A stretch of 64,000 bases of DNA, taken from assembly GCF_038039215.1 (NCBI RefSeq), contig NZ_JBBPCL010000001.1, forward strand, positions 2,666,001 through 2,730,000, given 5' to 3'. The first letter of the stretch is position 1. Each line of letters starts with the position of its first letter. The stretch is from Pseudonocardia sp. T1-2H (GTDB lineage Bacteria; Actinomycetota; Actinomycetes; Mycobacteriales; Pseudonocardiaceae). The notes below the pieces were generated by a model. It saw nothing but the letters and a program-made list of their open reading frames with translations. It was not told the origin of the DNA and did no database searches. Below, piece after piece: positions 1-64,000 of the stretch. Both the position numbers and the translations under genes were made by a program.

Positions 1-105
1 CCCAACTCTCCGATCGGCAGCGGAGACATATTCCCGCAGCCAATCCTGTACCAGTCTGAGGTACTCCTCAGAATATTCGTCCTCCATCATGGCCGGCTTC
101 TTCAT
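1..105 (-). CDS. Hypothetical protein, partial (runs off the window)
   Basis: Reading the minus strand from the ATG at 105 gives an open frame that begins MKKPAMMEDEYSEEYLRL and is still open at the window edge (35 codons). A GGAGGG box lies seven bases before the ATG, which supports this start over the nested Met codons. The codons (GAA, TAT, TCT, AGA) are AT-richer than those of most genes here. It follows the dioxygenase gene on the same strand after a 159-base gap and may be its operon partner. Too little is visible to assign a family. Confidence 0.6.
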   Translation of the reverse strand, partial: MKKPAMMEDEYSEEYLRLVQDWLREYVSAADRRVG

Positions 106-264
106 GGCGCAGCCCTCCCTCGGACGTGACGCATCGCTGTCACGCCCTCTTGCCTCAGAACCCTCGTGCGAGCGGCCCAGCCCTTTCATGCATGCCGATC
201 TGCTCGGTCCCTATGTGCTGTCGACGCAGTCAGGAAGCGGGACGTTCAACCAGCTGCGGTGTGA

Positions 265-1239
265 CTATCCGGTCTGTCCGGCGGGTGCTTCGTGGAAGCG
301 CAGACGCAGGAGATGGCGCTGCGGATCGGTGAACGCGGTGCGCCCGTGCAACGCGATGTGGTTGTTGATGATCAGGAGTCCGTCGGTGGGGATGACCAGC
401 CGGATCTCGTCGGCTCCGTGCTCGAGCAACTCGATCAGAGTGTCGAGCGCCTTGCGTATCTCGGGAGTTCCGCATTCCGGGTGCGCGGCGATTCCACGGC
501 GAATCCCACCCTGCCGCCAGCGCCACATCGGTTCGTCGGAGAGAACCGGCGCGTACAGGTATCCGTCCGGGCTGACGTCGCTGTACGGGCGGAATGCTCG
601 CGGGATGCGCCTCGGCAACTTCGTCTCGGTCAGGAGCTGAACCGCCGCGCTCCCTTCTGGGGTCTCCTCGAGCTGCTTCTTGAGGACTCGACCGTCACGG
701 AGCAGCGAAACTCCACCCCCGCATCGAGCAGCCAGCACCGAATACAGCAGGAAGAAATGCTCCGGGACGGGCAGAGACCCGTTGTCGGTGTGATATTGGG
801 CTTCACGGTCATTTTCCGAGAAGCTCGTGTGGCCCGACGACCCCTCTCCGCGGTTCCGGACGTCCCACAACACGTTGTCGAACGGGATGTTCGCGGTCGG
901 GTCCCCCAGCAGCACGGCGAGCGCGAAGACACCCTTGCGCTTGTCGTCGATCTCCAGTCCGCCCAGGCCCAGTTCCGGGATCAGAACCGCACACACCTGG
1001 TCCTCGTTGAATGCCCGGCGGACCCTGTCGGTGAGCACGGTGAGCTGGGGGGCGACCTCACGCAACCGCGTCCGCAAGCCGGTGGGATCGCGCGGAGGAG
1101 TCAGCGCCTCACCCGCGACATCGGCTCCGTAGTGGTCGACCAGCGCGGCCCTGATGGCCTCCATCTCCGTAGCCCACCACGATCGCTCGCTGCTCGTCTC
1201 GAACTGGACGACGCTCCTGGATGGCGCGGTCGTCGTCAT
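265..1239 (-). CDS. Fe(II)/2-oxoglutarate-dependent dioxygenase, TauD/clavaminate-synthase-like
   Basis: The product is 324 aa. It looks like the clavaminate-synthase-like branch of TauD/TfdA enzymes, which includes asparagine and arginine hydroxylases (AsnO, VioC, OrfP). The facial triad is visible as H150 and D152 in YHTDNGS and H298 in ALHGRTAF. Arg residues in HLLRLRF (about 312-314) suit 2-oxoglutarate binding. The ATG at 1239 is preferred over the in-frame Met ten codons upstream because GGAGGT sits eight bases before it. By family, such enzymes hydroxylate free or carrier-bound amino acids in natural-product pathways. No carrier or NRPS gene is visible, so the substrate is unknown. It shares strand with the partial gene downstream. 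Confidence 0.87.
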   Translation of the reverse strand: MTTTAPSRSVVQFETSSERSWWATEMEAIRAALVDHYGADVAGEALTPPRDPTGLRTRLREVAPQLTVLTDRVRRAFNEDQVCAVLIPELGLGGLEIDDKRKGVFALAVLLGDPTANIPFDNVLWDVRNRGEGSSGHTSFSENDREAQYHTDNGSLPVPEHFFLLYSVLAARCGGGVSLLRDGRVLKKQLEETPEGSAAVQLLTETKLPRRIPRAFRPYSDVSPDGYLYAPVLSDEPMWRWRQGGIRRGIAAHPECGTPEIRKALDTLIELLEHGADEIRLVIPTDGLLIINNHIALHGRTAFTDPQRHLLRLRFHEAPAGQTG

Positions 1240-1304
1240 GTGAGTTACCTCCGAAATCTCGAACCCCAATCTCGAGTCCGGCGACCACCGTCATCTGCCG
1301 GATC

Positions 1305-2621
1305 TCACGCTTTCCCGGTTCGGGGCGGCTGTAGGAGCGGAACTGCCGCCGCTGCCGGAGCGCCCGCTGCTCGGCGGCATCCGCGGTCGCCGGCGTTCCT
1401 GTGTTCGAACTGCTGACCGGGCGAGTTCGAATGCAGCGTCGGTGACCGGGCTCGGGCGAGGTCGGCAAGCCGCTTCTCAGGTGCGTCCACCGGTCCACCG
1501 GGGTGTGCGCGGGCGGCTCGGGAGAGGTCGTTGTTGCTGATGCCGAGGTGGATGCCGTGTTCGGCCATGGCGGCCACGACGTGGGGGGCGAGGGCGGGGT
1601 CGGCTCGGGCCATGGCGGCCACGAGCCTGGAGAAGTGGCGCCGTTCGCGGACGGCGTCATCGATCAGGCCTACCGGGTTCTCGCGTCCGGCCAGTTCCAG
1701 CCCCCGCAGCAGCAGGGTGTCGAAGCGGGTGGGGTCGGCGCCGGTGTCGGTGACGCGTTGGCGGGCGCTCCAGCACGCGGAGGCCCAGATCGTGCCGTCG
1801 GCGTGGGGGTCGCTGTGGGGCCCGCCCCGGAAGTGGGCCATCGTCCAGCGGGGGTCGAGCTTGCGGCGTCGTTGTTCGGTCTGCGCGATGTTGTGGCGGT
1901 GCCAGCCGTAGATGTCGGGGGTGCCCAGCAGCATCGCAGTGATCGCATCGGAGGTGCCTTCGTCCAGGGCGATCTTCTTGTTGGCCTGCTGCCGGGGCGG
2001 GCGCAGCCGGTTGAGCCGGAAGTCCGCGGTGTGCCTGCACACGTGGTGGCCGACCTCGTGACAGACGATGGCGGGGTTGTGTGCGGGCGCACGGAAATAC
2101 AGGTCGGTGCCGGGGTCGGCGACGAACCCCGCGCCGCCACTCAGATGCACCTCCCCGTCCGAGTTGGACGGGTCTGCGTCGACCCCCACCCCCGGGCCGG
2201 GCAGCCGGTAGTGTCCGCCACTCCACCGGCGGAGCTGCTCGTGCATCCCGATGCGCACCACCAGACGCGGCAGCGGATGCCCCAGCAGCCCGGTGACATA
2301 CCGCAGCGCCCGCTGGGTGTGAAAGGCCGCGTTGACCACCCCGAACGCCCGTGCCGCCCGGTCGGCCGCCGCACCGGCCGACGGACCACCCCCGGCCGAA
2401 GGGTCGAACACCAACGCTCCGCCGAGCCCGCAGCCGGTGAACAACGCTCCGCCGCGCTCGTCGCGGACCGTGGCCTCGGGCAACACCACGTGCGCCGACC
2501 CGACCTCGAGGACATCCAGTTCGACCTCCCCGAGCCGCCCGGGCCCGGCCCGGCCCTCAGACCGGTTGCGCCCGTCAGAGCAGCCGCGCCGGTCGGGGAG
2601 GTAGACCGCGGCGCGGGTCAT
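1305..2621 (-). CDS. Putative gluzincin-like zinc metallopeptidase, function unknown
   Basis: The product is 438 aa. The zinc motif HEVGH is at about 188-192 (in CHEVGHHVCRH), with a likely third ligand E221 in ALDEGTSD, the arrangement of gluzincin peptidases. The N-terminal ~170 residues match no family I know. There is no signal peptide or clear membrane segment, so it is probably cytoplasmic. The ATG at 2621 overlaps the stop of the upstream P-loop gene by four bases (ATGA), so the two are translationally coupled. The frame continues upstream of 2621, but that part is a GC-rich shadow of the neighbour. The C-terminal ~60 residues are low-complexity, Ala/Arg/Pro-rich. The substrate cannot be inferred. 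Confidence 0.8.
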   Translation of the reverse strand: MTRAAVYLPDRRGCSDGRNRSEGRAGPGRLGEVELDVLEVGSAHVVLPEATVRDERGGALFTGCGLGGALVFDPSAGGGPSAGAAADRAARAFGVVNAAFHTQRALRYVTGLLGHPLPRLVVRIGMHEQLRRWSGGHYRLPGPGVGVDADPSNSDGEVHLSGGAGFVADPGTDLYFRAPAHNPAIVCHEVGHHVCRHTADFRLNRLRPPRQQANKKIALDEGTSDAITAMLLGTPDIYGWHRHNIAQTEQRRRKLDPRWTMAHFRGGPHSDPHADGTIWASACWSARQRVTDTGADPTRFDTLLLRGLELAGRENPVGLIDDAVRERRHFSRLVAAMARADPALAPHVVAAMAEHGIHLGISNNDLSRAARAHPGGPVDAPEKRLADLARARSPTLHSNSPGQQFEHRNAGDRGCRRAAGAPAAAAVPLLQPPRTGKA

Positions 2622-3637
2622 GCCGTGACCGCCGCACAGCTCAAAAGTTCCAGCGCACCACCGGCGATCAGCTCTTGCGGCGACAACACCGGAAGCCCGG
2701 TCGCCGCCGCCGCTTCCCGCGACGCCAACGGGCTCGCGGTCACCAACCCACTCACCGCCCGCACCGGGGCGCCGAGATCTGCCATGATCCCGACTCCGGC
2801 CACGGCGCTGAGCGCATCGGCGACCGCCAGCACCACCCCGTCCGCGAACCCCACCAAACCTGCGGCCAACCCCCGGGTCTCCTGTTGCAACAACCCGTCG
2901 GCGATCTCCAACACCACTACCGACGCACCACGCCCGACCAGTGCGTCCCGGATCCCGACCATCGTGGCCCGCAACCGCTGCGGCGGATAACCGAACGTCG
3001 ACGCCATCCCGAAATCCAGGAAATCCACGATCTCGGCCGCCCCGGCGTCCTGATACATCCACCGGTCCTTCCCGCTTCCGGAACCGGTGACCTTGCCCGC
3101 CCCCACCCGCAACCCGGCGCGTGACCACCCCTGCACCAACGCCGCGGCCGTCGTGGTTTTCCCCGCCCCCATCGACGAACCCACCACCACGAACGTGCCC
3201 AACTCCGCCCGCGCCGACACGGGCGCCGCCATCGCACATCCGTCCATCGACAACGGCCGACCGGAACGATCGGCCAACAAGCCCAGCACCTCCAGGACCG
3301 TGGGCTCACCACGCCGCGCGTGCGCCGAGGCCACCCGCCCGACCACCCCGCCCGCGGTCAACAGGTGCGCCACAGTCCCCGTCGGCAGATACCCCTCGTA
3401 GTAATCGGTCGCATACCGATTTCCGAACCCCCCCGTCACCACATCTCCCGGATACAGCCGGACCTGCCGGCCATTCGTGTCCTCGATATGATCATGAGCC
3501 CGCACGTCCATCACCCTGGCCGCCACGAGATCCCCCAACCGCGGCTCACGGTCAAGACTCCCCAGCCCGACCGCCCCACGATCAGCCACCCTGCGGGTGA
3601 CATAACTCCATTTGGCATCCAAGAGCTGTTGCATCAT
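2618..3637 (-). CDS. P-loop NTPase resembling the DUF1611 kinase-like domain
   Basis: The product is 339 aa from the ATG at 3637; the ATG at 3634 is equally possible. A Walker A loop GSSMGAGKT lies at about 153-161, followed by a KVTGSGSGKDRWMYQDAGA segment typical of DUF1611-like and dethiobiotin-synthetase-like P-loop folds. A hydrophobic strand ending VVLEIADGLLQ looks like Walker B. The N-terminal ~145 residues form a separate domain (RLYPGDVVTGGFGNRYATDYYEG). The frame extends to 3742, but that extension has no ribosome site and poor coding character. The gene is coupled by ATGA overlap to the metallopeptidase-like gene, which suggests a joint role. The reaction is unknown. Confidence 0.75.
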   Translation of the reverse strand: MMQQLLDAKWSYVTRRVADRGAVGLGSLDREPRLGDLVAARVMDVRAHDHIEDTNGRQVRLYPGDVVTGGFGNRYATDYYEGYLPTGTVAHLLTAGGVVGRVASAHARRGEPTVLEVLGLLADRSGRPLSMDGCAMAAPVSARAELGTFVVVGSSMGAGKTTTAAALVQGWSRAGLRVGAGKVTGSGSGKDRWMYQDAGAAEIVDFLDFGMASTFGYPPQRLRATMVGIRDALVGRGASVVVLEIADGLLQQETRGLAAGLVGFADGVVLAVADALSAVAGVGIMADLGAPVRAVSGLVTASPLASREAAAATGLPVLSPQELIAGGALELLSCAAVTA

Positions 3638-3849
3638 TAGCCCCCACGCTGGTGCTCGAACCCGATCTCCGAGCTCACGTATGGTCCGTTTTCGCGCTGC
3701 TTGCCTGCATCGGCCGCGGCCGCTTCGGTGACGTGCGTCCACGTCACCCGACGCGGGTGGCGCCGGAACTAGGCGCTCATAGCCTCGACAGGAGAATCAC
3801 GGTCTCGACGATCCCGGCGGCCGCACCCACCGACTGCCCGAGATCGTTT

Positions 3850-3879
3850 CGTGCATCGTCTATGCGTGCATCGTCTATG
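3850..3879. repeat. Perfect tandem duplication, 15-base unit x2
   Basis: The unit CGTGCATCGTCTATG occurs at 3850-3864 and again directly at 3865-3879. A fresh tandem duplication in non-coding DNA fits replication slippage in a sequence no longer under selection. Confidence 0.9.
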
Positions 3880-4126
3880 TCGGACGGTGTGCCGGTCGTC
3901 GGTCAACCGGTAGCGACTGCAGGCCATCGACCTGTACGCCGAGCACGACGAAACCCGTACGAGGGCTGTGACACGGCCTGTCCCGTCCCGCCCGCGCGAA
4001 GCATGGATCAATTCACGAGGAGCCACGCCAGTCGCCCATTGCTGATTCCCTCACCTTCTGTTGCAGAACAGGAACGCGGTCACGGTCCTGTGCGGCGGCC
4101 TCGGTCGAGCTCCTCGGGCCATAGGC

Positions 4127-4154
4127 GCTTCAGCCCTACCGCTTCAGCCCTACC
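4127..4154. repeat. Perfect tandem duplication, 14-base unit x2
   Basis: The unit GCTTCAGCCCTACC occurs at 4127-4140 and again at 4141-4154. Its length is not a multiple of three, so it would break any frame crossing it. Confidence 0.9.
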
Positions 4155-4546
4155 GGGTCCTCGGGGAACATCGCCCTCGCGCTGCCACCGGTAGACAGCC
4201 GGTGGGCGGGCCGCAGCGTTTCGCGTCGTGTCCGGCGCTACCCGGTTGCGCGCTCCTCGCCCCGAACGATGCACAGCGACCACACTGGGTGCTAATGCGA
4301 ACGCGAGGGGTCGCCACGCCAACCGAGCGACGCCCCCTCGCCACAGAGGGCGGACGCTCTCGACGTCGGTCTCGATCGGCGAACCTGACCTGGTGCGGGG
4401 TCCGGCCGGCTCATCCCGCCGTGGTCCTCGAAGGTCTCCGCGGGGAGATCCGACGCCGCTGCCGACGTGCCCGACGTCAGCCGGAACGGGCGGAAGTGGC
4501 CGGCGGGCGATGCTGCACAGCACGGTGACCGGCGCCGGACACACGA

Positions 4547-4579
4547 GCGGGCCGAACCCCGCTGAGGGATTCGGCCCGC
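4547..4579 (-). terminator. Intrinsic-terminator-like hairpin after the csbD-like gene
   Basis: A perfect 10-base stem, GCGGGCCGAA at 4547-4556 pairing with TTCGGCCCGC at 4570-4579, encloses a 13-base loop. It begins 12 bases past the stop codon of the minus-strand CsbD-like gene. There is no U-tract, as is common for actinobacterial terminators. Confidence 0.65.
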
Positions 4580-4590
4580 TGGTGGGGTCG

Positions 4591-4776
4591 CTACTTGTCG
4601 ACGATGTTCTTGGCGGCGTCCTTGAGCTTCTCGCCAGCCTGCTTGATGTTGCCGGACGCCTGGTCGGCCTTGCCCTCGGCCTCGAGGCCCTCGTCGTCGG
4701 TGGCGTTGCCCACGCCCTCCTTGGCCTTGCCCTTCAGCTCCTCGGCCTTGTTGTCGATCTTGTCGTCGAGTCCCAT
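4591..4776 (-). CDS. CsbD-family stress-response protein
   Basis: The product is a 61-aa, highly charged, Lys/Glu/Asp/Ala-rich protein that starts MGLDDKIDNKAEELKGKAKE, the CsbD signature, and has the usual family length. It is probably a small, helical or disordered cytoplasmic protein. CsbD members are induced by general stress; their molecular role is unclear. AGGAGGG just upstream of the ATG at 4776 fixes the start, ruling out the longer in-frame extension. It stands alone between degenerate stretches and ends at its own hairpin, so it is likely monocistronic. Confidence 0.9.
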   Translation of the reverse strand: MGLDDKIDNKAEELKGKAKEGVGNATDDEGLEAEGKADQASGNIKQAGEKLKDAAKNIVDK

Positions 4777-4984
4777 CGTGGTCCCTCCTTGAAGACGTGG
4801 TGGCCGCGCTGGACGCGGGAGGGTGCGTCCCCGACGGCCGGGCCATGGTGGTTCCCGCGGTCGGCGAGCGACAAACGTGCTCCGGCGGCCGGGCCCGGGA
4901 TGCGACGTGTGCAGGACGGGCGTCGACGATCCGGCACTCTCGGCGGCGGACGGGCTCGCCCCGGCCCGAGGGAAGTGCGCTTGC

Positions 4985-5332
4985 AGGCGCGATCGCTGGT
5001 GTCCGACCTCTTCGGTGACCACCTGCGCTACCGGGATGGGGGGTCCTGGGACTGGGACATCAGCCGTGACCCGGCGACGTGGTCGGAAGGCATACGGGCT
5101 CTACGGACTCCCGCAGACGGCGGCGCACACCCTGGAGGCAGCGCTGCGATGCGTGCACGCCGACCATCGGGCGACGGTGGCCGCGGCGGTCAGGTGGGCG
5201 CTGGCGTCGGGCCACGCCCATGCCGCCGGCCACCGGATCGTGCGTCCGGACGGCGATCCGGCGGCTGGACTCGGCGGGCCGGACCTTCACGGGGAGGACG
5301 GTGTACCGCAACGGATGCGGAGTCTGACCTGA
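4985..5332 (+). pseudogene. Shattered PAS-domain (PAS_3-like) sensor gene remnant
   Basis: Pieces of a PAS fold appear in order but in three frames. SLVSDLFGDHLRYRDGGSWD and WDISRDPATWSEGIRAL lie in the first, YGLPQTAAHTLEAALRCVHA and a RIVRPDGD run in the second, and RRLDSAGRTFTG then EDGVPQRM in alternating frames near 5265-5320. Joined, they resemble the second half of a PAS_3 domain of the kind found in actinobacterial GAF/PAS signalling proteins. At least two frameshifts, the missing start and the missing downstream domains make it non-functional. Confidence 0.72.
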
Positions 5333-5334
5333 GA

Positions 5335-5687
5335 CGTCACCGATCGCCGGCAGAGCCCGAACGCCAGGTGGTACGCCGCGACGCGGTGGTGGCGCGCGAC
5401 CCGACTCCGGTTTAACCCGATCGGGTAGTTCCGGTCAAGGTTGCCCACTCGCAGCTGCGGATGGAATTGATGATTGACGCCGCATCTACGGCGACCGATG
5501 GAGGCCGCCAGGGCGGCTACCTGCGCATTCTCGCCCGTCGGCCCCGTCGGCGTTTGTCAAGTGCGACATTCCGCTCGGACGGCTCGACGTAACTGTCGAA
5601 CGGTCACGCCGTTGGGCGGGGCACACAGTCTTTCGGCAGGGCCCGCTCCCCCCTTCGCGGCCCGCCGGTAGGTCGGAGAGGACAACG
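5335..5687 (+). other. Intergenic region upstream of the Mo-hydroxylase genes
   Basis: About 350 bases without a credible gene. It contains the perfect palindrome ACCCGATCGGGT at 5415-5426, a possible operator, and ends in the GGAGAGGACAACG leader of the oxidoreductase gene. No confident -35/-10 pair was seen. Confidence 0.4.
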
Positions 5688-8045
5688 ATGCCCGCTCATC
5701 GCGCGCCCACCACGCGGCGGAGCCCGGACGAGAAGGCCGGTCTGGGACGCCACGTCGCCAGCCGGCGACGGTTCCTCGGCTACCTGATTGCCGCACCCAC
5801 GCTCGTCGTGGCCGCCGAGCTCACCCGGGAGTCGCTCTGGGGTCCTTCGGAGGCCTCCGCCGCCTCGATCCCGTCGGGCCCCCAGACGCCGGAGCTCTAC
5901 GACCTCCTCGACACGCTCCGCGACGCGGCGCGCCCGACGGCGAACCTGATCCGGATCGAGGTGAACCGCGACGGCACCGTGTCCTTCGCGCTGCCCCGGT
6001 CCGACAACGGGCAGGGGATCATCACCTCGACCCAGATGATCATCGCCGAGGAGATGGGCCTCGAGGTCGACCAGGTGAAGGTCACCCTGGCCGACGCACG
6101 CCCCGAGCTGCTGTTCAACCAGATCACGGGCGGCTCGAGCACCACGTTCGCCACCTACACGCCGATCCGGGTGGCGGCCGCGCTCGCCCACGGCCAGCTG
6201 TTGAAGGCGGCGGCCGCGGAGCTGGGGCAGGACGTCGCCGTGCTGACCAGCCGCAGTGGCGTGATCACGGGGGCGAGCGGCCGGTCGTTGCCGTTCAGCG
6301 CGCTGGCCGAGAAGGCTGCCAACCAGGTGACCGAGCAGGTCGAGGTCACGCTGAAGCCGAAGGAAGACTTCCGGATCATCGGGAAGTCGCAGAACAAGAC
6401 CGACGCCCGCGCCATCGTGACGGGCAAGAAGACCTTCGCCACCGACCTGCAGATCCCGGACGCGCTTCCGACGGTGATCTGCCGGGCGCCCGACCTCAAC
6501 GGCTACCCCGAGGACGTCGACAACATCGACGAGGTCCGCTCGATGCCGGGCGTCACCGACGTCGAGATGGTCGGCACGGGGGTGGCGGTGCGGGCGAAGA
6601 CGTTCGGGCAGGCCATCGACGGCGTCAACGCGCTGCGGGTGCAGTGGGCGGCGGGCACCGTGGCGGGCGAGAACGACGAGTCGGTGCTCGCGCAGGTCAA
6701 GAAGGGCGAGCTCCCGCTGGCCGTGCCGGCGGCGGGCGGTACGACGGTCGAGGGCTCCTTCACGTTCTACTTCCGGAGCAACAGCTCGCTGGAGACCAAC
6801 TGCGCCATCGCCGACGTCCGCTCGGACCGGGCCGAGATCTGGGGCCCGATGAAGAACCCGATCGCGGCCCAGGCCGAGATCGCGAAGAAGGTCGGGCTGC
6901 CCTCGAGCGCGGTGACCGTGCACGTCACCGAGGGCGGCGGCTCGTTCGGGCGCAAGCTGTTCTTCGACGCCGCGCTGGAGGCGGCCGAGGTGTCGAAGAA
7001 GATGGGCAAGCCCGTCAAGCTGATGTGGACCCGCGCCGACGACTCCCGCCAGGGCCGCGTCCACCCGCTGGCCACCACGCGGGTCCGCGCGTCGGTCGCC
7101 GCCGACTCGGTCCTCAGCTTCGAGCTGCGCCACACCAGCGTCGCCACCGAGGTCAGCCCGGGCCTCGGGGAGCCGATCACGGCCGCGGTGTTCAAGACGC
7201 CCGTGCTCGGCAACCTCAGCCTCTCGGAGAGCATCTTCGAGCTGACCCAGGTGACGCCCTACAACTTCGGTGTGTCGACGCGGTTGCTCAACGAGGTCGA
7301 CATGGGATTCAACACCTCCAGCATGCGCAACATCTACTCGCCGGACGTGGCGACCGCGCGGGAGCTGATGGTCGACCAGATCGCGGCGAAGATGGGCAAG
7401 GACCCGTACGAGTTCCGCATGGAGTTCTTCAAGAACGACCGCATGCGGGCCGTGCTGGAGAAGGTGGCCGAGGAGGGCGACTGGGGCCGCTCGATGAAGA
7501 AGGGCACCGCCCAGGGGCTCGGCTTCCACACCGAGTACAAGGGCGTCGCCGCCTGCCTGGTCGAGATCGACTGCCGGCCGGAGACGGTGAACCGGAGGAT
7601 CCGCCAGGGCGTCACCGGTCCGCGCGTGACCAAGGTGACCTACGCCGTCGACGTCGGCCTGGTGATCAACCCGCGCGGGATCGAAGCCCAGATGATGGGC
7701 GGGATCAACGACGCGCTGGCGATGACCCTGACCTCCAGCCTGCACCTGGACGACGGCCACTTCGTCGAGGCCAGCTGGGACAACTACTTCTACACCCGGC
7801 AGTGGAACACCCCGCCGGAGATGAACATCATCGTCATGGACTCGACGGCGGACGAGCCGGGCGGCGTCGGCGAGTTCGGCGTGGCGGCCACCTGCGGCGC
7901 GATCGCCAACGCCTACGCGCGGGCTACCGGGAAGCTCCCGGAGTACTTCCCGATCAACCACAAGGACCCGCTCCCGTTCGAGCCGTACCCGACCGTGCCG
8001 CCGATCCCGCCGTCGCCCACCAACGGCCTCGAGACCACGTACTGA
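5688..8045 (+). CDS. Molybdopterin-dependent oxidoreductase large subunit, isoquinoline 1-oxidoreductase beta type, Tat-exported
   Basis: The product is 785 aa in the xanthine-dehydrogenase/aldehyde-oxidase superfamily. A Tat signal SRRRFLGYLIAAPTLVVAA at about 25-43 predicts export of a folded, cofactor-loaded enzyme. Mo-pterin-binding segments such as GPMKNPIAAQAEIAKK, EGGGSFGRKLF, and the C-terminal GGVGEFGVAATCGAIANAYA follow; the last contains the usual catalytic Glu region. These enzymes hydroxylate N-heterocycles or aldehydes with water as oxygen donor. GGAGAGG precedes the ATG. The [2Fe-2S] subunit follows 10 bases later. No FAD subunit or pcd-type cytochrome gene is adjacent, which matches the two-subunit IorAB layout. 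The true substrate is unknown. Confidence 0.9.
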   Translation: MPAHRAPTTRRSPDEKAGLGRHVASRRRFLGYLIAAPTLVVAAELTRESLWGPSEASAASIPSGPQTPELYDLLDTLRDAARPTANLIRIEVNRDGTVSFALPRSDNGQGIITSTQMIIAEEMGLEVDQVKVTLADARPELLFNQITGGSSTTFATYTPIRVAAALAHGQLLKAAAAELGQDVAVLTSRSGVITGASGRSLPFSALAEKAANQVTEQVEVTLKPKEDFRIIGKSQNKTDARAIVTGKKTFATDLQIPDALPTVICRAPDLNGYPEDVDNIDEVRSMPGVTDVEMVGTGVAVRAKTFGQAIDGVNALRVQWAAGTVAGENDESVLAQVKKGELPLAVPAAGGTTVEGSFTFYFRSNSSLETNCAIADVRSDRAEIWGPMKNPIAAQAEIAKKVGLPSSAVTVHVTEGGGSFGRKLFFDAALEAAEVSKKMGKPVKLMWTRADDSRQGRVHPLATTRVRASVAADSVLSFELRHTSVATEVSPGLGEPITAAVFKTPVLGNLSLSESIFELTQVTPYNFGVSTRLLNEVDMGFNTSSMRNIYSPDVATARELMVDQIAAKMGKDPYEFRMEFFKNDRMRAVLEKVAEEGDWGRSMKKGTAQGLGFHTEYKGVAACLVEIDCRPETVNRRIRQGVTGPRVTKVTYAVDVGLVINPRGIEAQMMGGINDALAMTLTSSLHLDDGHFVEASWDNYFYTRQWNTPPEMNIIVMDSTADEPGGVGEFGVAATCGAIANAYARATGKLPEYFPINHKDPLPFEPYPTVPPIPPSPTNGLETTY

Positions 8046-8055
8046 GGAGCGCGAC

Positions 8056-8526
8056 ATGCCCACGCAGACCTTCAAGCTCAACGGCAAGTCCGTCACCGTC
8101 GACACCGACGACGACGTCCGTCTCCTCTGGGTGATCCGGGACCTGCTCGGCGTCACCGGTCCGAAGTACGGCTGCGGGATCAACGTCTGCAAGGCCTGCA
8201 CCAGCCACATCAACGGCAAGGCGTTCAACCCGTGCTCCGTGCGGGTCTGCGACGTCAAGCCCGACGACGAGGTCACGACGATCGAGGGGCTCGCCGACGG
8301 CGACGAGCTGCACCCGATGCAGCAGGCCTGGATCGACCGGGACGTGGCGCAGTGCGGGTACTGCCAGCCCGGCCAGATCATGGCCGCCGTGGCCAAGGTC
8401 AGGCAGTGCCAGGCCGAGGGCCGCGACGTGGACGAGGACGCGATCGAGGAGATCCGCAACATCTGCCGGTGCGGGACCTACAACCGCATCCGTGAGGCGA
8501 TCAAGGCCGGCGCCGAGAACATGTGA
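8056..8526 (+). CDS. (2Fe-2S)-binding small subunit of the molybdenum hydroxylase (IorA-like)
   Basis: The product is 156 aa. It has the two-cluster layout of xanthine-oxidase-family small subunits. The plant-type ferredoxin cluster uses C40, C45, C48 and C60 (YGCGINVCKACTSHINGKAF and NPC). The second cluster, in the helical C-terminal domain, uses C100, C103, C137 and C139 (AQCGYCQPGQ and ICRCGTY). It passes electrons from the Mo centre to an external acceptor. It has no signal of its own and probably rides the Tat export of the large subunit encoded 10 bases upstream. GAGGAGCGCGAC before the ATG supports the start. Confidence 0.93.
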   Translation: MPTQTFKLNGKSVTVDTDDDVRLLWVIRDLLGVTGPKYGCGINVCKACTSHINGKAFNPCSVRVCDVKPDDEVTTIEGLADGDELHPMQQAWIDRDVAQCGYCQPGQIMAAVAKVRQCQAEGRDVDEDAIEEIRNICRCGTYNRIREAIKAGAENM

Positions 8527-8584
8527 CGCGGGGTCCGGTCGGATCCCGGACCCGACACTGTCGAACGACTCGAAGGATGTACTG

Positions 8585-8875
8585 ATGAACGCACGCACGC
8601 GTCGCTCGCTGATCGCGGTCGCCGTCGGGGTCGCGGTCCTGCCGCTCGTCGGCGTCGGAGCTGCTTACGCGGCCCAGGACACCCAGAGCCCGTTGCAGGG
8701 GGTGGACGCCGGGCAGGCCACGGCCGAGACGGCGGTCCGGTCCCTCGTCGACGGCGTCAACGGGGACAACCGTCCCGACGGCGCCAACGGCATGGAGAGC
8801 GAGTTCATGCAGCTCGACCCCCGCTTCGTCGAAGGCCCGGCCGGTGGTCTGGTGAAGAACGGGCCCCTCGAATAG
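8585..8875 (+). CDS. Small secreted protein of unknown function
   Basis: The product is 96 aa. An N-terminal [20 protein letters not shown] stretch ending GAAYA-AQ is a Sec-type (possibly Tat-like) signal peptide cleaved after AYA, leaving about 68 residues. The mature part is acidic and Asn/Gly/Asp-rich, has no Cys and matches no family I know. It lies 58 bases behind the [2Fe-2S] subunit on the same strand. Co-transcription, and a role with the exported enzyme, are possible but unproven. The start at 8585 is chosen because the signal peptide begins there. Confidence 0.75.
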
Positions 8876-9030
8876 GCCGGCCCGGCCTACAGGCCGCGGG
8901 TGCCTCGACCTCTTCCTCGACGCCGTCGCCGACGGTGCGAGCACCGATGCGTCGTGGGTCCTCGACGGCCGCCTCGAACGCCGGCGGCCGCCCCGGCGTG
9001 ATCGCGCAGCGTCGGGCTAGCCTCGGTGGC

Positions 9031-10512
9031 ATGAGCGTCGCGGTCGGGTCGTTGTTCACGTTCGACAACTCCTATGCCCGTGAACTGGGGGCGCTGTGCG
9101 AGCCCTGGCAGGCGGCGCCGGCTCCCGCGCCCCGACTGCTGGCGCTCAACGAGGAGCTCGCCGCGGAGCTGGGTGTCGACGCCGAGGCGCTGAGAGCGCC
9201 GGAGGGTGTGGCCGTCCTCGTCGGCAACGCCACGCCCGAGGGCGCGTCGCCGGTGGCCCAGGCGTACGCCGGCCACCAGTTCGGCGGGTACGTGCCCCGC
9301 CTCGGCGACGGCCGCGCGCTCCTGCTCGGCGAGGTGCTCGACGTCCACGGACGCCGCCGCGACCTGCACTTCAAGGGTTCGGGCCGCACCCCCTTCGCGC
9401 GCGGGGGTGACGGGAAGGCACCCGTCGGGCCGATGCTGCGGGAGTACGTGGTCGGGGAGGCGATGCATGCTCTCGGCGTCCCCACCACCCGCGCGCTCGC
9501 GGTGGTGGCGACCGGCGAGCAGGTGGTGCGGGAGACGATGCTGCCCGGCGCGGTGCTGACCCGGGTCGCGTCGAGCCATGTCCGCGTCGGCACGTTCCAG
9601 TACGCGGCGGCGCGGCAGGACCCCGCGCTCGTGCGGCGCCTCGCCGACCACGTGATCGCCCGCCACCACCCCGACGCGGCCGAGGCGGAGAACCCGTACC
9701 TCGCGCTCTACGAGAGTGTCGTCGACGCGCAGGCGTCGCTGATCGCCCGCTGGATGCTCGTCGGGTTCGTCCACGGCGTCATGAACACCGACAACATGAC
9801 GATCTCCGGCGAGACCATCGACTACGGCCCCTGCGCGTTCATGGACGCCTTCGACCCCGCCACCGTGTTCAGCTCGATCGACCACGGCGGCCGCTACGCC
9901 TACGGCAACCAGCCGGGCATCGCGCAGTGGAACCTGGCGCGGTTGGCCGAGACGCTGCTGCCCCTGATCCATGCGGACACGGACGCCGCGGTCGAGGCCG
10001 CCACCGAGGTGCTGTCGTCGTTCGCGGACCGCTACGGCCGGTACCGGAGCGACGGGATGCGCGCCAAGTTGGGCATCCCGGGCACCGACGAAGAGGACGG
10101 CTCGCTGATCGAGGACCTGCTGGCGCTGCTGAAGGCGCAGCGGGTCGACTTCACCTCCTTCTTCCGGGCGCTGTCGTCGTCGCTGCGCGGAGACGCGGCG
10201 CCCGCGCGAGCGCTCTTCGCCGAGCCCGACGCCTTCGACGCGTGGTCGGGCCGGTGGCGGGCACGGCTGGCGTCCCGTGCGGCCGACCCGCGGGAGACCG
10301 CGGAGGCCATGGACCGGGTCAACCCCGTCTACGTGCCACGGAACCATCTGGTGGACGAGGCGCTCGCCGCGGCGACCGCCGGCGACATGGAACCCTTCCA
10401 CCGGCTGCTCGACGTGCTCGCGCGACCCTTCGAGGTGCGGCCCGGCCTGGAGTCGTACGCCCTACCGGCCCCGCCGAGCTTCGGCACCTACCGCACGTTC
10501 TGCGGTACCTGA
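9031..10512 (+). CDS. selO: Protein adenylyltransferase SelO (YdiU/UPF0061 family)
   Basis: The product is 493 aa, the usual SelO length. SelO is a pseudokinase-fold enzyme that transfers AMP from ATP to Ser, Thr or Tyr of target proteins. The family hallmarks are visible: [19 protein letters not shown], the nucleotide-binding [20 protein letters not shown] with its Lys, the NTDNMTISG metal-binding segment, and [13 protein letters not shown]. No C-terminal selenocysteine motif is present; the protein ends in FCGT. The ATG at 9031 is where homology begins, although its ribosome site is weak. The in-frame extension to 8935 is unsupported. It stands alone between the Mo-hydroxylase group and a LysR gene. 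Confidence 0.93.
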
Positions 10513-10525
10513 CTCCGGGAGCGGC

Positions 10526-10645
10526 TCACCCGGCGGGGCCGGGCCGAGCGGACAGGAGCGGTCGCAGCGCCGCGGCGAACTCGCCGGGTGAGCCGACGAA
10601 CCCGCTGTGATCTCCGGGGAGCGTGACGAGAGGTCGGTGTGCACA
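10526..10645 (-). pseudogene. C-terminal remnant of an alpha/beta hydrolase
   Basis: On the minus strand a short frame ending at the stop at 10526-10528 reads RPLVTLPGDHSGFVGSPGEF followed by AAALRPLL. This is the typical C-terminus of an alpha/beta hydrolase, with the catalytic His in the GDHSGF turn. Nothing upstream continues the fold, so only the last ~35 residues survive. The space is now the upstream region of the LysR gene. Confidence 0.5.
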
Positions 10646-10733
10646 GCTGTCCTGAGATGACTCGCGCGCCCCGCGGCGAATGTGACCGGGGTCCCGCTGC
10701 TCGGGGGATCCGTCGGGGCGAGGATCGGCAATC

Positions 10734-11645
10734 GTGCAGATCGAGTGGATTCATGCGTTCCTCGCCGTGGTCGACCGGGGCGGGTTCACCGCGGCGGCCG
10801 TCCATCTCTACCGGTCCCAGGGACGGATCTCCAGCCACATCGCCTCGCTGGAACGCGAGCTCGGCGCGCAGCTGTTCGACCGTGACCAGCGGCCGGCCCG
10901 GCTGACCGCGGCGGGGGAGGCCCTCGTGACGCACGCCCGGGCCATGGTCGAGGAACTCGACGCAGGCCGGGCCGCGATGGCCTCGGTGCAGGGCCTGATC
11001 CGGGGTGACGTGACGCTCGCGACCTATCCGAGCGCCGGCGCCGCGTTCGTGCCCGAGGTGCTCCGCCGCTTCTCCGAGGACTTCCCCGGCATCCGCGTCG
11101 AGCTGGTCGAACAGGCGGTGCGCGGCATCGACCGGGCCCTGGACCAGGGGCCCGCCCTGCTCGCGGTCCGGCCGACCCTGCCGCCGCCGCGCAGCACCCA
11201 CTCGTTGAGCCACAGGCTGCTGTGGCGGGAGCCGATGTGCCTCGTCGTCCCGTTGGGGCACCGCCTGGCGGACCAGGAGACCGCGGCGCTGGCGGATCTG
11301 CGCAGAGAGCAGCTCGTCGTCTCCGGGCACGACCTGCGCTACGACACCGAGGCCTTCCGGCTGCTCACCCGGAAGAGCATCGAACCCCAGATCCGGTTCC
11401 TGTCCGACCAGCCGCAGATCCTCGTCGGCCTGGTCCGGAGCGGGCTCGCGCTCGGCTTCACCAACCGGCTCGCGATCGACAGCGTCCGGACCGACGGCGT
11501 GGCGGTCGTCGGGGTCTCCCCGCGGGTATACCGCGAGGTCGGCGTGTACTGGGCACCGGCCCTGGCCGGCTCCCCGGCGGCGTCGGCGCTGCTCGAGACC
11601 CTGCTCGGGACGCCCGTGCCGGACACGACCATCGATCTCCGGTAG
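10734..11645 (+). CDS. LysR-family transcriptional regulator
   Basis: The product is 303 aa from a GTG start. The winged helix-turn-helix occupies residues 1-60 (FLAVVDRGGFTAAAVHLYRS, then QLFDRD). The type-2 periplasmic-binding-protein-like effector domain covers about 90-300. The effector is unknown. LysR proteins usually act on a neighbouring gene. The SDR/2-oxoacid dehydrogenase operon begins 216 bases downstream on the same strand, and selO lies upstream, so neither shows the classic divergent layout. The divergent partner may have been the hydrolase of which only the remnant at 10526-10645 is left. Confidence 0.9.
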   Translation: MQIEWIHAFLAVVDRGGFTAAAVHLYRSQGRISSHIASLERELGAQLFDRDQRPARLTAAGEALVTHARAMVEELDAGRAAMASVQGLIRGDVTLATYPSAGAAFVPEVLRRFSEDFPGIRVELVEQAVRGIDRALDQGPALLAVRPTLPPPRSTHSLSHRLLWREPMCLVVPLGHRLADQETAALADLRREQLVVSGHDLRYDTEAFRLLTRKSIEPQIRFLSDQPQILVGLVRSGLALGFTNRLAIDSVRTDGVAVVGVSPRVYREVGVYWAPALAGSPAASALLETLLGTPVPDTTIDLR

Positions 11646-11695
11646 CGCCGCGGGGGCCATCCGAGTTCCGGATGTTCAGGACCGAGGAGTCGCCA

Positions 11696-11725
11696 TTGAC
11701 GGGAGGGGGCGCCCGGCCGAAGCTT
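11696..11725 (+). promoter_or_regulatory. Candidate promoter of the SDR/2-oxoacid dehydrogenase operon
   Basis: A TTGACG box at 11696-11701 is followed after 18 bases by AAGCTT at 11720-11725, 137 bases before the TTG start of the SDR gene. An inverted repeat CATCCG-N5-CGGATG lies just upstream at 11658-11674 and could be a regulator site. The assignment rests on box similarity only. Confidence 0.35.
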
Positions 11726-11861
11726 GATGCACGTTCCTGGACGGTGACGCGGACCACAGCGAGTGACGTGGGGAGACCGCGCGTCCGGGCAGAAGAGCAC
11801 CCCCCACCGGGGAGGCGCCGCCTCCTCGGGCGATGACCCCTGCGGTCAGAAGGGCCACCCC

Positions 11862-12653
11862 TTGACGACAGTGCAGTCGAAACCCCCCGAAGCCTCGGTC
11901 GCCGGCCTGGTCGCGATCGTGACCGGCTCCAGCTCGGGCATCGGCAGGGCCATCGCCGGCCGGTTGGCCGCCGGAGGCGCCCGGATCGTGGTCAACTCCC
12001 GCGACGACGGACGCGCGAAGGAGGCCGCCGACGAGATCGTGGCGGCCGGGTACGAGGCCGTCGGCGTCGCCGCGGACGTGAGCCTGCCCGAGGGCGGGCA
12101 GATCCTGGTCGACGCCGCCGTCGCGGCCTACGGCCGTCTCGACGTGTTGGTCAACAACGCCGGCATCCCGCTGGTCCGGGCCGCCGAGGAGATCACCCCC
12201 GAGGAGTGGGCGACCGTCCTCGCCACCAATCTCACCGGGCCGTTCCACTGCGCCCAGGCGGCGGCGCGGGTCATGCTTCCGGCCCGCAGCGGGACGATCA
12301 TCAACGTCTCGTCGGTGCTGGGGGCGACCGCGATCCCCGGCCGCACCGCCTACTCCACCGCCAAGCACGGCCTGGACGGGCTGACGAAGTCGCTCGCCGT
12401 CGAGTGGGCCGACCGCGGAGTCCGCGTCCTGTCGGTCAACCCCGGTTACGTGGCCACCCCGTTCGTCGAGCAGACCATGAGCAGCGGCCGCTTCTCGGCC
12501 GATGACATCGAGCGCCGCACCCCGCTGGGCCGCCTCGCGGCCCCGGCCGAGGTCGCCGAGGTCGTCGCGTTCCTCGCGTCGCCCGCGGCCTCCTACATGA
12601 CCGGGGCCCAGATCCCGGTCGACGGCGGCTGGCTCGCCTACGGCGGCTGGTGA
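11862..12653 (+). CDS. Short-chain dehydrogenase/reductase (SDR), classical type
   Basis: The product is 263 aa if it starts at the TTG at 11862, which has AGAAGG eight bases upstream; the frame is open further back to 11763 but homology starts here. The cofactor loop TGSSSGIG is at 21-28, NNAG at 98-101 and the catalytic S150/Y164/K168 set is complete (AYSTAK). It resembles glucose-1-dehydrogenase and 3-oxoacyl-ACP reductase-like SDRs that oxidise a hydroxyl group with NAD(P). It directly precedes the E1 alpha gene, so it probably makes a keto group that feeds the 2-oxoacid dehydrogenase. The exact substrate is unknown. Confidence 0.85.
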   Translation: MTTVQSKPPEASVAGLVAIVTGSSSGIGRAIAGRLAAGGARIVVNSRDDGRAKEAADEIVAAGYEAVGVAADVSLPEGGQILVDAAVAAYGRLDVLVNNAGIPLVRAAEEITPEEWATVLATNLTGPFHCAQAAARVMLPARSGTIINVSSVLGATAIPGRTAYSTAKHGLDGLTKSLAVEWADRGVRVLSVNPGYVATPFVEQTMSSGRFSADDIERRTPLGRLAAPAEVAEVVAFLASPAASYMTGAQIPVDGGWLAYGGW

Positions 12654-12706
12654 CCGCCGTGTCTCCCCAGAACCCGGCTGCCCCGCAGCCGCCACGAGAG
12701 GTACCG

Positions 12707-13798
12707 ATGTCCGGATTCACCCCACAGTTCCGCCCCGAGCACGGGGAGGCGACCCCGTGGACCGTGCTGCGCCCCGACGGCGAGCTGGAGCCCGGCCGCG
12801 AGGCCGCCCTGTCCGACGAGCAGCTCCGCGACGCCTGCGAGCTCACGCTCTTCTCCCGCGCCTTCGACGAGAAGGGCTTCAGCCTGCAGCGCCAGGGACG
12901 TTTCGGCACGTTCTCGCCGGTCCGCGGGCAGGAGGCGTCCGTGGTGGGCGCGGCGTTCGCGCTCGACCCGGCCCGCGACTGGGTCGTCCCGCAGTACCGC
13001 GAGCTGCCCGCGCTGCTTCGTCAGGGCCTGCCGCTCGAGCAGTTCATGCTGACCTTCCTCGGTGACCCGCGCGGCGGCGCCGCACCCGAGGGCGTGAACG
13101 TGCTGCCCATCCAGATCGGCCTGGCCGCCCAGCTCCCGCAGGCCGTCGGGCTCGCGTGGGGCCACGCGCTGCAGGGCCGCGACAGCGTCGTCGCGGTCTT
13201 CTGCGGGGACGGCGCCTCGTCGGAGGGCGACTTCCATGAGGCCTGCAACCTCGCCGGCACCTTGCGCGCGCCCGTCGTCTTCGTCGTGCAGAACAACGGC
13301 TGGGCGATCTCCACCCCGCGCGCCCGGCAGTCCGCCGCGGCGACGCTCGCGGGCCGCGCGCCGGGCTACGGGATCCCCGGTGCCCTGGTCGACGGCAACG
13401 ACCTGCTCGCCGTTCACCAGGTCGTGGCCGACGCCGTGGCCCGCGCCCGGGCCGGTGAGGGCCCGACGCTGGTCGAGACGCTGACCTACCGGCTCGGCGA
13501 CCACAACACCGCCGACGACGCCAGCCGCTACCAGCCCGCCGAGGAGCTGGAGGCGTGGGCGCCGCGGGACCCGATCAGTCGCGTCCTGGCCCACCTGCGG
13601 ACGCGCGAGCTGTGGGACGACGCCCACGACACCGCGGTGCGCGAGCGGATCGCCGCCCGGATCGACGAGGCGGTGCGGACCGTCGAGGCGATGGAACCGC
13701 CCGGTGTCGAGCACCTCTTCGAGCACGTGACCGAGACGTTGTCGCCCCGGCTGCAGGGCCAGCGCGCCGAACTCCAGGCCCAGGTGAGAACCCGATGA
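12707..13798 (+). CDS. 2-oxoacid dehydrogenase E1 component, alpha subunit
   Basis: The product is 363 aa from the ATG at 12707 (GAGAGG five bases upstream). A GTG at 12650 overlapping the SDR stop would give a 19-residue extension. The thiamine-diphosphate motif GDGASSEGDFHEACN to NNGW spans about 167-198. It is the alpha subunit of a heterotetrameric E1 (pyruvate, branched-chain 2-oxoacid or acetoin type) that decarboxylates the 2-oxoacid and reductively acylates E2. The RGQEASVVGAAFAL and PQYREL segments are closest to branched-chain/pyruvate E1 alpha of Gram-positives. The beta subunit follows with a four-base overlap. Confidence 0.9.
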   Translation: MSGFTPQFRPEHGEATPWTVLRPDGELEPGREAALSDEQLRDACELTLFSRAFDEKGFSLQRQGRFGTFSPVRGQEASVVGAAFALDPARDWVVPQYRELPALLRQGLPLEQFMLTFLGDPRGGAAPEGVNVLPIQIGLAAQLPQAVGLAWGHALQGRDSVVAVFCGDGASSEGDFHEACNLAGTLRAPVVFVVQNNGWAISTPRARQSAAATLAGRAPGYGIPGALVDGNDLLAVHQVVADAVARARAGEGPTLVETLTYRLGDHNTADDASRYQPAEELEAWAPRDPISRVLAHLRTRELWDDAHDTAVRERIAARIDEAVRTVEAMEPPGVEHLFEHVTETLSPRLQGQRAELQAQVRTR

Positions 13799-14775
13799 CC
13801 CGGCTCAACATGCTCCAGGCGATCAACACGACGCTGCGCGGCGAGCTCGCCCGCGACGAGCGGACCCTCGTCCTCGGGCAGGACGTCGGCCGGCTCGGCG
13901 GCGTCTTCCGCGCCACCGACGGCCTGCTCGACGAGTTCGGCCCGGACCGCGTCGTCGACATGCCTCTCGCCGAGGCCTCGATCGTCGGCGCGGCGATCGG
14001 CCTCGCGGCCGCCGGACTGGTGCCCATCGCCGAGATGCAGTTCCTCGGCTTCAGCCACCAGGCCTTCCACCAGATCGGCGCCCAGCTGGCCCGGATGCGC
14101 TACCGCTCGCAGGGCCGCTTCCCGATGCCGGTGGTGATCCGCGCTCCGTTCGGCGGCGGGGTCCGGACCCCGGAGCTGCACTCCGAGGCCCTCGAGGCGC
14201 AGTTCGTGCAGAGCCCCGGGCTCTCCGTGGTCATGCCGGCCACCCCGGCCGACGCCAAGGGGCTCCTGCAGACCGCGGTCCGGTCGTCGGACCCGGTGCT
14301 GTTCTGCGAGCCACTACGCGGCTACCGCCTGGTCACCGGGGAGGTCGCGGACGGCGACGCTCCGGTGCCGTTCGGGAAGCTGCGAGTCGCCCGCGACGGC
14401 ACCGACGTCACGCTCGTCGCGTGGAGCGCGGCGGTCCAGGTCGCCGAGAAGGCCGCCGAGGCGCTGGCCGAGGAGGGCATCTCCGCCGCCGTCGTGGACC
14501 TGCGCACCCTGGTGCCGCTCGACGAGGCCGGTCTGGCCGACGCCGTCGCGGCGACCGGCCGCTGCGTGGTCGTGCACGAGGCCCCGCTCAGCGCGGGCTT
14601 CGGCGCCGAGGTCGTGGCGACGGTCAACGACGCGGCGTTCTACTCGCTCGAGGCCCCGGTGGCGCGGGTCGCCGCGCCGGACACCCCCTACCCGCCCGGC
14701 CGGATCGAGGACCACTTCGTGCCCGGCGTGGACCGGGTCGTCGCGGCGGCGAGGGCGACGGTGAAGGCGGCATGA
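13795..14775 (+). CDS. 2-oxoacid dehydrogenase E1 component, beta subunit
   Basis: The product is 326 aa. It is a transketolase-type pyrimidine-binding domain followed by a C-terminal transketolase domain, the standard E1 beta layout. Visible hallmarks are LGQDVGRLGGVFRATDGL, the pyrimidine-contacting Glu in PLAEASIVGAAIG, and PVVIRAPFGGG. The ATG at 13795 overlaps the E1 alpha stop (ATGA). Together with E1 alpha it forms the alpha2beta2 decarboxylase. The start of the E2 gene overlaps its stop in the same way, so the four subunits should be made in balanced amounts from one transcript. Confidence 0.92.
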   Translation: MTRLNMLQAINTTLRGELARDERTLVLGQDVGRLGGVFRATDGLLDEFGPDRVVDMPLAEASIVGAAIGLAAAGLVPIAEMQFLGFSHQAFHQIGAQLARMRYRSQGRFPMPVVIRAPFGGGVRTPELHSEALEAQFVQSPGLSVVMPATPADAKGLLQTAVRSSDPVLFCEPLRGYRLVTGEVADGDAPVPFGKLRVARDGTDVTLVAWSAAVQVAEKAAEALAEEGISAAVVDLRTLVPLDEAGLADAVAATGRCVVVHEAPLSAGFGAEVVATVNDAAFYSLEAPVARVAAPDTPYPPGRIEDHFVPGVDRVVAAARATVKAA

Positions 14776-16058
14776 GCACCACCGTGTTCCGGCTCCCCGA
14801 CATCGGGGAGGGCCTCGCCGAGGCCGAGATCGTCGAGTGGCTGGTGGCGGCGGGGGCCGAGGTCCGCGCCGACCAGCCCGTCGTGACGGTCGAGACGGCG
14901 AAGGCACAGGTCGAGCTGCCCGCGCCGGCCGACGGGGTGATCACCGAGCTCGCGCACGGGCCGGGGGACATCGTCCCGGTCGGGTCGGCCCTGTTCACGT
15001 TCGAGGCGACGGGTTCGGGAGCCGACGCCGTGGAGCCGGCGCCCGCGAGCGAACCCGCGCTCGCCACCGCTCCGGCCGTCGACGGTCGGGCCGTGCCCGC
15101 GTCCCCGGCCCGCCCCGGCGCCGGCCGCCGCCGGGTGCTGGCCGCCCCGAGCACCCGCCGGCTGGCGGTCGAGCACGGCATCGAGCTGGCCGAGCTCACC
15201 GGCAGCGGACCGAACGGCCGGATCGTCCTCGACGACGTCCGCGCCGCGATGGCCGGCGGCGCTCGGTCCGTCGACGGTGCCGCGCCGCGGAGCCCGGAGC
15301 CGGTCACCGCGCAGGCGGCCGTCACCCCTGCCACCGCTCCGGTCGAGCCCGTCGCGGGGGAGACCCAGGTCCGGCCGCTGCGCGGGCTGCGCCGTCAGGT
15401 CGCCCGGGCCATGACCGCGGCCTGGTCGGTCCCGCACATCACCGAGTTCCGCGAGGTCGACGCGACCGAGCTCGAACGCGCCCACCGCACCCTGCGGGCG
15501 GACGCCGAGGAGCAGGGGCTGCGGCTGACGCTGCTGCCGCTGCTCGTCCGTGCGGTGACGACGGCCCTGCGCCGGCACCCGGACTTCAACGCGACCCTCG
15601 ACATGGAGCGCGAGGAGGTCACGCTGCACCGGCGTCTCGACGTCGGGATCGCGGCCGCCACCCCGGACGGCCTCATCGTGCCGGTGCTGCGCGACGCCGG
15701 CCGGCGCAGCGTGCCCGGCCTGGCCAGGGAGATCGCCCGGCTCGGCGCGGGCGCCCGTGAACGCTCGCTCCCGCTGCAGGACACGACCGGCGGCACATTC
15801 ACGATCAGCAACTTCGGCAGCTACGGCACCTGGCTGGGCACCCCGCTGATCAATGCTCCGCAGGTGGCGATCGCCGGGTTCGGCCGGGTCCACGACGCGG
15901 TGGTCCCGGTGGACGGCGTCCCGGCGGTGCGCCGGGTGCTGCCGCTCGCGGTCGCGGCGGACCACCGCCTGATCGACGGCGAGCACCTCGGTGCCTTCGT
16001 GAACACCCTCGAGCGGCTGATCCGCACCCCGCTGCTGCTGCTGGGCGAGGAGGACTGA
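14772..16058 (+). CDS. Dihydrolipoamide acyltransferase, E2 component
   Basis: The product is 428 aa. A single lipoyl domain occupies about 1-78 with the lipoylated K44 in VETAKAQVEL. An Ala/Pro-rich linker follows, then a peripheral-subunit-binding domain at about 130-165 (APSTRRLAVEHGIELAEL). The catalytic acyltransferase core ends with the DHRLIDG motif, H398. One lipoyl domain and the motif order are typical of branched-chain/acetoin-type E2 rather than multi-lipoyl actinobacterial SucB/PDH. It transfers the acyl group from the lipoyl arm to CoA. The ATG overlaps the E1 beta stop by four bases and the E3 start shares one base with its stop. Confidence 0.93.
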   Translation: MSTTVFRLPDIGEGLAEAEIVEWLVAAGAEVRADQPVVTVETAKAQVELPAPADGVITELAHGPGDIVPVGSALFTFEATGSGADAVEPAPASEPALATAPAVDGRAVPASPARPGAGRRRVLAAPSTRRLAVEHGIELAELTGSGPNGRIVLDDVRAAMAGGARSVDGAAPRSPEPVTAQAAVTPATAPVEPVAGETQVRPLRGLRRQVARAMTAAWSVPHITEFREVDATELERAHRTLRADAEEQGLRLTLLPLLVRAVTTALRRHPDFNATLDMEREEVTLHRRLDVGIAAATPDGLIVPVLRDAGRRSVPGLAREIARLGAGARERSLPLQDTTGGTFTISNFGSYGTWLGTPLINAPQVAIAGFGRVHDAVVPVDGVPAVRRVLPLAVAADHRLIDGEHLGAFVNTLERLIRTPLLLLGEED

Positions 16059-17503
16059 TGGTCGTCGGAGAGATCGCCGAGGCCGTCGACCTGCTCGTCG
16101 TCGGCGGCGGCCCCGCGGGCTATGCGGCCGCGCTGCGCGGCGCCCAGCGCGGCCGCGACGTCCTGGTGATCGACCGGGACGGTGAGGACGGCGTCGGCGG
16201 GGTGTGCCTGCGTGCGGGCTGCATCCCGTCCAAGGCGCTGATCGAGATGGCCGACGTGGCGGAACGGGCCGCCGGCTACGCGTCGGCGGGCCTGTCCGTC
16301 GGCGAGTGTTCGGTGGACCTGGGCGCCTTCCAGGCGCACAAGGCGCGCATCGTCGGCGAGCTGACCGGGGGAGTCCGGTCGTTGCTGGCCGCAGCCGGGG
16401 TCCGGGTGCTCGCCGGTGACCTCCGGTTCACCCGCCCGGACCAGGCCGTGGTCCGCACGCCCGCCGGCCGTGCGGCGTTCGTCGAGTTCCGCGACGTCGT
16501 CATCGCCACCGGCTCGCGCCCGGCCGTGCTGCCCCACCTGGTACCCGACGGCGTACGCGTCCTGGACAGCACGGGAGCGCTCGACCTCCCCGAGCTGCCT
16601 GCCACGGTGGCGGTCGTCGGCGCCGGCTACATCGGGGTCGAGCTCGGCACGGCATTGGCAAAGCTCGGTTCGTCCGTGACCCTGGTGGAGATGGCCGAAC
16701 GGATCCTGCCCGAGATCGACGTCGCGTTGACCCGTCCGGTCGCCCGGCGGCTCGACGAGCTGGGCGTCACCGTGCTCACGGCCGCCCGCGCCGGCGAGCA
16801 CCGGGGCACGATCCTGCACGTGCGCCGCGGCGACCGGGACGTCGAGGTGAAGGCCGACGTCGTGATCGTCGCGGTCGGCCGCCGCCCGAACACCGACGAG
16901 CTGGGCCTCGACCGGCTCGGCGTGACGCCGGGCGACGACGGCCTCCTGCACGTCGCCCCCGATCGGACGTTGCGCCCGCATGTGGCCGCGGTCGGCGACG
17001 TCACGCCGGGGCCGGCGCTGGCGCACAAGGGCTACGCCGAGGCACCGGTCGCGGTGGACGCGTTGTGCGGGGACCGCGTGACCTTCCAGCCGGCCGCGAT
17101 CCCCGCCGTGGTGTTCGCCGACCCCGAGATCGCGACGGTGGGCCTGTCCGCCGCCGCGGCCCGCGCCGAGGGACTGGACCCGGTCGTCACCACGATCCCG
17201 ATGGCCGGCAACGGCCGGGCACTCACGCTGCGCGCCCCGCGCGGGACGGTGCAGCTGGTGTCGGAGACCGGTACCGGCCTCGTCCTCGGGCTGCACGTGG
17301 TCGGCCCGCACGCCTCCGAGCTGGTCGCCGAGGGCACGGTGGCCATCGAGATGGGCGCGACGGTGGAGGATCTCGCCGACACCGTGCACGTCCACCCCAC
17401 CGTCGGGGAGCAGGTCCAGGAGGCGGCCCGCGCGGCCGCCGGCCGTGGCCTGCACTCCGCGAGCCCGGCACGACGCCCGCACCACCACCTCAACAAGGAG
17501 TGA
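16058..17503 (+). CDS. lpdA: Dihydrolipoyl dehydrogenase, E3 component
   Basis: The product is 481 aa. An N-terminal FAD loop VVGGGPAGYAAA, the redox disulfide C50/C55 (GGVCLRAGCIPSK), a second Rossmann loop VGAGYIGVELG and the C-terminal catalytic pair H446/E451 (VHPTVGE) are all present. It reoxidises dihydrolipoyl E2 with NAD. The redox motif reads CLRAGC instead of the usual CLNVGC; the cysteines are intact, so activity is expected. It sits at the end of the E1-E2-E3 run, giving the complex its own dedicated E3. The last ~20 residues (RRPHHHLNKE) form an unusual His-rich tail. Confidence 0.93.
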   Translation: MVVGEIAEAVDLLVVGGGPAGYAAALRGAQRGRDVLVIDRDGEDGVGGVCLRAGCIPSKALIEMADVAERAAGYASAGLSVGECSVDLGAFQAHKARIVGELTGGVRSLLAAAGVRVLAGDLRFTRPDQAVVRTPAGRAAFVEFRDVVIATGSRPAVLPHLVPDGVRVLDSTGALDLPELPATVAVVGAGYIGVELGTALAKLGSSVTLVEMAERILPEIDVALTRPVARRLDELGVTVLTAARAGEHRGTILHVRRGDRDVEVKADVVIVAVGRRPNTDELGLDRLGVTPGDDGLLHVAPDRTLRPHVAAVGDVTPGPALAHKGYAEAPVAVDALCGDRVTFQPAAIPAVVFADPEIATVGLSAAAARAEGLDPVVTTIPMAGNGRALTLRAPRGTVQLVSETGTGLVLGLHVVGPHASELVAEGTVAIEMGATVEDLADTVHVHPTVGEQVQEAARAAAGRGLHSASPARRPHHHLNKE

Positions 17504-17505
17504 CC

Positions 17506-18852
17506 ATGCTCAACGCCGAGTCCATGCTCCTCGTCCACGGCCGCATCTTCGACGGCACCGACGAGGAGGTGATCCCCGACGGTGCCATCTGGGTCGAGGG
17601 CGACGAGATCCGCCGCGTCGGCTCGATGGACCAGTTCGACGACGTCGACGAGAACGTGCCCCGCATCGATCTGGGCGGCCGTTTCGTGATGCCGGGTATG
17701 ACGGAGGCGCACAGCCACCTGTCCTACTTCAACGCGTCCAGCCTGCAGGACCTGGACATGAACTGCACCGCCGAGGCCACCACGATCTACGCGGTGGAGA
17801 ACGCGCGGACGATGCTGCGCTGCGGCTACACGTCGGCGAACAGCTTCGGGTCCCTGCACGCCGTCGACGTGGCCGTCCGCAACGCGATCAACTCCGGGGT
17901 CGCCCCCGGCCCGCGCTACGTGGCCTGCGGCCGGGACGTCCTCGGCACCGGCGGGATGGTCGACTGGAACCCGGACCACCTGCAGCTCGGCATGGACGGG
18001 CTGGCCCTGCTGGCGGACAACCCGTGGGAGGTCCGCAAGGTCATCCGCTCGGTCCGCAAGTCCGGGGCCGACACCGTCAAGGTCTACCTCGACGGCGAGG
18101 GCATGATCGAGTCCGACCTGCCCGGGGAGCTCTCCTACACCCAGGAGGAGGCCGACGCCGCGGTCGACGAGGGGCACCGCCGCAGCCTGCGGATGCTCTG
18201 CCACGCCCGCTCGGCGGACGCGGTGATCCAGGCCATGAAGGCCGGGTTCGACGTGATCGGGCACGCCAACTACCTCAACGACGAGGCGCTCGAGCGCATG
18301 CGCGAGCAGCGGCATCGCATCTTCGTCAGCCCGGCCATCCACTGGCAGGTCGGGCTCTACGAGAACGGCGCCCAGTTCGGCTTCAGCCACGACGTGCTCG
18401 ACTCCATGGGCTACAAGGAGGAGATGGTCGAGACCATCGCCAGCGTCGGCAAGATGAAGGCGGCGGGCATCCGGGTGCTGCCCGGTGGCGACTTCGGCCT
18501 GGCCTGGACCCCGCACGGCACCTACGCCCGGGACCTGCAGAACTTCGTCGAGATGTTCGGCTACACCCCGCGCGAGACGCTCGTCGCGGCCACCCGCGAC
18601 GCCGGCGCCCTGGTCGACTTCGGGGGCAAGGTGGGCACGCTCGAGGCAGGCAAGTTCGCCGACATCGTGGTGGTCGACGGCGACCCGCTCACCGACATCA
18701 CGGTGATGCAGGACCTCGACAAGATCACCACGGTCATCAAGGGCGGCAAGATCTTCCACAACACGCTGCCGTCCGGTCCGCGGTTCGACCTCGGGGCGAA
18801 GCCCGGGATGAGCGCCGGCGAGAAGGAGAACGTGCTGGCGTCGGCGCAGTGA
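17506..18852 (+). CDS. Amidohydrolase, imidazolonepropionase-like metal-dependent hydrolase (paralogue 1)
   Basis: The product is 448 aa. Metal-binding H69 and H71 lie in TEAHSHLSYF. Further ligand regions are the Lys in TVKVYLDG, the His in LCHARSAD and GHANYLND, and the Asp in PGGDFGLAW. The protein is in the amidohydrolase/prolidase-like group that hydrolyses amides, lactams or esters; the substrate is unknown. AAGGAG stands six bases before the ATG, and E3 ends only two bases earlier, so it belongs to the dehydrogenase operon. The C-terminal third (TPHGTYARDL, VVDGDPLTDITVMQDLDKI) is strikingly like that of the amidohydrolase at 29305-30600. A four-base overlap links it to the small Cys-rich gene. 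Confidence 0.9.
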   Translation: MLNAESMLLVHGRIFDGTDEEVIPDGAIWVEGDEIRRVGSMDQFDDVDENVPRIDLGGRFVMPGMTEAHSHLSYFNASSLQDLDMNCTAEATTIYAVENARTMLRCGYTSANSFGSLHAVDVAVRNAINSGVAPGPRYVACGRDVLGTGGMVDWNPDHLQLGMDGLALLADNPWEVRKVIRSVRKSGADTVKVYLDGEGMIESDLPGELSYTQEEADAAVDEGHRRSLRMLCHARSADAVIQAMKAGFDVIGHANYLNDEALERMREQRHRIFVSPAIHWQVGLYENGAQFGFSHDVLDSMGYKEEMVETIASVGKMKAAGIRVLPGGDFGLAWTPHGTYARDLQNFVEMFGYTPRETLVAATRDAGALVDFGGKVGTLEAGKFADIVVVDGDPLTDITVMQDLDKITTVIKGGKIFHNTLPSGPRFDLGAKPGMSAGEKENVLASAQ

Positions 18853-19046
18853 CCGGGCTCGACGTCGCCGCGCTGCGAAGGGCGGCGGCGGCGAAGCAGG
18901 ACACGATCGGCCCGTGCAACCGGCGGTGCCGGGAACGGGGCGAGTGCGCGTTCGGCCGTTCCGACCCGCCGGGGAGCTACTGCCGGGAGCGGCGGCCGCC
19001 ACGACGAGGCGAGGCGGAGGCCGGGGCGGCGGAAGCCGCGGGGTAG
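18849..19046 (+). CDS. Small Cys-rich protein, unknown function
   Basis: The product is a 65-aa protein from a GTG whose codon overlaps the amidohydrolase stop (GTGA), a typical translational-coupling arrangement. The N-terminal part is helical and Ala-rich (TGLDVAALRRAAAAKQDTIG). The core holds four cysteines in CNRRC, ECAF and SYC, enough for one zinc or iron-sulfur site. The tail is Arg/Glu/Ala-rich. Third codon positions are almost all G or C, supporting real coding. It is the last gene before the operon's terminator hairpin. I recognise no family; a metal-carrier or assembly role for the amidohydrolase is a guess. Confidence 0.62.
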   Translation: MTGLDVAALRRAAAAKQDTIGPCNRRCRERGECAFGRSDPPGSYCRERRPPRRGEAEAGAAEAAG

Positions 19047-19077
19047 CTCACGTCGACCCCGGGACGGTCGAACAGAT

Positions 19078-19112
19078 CCGGCCCCGGCCCGCATCGCGCG
19101 GGCCGGGGCCGG
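19078..19112. terminator. Strong bidirectional terminator hairpin
   Basis: A perfect 15-base GC stem, CCGGCCCCGGCCCGC at 19078-19092 pairing with GCGGGCCGGGGCCGG at 19098-19112, encloses a five-base loop. It lies between the convergent ends of the dehydrogenase operon (19046) and the MFS gene (19135), so it can serve both. Confidence 0.82.
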
Positions 19113-19134
19113 GCCTGTGGTCGGGCACCGCCGA

Positions 19135-20493
19135 TCAGGCCGGGTGCTCCGTTCGGTTCCTCCCGAGCAGCAGCGTGACGCCCAGGATCGGGAGCAGCAC
19201 GAGGACGGCGACCGCGGTGCCGATGCCCAGTGGCGCGGCGAGGCCGCCGACGACCGCGGCGCCGATCCCCGCCCCGGTGAGGAACGCGAGAGTGGCGACG
19301 CCGAGCGCTCCGCCCCGTCGCTCGGCGGGCACCGCCCCGCCCACCGCGGCGGTCATCGCGGGCTGGCCGATCCCGAAGGCGACGGTGTTCAGCACGACGG
19401 CGACGAGGAGCAGGGCGGTCACGTCGTACCAGGCGCCGACCGCGGCCAGGATCAGCCCGACCGCGGTCGTCGGGCAGGCGACGAGCAGGGTGCGCCGCGG
19501 GCCGAGGCGGTCGAGCAGCGTGGCGGCGAGGCGCGGGGAGAAGAGCCCGACCGCGGCGGCCGGGACCATGAGCAGCCCGATCGTCAACGGGGTCCAGCCG
19601 CGGGCGGCGAGGGCGATCGGGATGCCCAGCAGGAGGGCGAACCAGCTCGCGGGAACCGCGGCCGCGGCGAGGGCCGACCGGACGACCACCGGGTTGGTGA
19701 CCACGGACCGGGGCAGGAAGCCGTCCGGCCGGGAGCGGACGCGCAGCACCACCGCCGGCACGCCGACGACGATCAGCGCGACACCCGTGAGCGCCGCACC
19801 GAGCCCGGCGGACGGGGACTGGATCGTCAGGACCAGGCCGGTCGCCGCGACGGCGACGGCGAGCGCGCCGAGCAGGTCGATCCGCGCCCCGTCACCCGGC
19901 ACCCGCGCGACCCGCCAGAGGTAGGGCACGGCGAGCAGCCCCACGGCCGGCAGCGCGATCGCCCATCGCCAGCCGCCGAGGCCCTCGACCGCGCCGCCGA
20001 CGAGCGGGCCGAGCGCGGAGAGGACGGCGCCGGTGCCGGCGAGCCGGCCGAGTGCCGCACCGCGGGCGTGGCCGTCGTAGCAGGCGCTGATCAGGGTCGT
20101 CGCGAGGACCGGGATCGCGGCCGCCCCGATGCCCTGCACGACGCGGGCGGTGAGGAGGACCGCGATGTTCGGAGCGAGTGCGGCGCCGATCGCGCCGGCG
20201 GCGAGCAGCGCGATCCCGGTGCACAGGGGCCCGCGGACCCCGACGGCGTCGGCGATCCGGCCCTGCAACGGCGTGGAGACGGCGAGCGCGACGGCGTAGA
20301 CGCTGATCACCCACGCGGCCTCCGCCGTGGAGATGCCGAGCTCGCCCGCGAGCTGGGGCAGCGCGACCGTGACACCCGAGGTACTGGTGCCGGCGAGGCC
20401 GAAGAGCAACCCGAGGACGACGGCGAGGACCCCGGGCGACGGTCCCGTGGCGGCGTCGGGTCGCGCGGAGGCGGTGCGGGGGAGTGGCGGCAC
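19135..20493 (-). CDS. MFS transporter, drug:H+ antiporter type
   Basis: The product is 452 aa from a GTG at 20493, with about twelve or more hydrophobic segments covering nearly the whole length. MFS signatures include the loop GRIADAVGVRGPL after helix 2 and the antiporter-type RVVQGIGAAAIPVLATTLI run. It is likely an exporter of a small hydrophobic compound. The start is the first good candidate in a frame that otherwise runs far upstream as a shadow of the LLM gene; the ribosome site is weak. It is divergent from the LLM oxidoreductase gene, with 156 bases between them. Confidence 0.87.
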   Translation of the reverse strand: MPPLPRTASARPDAATGPSPGVLAVVLGLLFGLAGTSTSGVTVALPQLAGELGISTAEAAWVISVYAVALAVSTPLQGRIADAVGVRGPLCTGIALLAAGAIGAALAPNIAVLLTARVVQGIGAAAIPVLATTLISACYDGHARGAALGRLAGTGAVLSALGPLVGGAVEGLGGWRWAIALPAVGLLAVPYLWRVARVPGDGARIDLLGALAVAVAATGLVLTIQSPSAGLGAALTGVALIVVGVPAVVLRVRSRPDGFLPRSVVTNPVVVRSALAAAAVPASWFALLLGIPIALAARGWTPLTIGLLMVPAAAVGLFSPRLAATLLDRLGPRRTLLVACPTTAVGLILAAVGAWYDVTALLLVAVVLNTVAFGIGQPAMTAAVGGAVPAERRGGALGVATLAFLTGAGIGAAVVGGLAAPLGIGTAVAVLVLLPILGVTLLLGRNRTEHPA

Positions 20494-20649
20494 CCTCGAA
20501 TCATCGCCCGTCGAGGCCTCCTGTGTTCCGATCCGGCTGGGCCGTCTCGGCGCACGCAGCAGATCATGATCACGATCCGGGCGGCTCTGAATCGGTTGAC
20601 CGATCGACTGCCGCACCCTGCCGCCCCCGATCTGGTAGGTGTCGAGGTC

Positions 20650-21480
20650 ATGAAGTTCGGGATCGCCACGTTCATCACCGACGAGGGAATCGGCCCCGAG
20701 GCGCTGGGACGCGCGCTCGAGGAACGCGACTTCACCTCGTTGTTCATCGCCGAGCACTCCCACATCCCCGTGAGCAGGGAGACTCCGTACCCGGGCGGGG
20801 GTGATCTGCCGCGGATGTACTACCGCACGCTCGATCCGTTCGTCGCCCTGTCCGTCGTCGGCACCGTGACCTCGCGGCTCGTGCTGGGCACCGGCATCGC
20901 GCTGCTCCCGCAGCGGGACGTCATCCACACCGCGAAGCAGGTCGCGAGCCTCGACCTCGTCTCCGGCGGCCGGGTCGCCTTCGGGGTCGGGGTGGGGTGG
21001 AACCGCGAGGAGATGCGCAACCACGGCACCGAACCCAGCACCCGCGGCGCGCAGATGGACGAGCAGCTCGCGGCGCTGATCGAGATCTGGACGAAGGACG
21101 AGGCGGAGTTCCACGGGAGGTTCGTCGACTTCGGCCCGATCTACGCCTGGCCCAAACCCGTGCAGAAGCCCCATCCGCCCATCTACCTCGGTGGGGAGAG
21201 CGACGCGGCGCTGCGCCGGCTGGCGCGCTTCGGCGACGCGTGGCTACCCCGCGCGCACACCCCGCCGGACGAGATCCGCCGCGTCCGGGCGTGGCTGGCC
21301 GAGCAGGGCCGCCAGAACGTGCCGTTCACGGTGTACGCCGCGGATCCCGATCCGGAGATGGTGGACGGCTACGCCGAGGCCGGGGTCGACGAGGTCACGC
21401 TGAACCTCGAGACCCTCCCGGAGCCCGAGGCCCTCCGCGAGCTCGACCGGCTCGCCGAGTTCGCCGCCGCCCGCCGCTGA
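20650..21480 (+). CDS. LLM-class F420-dependent oxidoreductase (luciferase-like, TIGR03619 type)
   Basis: The product is 276 aa. The bacterial-luciferase-like TIM barrel opens MKFGIATFITDEGIGPEALG. Internal hallmarks are VLGTGIALLPQRDVIHTAKQ, the LDLVSGGRVAFGVGVGWNRE segment and PVQKPHPPIYLGG. Members use reduced F420 (some FMNH2) for hydride transfer to unknown substrates and are very common in actinomycetes. The ATG at 20650 is the first Met where homology begins, with a GAGG box close by. It is probably transcribed alone, divergently from the MFS gene. Confidence 0.9.
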   Translation: MKFGIATFITDEGIGPEALGRALEERDFTSLFIAEHSHIPVSRETPYPGGGDLPRMYYRTLDPFVALSVVGTVTSRLVLGTGIALLPQRDVIHTAKQVASLDLVSGGRVAFGVGVGWNREEMRNHGTEPSTRGAQMDEQLAALIEIWTKDEAEFHGRFVDFGPIYAWPKPVQKPHPPIYLGGESDAALRRLARFGDAWLPRAHTPPDEIRRVRAWLAEQGRQNVPFTVYAADPDPEMVDGYAEAGVDEVTLNLETLPEPEALRELDRLAEFAAARR

Positions 21481-21494
21481 GGCAGGCTCGGCTG

Positions 21495-21670
21495 CCGGGC
21501 CCCCGGGGGAACTTCAGCAGGGAGCCGGCGTGGACGCGGATCTGCTGCCCGGTGACGTAGCAGGCTTCGGCGGAGGCCAGGAACAGGACCAGGTCGGAGA
21601 TGTCGACCGGCTCGACGTAGCTCATCAGGATCCGCTTCGCCCAGCCGTAGCCGGCGCTGCCGGGGCCCAT
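21495..21670 (-). pseudogene. C-terminal fragment of an SDR (mycofactocin-dependent type)
   Basis: The minus-strand frame beginning at 21670 reads GYGWAKRILMSYVEPVDISD, then LVLFLASAEACYVTGQQIRV and HAGSLLKF. This is the last third of a short-chain dehydrogenase of the family linked to mycofactocin. The Rossmann loop and Ser-Tyr-Lys site are absent and no start region exists upstream. The frame runs on into the 3' end of the LLM gene without a proper stop. It is a truncated relic. Confidence 0.65.
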
Positions 21671-21746
21671 CGCGCGGCTGGCACCTGGTTGCCCGTTACC
21701 GCGCGGTGAGGGCGTCGGGCGGGGAAGCAGGGCCTAGCGTGGGCCG

Positions 21747-22073
21747 ATGACCGAGAGAAGGCGCACGTCCGCTGGTTCCCTACCCGGTGCGGGGTGGGTG
21801 AAGCCGTGGCTCCAGGTCACGGAGATCGCCTGGTCGGCACCGATGGTGATCGCCTATCGGACGGCTCGCATGGTGTCGGGCGGCTGGCCGCCGAGCGCCC
21901 GGGACCGCCGGGAGTACATCCGCATGGTGCAGGAGAAGGTCGAGGCGTTCTCCCAGGCCGCGACGGCCGCGGTGACGACTCCGCCGAAGGACACCGCCAA
22001 GGCGGTCGGCAGCGTCCTCGGCCCGGTCCACCGGCGGGTGGTCGCCAATCGCCGGCGCCTCTCCCGACGCTGA
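21747..22073 (+). CDS. Small phasin-like protein, function unknown
   Basis: The product is 108 aa, with one hydrophobic/aromatic stretch (WLQVTEIAWSAPMVIAYRTA) and an amphipathic helix (RREYIRMVQEKVEAFSQAAT). The pattern resembles short phasin-like or polyhydroxyalkanoate-granule-associated proteins in high-GC bacteria. The C-terminus is Arg-rich (RRVVANRRRLSRR). The ATG at 21747 is the only sensible start. It is convergent with the SARP regulator gene (gap 14 bases). No PHA synthase gene is near, so the phasin idea rests on composition only. Confidence 0.65.
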   Translation: MTERRRTSAGSLPGAGWVKPWLQVTEIAWSAPMVIAYRTARMVSGGWPPSARDRREYIRMVQEKVEAFSQAATAAVTTPPKDTAKAVGSVLGPVHRRVVANRRRLSRR

Positions 22074-22087
22074 AACCGGCGCGAGAC

Positions 22088-25000
22088 CTATCCGTCGTGT
22101 TCCGCCAGTTCCGCCAGGCGTGCGGCGGAGGCGACGTGTCCACCGCGGAGCGCGCGTCCGAGTGCGGATGCGGCTCGGTCGCGGGCCGCGGGGTCGCCGC
22201 GGGCGGCGAGCAGTTCGGCTTCCGCGAGGCGGGCCTCGTAGTGGCCGAGCGGGGGCCCGACGGCAAGCGCCCGGGCGACGGCGGCCTCGGCGCGCGGTAG
22301 CGCTCCGCGCGTGACGTCGACGAGCGCGGCCTGTGCCGCGGCCCAGGAGGCGAACAAGGTCAGCGAGTCGCCCGCCGCCCGGGCGGACGCGGAGAACGCG
22401 GCCGCGGCGTCGTCCAGCTCGCCGCGGACGGCGAGGGCGACTCCCCGGGCTCGATGGGCGGTCGCCGTCCATCCGCGGTGGTCGATGTCGTGGGCGACGG
22501 CCAGCGCCTCGAGCGCGTCGGTCTCGGCCTCGACCGGCCGACCGAGCGCGGACAGCGCCTCGGACCGGTGCCAGAGGGCATAGGCCCGACCCTCGGGGGC
22601 GACGAGGTCTCGGGCGAGGTGGAGCGCGGCCGTCGCCTCGCCGAGCCCGTCGGCCGGCCGCGCGAGGAACACCAGTCCGTGGCCCCGCGTCGAGCGGGGA
22701 GTCACCACCCGCAACAGCTCACCGGAGTCGGTGAACAGGTTCGCCACCCGGCCGAACACCTCGACGGCCTCGGTGATCCTGCCGTCGAGGAACGTCGCCA
22801 TGGCGCGGCCGTCGAGGATCCGGGCGACGCCGGCCGCGTCACCGTGGCGGCGGTGCAGGGCCAGCGCGGCCTCGGCACGCACGCGGGCCCGGTCGGCGCG
22901 GTCCAGGTTCATGTCGAGGATGGCGGCGGTCTCCAGGGCCACGGCGCGGGCGACATCGTCCCCGGCGGCCGCGACGAGCGCCAGCTCGGCCAGCTCGGAC
23001 GCCCGGTGCGGGTCCTGCGCGCCGAACACGAGCATCGCCAGTCGGGCCAGCCGGCGCGACCGGAGCGGACCGGCGTCCGTCGATGCGAGTGCGGACTGCA
23101 GGTCGTCCACGGCCGCGGGGGCGCCGTGAGCGGCACCGGCGTCGGCGCGGACCGCGAGCAGATCCGCTCGTATCGGCGGCCGGGGATCGAGCGCGAGACC
23201 GGCGTCGGCGAGCGCCACGGCCTCCCGGGTGGCGTGTGCCGCCAGAGCCGAGTCCGCGGCGACGGCGAACGCCGCTGCCGCCTCGGCGGCGTCGCCCGCG
23301 TCGCGGTGGTGGCGGGCGATCTCCGACGGGTCGGCCTGCTCGGCGACGAGGGCGCGGGCCAGCAGCCCGTGCAGGCGGCCGCGCTCGCCGGGGTCCAGGC
23401 CGGCCGTGACGGTCTCGGCGACGAGGTCGTGCGCGGTGCTCCAGCCGCGTTCGCCGAGACGCACCAGCCCGGCGGCCGCCAGCGCCGACAGCGCCTCGAG
23501 GACCGGGCGCGTCAGCAGGCCGGACGCCCGCGCGACCGTCGACGCGGGCGCTTCCCTGGCCAGGAGCGCGAGCAGGGCCAGCACCTCGGCGCGGTTCCCG
23601 GTCTGCCGGTCGGCGCGGCGCCGCACGCCCCGGATCTGCCCGGCGCGGCCCAGCTCGGCGGCGAGCGCCAGCGCGTCGGCCGAGCGCGGAGCCCAACCGC
23701 CACCCGGCAGCGCGGTGACGGCATCGCGCGCCACCAGCTCGCGCACGAGCTCGGTGACCGCGAACGGTGTGCCGTCCGTGGCGGCGGCGACGGTGGCGGC
23801 CAGGTCCGCGTCACCCAGCCACCGCTCGACGGCTCGGGCGGGCAGCGGTCCGAGCAGGACGTCGTCGCCGCTGCGGGTGCCCCGCAGATCCGCCGGTACC
23901 CCGGCCGGGAGCTCCTCGGGGCGGAACGCCAGGACCGCGGCGAGGCGGTGGAGCCGGGCCAGCGCCGATCCGAGCAGCAGCAGGCTGCTCGGATCGGCCC
24001 ACTGCAGGTCGTCGACGACGAGCAGGGCACCGTCCCCGGTGGCCGCCTCGAGGACGCGCAGGCCGCCTGCGAGCAGCAGGGCGCGTCGGCTCTCGCCGTC
24101 GAGGACCTCGTGCGCGCCGTCGCCGTCGTCCAGCTCGGGGAGCAGCCCTGCGAGCGCCCTACGGACGCGGGGCGGGAGCCCGTCGACCACGGCGGCGTCG
24201 ACGGCCAGGGCCTCGCGCAGCACCGATCTGGCCAGGCTCCAGGCCTCCGCGCGCTCGGGCAGGAACGCGCGCGCCGCGAGTACGGGGAGCGAGGCCGCCC
24301 GCGTCAGCTCGGCCAGCAGTCGTGACTTTCCGGCCCCCGCCACCCCGGCCAGCGTCAGGACCTCGCGCGCCCCCACGTCCGCGCGCAACCGGGCCAGCTC
24401 GTCGTCGCGTCCGACGAAGTCAGGGTCGCCGCCACCGAAGGGGCGCGACATCACGGGAGCCGGTGCCGGTCTCCCCGCGACGGCGATCCGCTCGCCGCGC
24501 AGCAGCGCGATCCGCAGCGCGTCGACGGCCGGGGACGGGTCCACCCCGAGCTCCTCGGCCAGCCGGTGCTGCAGCTCCGTCAGCCGGGCCAGCGCGCCGG
24601 CCGTGTCACCGGCCGCGGCCAGCGCCTCGGCCAGGACGAGGGCTCCCGACTCGCGCAACGGTTCCGCGGCGACGGCCTCGGCCGCCCAGCCGGCCGAGCG
24701 CCTCGGATCGCCGAGGGCGAGCGCGGCCCGGGCGGCGAGCTCGCCCACATCGACCCGGGCCCGGTGCAGCCGCTCCCGCGGCTCGCGGGACCACTCCGCG
24801 TAGGTGTCCTCGGGGAGCGGTTCGCCCCACAGCTCCAGAGCGGTGGAGGCGGCGCGCAGCGTGGACCGGTGGCCGACGGCCGTACGGGCGTCGGCGACCG
24901 CCACGAGGAACTCCGCGACGTCGACGGTGCAGTCGCCCAACGCGTAGCCGCCGGTGCCGGTGACGATCACCGCGGCGTCGCCCACCGCACGCCGGGCCCG

Positions 25001-25228
25001 GTTGACCAGCACGCCGAGGTTCGCGGCGGGGTCGGCAGGGAGCCGGTCGGGCCACAACGCGTCGGCGAGCACCTCGTGCGGAACCAGGTCGGGGCGTCGC
25101 ACGGCGAGGACCCGCAGGAGCATTCGGACCTTGCGGCCGCCGAACGCCGCGGGCGGCACCTCCTCGCCGTCCAGACGGACCTGGAACCGCCCGAGCAGCT
25201 GCAGACGCACGCCCGGCATGGCGGCCAT
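22088..25228 (-). CDS. SARP-type (AfsR/DnrI-like) regulator with BTAD and AAA ATPase domains
   Basis: The product is 1046 aa. An OmpR-like winged-helix DNA-binding domain spans about 5-95 (LLGRFQVRLDGEEVPPAAFG). The bacterial transcriptional activator domain spans about 100-245 (DVAEFLVAVADARTA, AEELGVDPSPAVDAL). A STAND-type ATPase follows, with Walker A GVAGAGKSR and Walker B LLVVDDLQWAD. The C-terminal half is Ala-rich and helical, probably TPR-like repeats. Proteins of this build activate secondary-metabolite or stress genes. It faces the cupin operon across 84 bases, which is its likeliest local target. An ATG three codons in (25219) is an alternative start. Confidence 0.9.
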   Translation of the reverse strand: MAAMPGVRLQLLGRFQVRLDGEEVPPAAFGGRKVRMLLRVLAVRRPDLVPHEVLADALWPDRLPADPAANLGVLVNRARRAVGDAAVIVTGTGGYALGDCTVDVAEFLVAVADARTAVGHRSTLRAASTALELWGEPLPEDTYAEWSREPRERLHRARVDVGELAARAALALGDPRRSAGWAAEAVAAEPLRESGALVLAEALAAAGDTAGALARLTELQHRLAEELGVDPSPAVDALRIALLRGERIAVAGRPAPAPVMSRPFGGGDPDFVGRDDELARLRADVGAREVLTLAGVAGAGKSRLLAELTRAASLPVLAARAFLPERAEAWSLARSVLREALAVDAAVVDGLPPRVRRALAGLLPELDDGDGAHEVLDGESRRALLLAGGLRVLEAATGDGALLVVDDLQWADPSSLLLLGSALARLHRLAAVLAFRPEELPAGVPADLRGTRSGDDVLLGPLPARAVERWLGDADLAATVAAATDGTPFAVTELVRELVARDAVTALPGGGWAPRSADALALAAELGRAGQIRGVRRRADRQTGNRAEVLALLALLAREAPASTVARASGLLTRPVLEALSALAAAGLVRLGERGWSTAHDLVAETVTAGLDPGERGRLHGLLARALVAEQADPSEIARHHRDAGDAAEAAAAFAVAADSALAAHATREAVALADAGLALDPRPPIRADLLAVRADAGAAHGAPAAVDDLQSALASTDAGPLRSRRLARLAMLVFGAQDPHRASELAELALVAAAGDDVARAVALETAAILDMNLDRADRARVRAEAALALHRRHGDAAGVARILDGRAMATFLDGRITEAVEVFGRVANLFTDSGELLRVVTPRSTRGHGLVFLARPADGLGEATAALHLARDLVAPEGRAYALWHRSEALSALGRPVEAETDALEALAVAHDIDHRGWTATAHRARGVALAVRGELDDAAAAFSASARAAGDSLTLFASWAAAQAALVDVTRGALPRAEAAVARALAVGPPLGHYEARLAEAELLAARGDPAARDRAASALGRALRGGHVASAARLAELAEHDG

Positions 25229-25312
25229 CGTCCTCGGCCGCCATCGAACCGCAAGGTCGGATTCCTACCGTCCTCCCCGTCGGCACGAGCACAACCATCC
25301 GAGGAGGACGTC

Positions 25313-25672
25313 ATGGACAATCCCTACGAGCAGCAGGACTTCGCCGATCCCACGGAGACGCGCGAGTTCCCGAACGGCCGGCTCGACCTGCTGCGCATCG
25401 GCGGCGCGGACATAGGCCGGCTCACCCTGGCGCCGGGCTGGCGGTGGTCCGTCGACGTGAAGCCCGCCGCGGGTACCGAGCTGTGCGAGGCACCGCATTT
25501 CCAGTACCACGTCTCCGGGACGTTGCGGATCCGCACTGCCGACGGCGACGAGTTCGACGCCACCCCGGGCCAGGTCACCGCACTGCCGTCCGGCCACGAC
25601 GCGTGGGTCGTGGGCGACGACCCGGTCGTGGTCGTGGACTGGTGGGGCGCCTCCGACTACGCGAAGGGCTGA
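25313..25672 (+). CDS. Cupin-domain protein
   Basis: The product is 119 aa. It is a small single-domain beta-barrel: LCEAPHFQYHVSGTLRIRTA carries the first-motif His and TPGQVTALPSGHDAWVV carries the second-motif His. Many such cupins bind a metal and act as isomerases, dioxygenases or sensors; none can be singled out. GAGGAGG five bases before the ATG gives a strong start. It heads a three-gene operon with only five bases to the next gene and lies divergent from the SARP regulator. Confidence 0.87.
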   Translation: MDNPYEQQDFADPTETREFPNGRLDLLRIGGADIGRLTLAPGWRWSVDVKPAAGTELCEAPHFQYHVSGTLRIRTADGDEFDATPGQVTALPSGHDAWVVGDDPVVVVDWWGASDYAKG

Positions 25673-25677
25673 GGACC

Positions 25678-26250
25678 GTGCTCACCACCGTGGACGTCCG
25701 GGACCTCTACGCCCGGTGCAGCGGCGGGTTCGTCGAGCGTGTGAACGCCGTCGGCGAGCGCTGGGCCGATCCCTCCCCGCTTCCGGGCTGGGACGTCCGC
25801 GCCCTGGTCAACCACGTCGTCAACGAGGAGCGCTGGACGCCGCTGTTGTTCGGCGGCGCGACGATCGACGACGTCGGTGACCGCCTGGACGGCGACCTCC
25901 TCGGCGACGACCCGGTCGCCACGGTCGACGAGGCCGCCGCGAGAGCGCTCGGTGCCGTCCGGGCCGAGGGCGCGCTGGAGGGGACCGTGCAGCTGTCGTT
26001 CGGAGCCCGTCCCGGCCGCGAGTACGCCGTGCAGGTGGCCGCCGACCATCTCGTGCACACCTGGGACCTCGCCCGCGCCCTCGGCACCGAGGCGACGCTC
26101 GACGAGGACGCCGTGACCGCCGTCCTGGCCTGGTTCGACGGCGTCGAGACGCTGTACCGCGAGGCGGGTGTGATCGGCCCGCGCGTCGACGTGGCACCCG
26201 GCGCCGGGCCGCAGGCGCAGCTGCTGGGCCGGTTCGGGAGTCAGCCGTGA
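25678..26250 (+). CDS. TIGR03086-family protein (mycothiol-dependent maleylpyruvate isomerase/DinB-like fold)
   Basis: The product is 190 aa from a GTG five bases after the cupin stop. The N-terminal four-helix bundle reads SPLPGWDVRALVNHVVNEER, with the His typical of the mycothiol-dependent DinB-like superfamily. A second metal-ligand region is VAADHLVHTWDLARALG. Actinobacterial members of this family are mostly uncharacterised; mycothiol or another thiol may be the co-substrate. It sits between the cupin and SnoaL-like genes, with a GTGA overlap to the latter. Confidence 0.87.
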   Translation: MLTTVDVRDLYARCSGGFVERVNAVGERWADPSPLPGWDVRALVNHVVNEERWTPLLFGGATIDDVGDRLDGDLLGDDPVATVDEAAARALGAVRAEGALEGTVQLSFGARPGREYAVQVAADHLVHTWDLARALGTEATLDEDAVTAVLAWFDGVETLYREAGVIGPRVDVAPGAGPQAQLLGRFGSQP

Positions 26251-26615
26251 GCGAGACCCCGAGCGGACCGTCGGCGCAGCACGCGCTCGACGCCGTGGCC
26301 CGCTTCCAGAAGGCCTTCGACGCCCAGGACGTCGACGCGATCATGGCCGCGATGACACCCGACTGCGTCTTCGAGGACACCTCTCCGCCGAACGGCACCC
26401 GCCTCGTCGGCGCGGACGCCGTACGGGCGGCGTGGACGACGCTGTTCACCGGGTCGCCGGACGGGGTGTTCAGCACCGAGGAGGTGATCGCGGCGGGGGA
26501 CCGGGTGGTGGCGCGCTGGCGCTACGCGTGGGGTGACGGGCACGTGCGCGGGGTCGACGTCTTCACCGTCCGCGACGGACTGGTCGCCGAGAAGCTCGCC
26601 TACGTCAAGGGCTGA
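26247..26615 (+). CDS. SnoaL-like/nuclear-transport-factor-2 fold protein
   Basis: The product is 122 aa. It is a single cone-shaped NTF2-like domain: FQKAFDAQDVDAIMAAMTPD and CVFEDTSPPNGTRLVGADAV, then strands ending RGVDVFTVRDGLVAEKLAYV. The fold includes ketosteroid isomerases and polyketide cyclases, but most small solo members have no known activity. The GTG start overlaps the preceding stop by four bases. It is the last gene of the operon before a strong hairpin. Confidence 0.88.
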   Translation: MSETPSGPSAQHALDAVARFQKAFDAQDVDAIMAAMTPDCVFEDTSPPNGTRLVGADAVRAAWTTLFTGSPDGVFSTEEVIAAGDRVVARWRYAWGDGHVRGVDVFTVRDGLVAEKLAYVKG

Positions 26616-26629
26616 ACCCCGGGACACGT

Positions 26630-26660
26630 CCCGTCCGCCCCACCGGGTGGGGCGGACGGG
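26630..26660. terminator. Bidirectional terminator hairpin
   Basis: A perfect 14-base stem, CCCGTCCGCCCCAC at 26630-26643 pairing with GTGGGGCGGACGGG at 26647-26660, has a three-base loop. It stands between the convergent SnoaL-like gene and the GntR gene. Confidence 0.82.
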
Positions 26661-26753
26661 ATGCCCGGAACAGGTTCCTGTGACGATCGCGGGCGCGGAG
26701 GCCCGCCGCGGCCGGACTCCACACTCCGGGCCTCGTCCGGCGGGGAGCTCGGG

Positions 26754-27416
26754 TCAGTGCCGCCCGAGGAGGTTGTCCGAGACGTTCTCCAGGTGGGTCC
26801 GCATCGCCTCGCCGGCCCCGGCGGGATCGCGGTCGCGCAGCGCGTCGACGATCGCGCTGTGCTCGCCGTGGTAGCAGCGGCGCAGCTCCGGGGTGGACGT
26901 CCGGCGCTTCAGCGTGCCCCACACCGGGAGCGCCCGGGCGGTGTTGAGCACGTCGAACATGTTCATGAGCAGCCCGTTGTGCGCGGCCTGGGCGATGGCG
27001 CGGTGCAGCCGCGCGTCCCAGGCCTCGAAGCCCTCGAAGTCCTCGCTGCCGCCACCGGCGTCGAGGCACTCGGTGATGCGGTCGAGATCCGCCTGCGTCG
27101 CGACCCGGGCGGCGAGGGTGGCGACCTGCGGCTCGAGGAGCAGGCGGACCTGCATGATCTCCGCCGGGCTCGTGTTCGCGGGCGCGCCCTCGACGGGCTG
27201 GAGCACCGCCTCGGTGAGGAACGTGCCCCGGCCGACGTGGCGGGTGACCAGCCCGTCGCGCTCGAGCGCCTCCAGTGCGCGGCGGATCGCGCTTCGCGGC
27301 GCGGCGAGCTGCTCGACCAGGGCTCGTTCGGTGGGCAGCTTCGAGCCCGGTCCGAAGGCCCCGGCCTGGGCGCCTTCCGCGAGGAGGCTGCGCAGCGACT
27401 GTTCCACCGCCATCAT
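26754..27416 (-). CDS. GntR/FadR-subfamily transcriptional regulator
   Basis: The product is 220 aa. The N-terminal winged helix-turn-helix (KLPTERALVEQLAAPRSAIR, RALEALERDGLVTRHVGRGT) covers about 25-75. The C-terminal FCD all-helical effector domain (SPAEIMQVRLLLEPQVATLA to HSAIVDALRDRD) covers about 90-215. FadR-type proteins are usually repressors released by an organic acid or related ligand. It is divergent from the FAH-hydrolase operon. The shared 148-base gap carries five ATTGGT elements (27443-27558), the likely binding array. Confidence 0.92.
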   Translation of the reverse strand: MMAVEQSLRSLLAEGAQAGAFGPGSKLPTERALVEQLAAPRSAIRRALEALERDGLVTRHVGRGTFLTEAVLQPVEGAPANTSPAEIMQVRLLLEPQVATLAARVATQADLDRITECLDAGGGSEDFEGFEAWDARLHRAIAQAAHNGLLMNMFDVLNTARALPVWGTLKRRTSTPELRRCYHGEHSAIVDALRDRDPAGAGEAMRTHLENVSDNLLGRH

Positions 27417-27442
27417 GTGACCACAGTAGCCGTAGCGGCGTG

Positions 27443-27458
27443 ACCAATCCAGACCAAT
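27443..27458 (-). promoter_or_regulatory. Operator half-array: two ACCAAT (minus ATTGGT) repeats
   Basis: ACCAAT occurs at 27443-27448 and 27453-27458, exactly ten bases apart, just upstream of the GntR start. On the minus strand these read GATTGGTC twice. They mirror the three ATTGGT copies on the other side of the gap and are probably the regulator's autoregulatory site. Confidence 0.6.
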
Positions 27459-27491
27459 CGCCGTTCTGCTGAAACGTGACGTTCACGGCCC

Positions 27492-27520
27492 TCGACAGGT
27501 CGAGATGGGCGGCGTACGTT
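27492..27520 (+). promoter_or_regulatory. Candidate promoter of the FAH-hydrolase operon
   Basis: TCGACA at 27492-27497 and TACGTT at 27515-27520 are separated by 17 bases, a fair match to -35/-10 spacing. Transcription from it would start near 27527, just before the three ATTGGT copies, so a bound regulator would block elongation or initiation. The assignment is from sequence alone. Confidence 0.4.
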
Positions 27521-27533
27521 CACCTCCGGCAGT

Positions 27534-27558
27534 ATTGGTTCCATTGGTTCAGATTGGT
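27534..27558 (+). promoter_or_regulatory. Operator half-array: three ATTGGT repeats
   Basis: ATTGGT occurs at 27534-27539, 27543-27548 and 27553-27558, spaced nine and ten bases, on the same helical face. The last copy ends six bases before the ATG of the FAH-family gene. The copies face the two ACCAAT copies near the GntR start, suggesting cooperative binding or looping by the GntR protein. Confidence 0.65.
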
Positions 27559-27564
27559 GCAGCG

Positions 27565-28449
27565 ATGAAGCTGGTGACCTTCTCCACCGGGTCGGCGCAG
27601 CAGGTCGGCGTGGCGGACCCGGACGCGGGCGTCGTCCACGACGTCAGTGCGCTCCTCCCGGCCGGCGCCGGCGTCCTCGAGGTGATCGAGCGCTGGGCCG
27701 AGCTCGGTCCGGTGCTCGAGCGCGACGCCGCCGGGCAGCCGCGGCACGCCCTGGACTCCGTCCGCCTGCACGCGCCGATCCCGGTGCCGCGGCGTGACCT
27801 CTTCTGCGTCGGCAAGAACTACCGCGAGCACGTCGTGGAGTTCGGCCGCAGCGGCTACGACCAGCCCGACCGCTCCGAGGCCCTGCCGGAGTTCCCGGTC
27901 GTGTTCTCCAAGGCGACGACCTCGGTCAACGGGCCGTTCGACGACATCGAGCCGCACACCGACGTCACCTCCGAGCTGGACTACGAGGCCGAGCTCGGGG
28001 TGATCATCGGCCGGGGCGGGCGCGGGATCAGCCGCGCGGACGCCTACGACCACGTGTGGGGCTACACGATCATCAACGACTTCACCGCGCGGGACCTGCA
28101 GCGCAAGCACAAGCAGTGGCTGATCGGGAAGTCCCTCGACACCCACGCCCCGATGGGGCCCTACGCGGTGTCCGCGGACGAGATCGACGACGTGACGTCG
28201 CTGCAGGTGCGGAGCGTCGTCAACGGCGAGCCGCGGCAGTCCGCCCCGGTGAAGGACCTCATCTTCGACATCCCCGAGCTGATCGCGACGCTGTCGGCCG
28301 GGATCACCCTGCTGCCCGGGGACCTGATCGCCACCGGCACCCCCGCCGGTGTCGGGATCGGGTTCGACCCGCCGAAGTTCATGGTCAGCGGCGACGTCGT
28401 CGAGGTCTCGATCACCGGCCTCGGCGCGCAGCGCAACCGGATCGCCTGA
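27565..28449 (+). CDS. Fumarylacetoacetate hydrolase (FAH) family protein
   Basis: The product is 294 aa. The FAH fold is clear: FCVGKNYREHVVEFG, the metal-binding Glu/Asp set in LDYEAELGVIIGRG, GYTIINDFTARDLQRKHKQW, and the C-terminal LLPGDLIATGTPAGVGIG. Family members cleave C-C bonds of beta-diketones or decarboxylate/hydrate ring-cleavage products with Mg or Mn. The ATG at 27565 has no recognisable ribosome site; ATTGGT repeats occupy the leader instead. It heads an operon with an alpha/beta hydrolase and an amidohydrolase, consistent with stepwise opening of a cyclic substrate. Confidence 0.92.
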   Translation: MKLVTFSTGSAQQVGVADPDAGVVHDVSALLPAGAGVLEVIERWAELGPVLERDAAGQPRHALDSVRLHAPIPVPRRDLFCVGKNYREHVVEFGRSGYDQPDRSEALPEFPVVFSKATTSVNGPFDDIEPHTDVTSELDYEAELGVIIGRGGRGISRADAYDHVWGYTIINDFTARDLQRKHKQWLIGKSLDTHAPMGPYAVSADEIDDVTSLQVRSVVNGEPRQSAPVKDLIFDIPELIATLSAGITLLPGDLIATGTPAGVGIGFDPPKFMVSGDVVEVSITGLGAQRNRIA

Positions 28450-28461
28450 GAAAGGACGCGA

Positions 28462-29223
28462 ATGTACGTCAACGGTAAGGAACTGGCGGTCGAGGTCGAG
28501 GGCGAGGGCCCCGCGGTCCTGTTCGTGCACGGCCTCGGCGGCACCTCGAACTTCTACCAGTGTCAAGCCGACGCCCTCGCCGGGAGCCACACCGTGATCC
28601 GGGTCGACTCGGCCGGCGCCGGGCGCTCGGCGAACGCCGACGGGATCAGCATCGAGTCCCACGCCGACGACCTGGCCGGGGTGCTCGACGAGCTCGGGAT
28701 CGACTCGGCCGGGGTGGTGGGCCACTCCATGGGCACCCTCGTCGCGCGCACGTTCGCCGCGAAGTACCCGGACAGGGTGTCCGCGCTCGCCCTGCTCGGC
28801 GCGGTCCGCGAACCGGCGGAAGCGGGACGGCAGGCCCAGCGCGACCGGGCCGCCGTGCTGCGGGAGAAGGGAACCGTCGCCGTCGCCCCCGGCGTCGTGG
28901 CGAACGCCCTGTCCGAGACCACCCGCCGGGACAAGCCGGAGGTCGCCGCGTTCGTCCGCGAGCTGGTCATGCGGCAGGACGCCGAGGGCTACGCCCGCAA
29001 CTGCGAGGCGCTCGCCGCCGCGGGCGACCCGGGCCCGGTGGCCCCGGACCTGCCGCTGCTGCTGATCACCGGTGACGAGGACAAGGTGGGCCCGCCCGAG
29101 GCCAGCACCGAGCTCGCCGAGGCCCACGGCTCCGCCACCGTCGAGATCGTGCCCGGGATCGGGCACTGGACGGCCCTCGAGGCTGCCCGCCCGGTCACCG
29201 ACCACCTGCTCAAGTTCTTCTAG
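28462..29223 (+). CDS. Alpha/beta hydrolase, 3-oxoadipate enol-lactonase-like
   Basis: The product is 253 aa. The oxyanion motif HGLGG is near 24, the nucleophile S89 lies in VVGHSMGT, the acid is in LLITGDEDKVGPPE and the His in GIGHWTALEA. Length and layout match PcaD-like lactonases and C-C bond hydrolases. GAAAGGACGCGA precedes the ATG, 12 bases after the FAH-family stop, so it is co-transcribed. It probably hydrolyses a lactone, ester or C-C bond in the same pathway; the substrate is unknown. Confidence 0.9.
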   Translation: MYVNGKELAVEVEGEGPAVLFVHGLGGTSNFYQCQADALAGSHTVIRVDSAGAGRSANADGISIESHADDLAGVLDELGIDSAGVVGHSMGTLVARTFAAKYPDRVSALALLGAVREPAEAGRQAQRDRAAVLREKGTVAVAPGVVANALSETTRRDKPEVAAFVRELVMRQDAEGYARNCEALAAAGDPGPVAPDLPLLLITGDEDKVGPPEASTELAEAHGSATVEIVPGIGHWTALEAARPVTDHLLKFF

Positions 29224-29304
29224 ATCCAGCACCCGGCTCAACCCAGCATCCGGTGCCGGCCGTCCTCGGCCGGCGCCGGCCCTCAGCGAAGAGGAGTGGC
29301 CACC

Positions 29305-30600
29305 GTGCCCGTGACACCCGAGAAGACCCTGTTCCGCGACGTCAGCATCCTGGACTCCACCGGCGCGGACCCCTACCGCGGGGACGTGCTGGTCGAGAAC
29401 GACCGGATCGCCGCCGTCGGCGTCGTCGACGCGGCCCGCGCGGAGGGCGCCCGCGTCGTCGAGGGCCGCGGCCGGACCCTGATGTCCGGCCTGTGCGACG
29501 CGCACACCCACTTCTCCTGGAACAACTCGGCCGACCTCGACGGCCTGGGCACCATGCCCGTCGAGGAGCACCTGCTGTTCTGTCTGGAGTCCGCGAAGAC
29601 CTACCTGGACTCCGGCTACACCATGTGCCTCGGCGCCGCCTCGGCGAAGGAGCGCCTCGACGTCGTCTGCCGGGACGCGATCAACGCCGGCCGCATCCCC
29701 GGCCCGCGCTACCTCGCCAACGGCCCGGAGATCGCCGTCACCGGCGGCGCGCTGATCAAGTCGATCACCAAGTTCGCCGACGGCCCGGAGGGCATGCGCA
29801 AGGCCGTCCGCGAGCTGATCGACATCGGCGTCGACCAGATCAAGCTGTCGATGACGGGCGAGGAGATCACCGGCACCCAGCGGGCAGAGGACACCTACTT
29901 CTCCGACGAGGAGACCGCGGCCGCGGTCGCCGAGGCACACCGCCGGGGGAAGCGCGTCTGCGCCCACGCCCGCAGCGCGGAGAGCGTGAAGATGTGCGTC
30001 CGGAACAAGGTCGACATCATCTACCACGCCAGCTTCACCGACGCCGAGGGCATGGACATGCTCGAGGCCAACAAGGACTGGGTGTTCGTCGCGCCGGGGA
30101 TCAACTGGCTCGTCGCGACGCTGTACGAGGCGGAGTCCTTCGGCTTCCCGCAGGAGGCCGCCGAGGCCGTCGGCTACAAGAAGGAGCTCGAGACCGCGAT
30201 CGAGGGCCTGCGCGAGATGCACCGGCGGGGCGTGAAGATCCTTCCCGGTGGCGACTACGGGTTCGCCTGGACCCCGCACGGCACCTACGCCCGCGACCTG
30301 GAGCACTTCGTCGAGCTCCTCGGCTTCACCCCCATGGAGGCGATCATCGCCGCGACCGCCTGGGGCGGGGAGATCATGCTGCGCCCCGACGAGCTCGGGA
30401 AGGTCCAGCCCGGCTACCTGGCGGACCTGATCCTGGTCGACGGCGACCCGCTCGCGGACATCACCGTCCTGCAGGACACAGAGAAGATCAACTACATCAT
30501 GAAGGACGGCAGGTTCCACAAGGAGGCGAGCGACGCCCCGGCCGAGACCCCGGAGAACCCCGGGAACGTCGACCGCAACCGGGCCGCCGCGCACGCCTGA
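29305..30600 (+). CDS. Amidohydrolase, imidazolonepropionase-like metal-dependent hydrolase (paralogue 2)
   Basis: The product is 431 aa. Metal ligands H67 and H69 (CDAHTHFSW), the His in VCAHARSAE and IYHASFTD, and the Asp in PGGDYGFAWTPHG are present. A GTG at 29305 is preferred to the GTG at 29296 because the GAGGAG site overlaps the latter. The C-terminal third is nearly the same, motif for motif, as in the amidohydrolase at 17506-18852, so the two are paralogues placed in separate catabolic operons. It closes the FAH/alpha-beta-hydrolase operon ahead of a strong hairpin. Confidence 0.9.
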   Translation: MPVTPEKTLFRDVSILDSTGADPYRGDVLVENDRIAAVGVVDAARAEGARVVEGRGRTLMSGLCDAHTHFSWNNSADLDGLGTMPVEEHLLFCLESAKTYLDSGYTMCLGAASAKERLDVVCRDAINAGRIPGPRYLANGPEIAVTGGALIKSITKFADGPEGMRKAVRELIDIGVDQIKLSMTGEEITGTQRAEDTYFSDEETAAAVAEAHRRGKRVCAHARSAESVKMCVRNKVDIIYHASFTDAEGMDMLEANKDWVFVAPGINWLVATLYEAESFGFPQEAAEAVGYKKELETAIEGLREMHRRGVKILPGGDYGFAWTPHGTYARDLEHFVELLGFTPMEAIIAATAWGGEIMLRPDELGKVQPGYLADLILVDGDPLADITVLQDTEKINYIMKDGRFHKEASDAPAETPENPGNVDRNRAAAHA

Positions 30601-30629
30601 TCTCCTCACCCGCCGACCACCGGCCACCC

Positions 30630-30662
30630 GAACCGCCCGGCACGCTCCGTGCCGGGCGGTTC
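30630..30662 (+). terminator. Terminator hairpin after the amidohydrolase operon
   Basis: A perfect 14-base stem, GAACCGCCCGGCAC at 30630-30643 pairing with GTGCCGGGCGGTTC at 30649-30662, encloses a five-base loop, 30 bases past the amidohydrolase stop. Confidence 0.8.
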
Positions 30663-30683
30663 CCGCCTCCTCGGGAACCGTCG

Positions 30684-31037
30684 ATGACCCTGTTGATCTG
30701 CCGCACCTGCCCCCGCTACGACAGCCGCCGCACCGGCGACTTCGGCCGGGCCCTGACGAAGGCGCTCGCCCGGGACGCGCCCGGTGCCGGCATCGCGGTG
30801 CGCAACGTGCAGTGTCTCGGTGGCTGCCCCGAGGACGGTGTCGTCGCCGTCGACGGCCCCGGGAAGGCCCGGGTGCGGTTCGTCGGGCTCGACGAGGGCG
30901 ACGCCGGCGCCGTCGTCGAGGCCGCCGTCGCGCACGACGCCTGCCCCACCGGCGCTCCCGGGGACTGGGAGGTCCCCGCCGGCCTGGCCGGGCGGCTCAG
31001 CAGCGTCACCTTCAAACGCCGGCCGCTCCCGGGCTGA
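30684..31037 (+). CDS. DUF1636-family (2Fe-2S)/thioredoxin-fold protein
   Basis: The product is 117 aa. Cysteines C6 and C9 (CRTC) and C44 and C48 (CLGGC) give the CxxC...CxxxC pattern of DUF1636 and related thioredoxin-like ferredoxins; a further Cys lies in DACPTG. Family members often sit beside cobalamin or metal-handling genes, but none is seen here. The ATG at 30684 is only 22 bases after the terminator stem, so it may have weak read-through expression or a promoter overlapping the hairpin. It is convergent with the amidohydrolase-2 gene (gap 16). Confidence 0.82.
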   Translation: MTLLICRTCPRYDSRRTGDFGRALTKALARDAPGAGIAVRNVQCLGGCPEDGVVAVDGPGKARVRFVGLDEGDAGAVVEAAVAHDACPTGAPGDWEVPAGLAGRLSSVTFKRRPLPG

Positions 31038-31053
31038 GCATCGCCCGCGGCGC

Positions 31054-31929
31054 TCAGCTCAGGCCGAGCATCCGGACGGCGTTGTCCTTGAGGATCAACG
31101 GCCTGACCTCGTCCTTGATCTCGAGCTCCGCGAAGTCGGCGAGCCAGCGATCCGGGGTGATGACCGGGAAGTCCGATCCGAACAGCACCTTGTTCCGGAG
31201 CATCGTGTTCGCCGCCTTCACCAGCTGCGGCGGGAAGTACTTGGGGGACCAGCCGGACAGGTCGATGTAGACGTTGGCCTTGTGCGTGGCGATCGAGATG
31301 GCCTCGTCCTGCCACGGCACCGAGGGATGCGCCATGACGACGGTCAGGTCGGGGAAGTCCGCGGCGACGTCGTCGAGCAGCATGGGCGCGGAGTAGCGCA
31401 GCTTGATGCCGTGCCCGCCGGGCAGGCCGGCGCCGATCCCGGTCTGTCCGGTGTGGAACAGCGCGGGGACGCCCAGCTCGGTCACGGCCTCGTAGAGCGG
31501 GTAGAAGGCCGTGTCGTTCGGCTCGAACGCCTGCAGGCTGGGGTGGAACTTGAACCCGCGGACCCCGTGCTCGGTGACGAGCCGCCGCGCGCGGGCCACG
31601 GCGGCCTTCCCGGCGTGCGGGTCGACCGAGCCGAAGGGGATCAGCACGTCGGGGAACTCCGCGGCGGCGTCGGCGATCTCCTCGCTGGACAGCGACGGGT
31701 GCCCGGTGCCGGCCGGTGCGTCGACGGTGAAGATCACCGCGGCCATGTTCCGGGCGCGGTAGTGCTCGGCGATCGCCGCGACCGTCGGGGTGCGGTCCTG
31801 GTCGGCACGGAAGTACTTGGCCGAGGCGTCGAGCAGCTCCCGGTCGAGGGCGAAGCAGCCGTGGCCGTCCTGTTCGACGTGGGTGTGCACGTCGAGGGCG
31901 GTGAGCGCGGCGAGGTCGAGGGCAGGCAC
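31054..31929 (-). CDS. Amidohydrolase-2 family (TIM-barrel decarboxylase/hydrolase)
   Basis: The product is 291 aa from a GTG at 31929 (GGAG eight bases upstream). The N-terminal metal site is DVHTHVEQDG. Later landmarks are GVRGFKFHPSLQAFEP, ALFHTGQTGIG, VMAHPSVPWQDE and the C-terminal VLFGSDFPVITPDRW with the metal-binding Asp. The family includes ACMSD-like non-oxidative decarboxylases and hydrolases of cyclic intermediates. It is the last gene of the minus-strand acyl-CoA operon, 14 bases after the dehydrogenase stop. Substrate unknown. Confidence 0.88.
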   Translation of the reverse strand: MPALDLAALTALDVHTHVEQDGHGCFALDRELLDASAKYFRADQDRTPTVAAIAEHYRARNMAAVIFTVDAPAGTGHPSLSSEEIADAAAEFPDVLIPFGSVDPHAGKAAVARARRLVTEHGVRGFKFHPSLQAFEPNDTAFYPLYEAVTELGVPALFHTGQTGIGAGLPGGHGIKLRYSAPMLLDDVAADFPDLTVVMAHPSVPWQDEAISIATHKANVYIDLSGWSPKYFPPQLVKAANTMLRNKVLFGSDFPVITPDRWLADFAELEIKDEVRPLILKDNAVRMLGLS

Positions 31930-31943
31930 GAGGGGCTCCAGGG

Positions 31944-32888
31944 TCAGGGCAGGTCGGGACGCGCGGCCTTGGCCGCGAGCAGCTGGGTGAGGACGGCGTC
32001 GCGGTCCGCGACCAGTGCGGCCTGGTCGACGCCGTCGAGCTCGGCGTCGACGCCGGCGACGAGGGTCGTGGACAGCTCGGGCGTGAGGGTGACCCGGCCG
32101 AGGTCGCGCCACCACCGCTCGGTGGGCGGGCCGAGGTGTTCGAGGATGTGCGCGAGGCCGCCGGGGCCGCCGGAGAGGTGCTGGTTGGCGAACGGGCCCA
32201 GGACGGCCCAGCGCAGCCCGGGGCCGTGGGAGATCGCGGTGTCGATGTCGGCGACGGTCGCGACCCCGCGCTCGACCAGGGAGTACGCCTCCTGCCAGAG
32301 CGCCGCCTGCAGCCGGTTGGCGACGTGCCCGGGCAGTTCCTGACGCAGCCGGATCGGGCGCTTCCCGACCGCGGTGTAGAAGGCGACGGCCCGGTCGACG
32401 GTCCCGGGGGAGGTCTGCTCCCCGGGGACCACCTCCACCAGCGGGATCAGGTGCGGCGGGTTGAAGGGGTGCCCGATCACCACGCGCTCCGGATGCGCCG
32501 GGCAGCCGCGCGCGATCGTGGTGGGCAGCATGCCCGAGGAGCTGCTCGCCAGGATCACGTCGGGCCGGGTGGCCTGGTCGAGGACGGCGAACAGGGCGTG
32601 CTTGACGTCCTCGCGTTCCGGCCCGTTCTCCTGGACGAAGTCGGCGTCGGCGACCGCGTCGGCGGGGTCGGCGACGAACCTCAGCCGCTCGGGCGAGGCC
32701 CCCTGGGCCAGCCCGAGCCCTTCCAACACCGGCCAGTGGGCGGCGACGTCCGCGCGCAGGCGGACCTCGGCCCCGGGCGCGGGATCGGTGGCGACGACGT
32801 CGAGCCCGTGCGCGAGGAAGTGCGCGGCCCAGCTCGCCCCGATCACCCCGGTCCCGACGACCGCGACCCGCCCGATCTCCCCGGTCAC
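31944..32888 (-). CDS. 3-hydroxyacyl-CoA dehydrogenase family protein (carnitine/3-hydroxybutyryl-CoA dehydrogenase-like)
   Basis: The product is 314 aa from a GTG that overlaps the stop of the upstream ligase gene (GTGA). The NAD loop is VVGTGVIGASWAAHF near the N-terminus, the catalytic segment is SSSSGMLPTTIARG and IGHPFNPPHLIPLVEVVPGE, and the helical C-domain carries GHVANRLQAALWQEAYSLVE. It oxidises a 3-hydroxyacyl-CoA or a 3-hydroxy acid such as carnitine. In this operon the first fits beta-oxidation-like steps on a CoA-activated chain. Confidence 0.9.
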   Translation of the reverse strand: MTGEIGRVAVVGTGVIGASWAAHFLAHGLDVVATDPAPGAEVRLRADVAAHWPVLEGLGLAQGASPERLRFVADPADAVADADFVQENGPEREDVKHALFAVLDQATRPDVILASSSSGMLPTTIARGCPAHPERVVIGHPFNPPHLIPLVEVVPGEQTSPGTVDRAVAFYTAVGKRPIRLRQELPGHVANRLQAALWQEAYSLVERGVATVADIDTAISHGPGLRWAVLGPFANQHLSGGPGGLAHILEHLGPPTERWWRDLGRVTLTPELSTTLVAGVDAELDGVDQAALVADRDAVLTQLLAAKAARPDLP

Positions 32889-34867
32889 GACCGGCTCCGG
32901 GCCGCGGCCTGCGCGAGGAAGGCGTCGAGGGAGGTCGGGTCGGCGAGGACGTCGCGGCTGGCGACGTCCTCGACGCGCGCGCCGCGCAGGATCTTCTTCA
33001 CCGGCAGCTCCAGCTTCTTTCCCGTCCTGTTGCGCGGCACCGCCGGGACCGTCGTGATGCTGTCCGGGACGTGCCGCGGTGACAGCGCCGAGCGCAGTGA
33101 CCCGGCGATGGCCCGGCGCAGGTCGTCGTCGAGTTCGACCCCGTCGCGCAGCGCCACGTAGAGCAGCAGCTCGCCGTTGCCGCCTGCGGGGTCCTCCAGG
33201 TGCACCACCAGCGAGTCCTCGACCTCGGGCAGTTCCTCCACGACGCGGTAGAACTCGGCGGTGCCGAGCCGGACGCCGCCGCGGTTGAGGGTGGCGTCCG
33301 AGCGGCCGGCGACGCTGCAGCTCCCGGTGGCGGAGAAGCGGATCCAGTCGCCGTGGCGCCAGATGCCCGGGTACTCCGCGAAGTAGGCCTCGCGGTAGCG
33401 GGACCCGTCGCGGTCGCCCCAGAACCCGACCGGCATGGACGGCATGGGCGCGGTGATCACCAGCTCCCCGAGCTCGTCGACGAGCGGGTCGCCCTTCTCG
33501 TCGAACGCCTCGGCGGCGACCCCGAGGCAGGGCCCGGAGATCTCCCCGGCCCACACCGGTTGCAGTGGGCCGCCCTGGACGATGCCGGTGCACACGTCGG
33601 TCCCGCCGCTGCCCACGTTGAGCAGCACGTCCGCACCGAACTGCTCGCGCACCCAGTGGTAGCCCTCGGCGGGAAGCGGGCTGCCGGCAGCGCCGATCTG
33701 CCGGATGCGGGACAGGTCGTGGTCCTTCGCCGGGGTGAGGCCCTGCTTGCGGCAGGCCATCAGGAACCCGGGGCTGGCCCCCATGAGCGTCGCCCCGGTC
33801 TGCTCGGCGAGCCGCCACTGCCAGGCCAGGTCCGGGTACATCGGGTTGCCGTCGACCAAGACGACCGAGGCGCCGACGAGCAGCCCGGAGACCAGGGCGT
33901 TCCACATCATCCAGGCGGTGGTGGAGAACCAGAGGATCCGGTCCCCGGGGCGCAGGTCCCAGCTCAGGCCGTGGTTCTTGAGGTGCTCGAGCAGGATCCC
34001 GCCGTGGCCGTGCACGATCGCCTTCGGCCTGCCCGTGGTGCCGGAGGAGAACAGCACGCACAGCGGGTGCGCGAACGGCACGGCGTCGAACAGGAGCTCG
34101 CCGGGCTCGGCGAGCAGCTCGTCCCAGCCCACGGTGTCCGGGAGGTCGTCCGGCCCGTAGGGGACGTGCACGACGCGCTCGACGGTCGGCAGTCCGGCGC
34201 GGATCTCGGCGACCTCGGCCCGACGGTCGACATCCTTCGCGCCGTAGCGGTACCCGGAGACGGTGAGCAGCACCCGCGGTTCGACCTGCGCGAAGCGGTC
34301 GAGCACCGAGCGCGCGCCGAACTCGGGTGCGCAGCTCGCCCAGACCGCGCCCAGGCCGGCGGTGGCCAGGAACGCGACCACGGTCTCCGGGATGTTCGGC
34401 AGGTAGGCGACGACCCGGTCGCCGCGGCCGACGCCGAGCCGCTGCAGCCCCGCCCGGGCGCGGGCGACCTGGTCGCGGAGCTGCGCCCAGGTCAGCTCGA
34501 CCGGTTCGCGGGTCTGCGAGTACGCGACCACGGCGACCTCGTCGGCGGGCCGGGCGTCGTGGTGGTCGCCGCGGGCGAGGCCGACCGCGTGCTCGGCGTA
34601 GTTCAGCGTCGCGCCGGGGAACCACTGCGCGCCGGGCATCTCCCGACCACCGAGCACCCGCTCGGCGGGGGAGTGGGTGCAGACCCCGAAGTACTCCCGG
34701 ATCGACGACCAGAACCCCTCGAGGTCCTCCACCGACCACCGGTGCAGGCCGGGATACGCGTCGAACCGCAGGCCGCGGTGCTCGTCCAGCCACCGGAGAT
34801 AGCGGCCGATCTCGGTGGTGTCGCGGACGTCCGCCGCGACCGGGCGGAGCAGCTCGGGGGTGCTCAC
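32885..34867 (-). CDS. Acetoacetate-CoA ligase (AACS-like)
   Basis: The product is 660 aa from a GTG that overlaps the stop of the enoyl-CoA hydratase gene. An N-terminal extension (RWLDEHRGLRFDAYPGLHRW, GAQWFPGATLNYAEHAVGLA) typical of acetoacetyl-CoA synthetases precedes the AMP-binding core. The P-loop-like motif is LFSSGTTGRPKAIVHGHGG. The C-terminal Lys motif is PRNRTGKKLELPVKKIL. It activates a short 3-oxo acid (acetoacetate by family) to the CoA thioester using ATP. With the other enzymes it probably salvages a ketone-body-like product. Confidence 0.9.
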   Translation of the reverse strand: MSTPELLRPVAADVRDTTEIGRYLRWLDEHRGLRFDAYPGLHRWSVEDLEGFWSSIREYFGVCTHSPAERVLGGREMPGAQWFPGATLNYAEHAVGLARGDHHDARPADEVAVVAYSQTREPVELTWAQLRDQVARARAGLQRLGVGRGDRVVAYLPNIPETVVAFLATAGLGAVWASCAPEFGARSVLDRFAQVEPRVLLTVSGYRYGAKDVDRRAEVAEIRAGLPTVERVVHVPYGPDDLPDTVGWDELLAEPGELLFDAVPFAHPLCVLFSSGTTGRPKAIVHGHGGILLEHLKNHGLSWDLRPGDRILWFSTTAWMMWNALVSGLLVGASVVLVDGNPMYPDLAWQWRLAEQTGATLMGASPGFLMACRKQGLTPAKDHDLSRIRQIGAAGSPLPAEGYHWVREQFGADVLLNVGSGGTDVCTGIVQGGPLQPVWAGEISGPCLGVAAEAFDEKGDPLVDELGELVITAPMPSMPVGFWGDRDGSRYREAYFAEYPGIWRHGDWIRFSATGSCSVAGRSDATLNRGGVRLGTAEFYRVVEELPEVEDSLVVHLEDPAGGNGELLLYVALRDGVELDDDLRRAIAGSLRSALSPRHVPDSITTVPAVPRNRTGKKLELPVKKILRGARVEDVASRDVLADPTSLDAFLAQAAARSRS

Positions 34868-35694
34868 CGTCCCACCTTCCCGGCGCGCTTGTGCAGGAAG
34901 TCCTGCATCCGCTGCTTGGCCTCGTCGCTCGCGGTCGCGACGGCCGCCATCAGCGACTCCATCAGGTAGCCCTCGGCCGGGTTGGCCTCGGCGATCCGGG
35001 GCAGCGCCTGGAGCACCGCGAAGTTCGTGACCGGCGAGTTGGAGGCGATCGTGCGGGCCAGCTCCAGCGCCCGCCCGAGCCCCTCGCCCGCACCGACCCG
35101 GTAGTGCGAGAGCCCGACGGCGTGGCCCTCGTCGGCGTCGAGGACACGGCCCGTGAGCATCATGTCCGCCATGCGGTGCGCCCCGATCAGCCGCGGCACC
35201 CGCACCGAGGCGCCGCCGCCGACGAACAGGCCGCGCTGGCCCTCGGGCAGCGCGTAGAAGGCCGACGGCTCCGCGACGCGGATGTGCGCGGCGGTGGCGA
35301 GCTCGAGGCCGCCGCCGATGACCGCGCCTTTCAGCACCGCGACGACGGGGAGCCGCCCGCGCTCGAGGCGCTCGAACGCGCGGTGCCACATCAGCGAGTG
35401 CTCCAGGCCCTCGAAGGCGTCCCGTTCGGTGAGCTCGGAGAGATCGAGCCCGGCGGAGAAGTGGTCCCCGTCGGCGTCCAGGACGACCGCCTTCACCCCG
35501 CGCGGCGGCGCGCTGAAGAACGCCTCGATGCCCAGCACGGTGGGGTCGTCGAGGGCGTTGCGCTTCGCGGAGCGGCACAGCCGCAGGACCGCGACGTCGC
35601 CGTAGGGTTCCACGGTCAGCGAGGGCGGGAGCAGGACCCGGACCTCCTCCTCGGTCGGTCCGGAGCCGGGCTCGCGCTCGTCGGGGCTGGTCAT
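34864..35694 (-). CDS. Enoyl-CoA hydratase/isomerase (crotonase) family
   Basis: The product is 276 aa. The crotonase oxyanion-hole segments are DGDHFSAGLDLSEL and LKGAVIGGGLELATAAHIRV. The usual N-terminal strand pair is PYGDVAVLRLCRSAKRNALD. The second catalytic acidic residue region reads PEGQRGLFVGGGASVRVPRL. It may hydrate an enoyl-CoA or catalyse another crotonase reaction. The ATG overlaps the stop of the acyl-CoA ligase gene (ATGA) and its own stop overlaps the next start. Confidence 0.9.
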   Translation of the reverse strand: MTSPDEREPGSGPTEEEVRVLLPPSLTVEPYGDVAVLRLCRSAKRNALDDPTVLGIEAFFSAPPRGVKAVVLDADGDHFSAGLDLSELTERDAFEGLEHSLMWHRAFERLERGRLPVVAVLKGAVIGGGLELATAAHIRVAEPSAFYALPEGQRGLFVGGGASVRVPRLIGAHRMADMMLTGRVLDADEGHAVGLSHYRVGAGEGLGRALELARTIASNSPVTNFAVLQALPRIAEANPAEGYLMESLMAAVATASDEAKQRMQDFLHKRAGKVGR

Positions 35695-37316
35695 GCTGGT
35701 CGTCCGTCCTGTCGGTCGGTCGCCGGGCCCGGGTCGGCCGCGAGGGCGGCAGGCACGGCGTCCCGGAGTTCGGTGGCGGCGCGGTCGCGCAGCTCGACCC
35801 GCCGGATCTTGCCGGTGGCGTTGCGGGGCAGCTCGGGCACGAACACCAGGTGCTTGGGCACCTTGTAGCGGGCGAGCCGGGCCTCCAGATGGGCGCGCAG
35901 GCCGGCCTCGTCGAGGGTGGCGCCGGGGCGGAGGACGACGTAGCCGACGCCGACCTCGCCCCAGCGCTCGTCCGCGACACCGACGACGGCGCAGGTCTCG
36001 ACCTCGGCGAGCTGGACGACGACGGCCTCGACCTCGGCGGGGTAGACGTTCTCGCCACCCGAGATGATCAAATCTTTGACCCGGTCGACGACGTGGGTCC
36101 AGCCGTCCTCCTCGACGCGCACCACGTCCCCGGTGCGGAACCAGTCCCCGGCGATGAAGCTCGCCGCGGTCTCCTCGGGGCGGTTCCAGTACCCGGGGAA
36201 GACGTGCGGACCGCGCACGAGCAGTTCCGCGGGCGCATCGCCGAGCGGTCCGGGCTGCTCGTCCCGCAGCGCGGCGACGTCGGTGAAGAAGTGCGGCACC
36301 CCGGCCGAGACCGGGTGCTCGACGGTGCCGTCGTGCGTGCCCATCGTGACGCCGGGGGACGCCTCGGTCATCCCGTAGCCCTGCACCAGCCGGACGCCCC
36401 GGGCGAGCCAGGCCTTCGCGACCCGTTCCTGCACCGGCGAGCCGCCGTAGATCACGCAGGTCAGCGAGGTGAGGTCGGTGGTGTCCCAGGTGGGGTGCTC
36501 GCACATCATCTGCAGCATCGTCGGCACCGCGGAGAAGCTGGTGATCGCGGCGTCGGCGATCCGCGCGAGGATCGCGCCGGGATCGAACTTCGCGACCGGC
36601 TCCACACTGCCGCCCTTGAACAGCGTCGGCAGGGTGATCTGCCCGAGGCCGACGCAGTGGAACAGCGGCGAGATGCACAACGCCCGGTCGGTGCTCAGCA
36701 CGTCGACGTGGGCGAGCTGGTTGACGGTGTTCCAGGTCAGGTTGCCGTGGGTGAGCGTGGCCGCCTTCGGCCGGCCGGTCGTGCCCGAGGTGTAGAGCAG
36801 CAGGCACGGGTCCTCGAGGGACACCGCGGCCTCCGGGGCCGGCCCGGCGGCGGCGATCTCCGCCTCGAGGTCCCGTCCGCGCGCGGGACACGAGGACGGC
36901 CGGGTCGCGAGCACGTGCTCGACGCCGGAGGGCAGCGGCGCGGCCGCCGCGACCAGCGCGTCGCTGTCCGGGCTGTGCACCAGCACGCGGGCCCCGCTGT
37001 CCTCGAGCATGTACCGGATCTCGGGCCCGGAGAGCCGGTGGTTCAGCGGCACGAAGATCGCGCCGAGCAGCCCCGTGGCGAACAGCGTCTCGAACACGGT
37101 GATGTCGTTGACGCCGAGGTAGGCGACCCGGTCGCCGCGCCGCACGCCGAGGCGGGCCAGCGCTCCCGCGAGGCGTTCGGTGCGGTCGGCGAGCTCGGCG
37201 TAGGTCAGGCTCCGGTCGGCCTGGGTCAGCGCGGTCCGCCCGGGGGAGATCCGGGCCCGGCGGGCGGGCCAGCTGCCCAGCCCGATATCGGAACCGGCGA
37301 GGGTGGAGACGTTCAT
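35691..37316 (-). CDS. Fatty-acyl/aryl-CoA ligase (AMP-binding)
   Basis: The product is 541 aa from the ATG at 37316 (GAAGGG six bases upstream); a longer in-frame extension exists but is Arg-rich and unsupported. AMP-binding motifs are LLLYTSGTTGRPKAATLTHG, GYGMTEASPG, TGDVVRVEEDGW and the C-terminal NATGKIRRVELR with the catalytic Lys. It activates a carboxylic acid of unknown structure to its CoA ester, the entry step for the hydratase and dehydrogenase encoded next. It heads the minus-strand operon and is divergent from the MarR gene. Confidence 0.92.
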   Translation of the reverse strand: MNVSTLAGSDIGLGSWPARRARISPGRTALTQADRSLTYAELADRTERLAGALARLGVRRGDRVAYLGVNDITVFETLFATGLLGAIFVPLNHRLSGPEIRYMLEDSGARVLVHSPDSDALVAAAAPLPSGVEHVLATRPSSCPARGRDLEAEIAAAGPAPEAAVSLEDPCLLLYTSGTTGRPKAATLTHGNLTWNTVNQLAHVDVLSTDRALCISPLFHCVGLGQITLPTLFKGGSVEPVAKFDPGAILARIADAAITSFSAVPTMLQMMCEHPTWDTTDLTSLTCVIYGGSPVQERVAKAWLARGVRLVQGYGMTEASPGVTMGTHDGTVEHPVSAGVPHFFTDVAALRDEQPGPLGDAPAELLVRGPHVFPGYWNRPEETAASFIAGDWFRTGDVVRVEEDGWTHVVDRVKDLIISGGENVYPAEVEAVVVQLAEVETCAVVGVADERWGEVGVGYVVLRPGATLDEAGLRAHLEARLARYKVPKHLVFVPELPRNATGKIRRVELRDRAATELRDAVPAALAADPGPATDRQDGRPA

Positions 37317-37429
37317 CGCGGACCCTTCGAGAAGCGCGGGACGGGCGTGGGGGTGCTGGCCGCGGCGCCGCCGCCTGTGCCAGGCTTCCTGCGACCGGGA
37401 CGGCAGGGCATCGAACCGAAGGGGCACCG

Positions 37430-37915
37430 ATGACGGCGAGCGCCGAGCGGCGGGACGCCACCGGTGGTCCCACCGCGGACGGGGCCGGCCGGCCGTCGCT
37501 GCTCTACGCGGTCAAGCAGGTCGAGCTCGCGGTCCGCGCCCACCTCGACGAGCTGCTGCGCCCCACCGGGGTGACGACGCTGCAGTACACGGCGATGACC
37601 GTGCTGGCCCGGCGCGAAGGCCTCACCTCGGCCGAGCTGGCCCGCAACTCGTTCGTCACCGCCCAGACCATGACCGACCTGGTCACGAGCCTGGAACGCC
37701 GCGAGCTGATCTCGCGGGCCCCGGACCCGGCCCACCGGCGGCGGCTGTTGATCAGCCTGACCGGCGCGGGCCGCGCGTTCCTGGCCGAGCACGCCGCGCG
37801 CGTCGCCGACATCGAGGCCCGGATGGTCAGCCGGCTCACCGACGACGAGCAGGCCTCGCTGCACGACGTGCTCAACCGCTGCCGCGCCGCCCTGGCGACC
37901 CACCCGGCGCAGTAG
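37430..37915 (+). CDS. MarR-family transcriptional regulator
   Basis: The product is 161 aa. The winged helix-turn-helix lies at about 45-115 (TLQYTAMTVLARREGLTSAE, LARNSFVTAQTMTDLV, then PAHRRRLLISLT in the wing). MarR proteins usually repress divergently transcribed catabolic genes and release DNA on binding an aromatic or acyl-CoA ligand. Here the acyl-CoA ligase operon starts 113 bases away on the other strand, so it is the probable regulator of that operon. No clear palindrome was found in the gap. AAGGGGCACCG precedes the ATG. Confidence 0.9.
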   Translation: MTASAERRDATGGPTADGAGRPSLLYAVKQVELAVRAHLDELLRPTGVTTLQYTAMTVLARREGLTSAELARNSFVTAQTMTDLVTSLERRELISRAPDPAHRRRLLISLTGAGRAFLAEHAARVADIEARMVSRLTDDEQASLHDVLNRCRAALATHPAQ

Positions 37916-38160
37916 CCGCCCCGCCCGCCCGGCCCCGTACGGGAGACGTGGGGCGGTGCTGGTCATCGCAGCTCCTCGGCGAGGGGGAGGGTACGGCGCC
38001 GGACCGGGCGTTCGGCGCGGGAGTATCAGTATTCCTGACATCGGTGGACCAGGTTGCCGCGACCCGAGGGTGGTGTCAAGGGATGGCGTCGCGTGCCCGA
38101 TGTCGGCAGGATCGGCGGATCGGTGCGTGACACCGCAGCATCGGATGCGGGGGTCCCGTC

Positions 38161-38928
38161 GTGGGCTGGTTCCAGCAGACCTTCGTCGGCTCCGAGCGGT
38201 CGGCCGCCTTCTGCGCGCTGATCGGCTTCGTCGCGGCGTTCGTGGTGGTCCGGGGGATCACCCGTCGGATCCGCGCGAAGGCGTCCGCACCGTCCGCCGA
38301 GGGCGGTGGCCTCGGCGACATCCACATCGGTGGCGTGCACGTCCACCACCAGGTGTGGGGGATCCTGCTCGTGCTGCTGTGCGGGCTGCTGGAGTTCCGC
38401 TACCAGCCGGGACCGCCGTGGGTGCAGGTCCTGGCGACGCTGTTCGGCATCGGCGCCGCCTTGACCCTCGACGAGTTCGCGCTGTGGTTCCACCTCGACG
38501 ACGTCTACTGGGGCGAGCAGGGCCGGCAGTCGGTGGACGCGATCCTCATCGGCGGCGCGATAGGCGCGGTTCTGCTGGTGCAGGCCTCGCCGGTCGGGAC
38601 GGAGGAGGGCCCGGGCCCTCTCGCCGTGTGGGCGTACGTCGCCACGATCTGCGTGAACCTGGCCATGGCCGGGATGTGCTTCCTCAAGGGCAAGATCGCG
38701 ACGGGGATGCTCGGGATCGCCATGCCCCTCGTGGCCACCGTCGGCGCGATCCGGCTCGCGAAGCCCGCCTCGGTATGGGCGCGCCGGCGGTACTCCGGGA
38801 GGAGGCTGGCCCGGGCGGAGCGGCGGTTCGGCGCGGCCTACGTCGAGCGCCACGACCGCCTGCTCGACCTGATCGGCGGCGCTCCCGACGCGGAGAGGCC
38901 GTCGCGGAAGGACGGCTCGGCGCCGTAG
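38161..38928 (+). CDS. Integral membrane protein, function unknown
   Basis: The product is 255 aa from a GTG. Hydrophobic segments lie at about 15-35, 65-82, 88-106, 122-142, 154-172 and 175-195. A His-rich loop, GDIHIGGVHVHHQVWG, and an acidic loop, LDEFALWFHLDDVYW, could bind a metal or form a proton path. The C-terminus is cytoplasmic-looking and Arg-rich (RRYSGRRLARAERRFG). It resembles conserved actinobacterial membrane proteins without assigned function. It is flanked by MarR upstream and the convergent 2OG oxygenase downstream (gap 8), with no evident operon partner. Confidence 0.82.
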   Translation: MGWFQQTFVGSERSAAFCALIGFVAAFVVVRGITRRIRAKASAPSAEGGGLGDIHIGGVHVHHQVWGILLVLLCGLLEFRYQPGPPWVQVLATLFGIGAALTLDEFALWFHLDDVYWGEQGRQSVDAILIGGAIGAVLLVQASPVGTEEGPGPLAVWAYVATICVNLAMAGMCFLKGKIATGMLGIAMPLVATVGAIRLAKPASVWARRRYSGRRLARAERRFGAAYVERHDRLLDLIGGAPDAERPSRKDGSAP

Positions 38929-38936
38929 GGAACCCG

Positions 38937-39662
38937 TCAGCGCGCGTTGTGGAAGATGATCCCCAGCACGTGCCGCTCCCCGGAGTGCACCGCGCTCACG
39001 CCGTGCCTCATCTGTACCCGGTGGTAGCCGCGGGTGCCGAGCTTCGGGCGGTGCCGCACCGGGAAGATGAGCGCCTCGCCCTGGCCCGGCCGCGCGACCA
39101 TCGGCCGGGACTGCTGGCGGGGCCGCTGCTCGACGAACACGCTCTCGCCGCCGGTGAAGTCCTCGTCCGGCCGGCTCAGCATGATCAGGAACTGCAGCGG
39201 GAACGTCAGGTCGCCGTAGACGTCCTGGTGCAGGCAGTTGTAGCCGCCGGGGCCGTAGCGCAGGACCAGCGGGGTCGGGCGGTGCTGGCCGAGCCCGGCG
39301 CACTCGTCGAGGAGCGCGTCGAGGTTCGTGGGGAAGCGGCGTTCGCCGAGCCGCTCCGCCCACCGGTTCGCGATGGCGGCGAGCGGCGGGTAGAGGGCCT
39401 CGCGCAGCTGCTGGACGAGCTCGGGCAGCGGGTTCGCGAAGTAGCGGTAGCTGCCCTCCCCGAAGGAGTGCCGCGCCATGGTGACCGTGCTGCGGAAGCG
39501 GGCGTCGTCGTCGAACATGCGGGCGACGCCGCGGCACTGGTCGGGGCCGAGCAGCGGCCCGGCGGAGGCGAAGCCCTCCGCGTCGAGCCGCTGCTCGATC
39601 GCCGGCCAGTCGAGGCTCCGGGCGGTGTCGGCCGGGCCCGGCGTGGTGGTGGCGTCGGTCAT
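38937..39662 (-). CDS. 2OG-Fe(II) oxygenase (prolyl-hydroxylase/AlkB-like fold)
   Basis: The product is 241 aa. The Fe ligands are in NCLHQDVYGDLTFPL (HxD), with a distal His in RHGVSAVHSGERHVLG, and a 2OG-binding Arg close behind. The double-stranded beta-helix context YRYFANPLPELVQQLREALY and FTGGESVFVEQRPRQQSRPM matches a family often found beside alkyltransferase genes. GGAAGGA lies five bases before the ATG at 39662. The ogt gene ends 26 bases upstream, so the two are co-transcribed. A role in oxidative removal of alkyl lesions is plausible, but no activity can be read directly from the sequence. Confidence 0.87.
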   Translation of the reverse strand: MTDATTTPGPADTARSLDWPAIEQRLDAEGFASAGPLLGPDQCRGVARMFDDDARFRSTVTMARHSFGEGSYRYFANPLPELVQQLREALYPPLAAIANRWAERLGERRFPTNLDALLDECAGLGQHRPTPLVLRYGPGGYNCLHQDVYGDLTFPLQFLIMLSRPDEDFTGGESVFVEQRPRQQSRPMVARPGQGEALIFPVRHRPKLGTRGYHRVQMRHGVSAVHSGERHVLGIIFHNAR

Positions 39663-39688
39663 GCTGGTCCTTCCGATCGCGAGCCGGT

Positions 39689-40204
39689 TCAGGCCGATCC
39701 GAGCATCGCCTGCGGGGACTCGAGCTCGAGCAGGCGCCGCTTGATCTCGAGGCCGCCCGCGTAGCCGGTGAGGTCGCCGTTGCTGCCGACGACGCGGTGG
39801 CACGGCACGAGGACCGGGACCGGGTTCCGGGCCATGGCGGACCCGACCCGGCGCGGCCCCACGTCGGACGACCACGACTCCGACCCCGGCCCGCCCCGGC
39901 GGGCGAGCTGCGCGGCCAGCCTGCCGTAGGTGGTGGTCTCGCCGTGGCCGACCGCGCCGAGGAGGTCGAGCGCCGCGCGCTGCCCGGCGCCGACCCCGCG
40001 GAGGTCGACCGGGACGGTGAACGCCGTACGGGTGCCCGCGAAGTACTCGTCGAGCTCCCGGGAGGCCTGCTCGAGCCACTGCCCGGCCTCGGTGGAACGA
40101 GCCGTGTCGGCGGGCGCGGCGCCGAACGCGACGCGGGTGATGCCCTCGTCCGAGGCGGTGAGGGTCAGCGGCCCGATCGGCGTCGAGCGGATGGTCGTGG
40201 ACAT
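39689..40204 (-). CDS. ogt: Methylated-DNA-protein-cysteine methyltransferase
   Basis: The product is 171 aa. The active-site motif PCHRV contains the acceptor C135. Around it are the helix-turn-helix-like TTYGRLAAQLARRGG and MARNPVPVLVPC, typical of Ogt proteins. It repairs O6-alkylguanine by irreversible methyl transfer to its cysteine. It is followed by the 2OG oxygenase gene in an operon. Its promoter region (40237-40271) shares a 16-base element and a spaced GCAAC box with the promoter of the nearby ECF sigma gene, suggesting control by that sigma factor. Confidence 0.93.
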   Translation of the reverse strand: MSTTIRSTPIGPLTLTASDEGITRVAFGAAPADTARSTEAGQWLEQASRELDEYFAGTRTAFTVPVDLRGVGAGQRAALDLLGAVGHGETTTYGRLAAQLARRGGPGSESWSSDVGPRRVGSAMARNPVPVLVPCHRVVGSNGDLTGYAGGLEIKRRLLELESPQAMLGSA

Positions 40205-40236
40205 GGGGGTCGCTCCTCTGCTGGGTTCTCCGGTTC

Positions 40237-40271
40237 GTCCTGCAGAACCCCGTCCGGGTCGTTCCCGTTGC
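40237..40271 (-). promoter_or_regulatory. Probable ECF-sigma promoter of ogt
   Basis: On the minus strand GCAAC (40271-40267) is followed after 14 bases by CGGGGTTCTGCAGGAC (40252-40237), about 32 bases before the ogt ATG. The same two elements at the same spacing occur upstream of the ECF sigma gene (41757-41723). Identical 16-base elements at identical spacing are very unlikely by chance and look like -35/-10 recognition by the local sigma factor. Confidence 0.65.
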
Positions 40272-40286
40272 CCCTGCGGTCCACGG

Positions 40287-41060
40287 TCAGGCCGCGGGCC
40301 GGCAGTGCAGGCAGGGCCGATAGCCCGCAGCTTCGGCCGTGGAGACGGTGCGGAAGCCGTGCCGGTGGGCCGGAGTGATCCGCCGGGCGTCGCGGCAGGT
40401 CGGGAAGCAGAAGACCCCGGTGGTGTCGCTGGCCAGGTAGCGCACGCCGCCGCGGGCGAGCGCCCGGACCCCGTCGAGGTCGACGTCCTCGTCGCGCAGC
40501 AGCTGCTCCTTGGACGGAGCCCCGAACATGTAGTCGCCCACGGCGCCGTCGGCGCGGACGACGCGGTGGCACGGCACGAGCAGCGGTACCGGGTTGCGGG
40601 CGAGCACCGATCCGACGGCCCGGACGGCGCGCGGGCTGCCGGCCTCGCGGGCCACCCAGCCGTAGGGGCGGGTCTGCCCGGCCGGGATCCGCCGGGTCGC
40701 GGCCAGCACGGCCCGTTCGAACTCCGAGAGGCCGGCGAGGTCGAGCGTCAGGGCGCGGGCCTGGCGTCCCCGCAGCGCGGGCAGGACCCCGGCGGGGAGC
40801 CTCGCCGCGGGTTGCAGGGGGCGGGCGAACCGCCGGTGGTAGGCGTCCGCGAACCCGTCGGCGTCACCTTCCCCGGCGGGGCGCAGGAACTGCACGCCCC
40901 GGTCGGTGAAGGCGACGAAGACGTCGCCGAGGCGGCTCGGCGCGCTCGCCCAGCGGGTGAACACCCTGTCCGCCAGGCCGGGCGGCGCCGGCGCGGCGAG
41001 GGTGCCGAGCGCGCTGACGAGCTGCTGATCGGTGCCGAAAGGTCGGCCGTTGTTGGTCAT
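40287..41060 (-). CDS. Alkyltransferase with C-terminal Ada zinc domain and novel N-terminal domain
   Basis: The product is 257 aa. An Ogt domain occupies about 105-195 with the acceptor C164 in PCHRV. It is followed by an Ada-type metal-binding domain at about 200-255, with C218 and C222 (CFPTC) and C250 and C253 (CLHC), the spacing of the methylphosphotriester sensor of Ada. This order is reversed from E. coli Ada and no AraC-type helix-turn-helix is present. The N-terminal ~95 residues begin QLVSALGTLAAPAPPGLADR, reminiscent of anti-sigma N-termini. The ATG overlaps the ECF sigma stop. It may sense alkylation and control the sigma factor. Confidence 0.88.
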   Translation of the reverse strand: MTNNGRPFGTDQQLVSALGTLAAPAPPGLADRVFTRWASAPSRLGDVFVAFTDRGVQFLRPAGEGDADGFADAYHRRFARPLQPAARLPAGVLPALRGRQARALTLDLAGLSEFERAVLAATRRIPAGQTRPYGWVAREAGSPRAVRAVGSVLARNPVPLLVPCHRVVRADGAVGDYMFGAPSKEQLLRDEDVDLDGVRALARGGVRYLASDTTGVFCFPTCRDARRITPAHRHGFRTVSTAEAAGYRPCLHCRPAA

Positions 41061-41722
41061 CGACTTGTCCTCCCCGACCGGAGCACCCGCTGTGCCGTTC
41101 CGCCGACGACCGTCACCGTGGCGGTGGTCGTGGTGTCGGTGAGCAGTGTCCGTAGTCGTTGCAGTCCTCGTGAGATGTGGGATTTGGCGGTGCCGTCCTT
41201 GCAGCCGAGGATCGCGGCGATCTCGCCGATCGGCAGGTCCACGACGTGCCGGAGCACGATCGCGGTCCGCTGCGCCTCGGGCAGTTCGGCCAGGACGACG
41301 CCGAGGCGGCGTTGCGTGTCCGCGCGCTCGGCGCGTTCCGCGGGGCCCGCGGCGGGTTCGGGCCCGGTCTGCTCGGTGGACGGTTCGAACGCCGGCGGGG
41401 GGCCGGGCCGTCGGGCGGCGTCCCTGGCCGCGTTGCGGGCGGTGTTGCGCAGGATCGTGAGCAGCCAAGGCCGGATCGACAGCGTGCCGATCCGCGCGGC
41501 GTCGAAGCCGCGCAGGGCCCGGTACGCCTTGAGCAGGGCCTCCGCGGCCAGGTCCTCGGCGTCGGCCGGGCGGGCGAGGTTGCGGGCGACGGAGTGGACG
41601 ACGTCGCCGTGCACCCGCGTGAGCTCGGCGAATCCGGAGTCGAGGTCACGAGCCAGGGCACAGCGCAACCACTGCTCCTCGACGGCGGCCTCGGCCGTCC
41701 CGTCGTGCCCGTCGTCGACCAT
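41057..41722 (-). CDS. ECF-subfamily RNA polymerase sigma factor
   Basis: The product is 221 aa. Region 2 is at about 28-95 (FAELTRVHGDVVHSVARNLA, PADAEDLAAEALLKAYRALR). Region 4 is at about 145-195 (LAELPEAQRTAIVLRHVVDL, PIGEIAAILGCKDGTAKSHI). The linker is Pro/Glu-rich. The last ~25 residues are a Thr/Val-rich tail. Its stop overlaps the start of the alkyltransferase/Ada-domain gene, so the two are made together. The candidate promoter ends directly at the ATG, implying a leaderless or very short-leader mRNA. The element shared with ogt suggests it activates its own gene and ogt. Confidence 0.9.
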   Translation of the reverse strand: MVDDGHDGTAEAAVEEQWLRCALARDLDSGFAELTRVHGDVVHSVARNLARPADAEDLAAEALLKAYRALRGFDAARIGTLSIRPWLLTILRNTARNAARDAARRPGPPPAFEPSTEQTGPEPAAGPAERAERADTQRRLGVVLAELPEAQRTAIVLRHVVDLPIGEIAAILGCKDGTAKSHISRGLQRLRTLLTDTTTTATVTVVGGTAQRVLRSGRTSR

Positions 41723-41757
41723 GTCCTGCAGAACCCCGCTTCGGCTTTTGCGGTTGC
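41723..41757 (-). promoter_or_regulatory. Probable autoregulated ECF-sigma promoter
   Basis: On the minus strand GCAAC (41757-41753), 14 bases, then CGGGGTTCTGCAGGAC (41738-41723) lead straight into the ATG at 41722. The layout is the same as upstream of ogt. If the second element contains the -10 region, transcription would begin at or just before the start codon. Confidence 0.62.
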
Positions 41758-41867
41758 AGTTTCGAGCCTTTCACCGGGCGATGTATCGATCGCCCGCAGC
41801 GGTGCCCCTCGGGCTACCGGTCGAGTGTGTCGGGTTCGACCGTCCCCGAACGGGTACCGAGTGCTGT

Positions 41868-42626
41868 GTGATCGCGCGCGAGGACCAGGACGCGGTGGCC
41901 GTCATCCGGCTGGCCCGCGAGCCCGTCAATGCCATGGACGTCGAGCTGCTCGAGGAGCTGTTCCGCACGTTCCGGGACCTGCCGGGAGGGACGGCCCGTG
42001 CGGTCGTCCTGACCGGCTCCGGCAGCGCGTTCTCGGCCGGGATCGACCTGGGGGAGTTCCTGGGCGGGGGACAGCACTACGTGCACAACTTCCTGCCGCT
42101 GCTCAACCGGGTGCTCGAGGCGGTGTTCACGTGCCCGCTGCCGGTGGTCGCGGCCGTGAACGGGGACGCCGTCACCGGCGGTTGCGTGCTGGCCTGCTGC
42201 GCGGACCGGCGGTTGATGGCCGACGGCGACGGGCGCATCGGGATGCGCGCCCTCCGGACCGGGCTGGTGGTGCCGCGGGTCGCGCTGGAGGTGCTGCGCT
42301 TCGCGGTGGGCGGCGTGCTGACCACGAAGCTGGTGCTCGGCGGCGAGACCCACCGGCCGAAGGTCGCGAAGAACCTCGGGCTGGTCGACGAGGTGGTCGC
42401 CGCCGACGAGCTGCGCTCGCGGGCGCTCGCCGCAGCCGTCCGGATGGCCGACGAGGCGCCGCGGGACACGTTCAATGTCACCAAGGGGCAGCTGCACCGG
42501 GACGCCGTCGAACGCATCGACCGGTACCGCCGCGACGAGGACCTGCTCGCGCAACGGCTGTGGGTCGAGCACCAGGCCGACGGGTGGGTCGCCCGCTACG
42601 TGGAGTCCGCCACGGACACGGGCTGA
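41868..42626 (+). CDS. Enoyl-CoA hydratase/isomerase family protein
   Basis: The product is 252 aa if started at the GTG at 41868, where homology begins (VIAREDQDAVAVIRLAREPV). Crotonase segments GSAFSAGIDLGEFLGGG and VNGDAVTGGCVLACCADRRL are complete. The family member is unspecified: the residue usually acting as catalytic base is replaced in the region MRALRTGLVVPRVALEVL, so it may be a non-hydratase crotonase. It is divergent from the ECF sigma gene (145 bases between) and not obviously part of the repair module. It ends next to a recombination scar. Confidence 0.82.
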   Translation: MIAREDQDAVAVIRLAREPVNAMDVELLEELFRTFRDLPGGTARAVVLTGSGSAFSAGIDLGEFLGGGQHYVHNFLPLLNRVLEAVFTCPLPVVAAVNGDAVTGGCVLACCADRRLMADGDGRIGMRALRTGLVVPRVALEVLRFAVGGVLTTKLVLGGETHRPKVAKNLGLVDEVVAADELRSRALAAAVRMADEAPRDTFNVTKGQLHRDAVERIDRYRRDEDLLAQRLWVEHQADGWVARYVESATDTG

Positions 42627-42653
42627 GCGCGGCTCACGCCCGATCTGATCCGA

Positions 42654-42735
42654 TCACGCCGGCGGGCGGTCGGGGGCGTACTGCCCCGCGATCCACCGGC
42701 AGATCGCCTCCACGATCCGGTGCAGCCCGCACCGG
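42654..42735 (-). pseudogene. C-terminal remnant of an unidentified minus-strand gene
   Basis: The minus frame ending at the stop at 42654-42656 reads CGLHRIVEAICRWIAGQYAP then DRPPA, a plausible helical protein C-terminus with coding-like codons. It breaks off at about 42735, exactly where the truncated plus-strand XRE gene begins. The family cannot be named from 25 residues. Confidence 0.45.
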
Positions 42736-43224
42736 GATCTCCAAGCCGATGCTCTCGAAGATCGAGAACGCCCAGACCAGCTGCAGCCTGACGACCCTCG
42801 CCCTGTTGGCCGATGCCCTGGACGTGCCGGTCACGGCGTTGTTCCGCGGCGCGGACACCGAGCGCGAGGCCGTCTTCACCCCGGCGGGGTCCGGGGCGCG
42901 GATCGTGCAACGCGGTAGCCGCGTCGGCCACCACTACACCCTCCTGGGCGCCCTGCGCGGGCCGCACAAGCGGATGGAGGCGCACCTCGTCACGCTCACC
43001 GAGCGCAGCGAGGTGTTCCCCCTCTTCCAGCATCCCGGCACCGAGCTGCTCTACATGCTCGAGGGCGAGATGGTCTACGGCCACGGCGACGCGCGCTACA
43101 CGATGCGTCCCGGGGACGCCCTGCAGCTCGACGGAGAGGGCATGCACGGCCCGCAGGAGCTGGTCGCGCTGCCATCCGCTTCCTCTCCGTCGTCGCCTAC
43201 GGGGACCTCGAACCCGGGTCCTGA
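42736..43224 (+). pseudogene. Truncated and frameshifted XRE-family regulator with cupin domain
   Basis: The fragment opens inside the helix-turn-helix (TGISKPMLSKIENAQTSCSL, TTLALLADALDVPVTALF). It continues through a full cupin sensor domain (FPLFQHPGTELLYMLEGEMV, MRPGDALQLDGEGMHGPQEL). The first ~25 residues of the DNA-binding domain are gone. Near 43172 one base is missing, after which the proper C-terminus IRFLSVVAYGDLEPGS appears in the next frame and stops at 43222-43224. The family pairs a sugar- or amine-sensing cupin with DNA binding. This copy should be inactive. Confidence 0.78.
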
Positions 43225-43240
43225 GGCCCGGCGCCGGGGA

Positions 43241-44266
43241 TCAGGGCGTGAGGATCGCCCGTCCCCGGATCCGTCCCGCTTCCAGGTCGTCGAGCGCGTC
43301 CTGGAAGCGGTCCAGCGGGTACTTCGTCGTGTGCAGCTTCACCAGCCCGCGGGCGGCGAGGACCATCAGCTCGCACAGGTCGTTGTAGCTGCCGACCAGG
43401 TTGCCGATCAGGTTGATCTCGGTGGAGATGACGTCGATCGTCGGGATGTCGATGTTCTCGCCGTACCCGACGACGTGGTAGTCGCCCGCCCGGCGCAGCA
43501 TCCGCACGCCGTCGCGGGTGCTGCCGCCCTCGCCGACGAAGTCGACGACGACCTCGGCGCCGTTCCCGTCGGTGAGCTCGAGGACCTCCTCGACGTGCCC
43601 ACCCTCGGCGACGATCCCGTGGTCCGCCCCGATGGACAGGGCGAGCTTCACGGCGTCCGCGTTGCGGTCCACGACGACGATCTCGGCCGCCGTCATGGCC
43701 TTGAGCGCCTGGATCCCGATGTGCCCCAGGCCGCCGGCGCCGATCACCACACAGCGGTCGCCCGGGCGCAGGGTGCGGGCCGCCTTGGCCGTGGCGTGGT
43801 AGGCGGTGAGGCCGGCGTCGGCCAGTGCGGCGACGTCCGCCGGCTCCAGCGAGTCGTCGAGCTTCACGACGCTGCGCGCGGACGTCCGCAGGTACTCGGC
43901 ATAGCCGCCGGCGGTGTCGATGCCGGGGAACCGGCTCTGCGTGCAGTGCACGTCGTCGCCGGAGCGGCAGGCGCGGCACAGCCCGCACGTCATCAGCGGG
44001 TGCACGATCACCTTGTCGCCCTCGGCGACGTTGGTGACCGCGCTACCGGTGGCGTGCACCCAGCCCGCGTTCTCGTGGCCGATCGTGTACGGCAGGGTCA
44101 CGCCGGACTTCTCGGCCCACTGGCCCTCGAGGATGTGGATGTCCGTGCGGCACACGCCCGCGCCGCCGATCTTCACGATCACGTCGTACGGCTCGACGAC
44201 GGCGGGCGCGGCGACGTCGGTCATCTCGAGGTTCCGGCCGTAGCCGACGACCTGGACTGCCCTCAT
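43241..44266 (-). CDS. Zinc-dependent NAD(P) alcohol dehydrogenase (propane-cluster type)
   Basis: The product is 341 aa. Catalytic zinc ligands are C39 (GVCRTD) and H64/E65 (GHENAG), and structural zinc ligands are C94, C97, C100 and C108 (CGLCRACRSGDDVHC). The NAD loop is GAGGLGHIG at about 176. It oxidises primary or secondary alcohols. AAGGAG precedes the ATG at 44266, which overlaps the stop of the DUF59 gene. In mycobacterial and Pseudonocardia propane monooxygenase clusters an ADH of this type follows an amidohydrolase and a DUF59 protein, and the same order is seen here. Confidence 0.92.
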   Translation of the reverse strand: MRAVQVVGYGRNLEMTDVAAPAVVEPYDVIVKIGGAGVCRTDIHILEGQWAEKSGVTLPYTIGHENAGWVHATGSAVTNVAEGDKVIVHPLMTCGLCRACRSGDDVHCTQSRFPGIDTAGGYAEYLRTSARSVVKLDDSLEPADVAALADAGLTAYHATAKAARTLRPGDRCVVIGAGGLGHIGIQALKAMTAAEIVVVDRNADAVKLALSIGADHGIVAEGGHVEEVLELTDGNGAEVVVDFVGEGGSTRDGVRMLRRAGDYHVVGYGENIDIPTIDVISTEINLIGNLVGSYNDLCELMVLAARGLVKLHTTKYPLDRFQDALDDLEAGRIRGRAILTP

Positions 44267-44998
44267 GCGGAGATCTCCTTCAGGTTCTCGGCGCCCTCGG
44301 CCCGCGGGGCCTGGTCGTCGGCCGAGTCGGGGTAGCGGGTGCGCAGCAGGCCGCGGCAGAAGTGCGCGTTGCCGTCGATCGAGATGCGGGTGGAACGGGC
44401 GAGGCGTAGCCGCAGCGGGACCTCCTCGCGCGGGTACGGGCGGCCTCGGTCGTCGACCATCACCGGCTCGTCCGGGCCGGTGCCCAGGCCGAGCGCCTCC
44501 CGCCGGCGCAGCAGGGCGTGGGTGGTCCGCTCGTCCGGCAGGTCGCCGAGGGTGACGGCGTGCAGGTCCGCCTCCTCGAGCTTCCCGATCCCGGCGGAGC
44601 AGCTGCGTCAGCGCCCGCTCCATCGCGGCGGTGTGGGCCTTGCGGCGGAAGGTGAGGCGCAGCTCGTCGAGGCTGCTCTCCGCCTCCTCGCCGAAGGTGC
44701 CCCGGTAGCCGGCGTCGGCCGCCAGCCCGGCGTTGATCAGATCCGAGTCGTGGTGGTCGTCGAGCAGCACCTCCACCTCGCGGACCTCTGGCAACGCCGT
44801 CAGGGCGTCCTTCGCGTCGGATGCCATGAGGTAGGCGAAGTTCGGCGAGCAGAACGAGGTGGGCAGCCGCAGGTGCACGCTCACGCGCCCGTCCGGGGAC
44901 GCGTCGAGGGAGCGGACGAAGCCGAGATCGGTGATCGGCTCGTCGAGCTCGGGATCGTAGACCGTGTGCAGGGCGGCGTAGGCGTCATCCCGGATCAC
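44263..44998 (-). pseudogene. DUF59 (metal-sulfur cluster/PaaD-like) protein of alkane-monooxygenase loci, frameshifted
   Basis: From a GTG at 44998, three bases after the amidohydrolase stop, the frame reads YAALHTVYDPELDEPITDLG and LPTSFCSPNFAYLMASDAKD, a DUF59/MIP18-type domain with its conserved Cys. It continues to ALTQLLRRDRE near 44600. There the proper sequence (AGIGKLEEADLHAVTLGDLP) moves to another frame by one extra base. It then runs on to RYPDSADDQAPRAEGAENLK and the stop at 44263. Without the extra base the protein would be 244 aa. It probably helps mature a di-iron monooxygenase. It could be a sequencing error. Confidence 0.8.
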
Positions 44999-45000
44999 GG

Positions 45001-46015
45001 TCAGGCCACCGCCACGGCCTGGGGCTCCTCGCGGGGCAGCTGCAGCTCCGCGGGCACCGGGATGTCGTACATGGCCGCGGCGTTGAGGCCCAGGATCTTC
45101 TTCTTCTGCTCCAGCGTGAGCGGCGCGTACTCGGAGAAGCTCCTCGGGGATCTGGAAGTCCACGAAGCGCTCGACGAGCCAGCGCGGCGTCCAGATCGCG
45201 TAGTCGCTGGAGAACTGGATCCGGTCCTCGCCCAGCCAGTACAGGAGCTCGCCGATGATCTGCCCGAAGTACTTGGGCCGGGTGTGGATGAACGGCATGG
45301 CGACGGCCAGGCCCGCGTGCACGTTGGGCTCCTGGGTGGCGATCCAGCAGAAGTCCTCGAGCCGGGGGAGCCCGCAGTGCTCGACGACGAAGTTCAGCTC
45401 GGTGAAGTCCGTGGCCACCTTGTCCACGTCCGCGACGTCGAACGCGTCCCGGTCCAGGGGGCGGATCGTCGGCCCCTTGTGGATGTGGATGTTCTTGACG
45501 CCCAGCTCCTGGGCGGCCTCGAGGTACCGGTAGGACCACGGGTCGTCGAGCTTCCAGCCGCGCGAGCTGCCGTGCCACTCGGCGGTGTAGAGCTTGGCGC
45601 CCTTCAGGCCGAAGCGCTTCGCGTCCTCCCGCAGCTGCTTCAGGCCCGCCTCCTCGAAGCGCGGGTCCCAGCAGTGGTTGTAGGTCAGCCTGTCCGGGTG
45701 CGCACTCGCCAGGGCGAACGCCTCCTCGACCTGCCCGAAGCCGTTGTTGTAGAAGGCGGGCAGCGCGGCCGGCTGGAAGATCGCGTGGTCCACGTGGCCG
45801 TCGACGAAGAGGTCCTTCATCAGGCGGTCCCCGCCCTGGTAGAGGAACTCGTCGTAGGACCAGGACTCGGACTCCGGGCCGAGGTTGCGGTGGTAGTCGT
45901 AGAAGCAGTCGATGAACTGCTTGCCGTGGATGTTGCGCTGGTTCTCCGGTCGCGCATCCCACAGGGCGACGTGGGCGTCGACGATGAAGTAGTTCTCGCC
46001 GTCCTTGGTGTACAT
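45001..46015 (-). pseudogene. Amidohydrolase of propane/alkane-monooxygenase loci, frameshifted near the 3' end
   Basis: The frame from the ATG at 46015 gives MYTKDGENYFIVDAHVALWD and runs through a full TIM-barrel amidohydrolase-2 fold (HCWDPRFEEAGLKQLREDAK, HIHKGPTIRPLDRDAFDVAD, VVEHCGLPRLEDFCWIATQE, IQFSSDYAIWTPRW). Near 45139 one extra base shifts the frame just after FVDFQIPEE. The expected tail FSEYAPLTLEQKKKILGLNA then follows in another frame to the stop at 45001. Corrected length is 337 aa. Genes of this type accompany binuclear-iron alkane monooxygenases. Being near the end, the shift may be an assembly artefact. Confidence 0.85.
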
Positions 46016-46099
46016 GGGTGCTCCTGGTCTCCGCGACAGCAATGGCACGTTCGACCCGGGACGCTAGGGAGCCGGGCGTGCGCGGCGGGTCCGCGCGCG

Positions 46100-46112
46100 T
46101 CTCAATGTGAGA
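46100..46112. promoter_or_regulatory. Inverted repeat, possible operator of the monooxygenase-type regulator
   Basis: TCTCA-N3-TGAGA at 46100-46112 lies between the divergent amidohydrolase and MimR-like genes. A nearby TGTCACA at 46143-46149 resembles half-sites bound by AcoR/MimR-type activators. Position in the divergent gap supports a regulatory role. Confidence 0.4.
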
Positions 46113-46198
46113 CCTTCGTCGCGGCCGCCCGGGCCGCGCCCGTGTCACAGTCGAGGTGCGGAGCAAGGCGCAGTGGGGCGTCCTGGGGAGGTACGTGC

Positions 46199-47695
46199 AT
46201 GAGCAGGCAGCGGCAGCTCTCGGAGCGGGAGCAGTTGGCCGGGGCGGCGGGCGTCTCGGTGACGGTGACCCCACGGCTGTCCGCGTCCTGGCAGCGCAGC
46301 GAGGCCTACGGGGTCTCGCTGGATGCGGTGGAGCCGGTCTTCGCCGGCAACGTCGACGACGGCTCGCTGTTCTACGAGTGCGGCCAGGAGGTGCTCCGCG
46401 GCCTGCACGAGACGCTCGCCAACGAGCCCGTCAGCCTCATGCTCACGGACAGCCGCGGGCTCGTGCTGAGCCGGCTCTGCGGGGAGTCGTCGCTGGTCCG
46501 GGCCCTGGACCGGGTGCACCTCGCGCCGGGTTTCGCGTTCTCGGAGCGGGAGGCGGGCACCAACGGCCTCGGCCTCGCCCTGGCCGACCGCGCGCCGTCG
46601 CTCGTCCGGGCGGACGAGCACTACTGCACCGGGCTGTGGGGGTACACCTGCGCGGCCGTCCCGGTACTGGATCCGGTGGGCGGGCACCTCGTCGGCAGCG
46701 TCAACCTGACGACCTGGTCGAAGGAGCACGATGCCCTGCTGCTCGCGCTGGCCCAGATGGCGGCCGGGAACACGGCGGCGCTGATGCTCGCCCGGGCGCG
46801 GGGGAGCGTCCCGCGGCCTGTTCCGCGCGGTGAGGTCTTCCGCGTCGTGAACGCCCGCACGGACGACGGCGGCCCGGCCGAACCCGTCCTCTCGGAGGGT
46901 TGGACCACCGCGCTCGCCGAGGTCGAGGCCGCGCTCGCCGAGGACCTCGTCGTCGGGGTCGTCGGGGAGCCCGGGACCGGCAAGACCGCGCTGCTCGCCG
47001 CCGCGCACCGCCGGGTCCGGCCGCAGTACCGGGTGCTCACCGCCCGGCCGCCGGAGCCCCGCGACGCGGACTCCTGGCTCTCGCTCTGGACGCCGGAGCT
47101 GGGCAAGGACAACACCAGCGTGATCGTCGGACGCGTGGACTCGCTGCCGTCCTGGGCGGCCACCGAGTTGGGGCGGATGTTCGTCGAGGTCGGGTCGCAC
47201 GCCCCGGAGGGGGCTCCGCGGCGCCCGTTCGCCGTGACGGCCGAGGACTTCCCGGGGATCCCCGCGCCCCTGTCCGCGCTGGTGGACACCCTGGTCGAGC
47301 TGCCCGCGCTGCGGCACCGGCCGGACGACGTCCTCGCGCTCGCCCACTTCTTCGGGCACCAGGTCCGCGGCCGCGGGATCCGGTTCACCCCGGCCGCGTC
47401 CCGCGCCCTGACCACCTACCACTGGCCGGGCAACGTCCGCCAGCTCAAGGAGGTCGTGCGCGAGGCGGCCGCCCGCGCCGACGTCATCGACGCCCGGCAC
47501 CTCGCCGCGGACGTCTTCAGTGGCGCCGCCCGCCGGCTGAGCCGGATCGAGACCCTCGAGCGGGACGAGATCGTGCGCTGCCTGACCGAGCCCGGCGTCA
47601 CGGTCACCCAGGCCGCGGCGGCGCTGGGCATGAGCCGGGCGACGATCTACCGCAAGATCTCCCAGTACGGGATCACGGTGCGCGGGCGGGGTTGA
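46199..47695 (+). CDS. Fis-type helix-turn-helix regulator with GAF and degenerate AAA domain (MimR/AcoR-like)
   Basis: The product is 498 aa. A GAF-like sensor spans about 50-200 (ALDRVHLAPGFAFSEREAGT, NGLGLALADRAPSLVRADEH). A reduced AAA domain follows, with Walker A GEPGTGKT near 258 and LTTYHWPGNVRQLKEVVREA. The C-terminus is a Fis helix-turn-helix (VTQAAAALGMSRATIYRKIS). The sigma-54 contact motif GAFTGA is absent, as expected for actinobacteria. GGGAGG seven bases before the ATG supports the start. MimR-type proteins activate propane/alkane monooxygenase operons. Here the divergent genes are the accessory ones only. Confidence 0.9.
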   Translation: MSRQRQLSEREQLAGAAGVSVTVTPRLSASWQRSEAYGVSLDAVEPVFAGNVDDGSLFYECGQEVLRGLHETLANEPVSLMLTDSRGLVLSRLCGESSLVRALDRVHLAPGFAFSEREAGTNGLGLALADRAPSLVRADEHYCTGLWGYTCAAVPVLDPVGGHLVGSVNLTTWSKEHDALLLALAQMAAGNTAALMLARARGSVPRPVPRGEVFRVVNARTDDGGPAEPVLSEGWTTALAEVEAALAEDLVVGVVGEPGTGKTALLAAAHRRVRPQYRVLTARPPEPRDADSWLSLWTPELGKDNTSVIVGRVDSLPSWAATELGRMFVEVGSHAPEGAPRRPFAVTAEDFPGIPAPLSALVDTLVELPALRHRPDDVLALAHFFGHQVRGRGIRFTPAASRALTTYHWPGNVRQLKEVVREAAARADVIDARHLAADVFSGAARRLSRIETLERDEIVRCLTEPGVTVTQAAAALGMSRATIYRKISQYGITVRGRG

Positions 47696-47707
47696 CCCGC
47701 AGAGCGC

Positions 47708-48454
47708 TCAGTACCGCGGGTTCCGGAGCCGGTACACCGTCACGAGGACGGGATCCGGGGTGTCCTCGTCGTCGGCGTCCGAGACCGGGTTGAACGTCGG
47801 CACCGTGACCATTGTGGACACCCAACCCCAGCGCGCGCGGGCGCCGTCGAGGAACTCGGGGGCGAGCGGGCGGCCCGGGTCCGCGAGCCAGACCTCGCCG
47901 CCGCGGCCGACGAGCCGGGGTAGGAGGTCCAGCAGCTCGACGACGTTGCGGTGCCCGTAGAGCACGTCCGCCGCGAGCACGAGGTCCCACGGCCCGCGGG
48001 TGACCAGCGGCGCGGGCTCGGACCAGGAGCAGACCGCCGTTTCGATCGCGACGCCCGAGCGCCGGGCGTTCTCGGCGGCGAAGGCGACGCCGTCGGGGGA
48101 CCGGTCCGTCGCGAGGACGTTCGCCCCCGAGATCGCCGCGGCGATCGCGGGCAGGCCCAGGCCGCAGCCGAGCTCGAGGACCTTCGCCCCCGTCAGGTCG
48201 GCCCCGCTCCGGTTCCGTGCGGCGGCGACCGCACGCGCCAGCTCGACGCCGCTGGGCCACAGCTCGGCCCAGTACGGCGGGTACTCCTCGGTGGCGTCGA
48301 AGTTCGTCTCGTAGAGCACCGCCATCGCGGCCCGCGGGTGCGTGTAGTGGATCAGCCCGCCGTTGGGCAGGGTGATCGACCCGTGGGCGAGATCGCTCAG
48401 CGGATCATGCCGGTCCCGGGTCCGGGTCACCCGGCCGGTCGTCGGTTCTGCCAT
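47708..48454 (-). CDS. SAM-dependent methyltransferase (class I, METTL/lysine-methyltransferase-like)
   Basis: The product is 248 aa from the ATG at 48454 (GGAGAG nine bases upstream); the ATG at 48484 is an alternative. The SAM-binding motif I is VLELGCGLGLPAIAAAISGA, an acidic residue follows in LATDRSPDGVAFAAENA, and the post-I motif is WDLVLAADVLYGHRN. The EEYPPYWAELWPSGVELARA segment is typical of methyltransferases acting on protein lysines or nicotinamide (METTL20/NNMT-like). The target is unknown. It is convergent with the MimR-like gene (gap 12). Confidence 0.85.
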   Translation of the reverse strand: MAEPTTGRVTRTRDRHDPLSDLAHGSITLPNGGLIHYTHPRAAMAVLYETNFDATEEYPPYWAELWPSGVELARAVAAARNRSGADLTGAKVLELGCGLGLPAIAAAISGANVLATDRSPDGVAFAAENARRSGVAIETAVCSWSEPAPLVTRGPWDLVLAADVLYGHRNVVELLDLLPRLVGRGGEVWLADPGRPLAPEFLDGARARWGWVSTMVTVPTFNPVSDADDEDTPDPVLVTVYRLRNPRY

Positions 48455-48577
48455 GCGGGCCCGCTCTCCGGATGCGTCGGACATCCTGGCCCAGCGTGTC
48501 ACGCCTCGGGCGGCCGCGACGCAGGACGGACCTGGTACGTCCAAAAGACGCCCGTACGTGGTGCGGTCAGGCCGGTT

Positions 48578-50967
48578 TCACCCCGTTCCGGCGGGCTCGG
48601 GCGCGTCGGAACGGTCGGGTGGCTGTCCGTCGCGTGCCGGATCGCCCGCGAGCATCGCGCGCAGGCGTGCCGCCGCCTCGCCGTACTCGTCCTCCACCCA
48701 GTAGTCGGAGTGCTTGCGGCCGCAGGGGTCGTCGAGCGGGACCGCCTGCTCGACGCCGTCGATCTCCCCTCCGATCGGGTCCGTCGCGCGGTGCAGGTTG
48801 AGCCAACGCTGTCCGTTCGGGCCGCTCAGCCGATGTCGGATCGTGTCCGTCGCGACCGGATGGACCTGCGCGGGGAAGAACTCGGCGTAGAGGTGCTGCC
48901 ACGGCGACCCGTACGTGAGCAGGGCCAGCCCCTCCCGCGGTTGCTCGTGCAGGAGGACCGCCGCGGCGGCGATGATCGAACCCTGGCTGTGGGGCGCGAG
49001 CAGCAGCGTGGCGCCGGGGCCCTCGAGCTCCGTCGTGATCCGCCGATCCAGCTCCGGGACGGCCCGGTCGGAGTAGGTCGGCGGGGCGAGCGGGTGGAAC
49101 CAGCGCGGCCAGAACGTCCCGACGTCCCAGAGGACACCGACCCCGCGCCGGGCGCCGACGTCGGTGAGCCCGGCGTAGATGCGGGCCAGGACCGCCGCCG
49201 TGGGCAGCACGACGGCGACGTCGAGGCAGAACTCGGCGAACGTCGACGGGGGCAGCACGATGCCGAGCAGGGTGAAGCCGCGCCCGGACAGCACCGCGGC
49301 GACGCCCCCCGCCGCCACGATCGCCGCGGCCAGTACGACCAGCACCAGGTTCCGGACGCGGTTCGCCGCCAGCACGCAGGCCACAGCGAGGGGCGGTCCG
49401 AGCAGGAGCACCAGGACGGTCAGGGCGAACCACGACGGCAGGGTGTCCACCGGCGGCATCCCGCCCCGGACGAGGAAGCCGATGCCGCCGGCCACGCCGA
49501 GTACCACCCCGGTCACCCCGATCACGGCGGTCAGCCACGAGCCGTCGCCGGTGAGCCGGTGGACGCCCACCGCGCGGCCGCCGTCCCGGGAGAGCCACCA
49601 CCAGCGGACCGCGGCGAAGGGGACGAGCACGGCGAGGTCGGTCGTCACCCCGACGGCGAGCCAGCCCACGTACTGGTCGACGGCGGGCGTGAACGAGCCC
49701 AGCCCCCCGACCAGCCCGGCGGCCCGGCTGATCAGGCCGGCGCCGAACGCCGCGCCGGCGCTGGCGGCGATCAGGAGCATCGCCGCGGGGTTCACGGCCC
49801 GGCGGCCGCTGCGCAACGGCCGGGACAGGACGTACAGGACGAGGACGCCCACGACGACCGCCGCCGTGACCCAGACCGCGGTGCCGCGCAGGGCGGGCAG
49901 GGAGCCCCAGCTGCGAACGATGTCGGGGGACCAGCCGAGGGGCAGCAGGGCGGCGAGGACGACCGCGGCGGCGGCGAGGGGCCATGTCGCCCAGCGCACG
50001 AGGAAGAAGGGCAGGCGAAGGCCGGGGTCGCCCGTGTCCGTCGCCGGCCGGACCCGTACCCCCGGGCCGCGACGCAGGCCGATCCAGGCGAGCAGGCCGA
50101 GGACCGACGCCCAGGCGAGGAGGCCGAGCACGAGCGTCCACGACCGCAGGTCCGAGGGCGCGGCGCGGCCGACGGGGAGGGCGGCCAGCAGCGCGATCGT
50201 GGCGAGCCCGGCCGTGAGGTGCAGCCTGCGGAGCGCCACGTTGATCGCGCCGCTGTTCCACAGCAGCCACTGCTCGCGCACCAGGAAACCGGCTCCGACG
50301 GGGTCGCGCGGGGCCCGCCACTGCGCCCGACGCTCCCGGGACGAGTCGACGAGGCTCCGGGGAAGGGCCGCTGCTGCCGCCCCGTCGCGGTGGCGGGACG
50401 GGGACGGATGCGGGTCAGGACGATCAGCAGCAGGAACACGCCGGCCGTGGCCGCCGTGCCGATCCCGGCGATACCCACCGGCCAGCCGAGCCTCCGGTGG
50501 AGCCACTGCCAGACGACGAGATCGGCCAGCACGATCTGCACCGAGACGACGAAGACGAGCGTCACGAGCAGCCCGACGAGCCGGACGACGAGCGTCGCCC
50601 ACCGCAGCCGCAGGTCCCGGTACGGCGCCGGCCCGCCCGGGGCGTCGGGCCGGCCGGCCGGCAGCATCCAGCCCGCCAGGTTGGCGATCATGAACGGCAG
50701 CAGGAGCAGGTAGAACGCCTGGTACCAGCGGCCCGACGTGAGCGAGCTCCAGGACCACGCCTGCAATCGCGGATCGATCCTCGGCGGGTCCCAGAGCGTG
50801 ATCTCGTCCGGGCCGGGTCGCCTGACACAGGCCGCCCCGCCCGGGCTCCCGTCGAGGACGGCGCGCAACCCGAGCATGCTCTCGGGCGGGGTACCCGCGA
50901 CGCCGTGCACCCGCAGTTCGCGGCCGCTCACCGGAGGCGCGCCGTCACCGTCTCCTGGCCGACTCAA
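48578..50967 (-). pseudogene. Large membrane protein with C-terminal serine-hydrolase domain, frameshifted
   Basis: From the ATG at 50967 the frame gives GRELRVHGVAGTPPESMLGL and three or four membrane helices. A one-base deletion near 50400 then moves the reading frame to one that runs to 48578 through about eight more helices and a C-terminal lipase-like domain (TLLLAPHSQGSIIAAAAVLL, with the nucleophile in HSQGS). Corrected length is about 796 aa. A soluble-looking hydrolase tail on a polytopic membrane protein is seen in several uncharacterised actinobacterial proteins. A sequencing error at the GC-rich junction (CCGTCCCCGTCCCG) cannot be excluded. Confidence 0.75.
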
Positions 50968-51047
50968 CCCGGCCTCCTCGCCCTCGTCGCCGTCCGATGA
51001 TCGTGCACCCCGGGCAGGCCGGAAGGTAGCCGGGCCGGACGGTCGGG

Positions 51048-51455
51048 TCAGCGGATCTCGATCACGGACTTCGTGATCTGCGAGCGGGCGATCAACCGCT
51101 CCCCGATCGTCGCGGTGGCGGTCACGAACCCCAGCCGCTTCGTCCGCCGCTCCACCTCCGCCGTCACCTCGACCTGCTCACCCACCCGGCCCGGGCTCAG
51201 GACCTGCGTCGAGATGTGGTGCGTGACCGCATGCTCGGTCGGCCCGAGGTGCGGGAGCAGCGCGAGGAACCCGGTGAGCTCGAGGATCGAGCCCAGCGCG
51301 CCGGCGTGCAGCGTCCCGCCGGGGTTGATCGCCAGGCCCTCGACGGGGAACGTGACCCCGGCCGTCGGGTCGTCCGGATCGATCGCCCGGGCCTTCAGCG
51401 CGTGCTGCAGGGGGATGTCCAGCGCCGCGGCGGCGCGGTCCGCCAACTCGCTCAT
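51048..51455 (-). CDS. PaaI-type thioesterase (hotdog fold)
   Basis: The product is 135 aa. The hotdog core reads EGLAINPGGTLHAGALGSIL with the catalytic acidic residue expected in the following helix (ELTGFLAL). It continues with THHISTQVLSPGRVGEQVEV and FVTATATIGERLIARSQITK. It hydrolyses an acyl-CoA thioester of unknown identity. The ATG overlaps the TetR stop (ATGA), so the regulator and thioesterase are one operon. This links the thioesterase to whatever signal TetR senses. Confidence 0.88.
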   Translation of the reverse strand: MSELADRAAAALDIPLQHALKARAIDPDDPTAGVTFPVEGLAINPGGTLHAGALGSILELTGFLALLPHLGPTEHAVTHHISTQVLSPGRVGEQVEVTAEVERRTKRLGFVTATATIGERLIARSQITKSVIEIR

Positions 51456-52009
51456 GGCAACAGGTCGGTGACCAGGCCGCGGGCCCACGCCGGCTCGCCG
51501 GGCGCGGACGTGAAGATGGCGCGGTAGTAGAGCGGGCCCAGCAGCAGGTCCGTCGCCTGCTCGACGTCCGGTGGCGTGCCGCCCCGCGCCTGCTCGCGTT
51601 CGATCATCGCGGCCAGCTGGTTGCGCCGGTCCGTGCTGCAGGCGCAGGCGCCCTCGGCGCCGCCGCTGCCGATCGAGGCCCGGATGAGCGCGAGCACGTC
51701 CGGATCCTGCAGGTCCGTCGCGACGTCCCCGGCCCACTGCTCGAGGTCCCCGCGCAGGCTGCCGGTGTCCGGCACCACGATGTCGCCGCTGAACCGGCTC
51801 GCGGCGACGGCGGCGAGCAGATCGCCGATCGAGCCCCAGCGCCGGTAGACGGTGGTGGCGTGGACGCCGGCGCGCGCCGCGACGATCGGGATGGTCAGCG
51901 CTTCGGACGTGTCCTCGGCCAGCAGTTCCTCGACGGCCCGGTGCACGGCGGCGCGGACGCGTGCGGACCGGCCGCCGGGGCGGCTCTGGACGGCGGTGCT
52001 GGCGGACAT
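51452..52009 (-). CDS. TetR-family transcriptional regulator
   Basis: The product is 185 aa. The N-terminal helix-turn-helix (IPIVAARAGVHATTVYRRWG) lies at about 38-60 and a TetR_C-type helical ligand domain follows. A short CACS run near 125 could sense metals or thiols, but that is speculation. It is divergent from the MFS gene and co-transcribed with the thioesterase. The 101-base gap contains three related palindromes (52019-52103), one beside each start and one central, the likely operators for repression of both directions. Confidence 0.92.
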   Translation of the reverse strand: MSASTAVQSRPGGRSARVRAAVHRAVEELLAEDTSEALTIPIVAARAGVHATTVYRRWGSIGDLLAAVAASRFSGDIVVPDTGSLRGDLEQWAGDVATDLQDPDVLALIRASIGSGGAEGACACSTDRRNQLAAMIEREQARGGTPPDVEQATDLLLGPLYYRAIFTSAPGEPAWARGLVTDLLP

Positions 52010-52018
52010 GTCCCCATT

Positions 52019-52103
52019 ATTGCACTGATCACTGCGACAACTAAACGCATCGATCTGTGCGTTCGTGCTACGGTCAGCCCATTAACGCAGAGATCGCTGC
52101 AAG
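52019..52103. promoter_or_regulatory. Three TetR-type operators, consensus AACGCA-N2-GATC-N2-TGCGTT
   Basis: The perfect copy is at 52044-52063 (AACGCA TC GATC TG TGCGTT). A second at 52019-52038 reads ATTGCA CT GATC AC TGCGAC. A third at 52084-52103 reads AACGCA GA GATC GC TGCAAG and runs into the AAGGAG ribosome site of the MFS gene. The copies begin 25 and 40 bases apart. They fill the gap between TetR (start 52009) and the MFS gene (start 52111). Confidence 0.78.
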
Positions 52104-52110
52104 GAGTCGC

Positions 52111-53346
52111 ATGTCCACCCTCACGGGAACAGGGGCGGGACCGCGGACCCGCACCTTCGCGGCCGTCGCCGCGATCGTCGTGCTCTTCCTGGCCGCGTCG
52201 AGCGCGCCCTCCCCGCTCTACGTCGTCTACCAGCAGCAATGGCGCTTTTCGGCCTCCGTGCTGACCTTCGTCTTCGCGATCTACGTGCTCGGGCTACTCG
52301 GCTCGCTGCTGGTCGTCGGGGCGCTCTCGGACCACGTCGGCCGACGCCCGGTGCTCGCCGCCGCGATCGTGCTCGAAGCCCTGGCGCTGGTCCTGTTCCT
52401 CCTCGCCGGCGACGTCGCGGTGCTGTCCGTCGCGCGGTTCCTGCAGGGCGTCGCCACCGGCGCCGCGATGACCACGCTCGGCGCCGCGCTCGTCGACCAC
52501 GAGCCCGCGCACACGCCCGGCCGCGCCGGGCTGATCAACTCGATCGGCCCCACCGCGGGGCTGGCATTCGGGGCCCTCGGTACCGGCGCGCTCGTCGAGT
52601 TCGCCCCCGCGCCCACGCACCTCGTCTTCGCCCTGCTGCTGATCGGGATGGTCGGCGCCGGGATCGTCGTCCTGCGCATGCCGGAGACGGTCGGCCGCCG
52701 GCCCGGCGCGTTGGCGTCGCTGCGGCCGCGGGTCGGGGTGCCGGCGCGGCTGCGGGCCGACGTGGCCCCCGTCGTACCCGTGATGCTCGCGAGCTGGGCG
52801 CTCAGCGGGCTGTACCTCTCGCTCGGGCCCTCGGTCGCGGCGATCCTGTTCGGCCTGCAGAACCACCTGGTGGGCGGCCTGGTCGTCACGATGCTGTGCG
52901 GCACCGGGTCGGTCACCGCGTTCGCGCTGCGCTCCCGGCCGGCGACGAGCCTGCTCGTCCCGGCGGCGGCCCTGCTCGGCGGCGGCACCCTGGTCACCCT
53001 GCTCGGGGTGCTGACCGGGACCGTCGCCCTCGCGGCCCTGGGGACGCTCGTCGCCGGCGTGGGGTTCGGGGCCTCGTCGCTGGCGACCTTCGGCACGTTC
53101 GCCCGGATCGCCGGGGTCGACGAGCGCGGCGCACTGTTCGCCTTCGCCTTCGTGATCTCCTACCTAGCGTTCAGCGTCCCGGCCGTCGCGGCGGGGTTGG
53201 CGAGCACGGCGTTCGGTCTGCGGATCACCGCGCTGGTCTACGGCCTGGCGGTCGTCCTGGCGGCGACCTCCGCTCTCGTCCTGCGCCTGGCCCTCGCCCG
53301 CCGCCGGCCGGCTTCCACCGAGCCTGCTCCCGCCACCTGCCCCTGA
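52111..53346 (+). CDS. MFS transporter
   Basis: The product is 411 aa with about 12 hydrophobic segments. MFS motif A is GALSDHVGRRPVLAAAIV between helices 2 and 3, and ARFLQGVATGAAMTTLGAAL is the motif in helix 4-5. The family is typically an exporter. AAGGAG precedes the ATG at 52111, overlapping a TetR operator, so repression at the level of transcription start or ribosome access is likely. Divergence from TetR strongly implies induction by the transported compound. Confidence 0.92.
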   Translation: MSTLTGTGAGPRTRTFAAVAAIVVLFLAASSAPSPLYVVYQQQWRFSASVLTFVFAIYVLGLLGSLLVVGALSDHVGRRPVLAAAIVLEALALVLFLLAGDVAVLSVARFLQGVATGAAMTTLGAALVDHEPAHTPGRAGLINSIGPTAGLAFGALGTGALVEFAPAPTHLVFALLLIGMVGAGIVVLRMPETVGRRPGALASLRPRVGVPARLRADVAPVVPVMLASWALSGLYLSLGPSVAAILFGLQNHLVGGLVVTMLCGTGSVTAFALRSRPATSLLVPAAALLGGGTLVTLLGVLTGTVALAALGTLVAGVGFGASSLATFGTFARIAGVDERGALFAFAFVISYLAFSVPAVAAGLASTAFGLRITALVYGLAVVLAATSALVLRLALARRRPASTEPAPATCP

Positions 53347-53373
53347 CCCGGAAGGGTCCCGGGCCGGCGGGGG

Positions 53374-54369
53374 TCACAGGCCGGCGGCGGCCTGCAGCAG
53401 GACCCGCGCGGCGGAGGAGAGGCCCTCGATCTGGCCCAGCTCCTGGTCCTCGTGCTCGATGTTGACGGCCATGTCCGGGTCCACCTTCTGCAGGGCCTGC
53501 AGGAACCGGGACCAGTACTCGACGTCGTGGCCGCGGCCCACCGCCACGAAGTCCCACGAGGACTGCTGCGGCCACCGGCTGAGGGTGTACCGGCCGCCGA
53601 GGCCCAGCGCGTCCGGGGCGTCGGGCGGGATGCGGCCGAAACGGTCGTCGAGCACGCCGTTGACCAGGACGTTCTCGTTCATGCGGATGTCCTTCGCGGC
53701 CGCGTTCACCACGAGCTCGCCCAGGGCGCCGATCACGGCGACCGGGTCCATGCCCTGCCAGAACAGGTGGCTCGGGTCCATCTCCGCGCCGATGTGCGTC
53801 GAGCCGATCTCCTCGGCCAGCCGGAGCATCGTGCCGGCGTTGTAGACGATGTTGTGCGGGTGCATCTCCAGTGCGACCTTGACGTCGGCGTCCGCGGCCC
53901 GGGCCTGGACGTCGCGCCAGTAGGGGATCGCGACCTCGTTCCACTGGTAGTCCCGGACGTCGAGCTGCGCGCTCTCCCACGGCAGCACGGCCCACGCCGG
54001 GAGCGTGCCCGCGGCGTTCGTGCCCGGGAGCCCGGACATCGTGACGACGCGCGGGACGCCCAGCAGCGCCGCGAGCTCGACGGCGTCGAGCACGTCCTGC
54101 CCGTGCTTGGCGCGGACCTCGGGGTCCGGGTGCAGCGGGTTGCCGTTGCAGTTCAGCGCGGTGAGCGTGATGCCGTGCCCGGCGAAGAGGCCGAGGTACT
54201 CCGAGCGGGCGGTCTCGCTCGCGCGGAGGTCCTCGATCGGCAGGTGCACGGGCGGCAGGAACCCTCCGGAGTTGATCTCCGCGCCGGTCAGGCCCATCCC
54301 GGCCAGGATTTCCAGGGCCTCGGGCAGGGGCTTGTCGTGCAGGCAGGCGGTGTAGGCACCGAGCTTCAT
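53374..54369 (-). CDS. Sugar phosphate isomerase/epimerase-like TIM-barrel protein
   Basis: The product is 331 aa from the ATG at 54369. The AP-endonuclease-2-type TIM barrel is clear: KLGAYTACLHDKPLPEALEI, metal-binding segments VALEMHPHNIVYN and IGAEMDPSHLFWQGMDPVAV, and the C-terminal VNIEHEDQELGQIEGL. Glu, Asp and His ligands for a divalent metal are present. Such proteins isomerise or epimerise sugars or inositol derivatives, often beside Gfo/Idh dehydrogenases. None is adjacent. It is convergent with the MFS gene (gap 27). Confidence 0.9.
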   Translation of the reverse strand: MKLGAYTACLHDKPLPEALEILAGMGLTGAEINSGGFLPPVHLPIEDLRASETARSEYLGLFAGHGITLTALNCNGNPLHPDPEVRAKHGQDVLDAVELAALLGVPRVVTMSGLPGTNAAGTLPAWAVLPWESAQLDVRDYQWNEVAIPYWRDVQARAADADVKVALEMHPHNIVYNAGTMLRLAEEIGSTHIGAEMDPSHLFWQGMDPVAVIGALGELVVNAAAKDIRMNENVLVNGVLDDRFGRIPPDAPDALGLGGRYTLSRWPQQSSWDFVAVGRGHDVEYWSRFLQALQKVDPDMAVNIEHEDQELGQIEGLSSAARVLLQAAAGL

Positions 54370-54472
54370 CGGACGGGTCCCCCGGGGTCGTCGAGCGGGT
54401 ACGACCATCGTCGGGGCCTATCGCGCACCCGTCAACCCTATGTCCTGACAATCGGTCAAACTCGGCGCCACG

Positions 54473-55465
54473 TCAGCGGATGCGCAGCACCGGCTTCCCG
54501 GGTGCCCGGTCCGGCGAGTCGACGTACTCGTGGGCGGCCACCACGTCGTCGAAGGCGAAGACCCGGTCGACGAGCGGGGTGAACGCCCCGGTCGCCAGCC
54601 CGGACCGGACGAAGTGCTCCGCCCGGCGCAGCGCCTCCGGGTCCCCGGTGATCTCGAAGACCCGGTACCGCCGCAGCCAGACGGGGGCGTACCCGCCGCC
54701 GGGCAGCGGCGTCTCCTGGCCGGAGAGTCCGCCGTGGACGATCACCGTCGCGTCCGGCGCGCACGCGCGCACCAGGTCGGCGACGGCCGGCCCGCCGTCC
54801 GCGTCGAGGACCAGCGCGGCTCCCCGCCCACCGGTCGCGGCGCGCAGCGCGGCCGCGAGGTCGTCCGTCTCGGAGGTGACGACCACGGACTCCGCGCCGG
54901 CCGCGAGCACCGCGTCGCGCTGCGCCGGGGAGGGGATCGTCGCCACCGGGATCGCACCCAGATGGCGGACGACCTGCAGCGCCGCGACCCCGACGCTGTT
55001 CGCCGCGGACGTGATCACGACGTGGTCCCCGGGCCGCACCCGGACGATCTCCGCGACCATCCCGTACACCGTCACGTACGGCATCCAGATCGCCGCGCCG
55101 GTGACCGCGTCCATCCCGTCCGGCCGGGCGACCAGCGCCGCCGCGGGCACGACGGCCTCCTCGGCGTAGACCGGGTAGTCGTTCTGCGAGAAGGCCGGGA
55201 CGACGCTCACCGCGTCCCCGGGCGCCCAGCGCTCGACGTCCGGTCCCACCTCGAGGACCTCGCCGGCGGCCTCGGTGCCCAGCCCCGCGGGCAGCCGCGG
55301 GGTCTCGAGGTAGGTCCCGCGGCGGAAGTTGACCTCCGCCCGGTTCAGCCCGACCGCGTCGACCCGGATCCTCACCTCGCCGGGGCCGGGGGAGCGGACC
55401 GGGAGGTCCTCGTAGCGGAGGACCTCGGGACCGCCGGTCTCGTGGAACCGGATCGCGCGCACCAT
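54473..55465 (-). CDS. Zinc-independent MDR oxidoreductase, quinone oxidoreductase-like
   Basis: The product is 330 aa. Medium-chain dehydrogenase/reductase layout: GroES-like N-domain (ETGGPEVLRYEDLPVRSPGP, GLNRAEVNFRRGTYLE, GLGTEAAGEVLEVGPDVERW) and a Rossmann domain with VVITSAANSVGVAALQVVRH. No structural Cys tetrad is present, so it belongs to the quinone oxidoreductase/enoyl reductase branch using NADPH. It is divergent from the CocE-type hydrolase gene across only a few tens of bases. Confidence 0.9.
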   Translation of the reverse strand: MVRAIRFHETGGPEVLRYEDLPVRSPGPGEVRIRVDAVGLNRAEVNFRRGTYLETPRLPAGLGTEAAGEVLEVGPDVERWAPGDAVSVVPAFSQNDYPVYAEEAVVPAAALVARPDGMDAVTGAAIWMPYVTVYGMVAEIVRVRPGDHVVITSAANSVGVAALQVVRHLGAIPVATIPSPAQRDAVLAAGAESVVVTSETDDLAAALRAATGGRGAALVLDADGGPAVADLVRACAPDATVIVHGGLSGQETPLPGGGYAPVWLRRYRVFEITGDPEALRRAEHFVRSGLATGAFTPLVDRVFAFDDVVAAHEYVDSPDRAPGKPVLRIR

Positions 55466-55541
55466 GCTGCGAACCTACGGCCTCCACGCCGCCGGCACGA
55501 TCATCGGTGGGGTCGACACGGTGGCGGTAGCGTCGGCGGCC

Positions 55542-57224
55542 ATGAGCGTCCCGCGGCCCCCGGTCGCCCCCGTCGCGCCCGAGATCCCCGGCCGCCGCGC
55601 CCGGCTCCTGGACACCGTCCTCGCGAAGCTGCTGCGCCAGCCGGCGGCCCGCACCGGGCATGTCGTCGAACGCGGCGTACGGGTCCCGATGCGGGACGGC
55701 GTCACGCTGAACACGGACCACTACGCGCCGACGGGTGCCACCCGCAACGGCACGATCCTCGTCCGCACCCCGTACGGGCGCGGCTTCCCGAGCGGGGTGC
55801 TCCAGGGGGGCATGCTCGCCGCCCGCGGCTATCACGTGCTGCTGCAGAGCGTCCGCGGGACGTTCGGCTCCGGAGGGACGTTCCGGCCGATGGCCCAGGA
55901 GACGGACGACGCCCGGGACACCGTCGCCTGGCTCCGCGACCAGCCCTGGTTCGACGGCCGCCTCGGCACCCTCGGCGCCTCCTACGTCGGCTGGACGCAG
56001 TGGACGCTGCTCCAGGACCCGCCGCCGGAGCTGCGGGCGAGCGTCGTGCAGGTCGCTCCGCACGACTTCCGGCGGGCCGTCTTCGGCAGCGGGGCGTTCA
56101 CGCTGAACGACTTCCTCGGCTGGAGCGCCACCGTCGCCGGGCAGGAGGCGCAGGGGCCGGGCCGGATCGTGGACGCGCTGACGGCCGGGAGGAGGGCCGC
56201 CGCCGTCGTCGGGGATCTCCCGCTCCCGGACGCCGCCGAACCGCTGCTGCGGGGCCGCGCGCCGTGGTACCGCGAATGGCTCGAGCACGCGGACGACGAC
56301 TCGGACCCGTTCTGGGAGCCCTACCGGGCCGGTGCGGCGCTGCAGCGGGTCGAGACGCCGGTGCTGCTGACCGGCGGCTGGTCGGACATCTTCCTGGACC
56401 AGACGGTCGAGCAGTACGCGGCGCTGCGCGGCCGCGGCATGGACGTCGCCCTGACCATCGGGGACTGGACGCACATGGACACCCAGTTCAAGGGCGCCCG
56501 CACGCTGAGCGCCGAGACCCTGGCGTGGTTCGACGAGCATCTCGCCGGAACCGCGGCCCGCTCGCGGCAGCCGGTCCGCGTTCAGCACGCCGGAACCTGG
56601 CGGGAGCTGCCGGAGTGGCCGCCGCCGAGTGTCGACACGGCGTTCCATCCGGCCGCGGGGGCGCGGCTGGAGGCGGAACCGGCGGCCGGCGGCGCGACGA
56701 GCTTCCGGTACGACCCCACGGACCCCACCCCGGCCGTCGGCGGTCGGGTCATGACCGGGTCCGCCGGCCGCCGGGAGAACTCGGAGCTGGAGGCGCGCCC
56801 GGACGTCGTCACGTTCACGTCCGCCCCGCTGCCGGCGGCGGTCGACGTGGCCGGTACCCCGCGCGTCGAGCTCGCGCTGAGCGTGGACAACCCGCACGCG
56901 GACGTCTTCGTCCGGCTCTGCGACGTGACCGTCGACCGGCGGGGCCGGGACCGCTCGCACAACGTCACGGACGGGTTCCTGCGCCTGGACGCGTCGGTCC
57001 CGGCGGGGGAGACCCACCGCCGGACGGTGGACCTGGACCCCTGCGCCCACCGGTTCGAGGCCGGCTCCCGCATCCGGCTGCAGGTCTCCGGTGGCGCCTT
57101 CCCGCGGTTCGCCCGCAACCCCGGGACCGGTACGCCGACCGCGACGGCGACAGAACTCGTCCCGAGCCGGCGCACGGTGCAGCACCGGGGTTCCCGGGTG
57201 GTGCTGCCGGTCGTGCAGTTCTAG
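55542..57224 (+). CDS. CocE/NonD-family serine hydrolase (X-Pro dipeptidyl-peptidase-like)
   Basis: The product is 560 aa from the ATG at 55542; an ATG at 55464 would add 26 residues but overlaps the neighbouring divergent start. The nucleophile is in LGTLGASYVGWTQW (GASYVG) and the catalytic His in IGDWTHMDTQFKG. A lid-like helical insertion follows the nucleophile, and a C-terminal jelly-roll (SFRYDPTDPTPAVGG to ARNPGTGTPTATATELVPSR) completes the family plan. Members hydrolyse esters, amides or acylated antibiotics. No signal peptide is obvious. Confidence 0.9.
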   Translation: MSVPRPPVAPVAPEIPGRRARLLDTVLAKLLRQPAARTGHVVERGVRVPMRDGVTLNTDHYAPTGATRNGTILVRTPYGRGFPSGVLQGGMLAARGYHVLLQSVRGTFGSGGTFRPMAQETDDARDTVAWLRDQPWFDGRLGTLGASYVGWTQWTLLQDPPPELRASVVQVAPHDFRRAVFGSGAFTLNDFLGWSATVAGQEAQGPGRIVDALTAGRRAAAVVGDLPLPDAAEPLLRGRAPWYREWLEHADDDSDPFWEPYRAGAALQRVETPVLLTGGWSDIFLDQTVEQYAALRGRGMDVALTIGDWTHMDTQFKGARTLSAETLAWFDEHLAGTAARSRQPVRVQHAGTWRELPEWPPPSVDTAFHPAAGARLEAEPAAGGATSFRYDPTDPTPAVGGRVMTGSAGRRENSELEARPDVVTFTSAPLPAAVDVAGTPRVELALSVDNPHADVFVRLCDVTVDRRGRDRSHNVTDGFLRLDASVPAGETHRRTVDLDPCAHRFEAGSRIRLQVSGGAFPRFARNPGTGTPTATATELVPSRRTVQHRGSRVVLPVVQF

Positions 57225-57272
57225 TCGGCGCGCTCCGAGGGGCGGGCGATACGGTCCGGCCATGCCCGGGGT

Positions 57273-58616
57273 GTGGACGTGAAGGCCGACGGCGAGCGCC
57301 GAAGGATCCCGCCGCCGCTGATCCGCCACCGCATCGCGTCCGGCCGGGGGGCGATGGAACAGCCGAACGTGACCGGCGACGAGGACACCCCGCTGACGCC
57401 GGTGTTCTGGCTGGCGGTGGTGCTCACCGGGATCGGTGCCGGGCTCTTCGGGGTGCTCCTCATGCTGCTCCTCGACTGCGTGCAGCGGCTGGCCTACGGG
57501 GACACGACCCCGTCCGCGCTGCAGCGGACCGTGGCCCTGGCCGTCGCGGGGGTGATCGGCGGCGTCGGCTGGTTCCTGCTGCGGCGCTTCTGCGCGGGCC
57601 TGCGCTCCGACGTCGACGACTCGGTCTGGACCGGCGACGGGACCCTCTCCTTCCGGCGCAGCGCGGGCACGTCGGTGCTCTCGGAGATCGTCGTCGGGGT
57701 CGGGGCGTCGCTGGGCCGGGAGGCCGCGCCGAAGCTGATGGGCGGGGTGTGCGGCAGCCTGCTCGCCCGGTGGACGGGCCTCTCGACCGCGCAGCGGCGC
57801 CTGCTCGTCGCGTGCGGGGCGGGAGCGGGGCTGGCGGCGGTCTACAACGTCCCGCTCGGCGGCGCGCTCTTCACCGCCGAGGTGCTGGTGGGGGGCGTCC
57901 GGCTGCCGGTGATGCTGCCCGCGCTGGCCTGCTCGGGCATCGCGACGCTCGTCGGCTGGGTGTACCTGCCCAGCTCCGCGACGTACACCGGCGTCCCGGA
58001 CTTCGCGTTCGGGCCGTCGCCGTTCGTGTGGGCACTCGTGGCCGGGCCGGTGGTCGGGGTCGCCGCCGTCGGGTTCATCCGGCTGGTCGCGTGGGTGTCG
58101 CACCACGGCGCGAAGGGCCGGTGGGTCCTCGTCGCGCCGCTCGGGGCGTTCCTGGTGCTGGCCGGGGTCGGCGTGGCGTTCCCGCAGCTGTTCGGCAACG
58201 GGCAGGAGATGGCCCGGGACGCGTTCGCCGCCCCGCCCGCGCTCGTCCTCCCGTTCGCCCTGTTCCTGTTGAAGCCGCTGGTCACCGCCCTGTGCCTGGG
58301 CAGCGGGGCGTACGGCGGATTGTTCACGCCGCTGCTGAGCACGGGGGCGGTGCTGGGCGTCGGCCTGGGTTCGGCGTGGGCACTGCTCTGGCCGGGCGCG
58401 CCGATCGGGGCCTACGCGATGATCGCCGCCGCGGCGATGCTCGGGGCCGGGATGCAGGCGCCGCTCGCCGCGCTCGTCCTCGTCCTGGAGCTGACGCACG
58501 CCGGTTTCGGCCTGATGATCCCGATGATCGCGGCGACGGTCCTGGCCACCGGGGTCTCCCGCTGGATCGACGGCTACTCGATCTACTCGGCCCGGCTCGC
58601 CGAGCGCCCGCGGTGA
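57273..58616 (+). CDS. ClC-family chloride channel/antiporter
   Basis: The product is 447 aa from a GTG at 57273; an ATG at 57354 would give 420 aa and is also possible. Signatures are GASLGREAAPKLMGG, with the gating Glu, and GSGAYGGLFTPLLSTGAVLG, the GGxFxP motif. About ten or more membrane segments cover 40-435. No CBS domain follows. It moves chloride, perhaps in exchange for protons. It follows the CocE gene on the same strand after 48 bases, but no functional link is evident. Confidence 0.9.
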   Translation: MDVKADGERRRIPPPLIRHRIASGRGAMEQPNVTGDEDTPLTPVFWLAVVLTGIGAGLFGVLLMLLLDCVQRLAYGDTTPSALQRTVALAVAGVIGGVGWFLLRRFCAGLRSDVDDSVWTGDGTLSFRRSAGTSVLSEIVVGVGASLGREAAPKLMGGVCGSLLARWTGLSTAQRRLLVACGAGAGLAAVYNVPLGGALFTAEVLVGGVRLPVMLPALACSGIATLVGWVYLPSSATYTGVPDFAFGPSPFVWALVAGPVVGVAAVGFIRLVAWVSHHGAKGRWVLVAPLGAFLVLAGVGVAFPQLFGNGQEMARDAFAAPPALVLPFALFLLKPLVTALCLGSGAYGGLFTPLLSTGAVLGVGLGSAWALLWPGAPIGAYAMIAAAAMLGAGMQAPLAALVLVLELTHAGFGLMIPMIAATVLATGVSRWIDGYSIYSARLAERPR

Positions 58617-58723
58617 CGGCGACGTGCCTCCGGGCCGGGTGGCCCGCCCGGCTACGCTGGGCCGGCGATCCTCTGAGTTCGTCCGTCGTTGCCCGTGTGC
58701 TGACTCTCCTCGGAGGTTCTCCC

Positions 58724-58966
58724 GTGTCGAAGCCCGCCCCTTCCGTGCCGCCCCGTCCTGCCGACACCACCTCGGCCGACTCCACCCCGTCCGGCGACCC
58801 CGCCGCCGACCTCGAGGCGGACACCCCGGCCGAGATGCCGCTCAACCGCGCCGAGCGGCGGGCGAAGGCCGCCGAAAAGAGCGACCCGTCGCACGTCGGC
58901 CCGCGGTCCGGGCCGGCGTACGGGGGCCGCGGCGCCCGCAGCCACACCAAGCGCCGCAGCGGCTGA
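58724..58966 (+). CDS. Small disordered protein, conserved hypothetical
   Basis: The product is 80 aa from a GTG with GGAGG seven bases upstream, which sets the start. The N-terminal two-thirds are Pro/Ser/Asp-rich and disordered (SKPAPSVPPRPADTTSADST). The C-terminus is basic (MPLNRAERRAKAAEKSDPSH, ending HTKRRSG). Similar short Arg/Lys-tailed proteins are widespread and uncharacterised in actinobacteria; nucleic-acid binding is possible. Confidence 0.75.
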   Translation: MSKPAPSVPPRPADTTSADSTPSGDPAADLEADTPAEMPLNRAERRAKAAEKSDPSHVGPRSGPAYGGRGARSHTKRRSG

Positions 58967-59011
58967 CGGTCCGCGCGGTGGGTGGCACCGGTCGCCACCC
59001 ACCGCGCCGGC

Positions 59012-60963
59012 TCAGCCGGCGTGGGCGGAGCGGTCCTGGCCGGGACCGTGCACCACGCCGTCGTCCTTCCTCGCGTGGCAGTGCCCGCCGGACGCCGCCG
59101 GAGGCACGTCGAGGGCCGGGTTGCGGTCGAAGAAGCCCACCGGCTTGAGCGTGAAGCCCGTGTAGTCGACGGGCATGACCGGCCAGTCCTCCGGGCGCGG
59201 GAAGTGCGTGGTGCCGAAGGTGTGCCAGACGACGATGTCCTCGCCGTCGACCGGCCGGTCCGCCCGCACCCACGCCGGCAGCCCCGCCCCGCCCGCGTTC
59301 TGGTTCACGAAGTCCCCGGCGGGATAGCGCTCGGCCGGGTCGTACCTCGTGACCCAGAGTGCGTTGGTCGCGAACGTCGCCCGGGCGTGGATGGACGACG
59401 CGTCGTCGGCCAGCAGGGTCGCCTTGCCCTCCGGGTGCAGGGCGTAGCCGACGTTCTGGCCGAGCCCGTTGCGCTTGTCCGGATTGACGATGTGCCAGGT
59501 CCGCACCGACCCCTGCGCGGAGGCGCGCTGCGCGTCGGACTCGCGGGTCAGCCGCGTGCGCTTCTGCCGGAACGCGTTGCCGTACGGGTTGCCCTCGCCC
59601 ATCGGGACCCGCTCGGCCTCCACCTCGTCGACGGCGTTGCGCTCGCCGTCGACGGTCATGTCCAGCCGGGCCGAGAACAGGTGCTGGTGGTACGGGGCGC
59701 CGAGGCCGGGCGCGACCTCCGTCGCGTACTCGTTCCCGCCGTCGGGGTAGGCCGCGGTGAACACGATCCCGGTGGCCTTGACCTCGAGCTGGATGGTGCC
59801 GTCGAGGTAGAGGTACCAGTAGAAGCCGTAGTCGTAGTTGCCGATCGGGGTGAAGAACGAGATCACCAGGCGACGCTGGCGGCGGACCTCGCGCGAGCCG
59901 GTGAACATGTCCGAGTGCTTCCAGAGGACGCCGTAGTCCTCCTCGTGCATGCAGATCGCATTCTGGATCGTCCGCGGGTTGCCGAGGTCGTCCGCGATCA
60001 CGGCGTCGGTGTAGTGGATGTCGCCGAGGCAGTCGCAGCCCAGCTGCAGCGAGTCCGCGTAGCGGGCGAACATGTACTCGCCGCAGTCGAAGTAGTTCTG
60101 CCAGAACCGCACCGGCGCGGGGTCGGCGTAGGGCACCACCATCTCGGCGACGGACGCGCGGTAGACGATCGGCCGGCCGTCGAAGCCGACCTGGTGCAGG
60201 GTCAGGCCCTCGCGCTCGTTGAACCCGATCCTCAGGTCCCACTTCCCCCAGCGCACCCGGCCGTCCTCGACCGTGAACGAGCGCCCTTCGGGCTGGGTGA
60301 TCTCGATCGGCTTCAGGTCCAGCGGCGGGCCCTGGACCTCGGGGTCGTCGAAGTTCCCGGAGGTCGTCGGCACGGGCACCACGCCGGAGTCGATCACCCG
60401 GTCCACCGAGCGGGCGGTCAGGTCGACATAGGCGACGAGCCCGTCGATCGGGTGCGCCCACGGGTGGTCCTTCTCGTGGTCCTGCCGGAAGCCGAACGCC
60501 CGGACGATCCGCCTGCCGACCTCGCCCGGGTGGTCGTAGACGCCCGCGGAGAGCGGGACGGCGCGGACCGAGGCGGGCTCGATGCCGCGCTTCTCCAGCG
60601 CGGCGAGCCAGTCCGTCGAGGCGTTGAGGATGTCCTCGATCAGCTCGAACTCGGTGTCGATGATCGGCGGCTGGCCGTCGCGCGGGGGATCGCTTCCCGG
60701 CTGCTGACGACGGTCCGGGACGTCGCGGAGACGACGGTGTCCCAGGAGCGCCCGGTCCTGAGGTCCAGCAGGACGGCGCGGAAGCAACGGTCCACCGGGG
60801 CCCCGGCCAGGACGTCGGCCTTGGCGGGCTCCTCGGGTGCGAAGAAGGCGTAGCGGACGTGCTCGGTGAGCAGCCCGGCCTCGGTGAGGACCTCGCGGAC
60901 GGCGGTCACCTCCGCCTCGGTGGTCATCTCCAGGGCGTGGGTGCGGGACTCCAGGGTCGTCAT
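59012..60963 (-). pseudogene. Copper-containing primary-amine oxidase, frameshifted near the 5' end
   Basis: The ATG at 60963 opens [20 protein letters not shown] and an N2-like domain. Within a run of five G at 60684-60688 (minus-strand C run) one base is missing, after which the main frame continues to the stop at 59012. The rest is intact: the topaquinone Tyr in GNYDYGF, copper ligands HQHLF and the third His in [14 protein letters not shown]. Corrected length is about 650 aa, normal for the family. It oxidises primary amines to aldehydes with H2O2 and NH3. Flanking APC permeases fit amine or amino acid uptake. Likely real with a base-call error. Confidence 0.87.
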
Positions 60964-60974
60964 GTCGTGTCCTC

Positions 60975-62387
60975 TCAGGCCGGTTCGACGGCCGGGGCGG
61001 GGGTGACGGGATCAGGAGTGCGGCGCCGGGACCAGACTGCGCCCAGGACGAACGCGAGCACCAGGACCGCGCCGATCCCGGCGGCCAGCCCGGGGGAGCC
61101 GCCGATCAGGGTGGGGAAGTTCGAGACGGTCAGCCAGAGGCACAGGAGCAGGCCGGCGAGCCCGAGCAGCGGGGCGACGACCGTGTGCCACAGCCGGGTG
61201 TCGACCCCGGTCCGGCGGAAGAACACCAGCACGGAGACGCAGGTCAGGGCCATCAGGGCGAGCACCCCGAGGGTCGCGGTGCCGGCCATCCACGCGAAGA
61301 CCTGGGCGACCGGGTCCATCCCGGCGATCGCGAAGACCACCACGAACACCAGCGCGGAGACGGACTGGGTCAGCGACGCGACGTGCGGCGACGCGTGCCT
61401 CGGGTGGCTGCGCCCGCAGGCGGCGGGGAGCGCCCGCGAGTTGCCGAGCGCGAAGAAGTACCGGGCCAGGACGTTGTGGAAGGACAGGATCGCCGCGAAC
61501 AAGCTGGTCACCAGCAGGATCTGGGCGACGTCGCCGCCGACCGGCCCGAGGGTGTTCGCGATCGTCGTGAGGATCATGTTCCCGGGATCCGCGCCGGTCG
61601 CCTCAACCGCCGCCGCGTCGCCCCAGGCGGAGACGACGGACCAGCTGGAGAGCGTGTAGAAGACGCCGATCAGGATCAGTGCCAGGTAGGTGGCGCGGGG
61701 GATCGTGCGCTCCGGGTCCCTCGCCTCGTCCCGGAAGACGGCGGTGGCCTCGAACCCGATGAACGACGCGACCGCGAACATGATCGCGATCCCGAGCGAG
61801 CCGGAGACCACCTGCGGCGGGTGCAGGAACGCGGTCGAGAGGTGCTCGCCCCGCCCGACCACCACCACGTCGAACACCAGGACGATCGCGACCTCGGCGA
61901 CCAGCAGGACGCCGAGCACCTTGCCGCTGAGCTCGATGTGCCGGTAGCCGAGCGCCCCGACGATCGCGAGCGCCAGCACCGACCACACGAACCACGGCAC
62001 GGCCGGCCCGCCGTAGTGCTGGACCAGGCCGTCGATCACGGCCCCGACGTAGCCGTACACGGCCAGCTGCACCGCGGTGTAGGTGACCAGGGCGAGGAAC
62101 GCGGAGCCGAGGCCGGGCGCGTGGCCGAGCCCGCGCTGGACGTAGGCGTAGAACGCGCCGGCCTCCGGGACGTGGCGGCTCATCGCGCAGAACCCGACCG
62201 CGAACAGCAGCAGGATCCCGCAGCAGAGCGCGAACGTCGTCGGGAAGGCGGCGCCGTTGCCGGCGGCGAGGCCGAGGGGGACGGTCCCGGCGATGACGGT
62301 CAGCGGCGCCGCGGCGGCGACGACCATGAAGACGATGGAGCCGACGCCGAGCCGGCCGGAGAGGGTGTGCGGAGGGTCCGTGCTCAT
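60975..62387 (-). CDS. APC-family amino acid/amine permease
   Basis: The product is 470 aa with about 12 membrane helices. It opens [20 protein letters not shown] and carries the conserved [20 protein letters not shown] segment of the APC superfamily. The ATG at 62387 has a GGAGC site. The amine oxidase gene starts 11 bases after its stop on the same strand, so uptake and oxidation genes form one operon. It probably imports the amine substrate. It is divergent from a second permease gene. Confidence 0.92.
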
Positions 62388-62612
62388 AGCAGCTCCGGAT
62401 GTCAGGGGATGTGGGAGGACCGTCGCCGGGTCCGGCGGGTGAGTCAAAGCACGTTCTCCCGGTCCGCGAATCGCCCGGAGGCGTGTTCCCACGGCCCGGG
62501 AATCGGCCGGCGGGAATTCTCATTCGACCCGTCGTCGCTGGTCATCGCGGCGCTTCCCGCGAGTGACGTCGTCGATCTACGCTCACCAGACCCCGGTGGG
62601 AGAGGAGGCCCC

Positions 62613-64000
62613 ATGCGCGACAGCAGGTCGTTGCGGCTGCGGGACCGCTCGCCCGTGCACGGGCTGGCGCGCCGCCGGCTGGGGCCGCTGGAGGTCGTCG
62701 CGCAGTCCGTCTCCGGGGCCGCGCCGTCCGCCGCGATGGCCGCGACCCCGGCGATCGTCGCCGCGTCCGCGGGCGGCGGGACCGTGTGGTCGTTCGCGAT
62801 CGCGACCGTCCTGGCGCTGCTGATCGCGGGCTGCATCGGCCGGTTCACCCGCCGGATGGCCGCGCCCGGCGGCCTCTACAGCCTGACGGCCAAGGGGCTC
62901 GCCCCCGGCGCCGCGTTCGCCTGCGGGATCGCGCTCCTGGTCGGCTACGGGCTGCTCGCCGCCGCGGCGCTCGCCGGGGTCGGCGCCTATCTCGACGCGC
63001 TGCTGGCCCGGTCCGGGCTCCCGGCCGGTCGGGTCGTGATCACGGTCGCGGTCGTGGTGGTCGGCCTGCTGGTCGGGGCGCTGGCGGTGCGCGGGGTCCG
63101 GCTGTCCGCCCGGGTGGTGTTGCTGGTCGAGAGCGTGTCGATCACGGTGATGGTGGTCGTGTTCGCGCTGCTGCTGCTCAGCGGCCCGGCGCCGGGGGCG
63201 GTCGCACCCGTGCCGGCGGCCGGCTTCGGTGGCGTGGCGGCCGGTGTCCTGCCGGCGCTCGCCGCGTTCATCGGGTTCGAGGTCGCGACGGCGCTCGGTG
63301 CCGAGGCGCGCCGGCCGTTCCGCAGCGTCCCCCGGGCGGTCGGTCTGACGGCCGCCGTCAGCGGCGTGCTGTACCTGTTCGCCGCGCAGACCCAGGTCGT
63401 CGGGTTCGCGACGACGCCCGGCGGGCTCGCCGGTCAGGCCGAGCCGGTGCTGACCCTGGCCACGGCCCGCGGCTGGTCCTGGATCCCGGCGGTGCTCGAC
63501 GCCGGCCTGATCATGTCCTTCTTCGCCTGCGCCCTGGCGACGACGACGGCCCTGGTCCGGGTGCTCTTCTCGCTGTCCCGGGACGGCGTCGCACCGCGGG
63601 CCCTCGGCAGGACCCACCCGCGCTTCCACACCCCGCACGTCGCGCTGGCCGTCGCGCTGCCCGTGGTCGTCGGGGTGCTCGCGGTGCCGGTGGCGTCCGG
63701 CGTGCCGATCGGGCTCACGCTCGTCGCCCTGCTGACGCTCGCGACCTGCGGGTTCCTCGTCGCCTACCTGCTGGTGTGCCTGGCCGCGCCGGTGTTCCTG
63801 CACCGCATCGGCGAGCTGACGTGGCCCGCGGTGGCCGCAACGGCCGTCATCGTACCGATCCTGCTGATCGTGCTCGTGGTGTTCGTCGCGGGGTCGCGGC
63901 CGGCGGTCGTCGTGCTGGCCGCGGCGGTCGCTGTGGGCGGGGCGTGGTTCGGCTGGCTGCGGCTGCGGCGCCCGGACCGGATCGCGGCCATCGGGGTGTA
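62613..64000 (+). CDS. APC-family permease, partial (runs off the window)
   Basis: The open frame from the ATG at 62613 (GAGAGGAGG upstream) gives LGPLEVVAQSVSGAAPSAAM, MAAPGGLYSLTAKGL, FIGFEVATALGAEARRPFRS and at least 11 hydrophobic stretches, and is still open at base 64000 (462 codons). The GGLYSLTAKGL segment in the third helix region is the APC hallmark for amino acid or polyamine carriers. It is divergent from the other permease across 225 bases, an arrangement consistent with a shared amine-uptake regulon. Confidence 0.9.
   Translation, partial: MRDSRSLRLRDRSPVHGLARRRLGPLEVVAQSVSGAAPSAAMAATPAIVAASAGGGTVWSFAIATVLALLIAGCIGRFTRRMAAPGGLYSLTAKGLAPGAAFACGIALLVGYGLLAAAALAGVGAYLDALLARSGLPAGRVVITVAVVVVGLLVGALAVRGVRLSARVVLLVESVSITVMVVVFALLLLSGPAPGAVAPVPAAGFGGVAAGVLPALAAFIGFEVATALGAEARRPFRSVPRAVGLTAAVSGVLYLFAAQTQVVGFATTPGGLAGQAEPVLTLATARGWSWIPAVLDAGLIMSFFACALATTTALVRVLFSLSRDGVAPRALGRTHPRFHTPHVALAVALPVVVGVLAVPVASGVPIGLTLVALLTLATCGFLVAYLLVCLAAPVFLHRIGELTWPAVAATAVIVPILLIVLVVFVAGSRPAVVVLAAAVAVGGAWFGWLRLRRPDRIAAIGV

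Follow-up and report, generated by a model that had tools for sequence, protein, structure and literature searches.

The 64,000-nucleotide stretch of Pseudonocardia sp. T1-2H DNA analysed in the present study (the window) contains a module of four genes, all on the minus strand, encoding an ECF sigma factor, an Ogt-Ada fusion protein (the partner), a plain O6-methylguanine-DNA methyltransferase and a 2OG-Fe(II) oxygenase linked to damaged DNA (Table 1). Coordinates and Pfam matches confirm this gene set, which the initial annotation had described at the same positions as an ECF sigma gene overlapping an Ogt-Ada zinc protein, with ogt and a 2OG oxygenase. The sigma factor comprises regions 2 and 4, with no other sigma region listed by Pfam, and its score of 87.1 bits against TIGR02937 (cut-off 42.9) identifies it as an ECF (group 4 sigma-70) protein. 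The overlap between its stop codon and the partner start likely provides translational coupling of the two genes, and the oxygenase gene is probably co-transcribed with ogt. No anti-sigma gene was found by Pfam among the neighbouring genes of the window locus.

Table 1 Features of the sigma-partner module (positions in the window)
Feature	Position	Strand	Evidence or location
ECF sigma factor, 221 aa	41057..41722	-	PF04542 3.6e-12, PF08281 3.4e-15; sigma70-ECF TIGR02937
Ogt-Ada(Zn) partner, 257 aa	40287..41060	-	PF01035, PF02805; profile alignment; structure model
ATGA overlap of sigma stop and partner start, 4 nt	41057..41060	-	sequence
ogt, plain O6-methylguanine-DNA methyltransferase, 171 aa	39689..40204	-	PF01035 2.3e-24, PF02870 1.7e-14
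Oxygenase-NA (PF09859), 2OG-Fe(II) oxygenase linked to damaged DNA, 241 aa	38937..39662	-	PF09859 1.4e-77
Element before sigma, GCAAC (41757-41753)-N16-GGGTT (41736-41732)	41732..41757	-	9 nt before sigma ATG
Element before ogt, GCAAC (40271-40267)-N16-GGGTT (40250-40246)	40246..40271	-	41 nt before ogt ATG

The partner is built from an N-terminal extension (residues 1-32), an Ogt domain (33-192) and an Ada zinc domain (about 200-255); profile alignment placed residues 31-191 on 1sfe and 200-255 on N-Ada. It has exactly five cysteines, C164 within the PCHRV acceptor motif and C218, C222, C250 and C253 within the Ada zinc motif. The acceptor motif and MGMT fold are those of Ogt/MGMT proteins, and PF02805, the Ada zinc domain, scored 41.5 bits against a cut-off of 23. 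Among the best 80 of 589 relatives the PCH[RK] motif is kept in every locus, and the four zinc cysteines were matched by pattern in 105 of 106 fusions. An earlier zinc pattern had matched 76 of the 80 loci; L118, L125 and L127 also have four cysteines by eye, and the partner of L106, a locus that appears damaged, lacks the last one. Pfam detected no AraC helix-turn-helix (HTH_18) in the partner, in line with the annotated absence of the DNA-binding part of E. coli Ada. The initial annotation had further called the N-terminal part a novel domain, and had itself named homology to plain Ogt N-domains as a finding that would speak against its proposal; profile and model both identify that part as an ordinary Ogt N-domain. 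What survives of the claimed novelty is a conserved extra extension of about 32 residues. At least 33 residues precede G45 in 105 aligned fusions, a length that depends on partner start codons having been picked adjacent to the sigma stop, and L18 is conserved in 102 and P26 in 91 of these sequences. We know of no DNA-repair role for this extension.

A search of 60 related genomes found nine full-length fusions, counting that of the window (L020-L028), and each has a sigma gene upstream. In a broader set of named genomes, comprising the best 80 of 589 relatives, an ECF sigma gene is directly upstream of the partner in 79 of 80 loci, with a 4-nt overlap (ATG, GTG or TTG start) in 64 of the 79. 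These 80 loci range from Actinomycetota to Chloroflexota and include, among others, Pseudonocardia, Nonomuraea, Actinomadura, Actinoallomurus, Actinomycetospora and Actinokineospora, together with acidimicrobial and Rubrobacter metagenome-assembled genomes (MAGs), Chloroflexota including Thermogemmatispora, and Dormiibacter MAGs. In a class sample, matches were obtained in 10 of 394 genomes, one of them the window's own, and a sigma gene adjoins all ten partner loci, three of which are Zn-less. A phylum sample of 396 genomes gave some match at 1e-22 in 163; a sigma gene is present beside all 27 partner loci whose matches reached the zinc domain with E <1e-60, the others being shorter Ogt matches. 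Judged by these neighbourhoods, the pairing of sigma and partner is far from chance.

Such pairing could reflect a plain operon, in which the partner is a repair enzyme co-produced with the sigma factor but not in contact with it, and the sigma is controlled by another regulator, by proteolysis or by general DNA damage. The recognised domains of the partner are indeed repair domains with intact acceptor motifs, and the sole exception among the 80 loci, L124, encodes a fusion with no sigma neighbour, so the sigma factor is not indispensable. We nevertheless regard a plain operon as unlikely, since ogt and the oxygenase vary in place (upstream, downstream, divergent or unlinked) while the partner stays behind the sigma gene in 79 of 80 loci, and since the conserved extension has no repair function that we can name. 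L124 had been considered as proof that the extension accompanies the sigma factor. This use was dropped: translation of L124 could begin at MSDYYW or at MLLAG, and a segment of similar length is present only with the latter start, so that its extension is no guide here.

A promoter-like element provides a further link between these genes. GCAAC-N17-GGTTCTGC occurs twice in the window, once upstream of sigma and once upstream of ogt, with differing spacers and against an expectation of 0.00; the ogt copy falls within the 82 nt that separate the stop codon of the partner from ogt. Across 92 loci the pattern GCAAC-N15..17-G[GT]GTT gave 93 matches (81 with N16) versus one for the reversed pattern, seven of the 93 being repeats from records duplicated as L022/L050, L024/L051, L025/L053, L026/L105 and L028/L068. 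The element precedes the sigma gene in 60 of 79 loci, its exact form being missing in the other 19, and in 49 of the 60 its end lies 7-11 nt upstream of the first start codon in frame, a spacing that suggests leaderless transcripts. All 14 non-sigma matches in L050-L129 were inspected: five precede ogt, five Oxygenase-NA and one an ATL-like gene (PWHRV), and three are unconvincing, one being before what we take to be a transporter-like gene and two before nothing sensible. In L051, L052, L055, L103 and L105 a separate copy of the element stands before Oxygenase-NA.

Genome-wide searches gave a similar gene set amid additional matches. A stricter pattern found 51 sites in eight Pseudonocardia genomes versus three for its reverse; among the 30 sites read, 13 precede sigma (6), ogt (4) or the oxygenase (3), and 17 precede none of these. 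In one Pseudonocardia genome (G001), ogt lies on a different contig from sigma and still has the element, 8 nt upstream of its ATG. The window's own genome has 18 exact matches, of which only those before sigma and ogt resemble promoters; 12 have no convincing gene and four others lie in what is presumably 16S rRNA. In the phylum sample the exact element was found in 6 of the 27 loci and was missing in 21, and some Rubrobacter-like loci apparently have GAAAC instead of GCAAC. From these sites we infer that the sigma factor reads a GCAAC-N16-G[GT]GTT promoter and thereby activates itself, the partner, ogt and the oxygenase; besides its own operon, it most likely controls a small group of alkylation-repair genes, and the regulon is likely to be one of alkylation repair. 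The occurrence of the element before other repair genes would also suit a plain operon. Conserved pairing and an element common to sigma, ogt and oxygenase nonetheless uphold the annotated alkylation-repair module under sigma control, and the central proposal, that a sigma factor and an Ada-Ogt protein run such a module, is well supported and extends further than the annotation suggested.

Zn-less partners adjoin related sigma factors with the same element in L029-L031 and L152-L154; the Ada domain, which the initial annotation took as the trigger, therefore need not be one, and as the promoter is common to members with and without a zinc domain, the core sensor may be Ogt. BLAST at 1e-5 matched a sigma ORF in only five (L032-L034, L036 and L042) of the 18 Ogt loci that are more distant (L032-L049), and all five sigma factors are of a distant type. 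The GCAAC-N16-G[GT]GTT element was not found in the fetched loci L032-L036, L042 and L047. On this comparison there are at least two sigma-Ogt lineages, the window type and the distant type.

The DNA-reading function of the Ada zinc domain appears to have been largely given up in the partner. Passages of PMC4437013 describe E. coli N-Ada as reading the A box through R45 and R71, and the B box through F114, H115 and R118. In alignment to N-Ada the partner keeps R45 as R226, has H252 at the R71 position and lacks the B-box part; neither Arg71 nor the HTH residues of a promoter-reading Ada zinc domain are present. Arginine occupies the R71 position in 8 of 105 fusions versus all 30 Ada-type loci of the genus (L188-L217), the latter being its 30 best zinc-domain loci, with one match per locus and the HTH examined, and confirmed, in L189. 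With Arg71 mostly lost and no AraC part, the output is unlikely to be that of Ada, which agrees with the annotated view of a response distinct from direct DNA binding by Ada. On the simplest reading, the zinc domain continues to accept methyl groups and promoter recognition now falls to the sigma factor. That the domain lost its DNA-reading arginine yet kept the methyl-acceptor cysteines also argues against a plain operon.

The methylated partner might instead be a co-activator that binds the sigma factor or RNA polymerase and helps, in the way that methylated E. coli Ada makes contact with RNA polymerase, the unmethylated form being neutral. The same source, in the parts concerned, has methylated Ada acting with RNA polymerase, and one of the titles that it cites concerns an interaction between Ada and a sigma subunit (PMC4437013). 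Conserved pairing and gene overlap would fit a co-activator equally well, and the retained R226 means that some DNA contact may persist. Promoter targeting by the partner is doubtful, however, given that Arg71 is missing in 97 of 105 fusions and that there is no HTH. The sigma factor, moreover, has its own conserved element and looks competent by motif, and so needs a brake more than a helper; on balance we find the co-activator improbable. The motif in question is DAED, found in region 2 of the window sigma and in similar form in 65 of the 79 sigma-bearing loci. The role of DAED-type motifs and the intrinsic inactivity of ECF43 are treated in sections of PMC8999054; as the motif is present, the window sigma, unlike ECF43, is probably not intrinsically inactive, and a self-activating sigma would need a brake.

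Whether the partner could be that brake was considered from its domains and from predicted contacts. Pfam found no anti-sigma domain in the partner, which counts against such a role. HX3CX2C is the motif of zinc anti-sigma (ZAS) factors; it is absent from the partner, where no cysteine precedes C164. In a covariation analysis of the two proteins (Neff 60), based on the window pair and 104 others, the ten best inter-protein scores lay above the maxima of 15 shuffles, the shuffles having been made within two coarse clusters with relatedness uncontrolled. Alignment A4 comprised 94 rows picked for diversity from 106 pairs, excluding L106 and the partners of L167 and L179. Single-chain folding of a homologous sigma-partner pair was confident for the folds themselves (pLDDT 89, pTM 0.63) but showed no readable interface, and sigma regions 2 and 4, superposed jointly, deviated by 13-19 Å rmsd from anti-sigma-bound sigma factors and by 19.7 Å from a holoenzyme sigma. 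Neither covariation nor the single-chain model demonstrates a complex, which would suit a plain operon. Two apparent natural sigma-Ogt fusions, P0121 and P0179, were rejected as proof of contact; by eye, sigma region 4 is garbled in both, as after frameshifts, and in P0121 the Ogt is garbled too.

Taken as a whole, we give a slightly better than even chance to a sigma-based adaptive response to DNA alkylation in which the partner acts as a methyl-released brake on the sigma factor. The partner would bind and restrain the sigma, most likely via its conserved N-terminal extension. C164 of the Ogt domain would be suicide-methylated by O6-methylguanine or O4-methylthymine, and C218, where a zinc domain is present, by methylphosphotriesters. 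Methylation would alter the partner and free the sigma factor, which would activate the sigma, partner, ogt and oxygenase genes until newly made, unmethylated partner ended the response, so that the cell would track its stock of unused repair protein. The methyl-triggered release put forward in the initial annotation is a plausible proposal. A more specific version, in which the unmethylated suicide repair enzyme is itself the anti-sigma, its N-terminal helix holding the sigma, each repair destroying one holder and the freed sigma producing fresh repair protein until the reserve is refilled, we offer tentatively and rate somewhat short of even.

The module shares features with several known systems. 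Like E. coli Ada, the partner unites a C-Ada Ogt fold and an N-Ada zinc domain, both methyl-acceptor modules, in one protein, and the module would likewise induce both itself and repair genes. It differs from Ada in its reversed order (Ogt then Zn), in the missing AraC HTH and mostly lost Arg71, and in an output that apparently passes through a dedicated sigma factor and not through DNA binding by the sensor; against PRK15435, the E. coli-type Ada equivalog, the partner scored 112.4 bits, below the cut-off of 345. A canonical Zn-AraC-AlkA (AdaA-AlkA) protein (L189) is present in this genome as well; it shares the Ada zinc domain and a place in alkylation repair but is an HTH_18 regulator-glycosylase with arginine at the R71 position. 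Replacement of canonical Ada by the sigma module was therefore rejected, both being present in one genome, and the module is an additional circuit. In pairs of an ECF sigma and a cytosolic anti-sigma such as SigR-RsrA, a sigma gene is followed by a coupled cytosolic partner with reactive cysteines, and the operon is autoregulated. The module in the window resembles them in its tightly coupled cytosolic partner, reactive cysteines and probable autoregulation, and differs in having as partner a suicide enzyme of DNA repair that lacks HX3CX2C, for which inhibition is our proposal.

The closest published parallel is in gene neighbourhood. According to the relevant section of PMC8999054, which draws on the ECF reclassification, 6-O-methylguanine DNA methyltransferases are conserved neighbours of ECF122, which has no anti-sigma factor and an uncharacterised mechanism. 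As in the window, a methyltransferase gene adjoins a sigma gene with no anti-sigma gene; that section mentions neither an Ada zinc domain nor a promoter, regulon or mechanism for ECF122. Searches of open-access papers turned up no account of a circuit with sigma control of Ogt or Ada, including the accessible text of PMC8103513, and the word 'sigma' is absent from the accessible text of a 2023 alkyltransferase review (PMC10779285). The annotated claim that the circuit had not been described must be qualified, as the Ogt neighbour of ECF122 had already been reported in the section cited (PMC8999054).

The Ada response is the textbook example of a repair protein that doubles as a transcription factor. 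A sigma factor paired with a repair protein points to another route, in addition to E. coli Ada, by which methylation damage to DNA could be reported. The two chemical sensors of Ada appear to have been rewired to a sigma factor that has a conserved promoter of its own and a small regulon, and a DNA-reading residue to have been abandoned. Were it confirmed, the mechanism could explain a sigma group listed as an Ogt neighbour with uncharacterised mechanism, would give a suicide enzyme the role of a gauge of its own consumption, and would provide a compact methylation-responsive promoter system of one sigma, one sensor and one promoter. If true, it would represent a second, independently evolved alkylation response in several bacterial phyla, in which the Ada zinc domain has been reused to sense damage without DNA reading.

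Among the 80 loci kept as the best of 589 relatives, the Ogt-Ada(Zn) fusion stands without an upstream ECF sigma gene only once, in a Chloroflexota MAG (L124). A divergent alkyltransferase-like gene beside a sigma-partner operon (L110) has its own, separate copy of the promoter-like element GCAAC-N16-G[GT]GTT. In the window, one long frame seems to combine regions resembling an amidohydrolase, MIP18/DUF59 and a zinc alcohol dehydrogenase, a content suggestive of an accessory cluster of a short-chain alkane monooxygenase; an AcoR-type regulator lies nearby. A Pfam search of the 255-aa protein found no family above its cut-off.

Features at and beyond the sigma-partner module
Feature	Position	Strand	Context
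Ogt-Ada(Zn) fusion	L124:4755-5714		Chloroflexota MAG; no upstream sigma
Alkyltransferase-like gene (ATL, PWHRV)	L110, ~25 nt from sigma element	minus	Divergent from Chloroflexota sigma-partner operon
Single long frame	window 43241-46048	minus	AcoR-type regulator nearby on plus strand
Membrane-like protein, 255 aa	window 38161-38928	plus	Convergent with oxygenase gene
Canonical Zn-AraC-AlkA protein (L189)	G000:C1:607697-607888		Elsewhere in the window's own genome

A second, distant pairing of an ECF sigma factor (~30% identity) with Ogt was observed at five loci from genomes of the same order (L032, L033, L034, L036 and L042), where the two genes overlap or adjoin and the Ogt lacks the zinc domain and carries an N-terminal extension of its own. 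The GCAAC element was not found at these five loci; some of their upstream regions hold a CGTCTAC-like stretch immediately 5' of the sigma start.

At five Rubrobacter-like loci (L170, L173, L175, L176 and L177), the partner ATG directly follows the sigma stop codon TAG in a shared frame, so that a single read-through would join both proteins.
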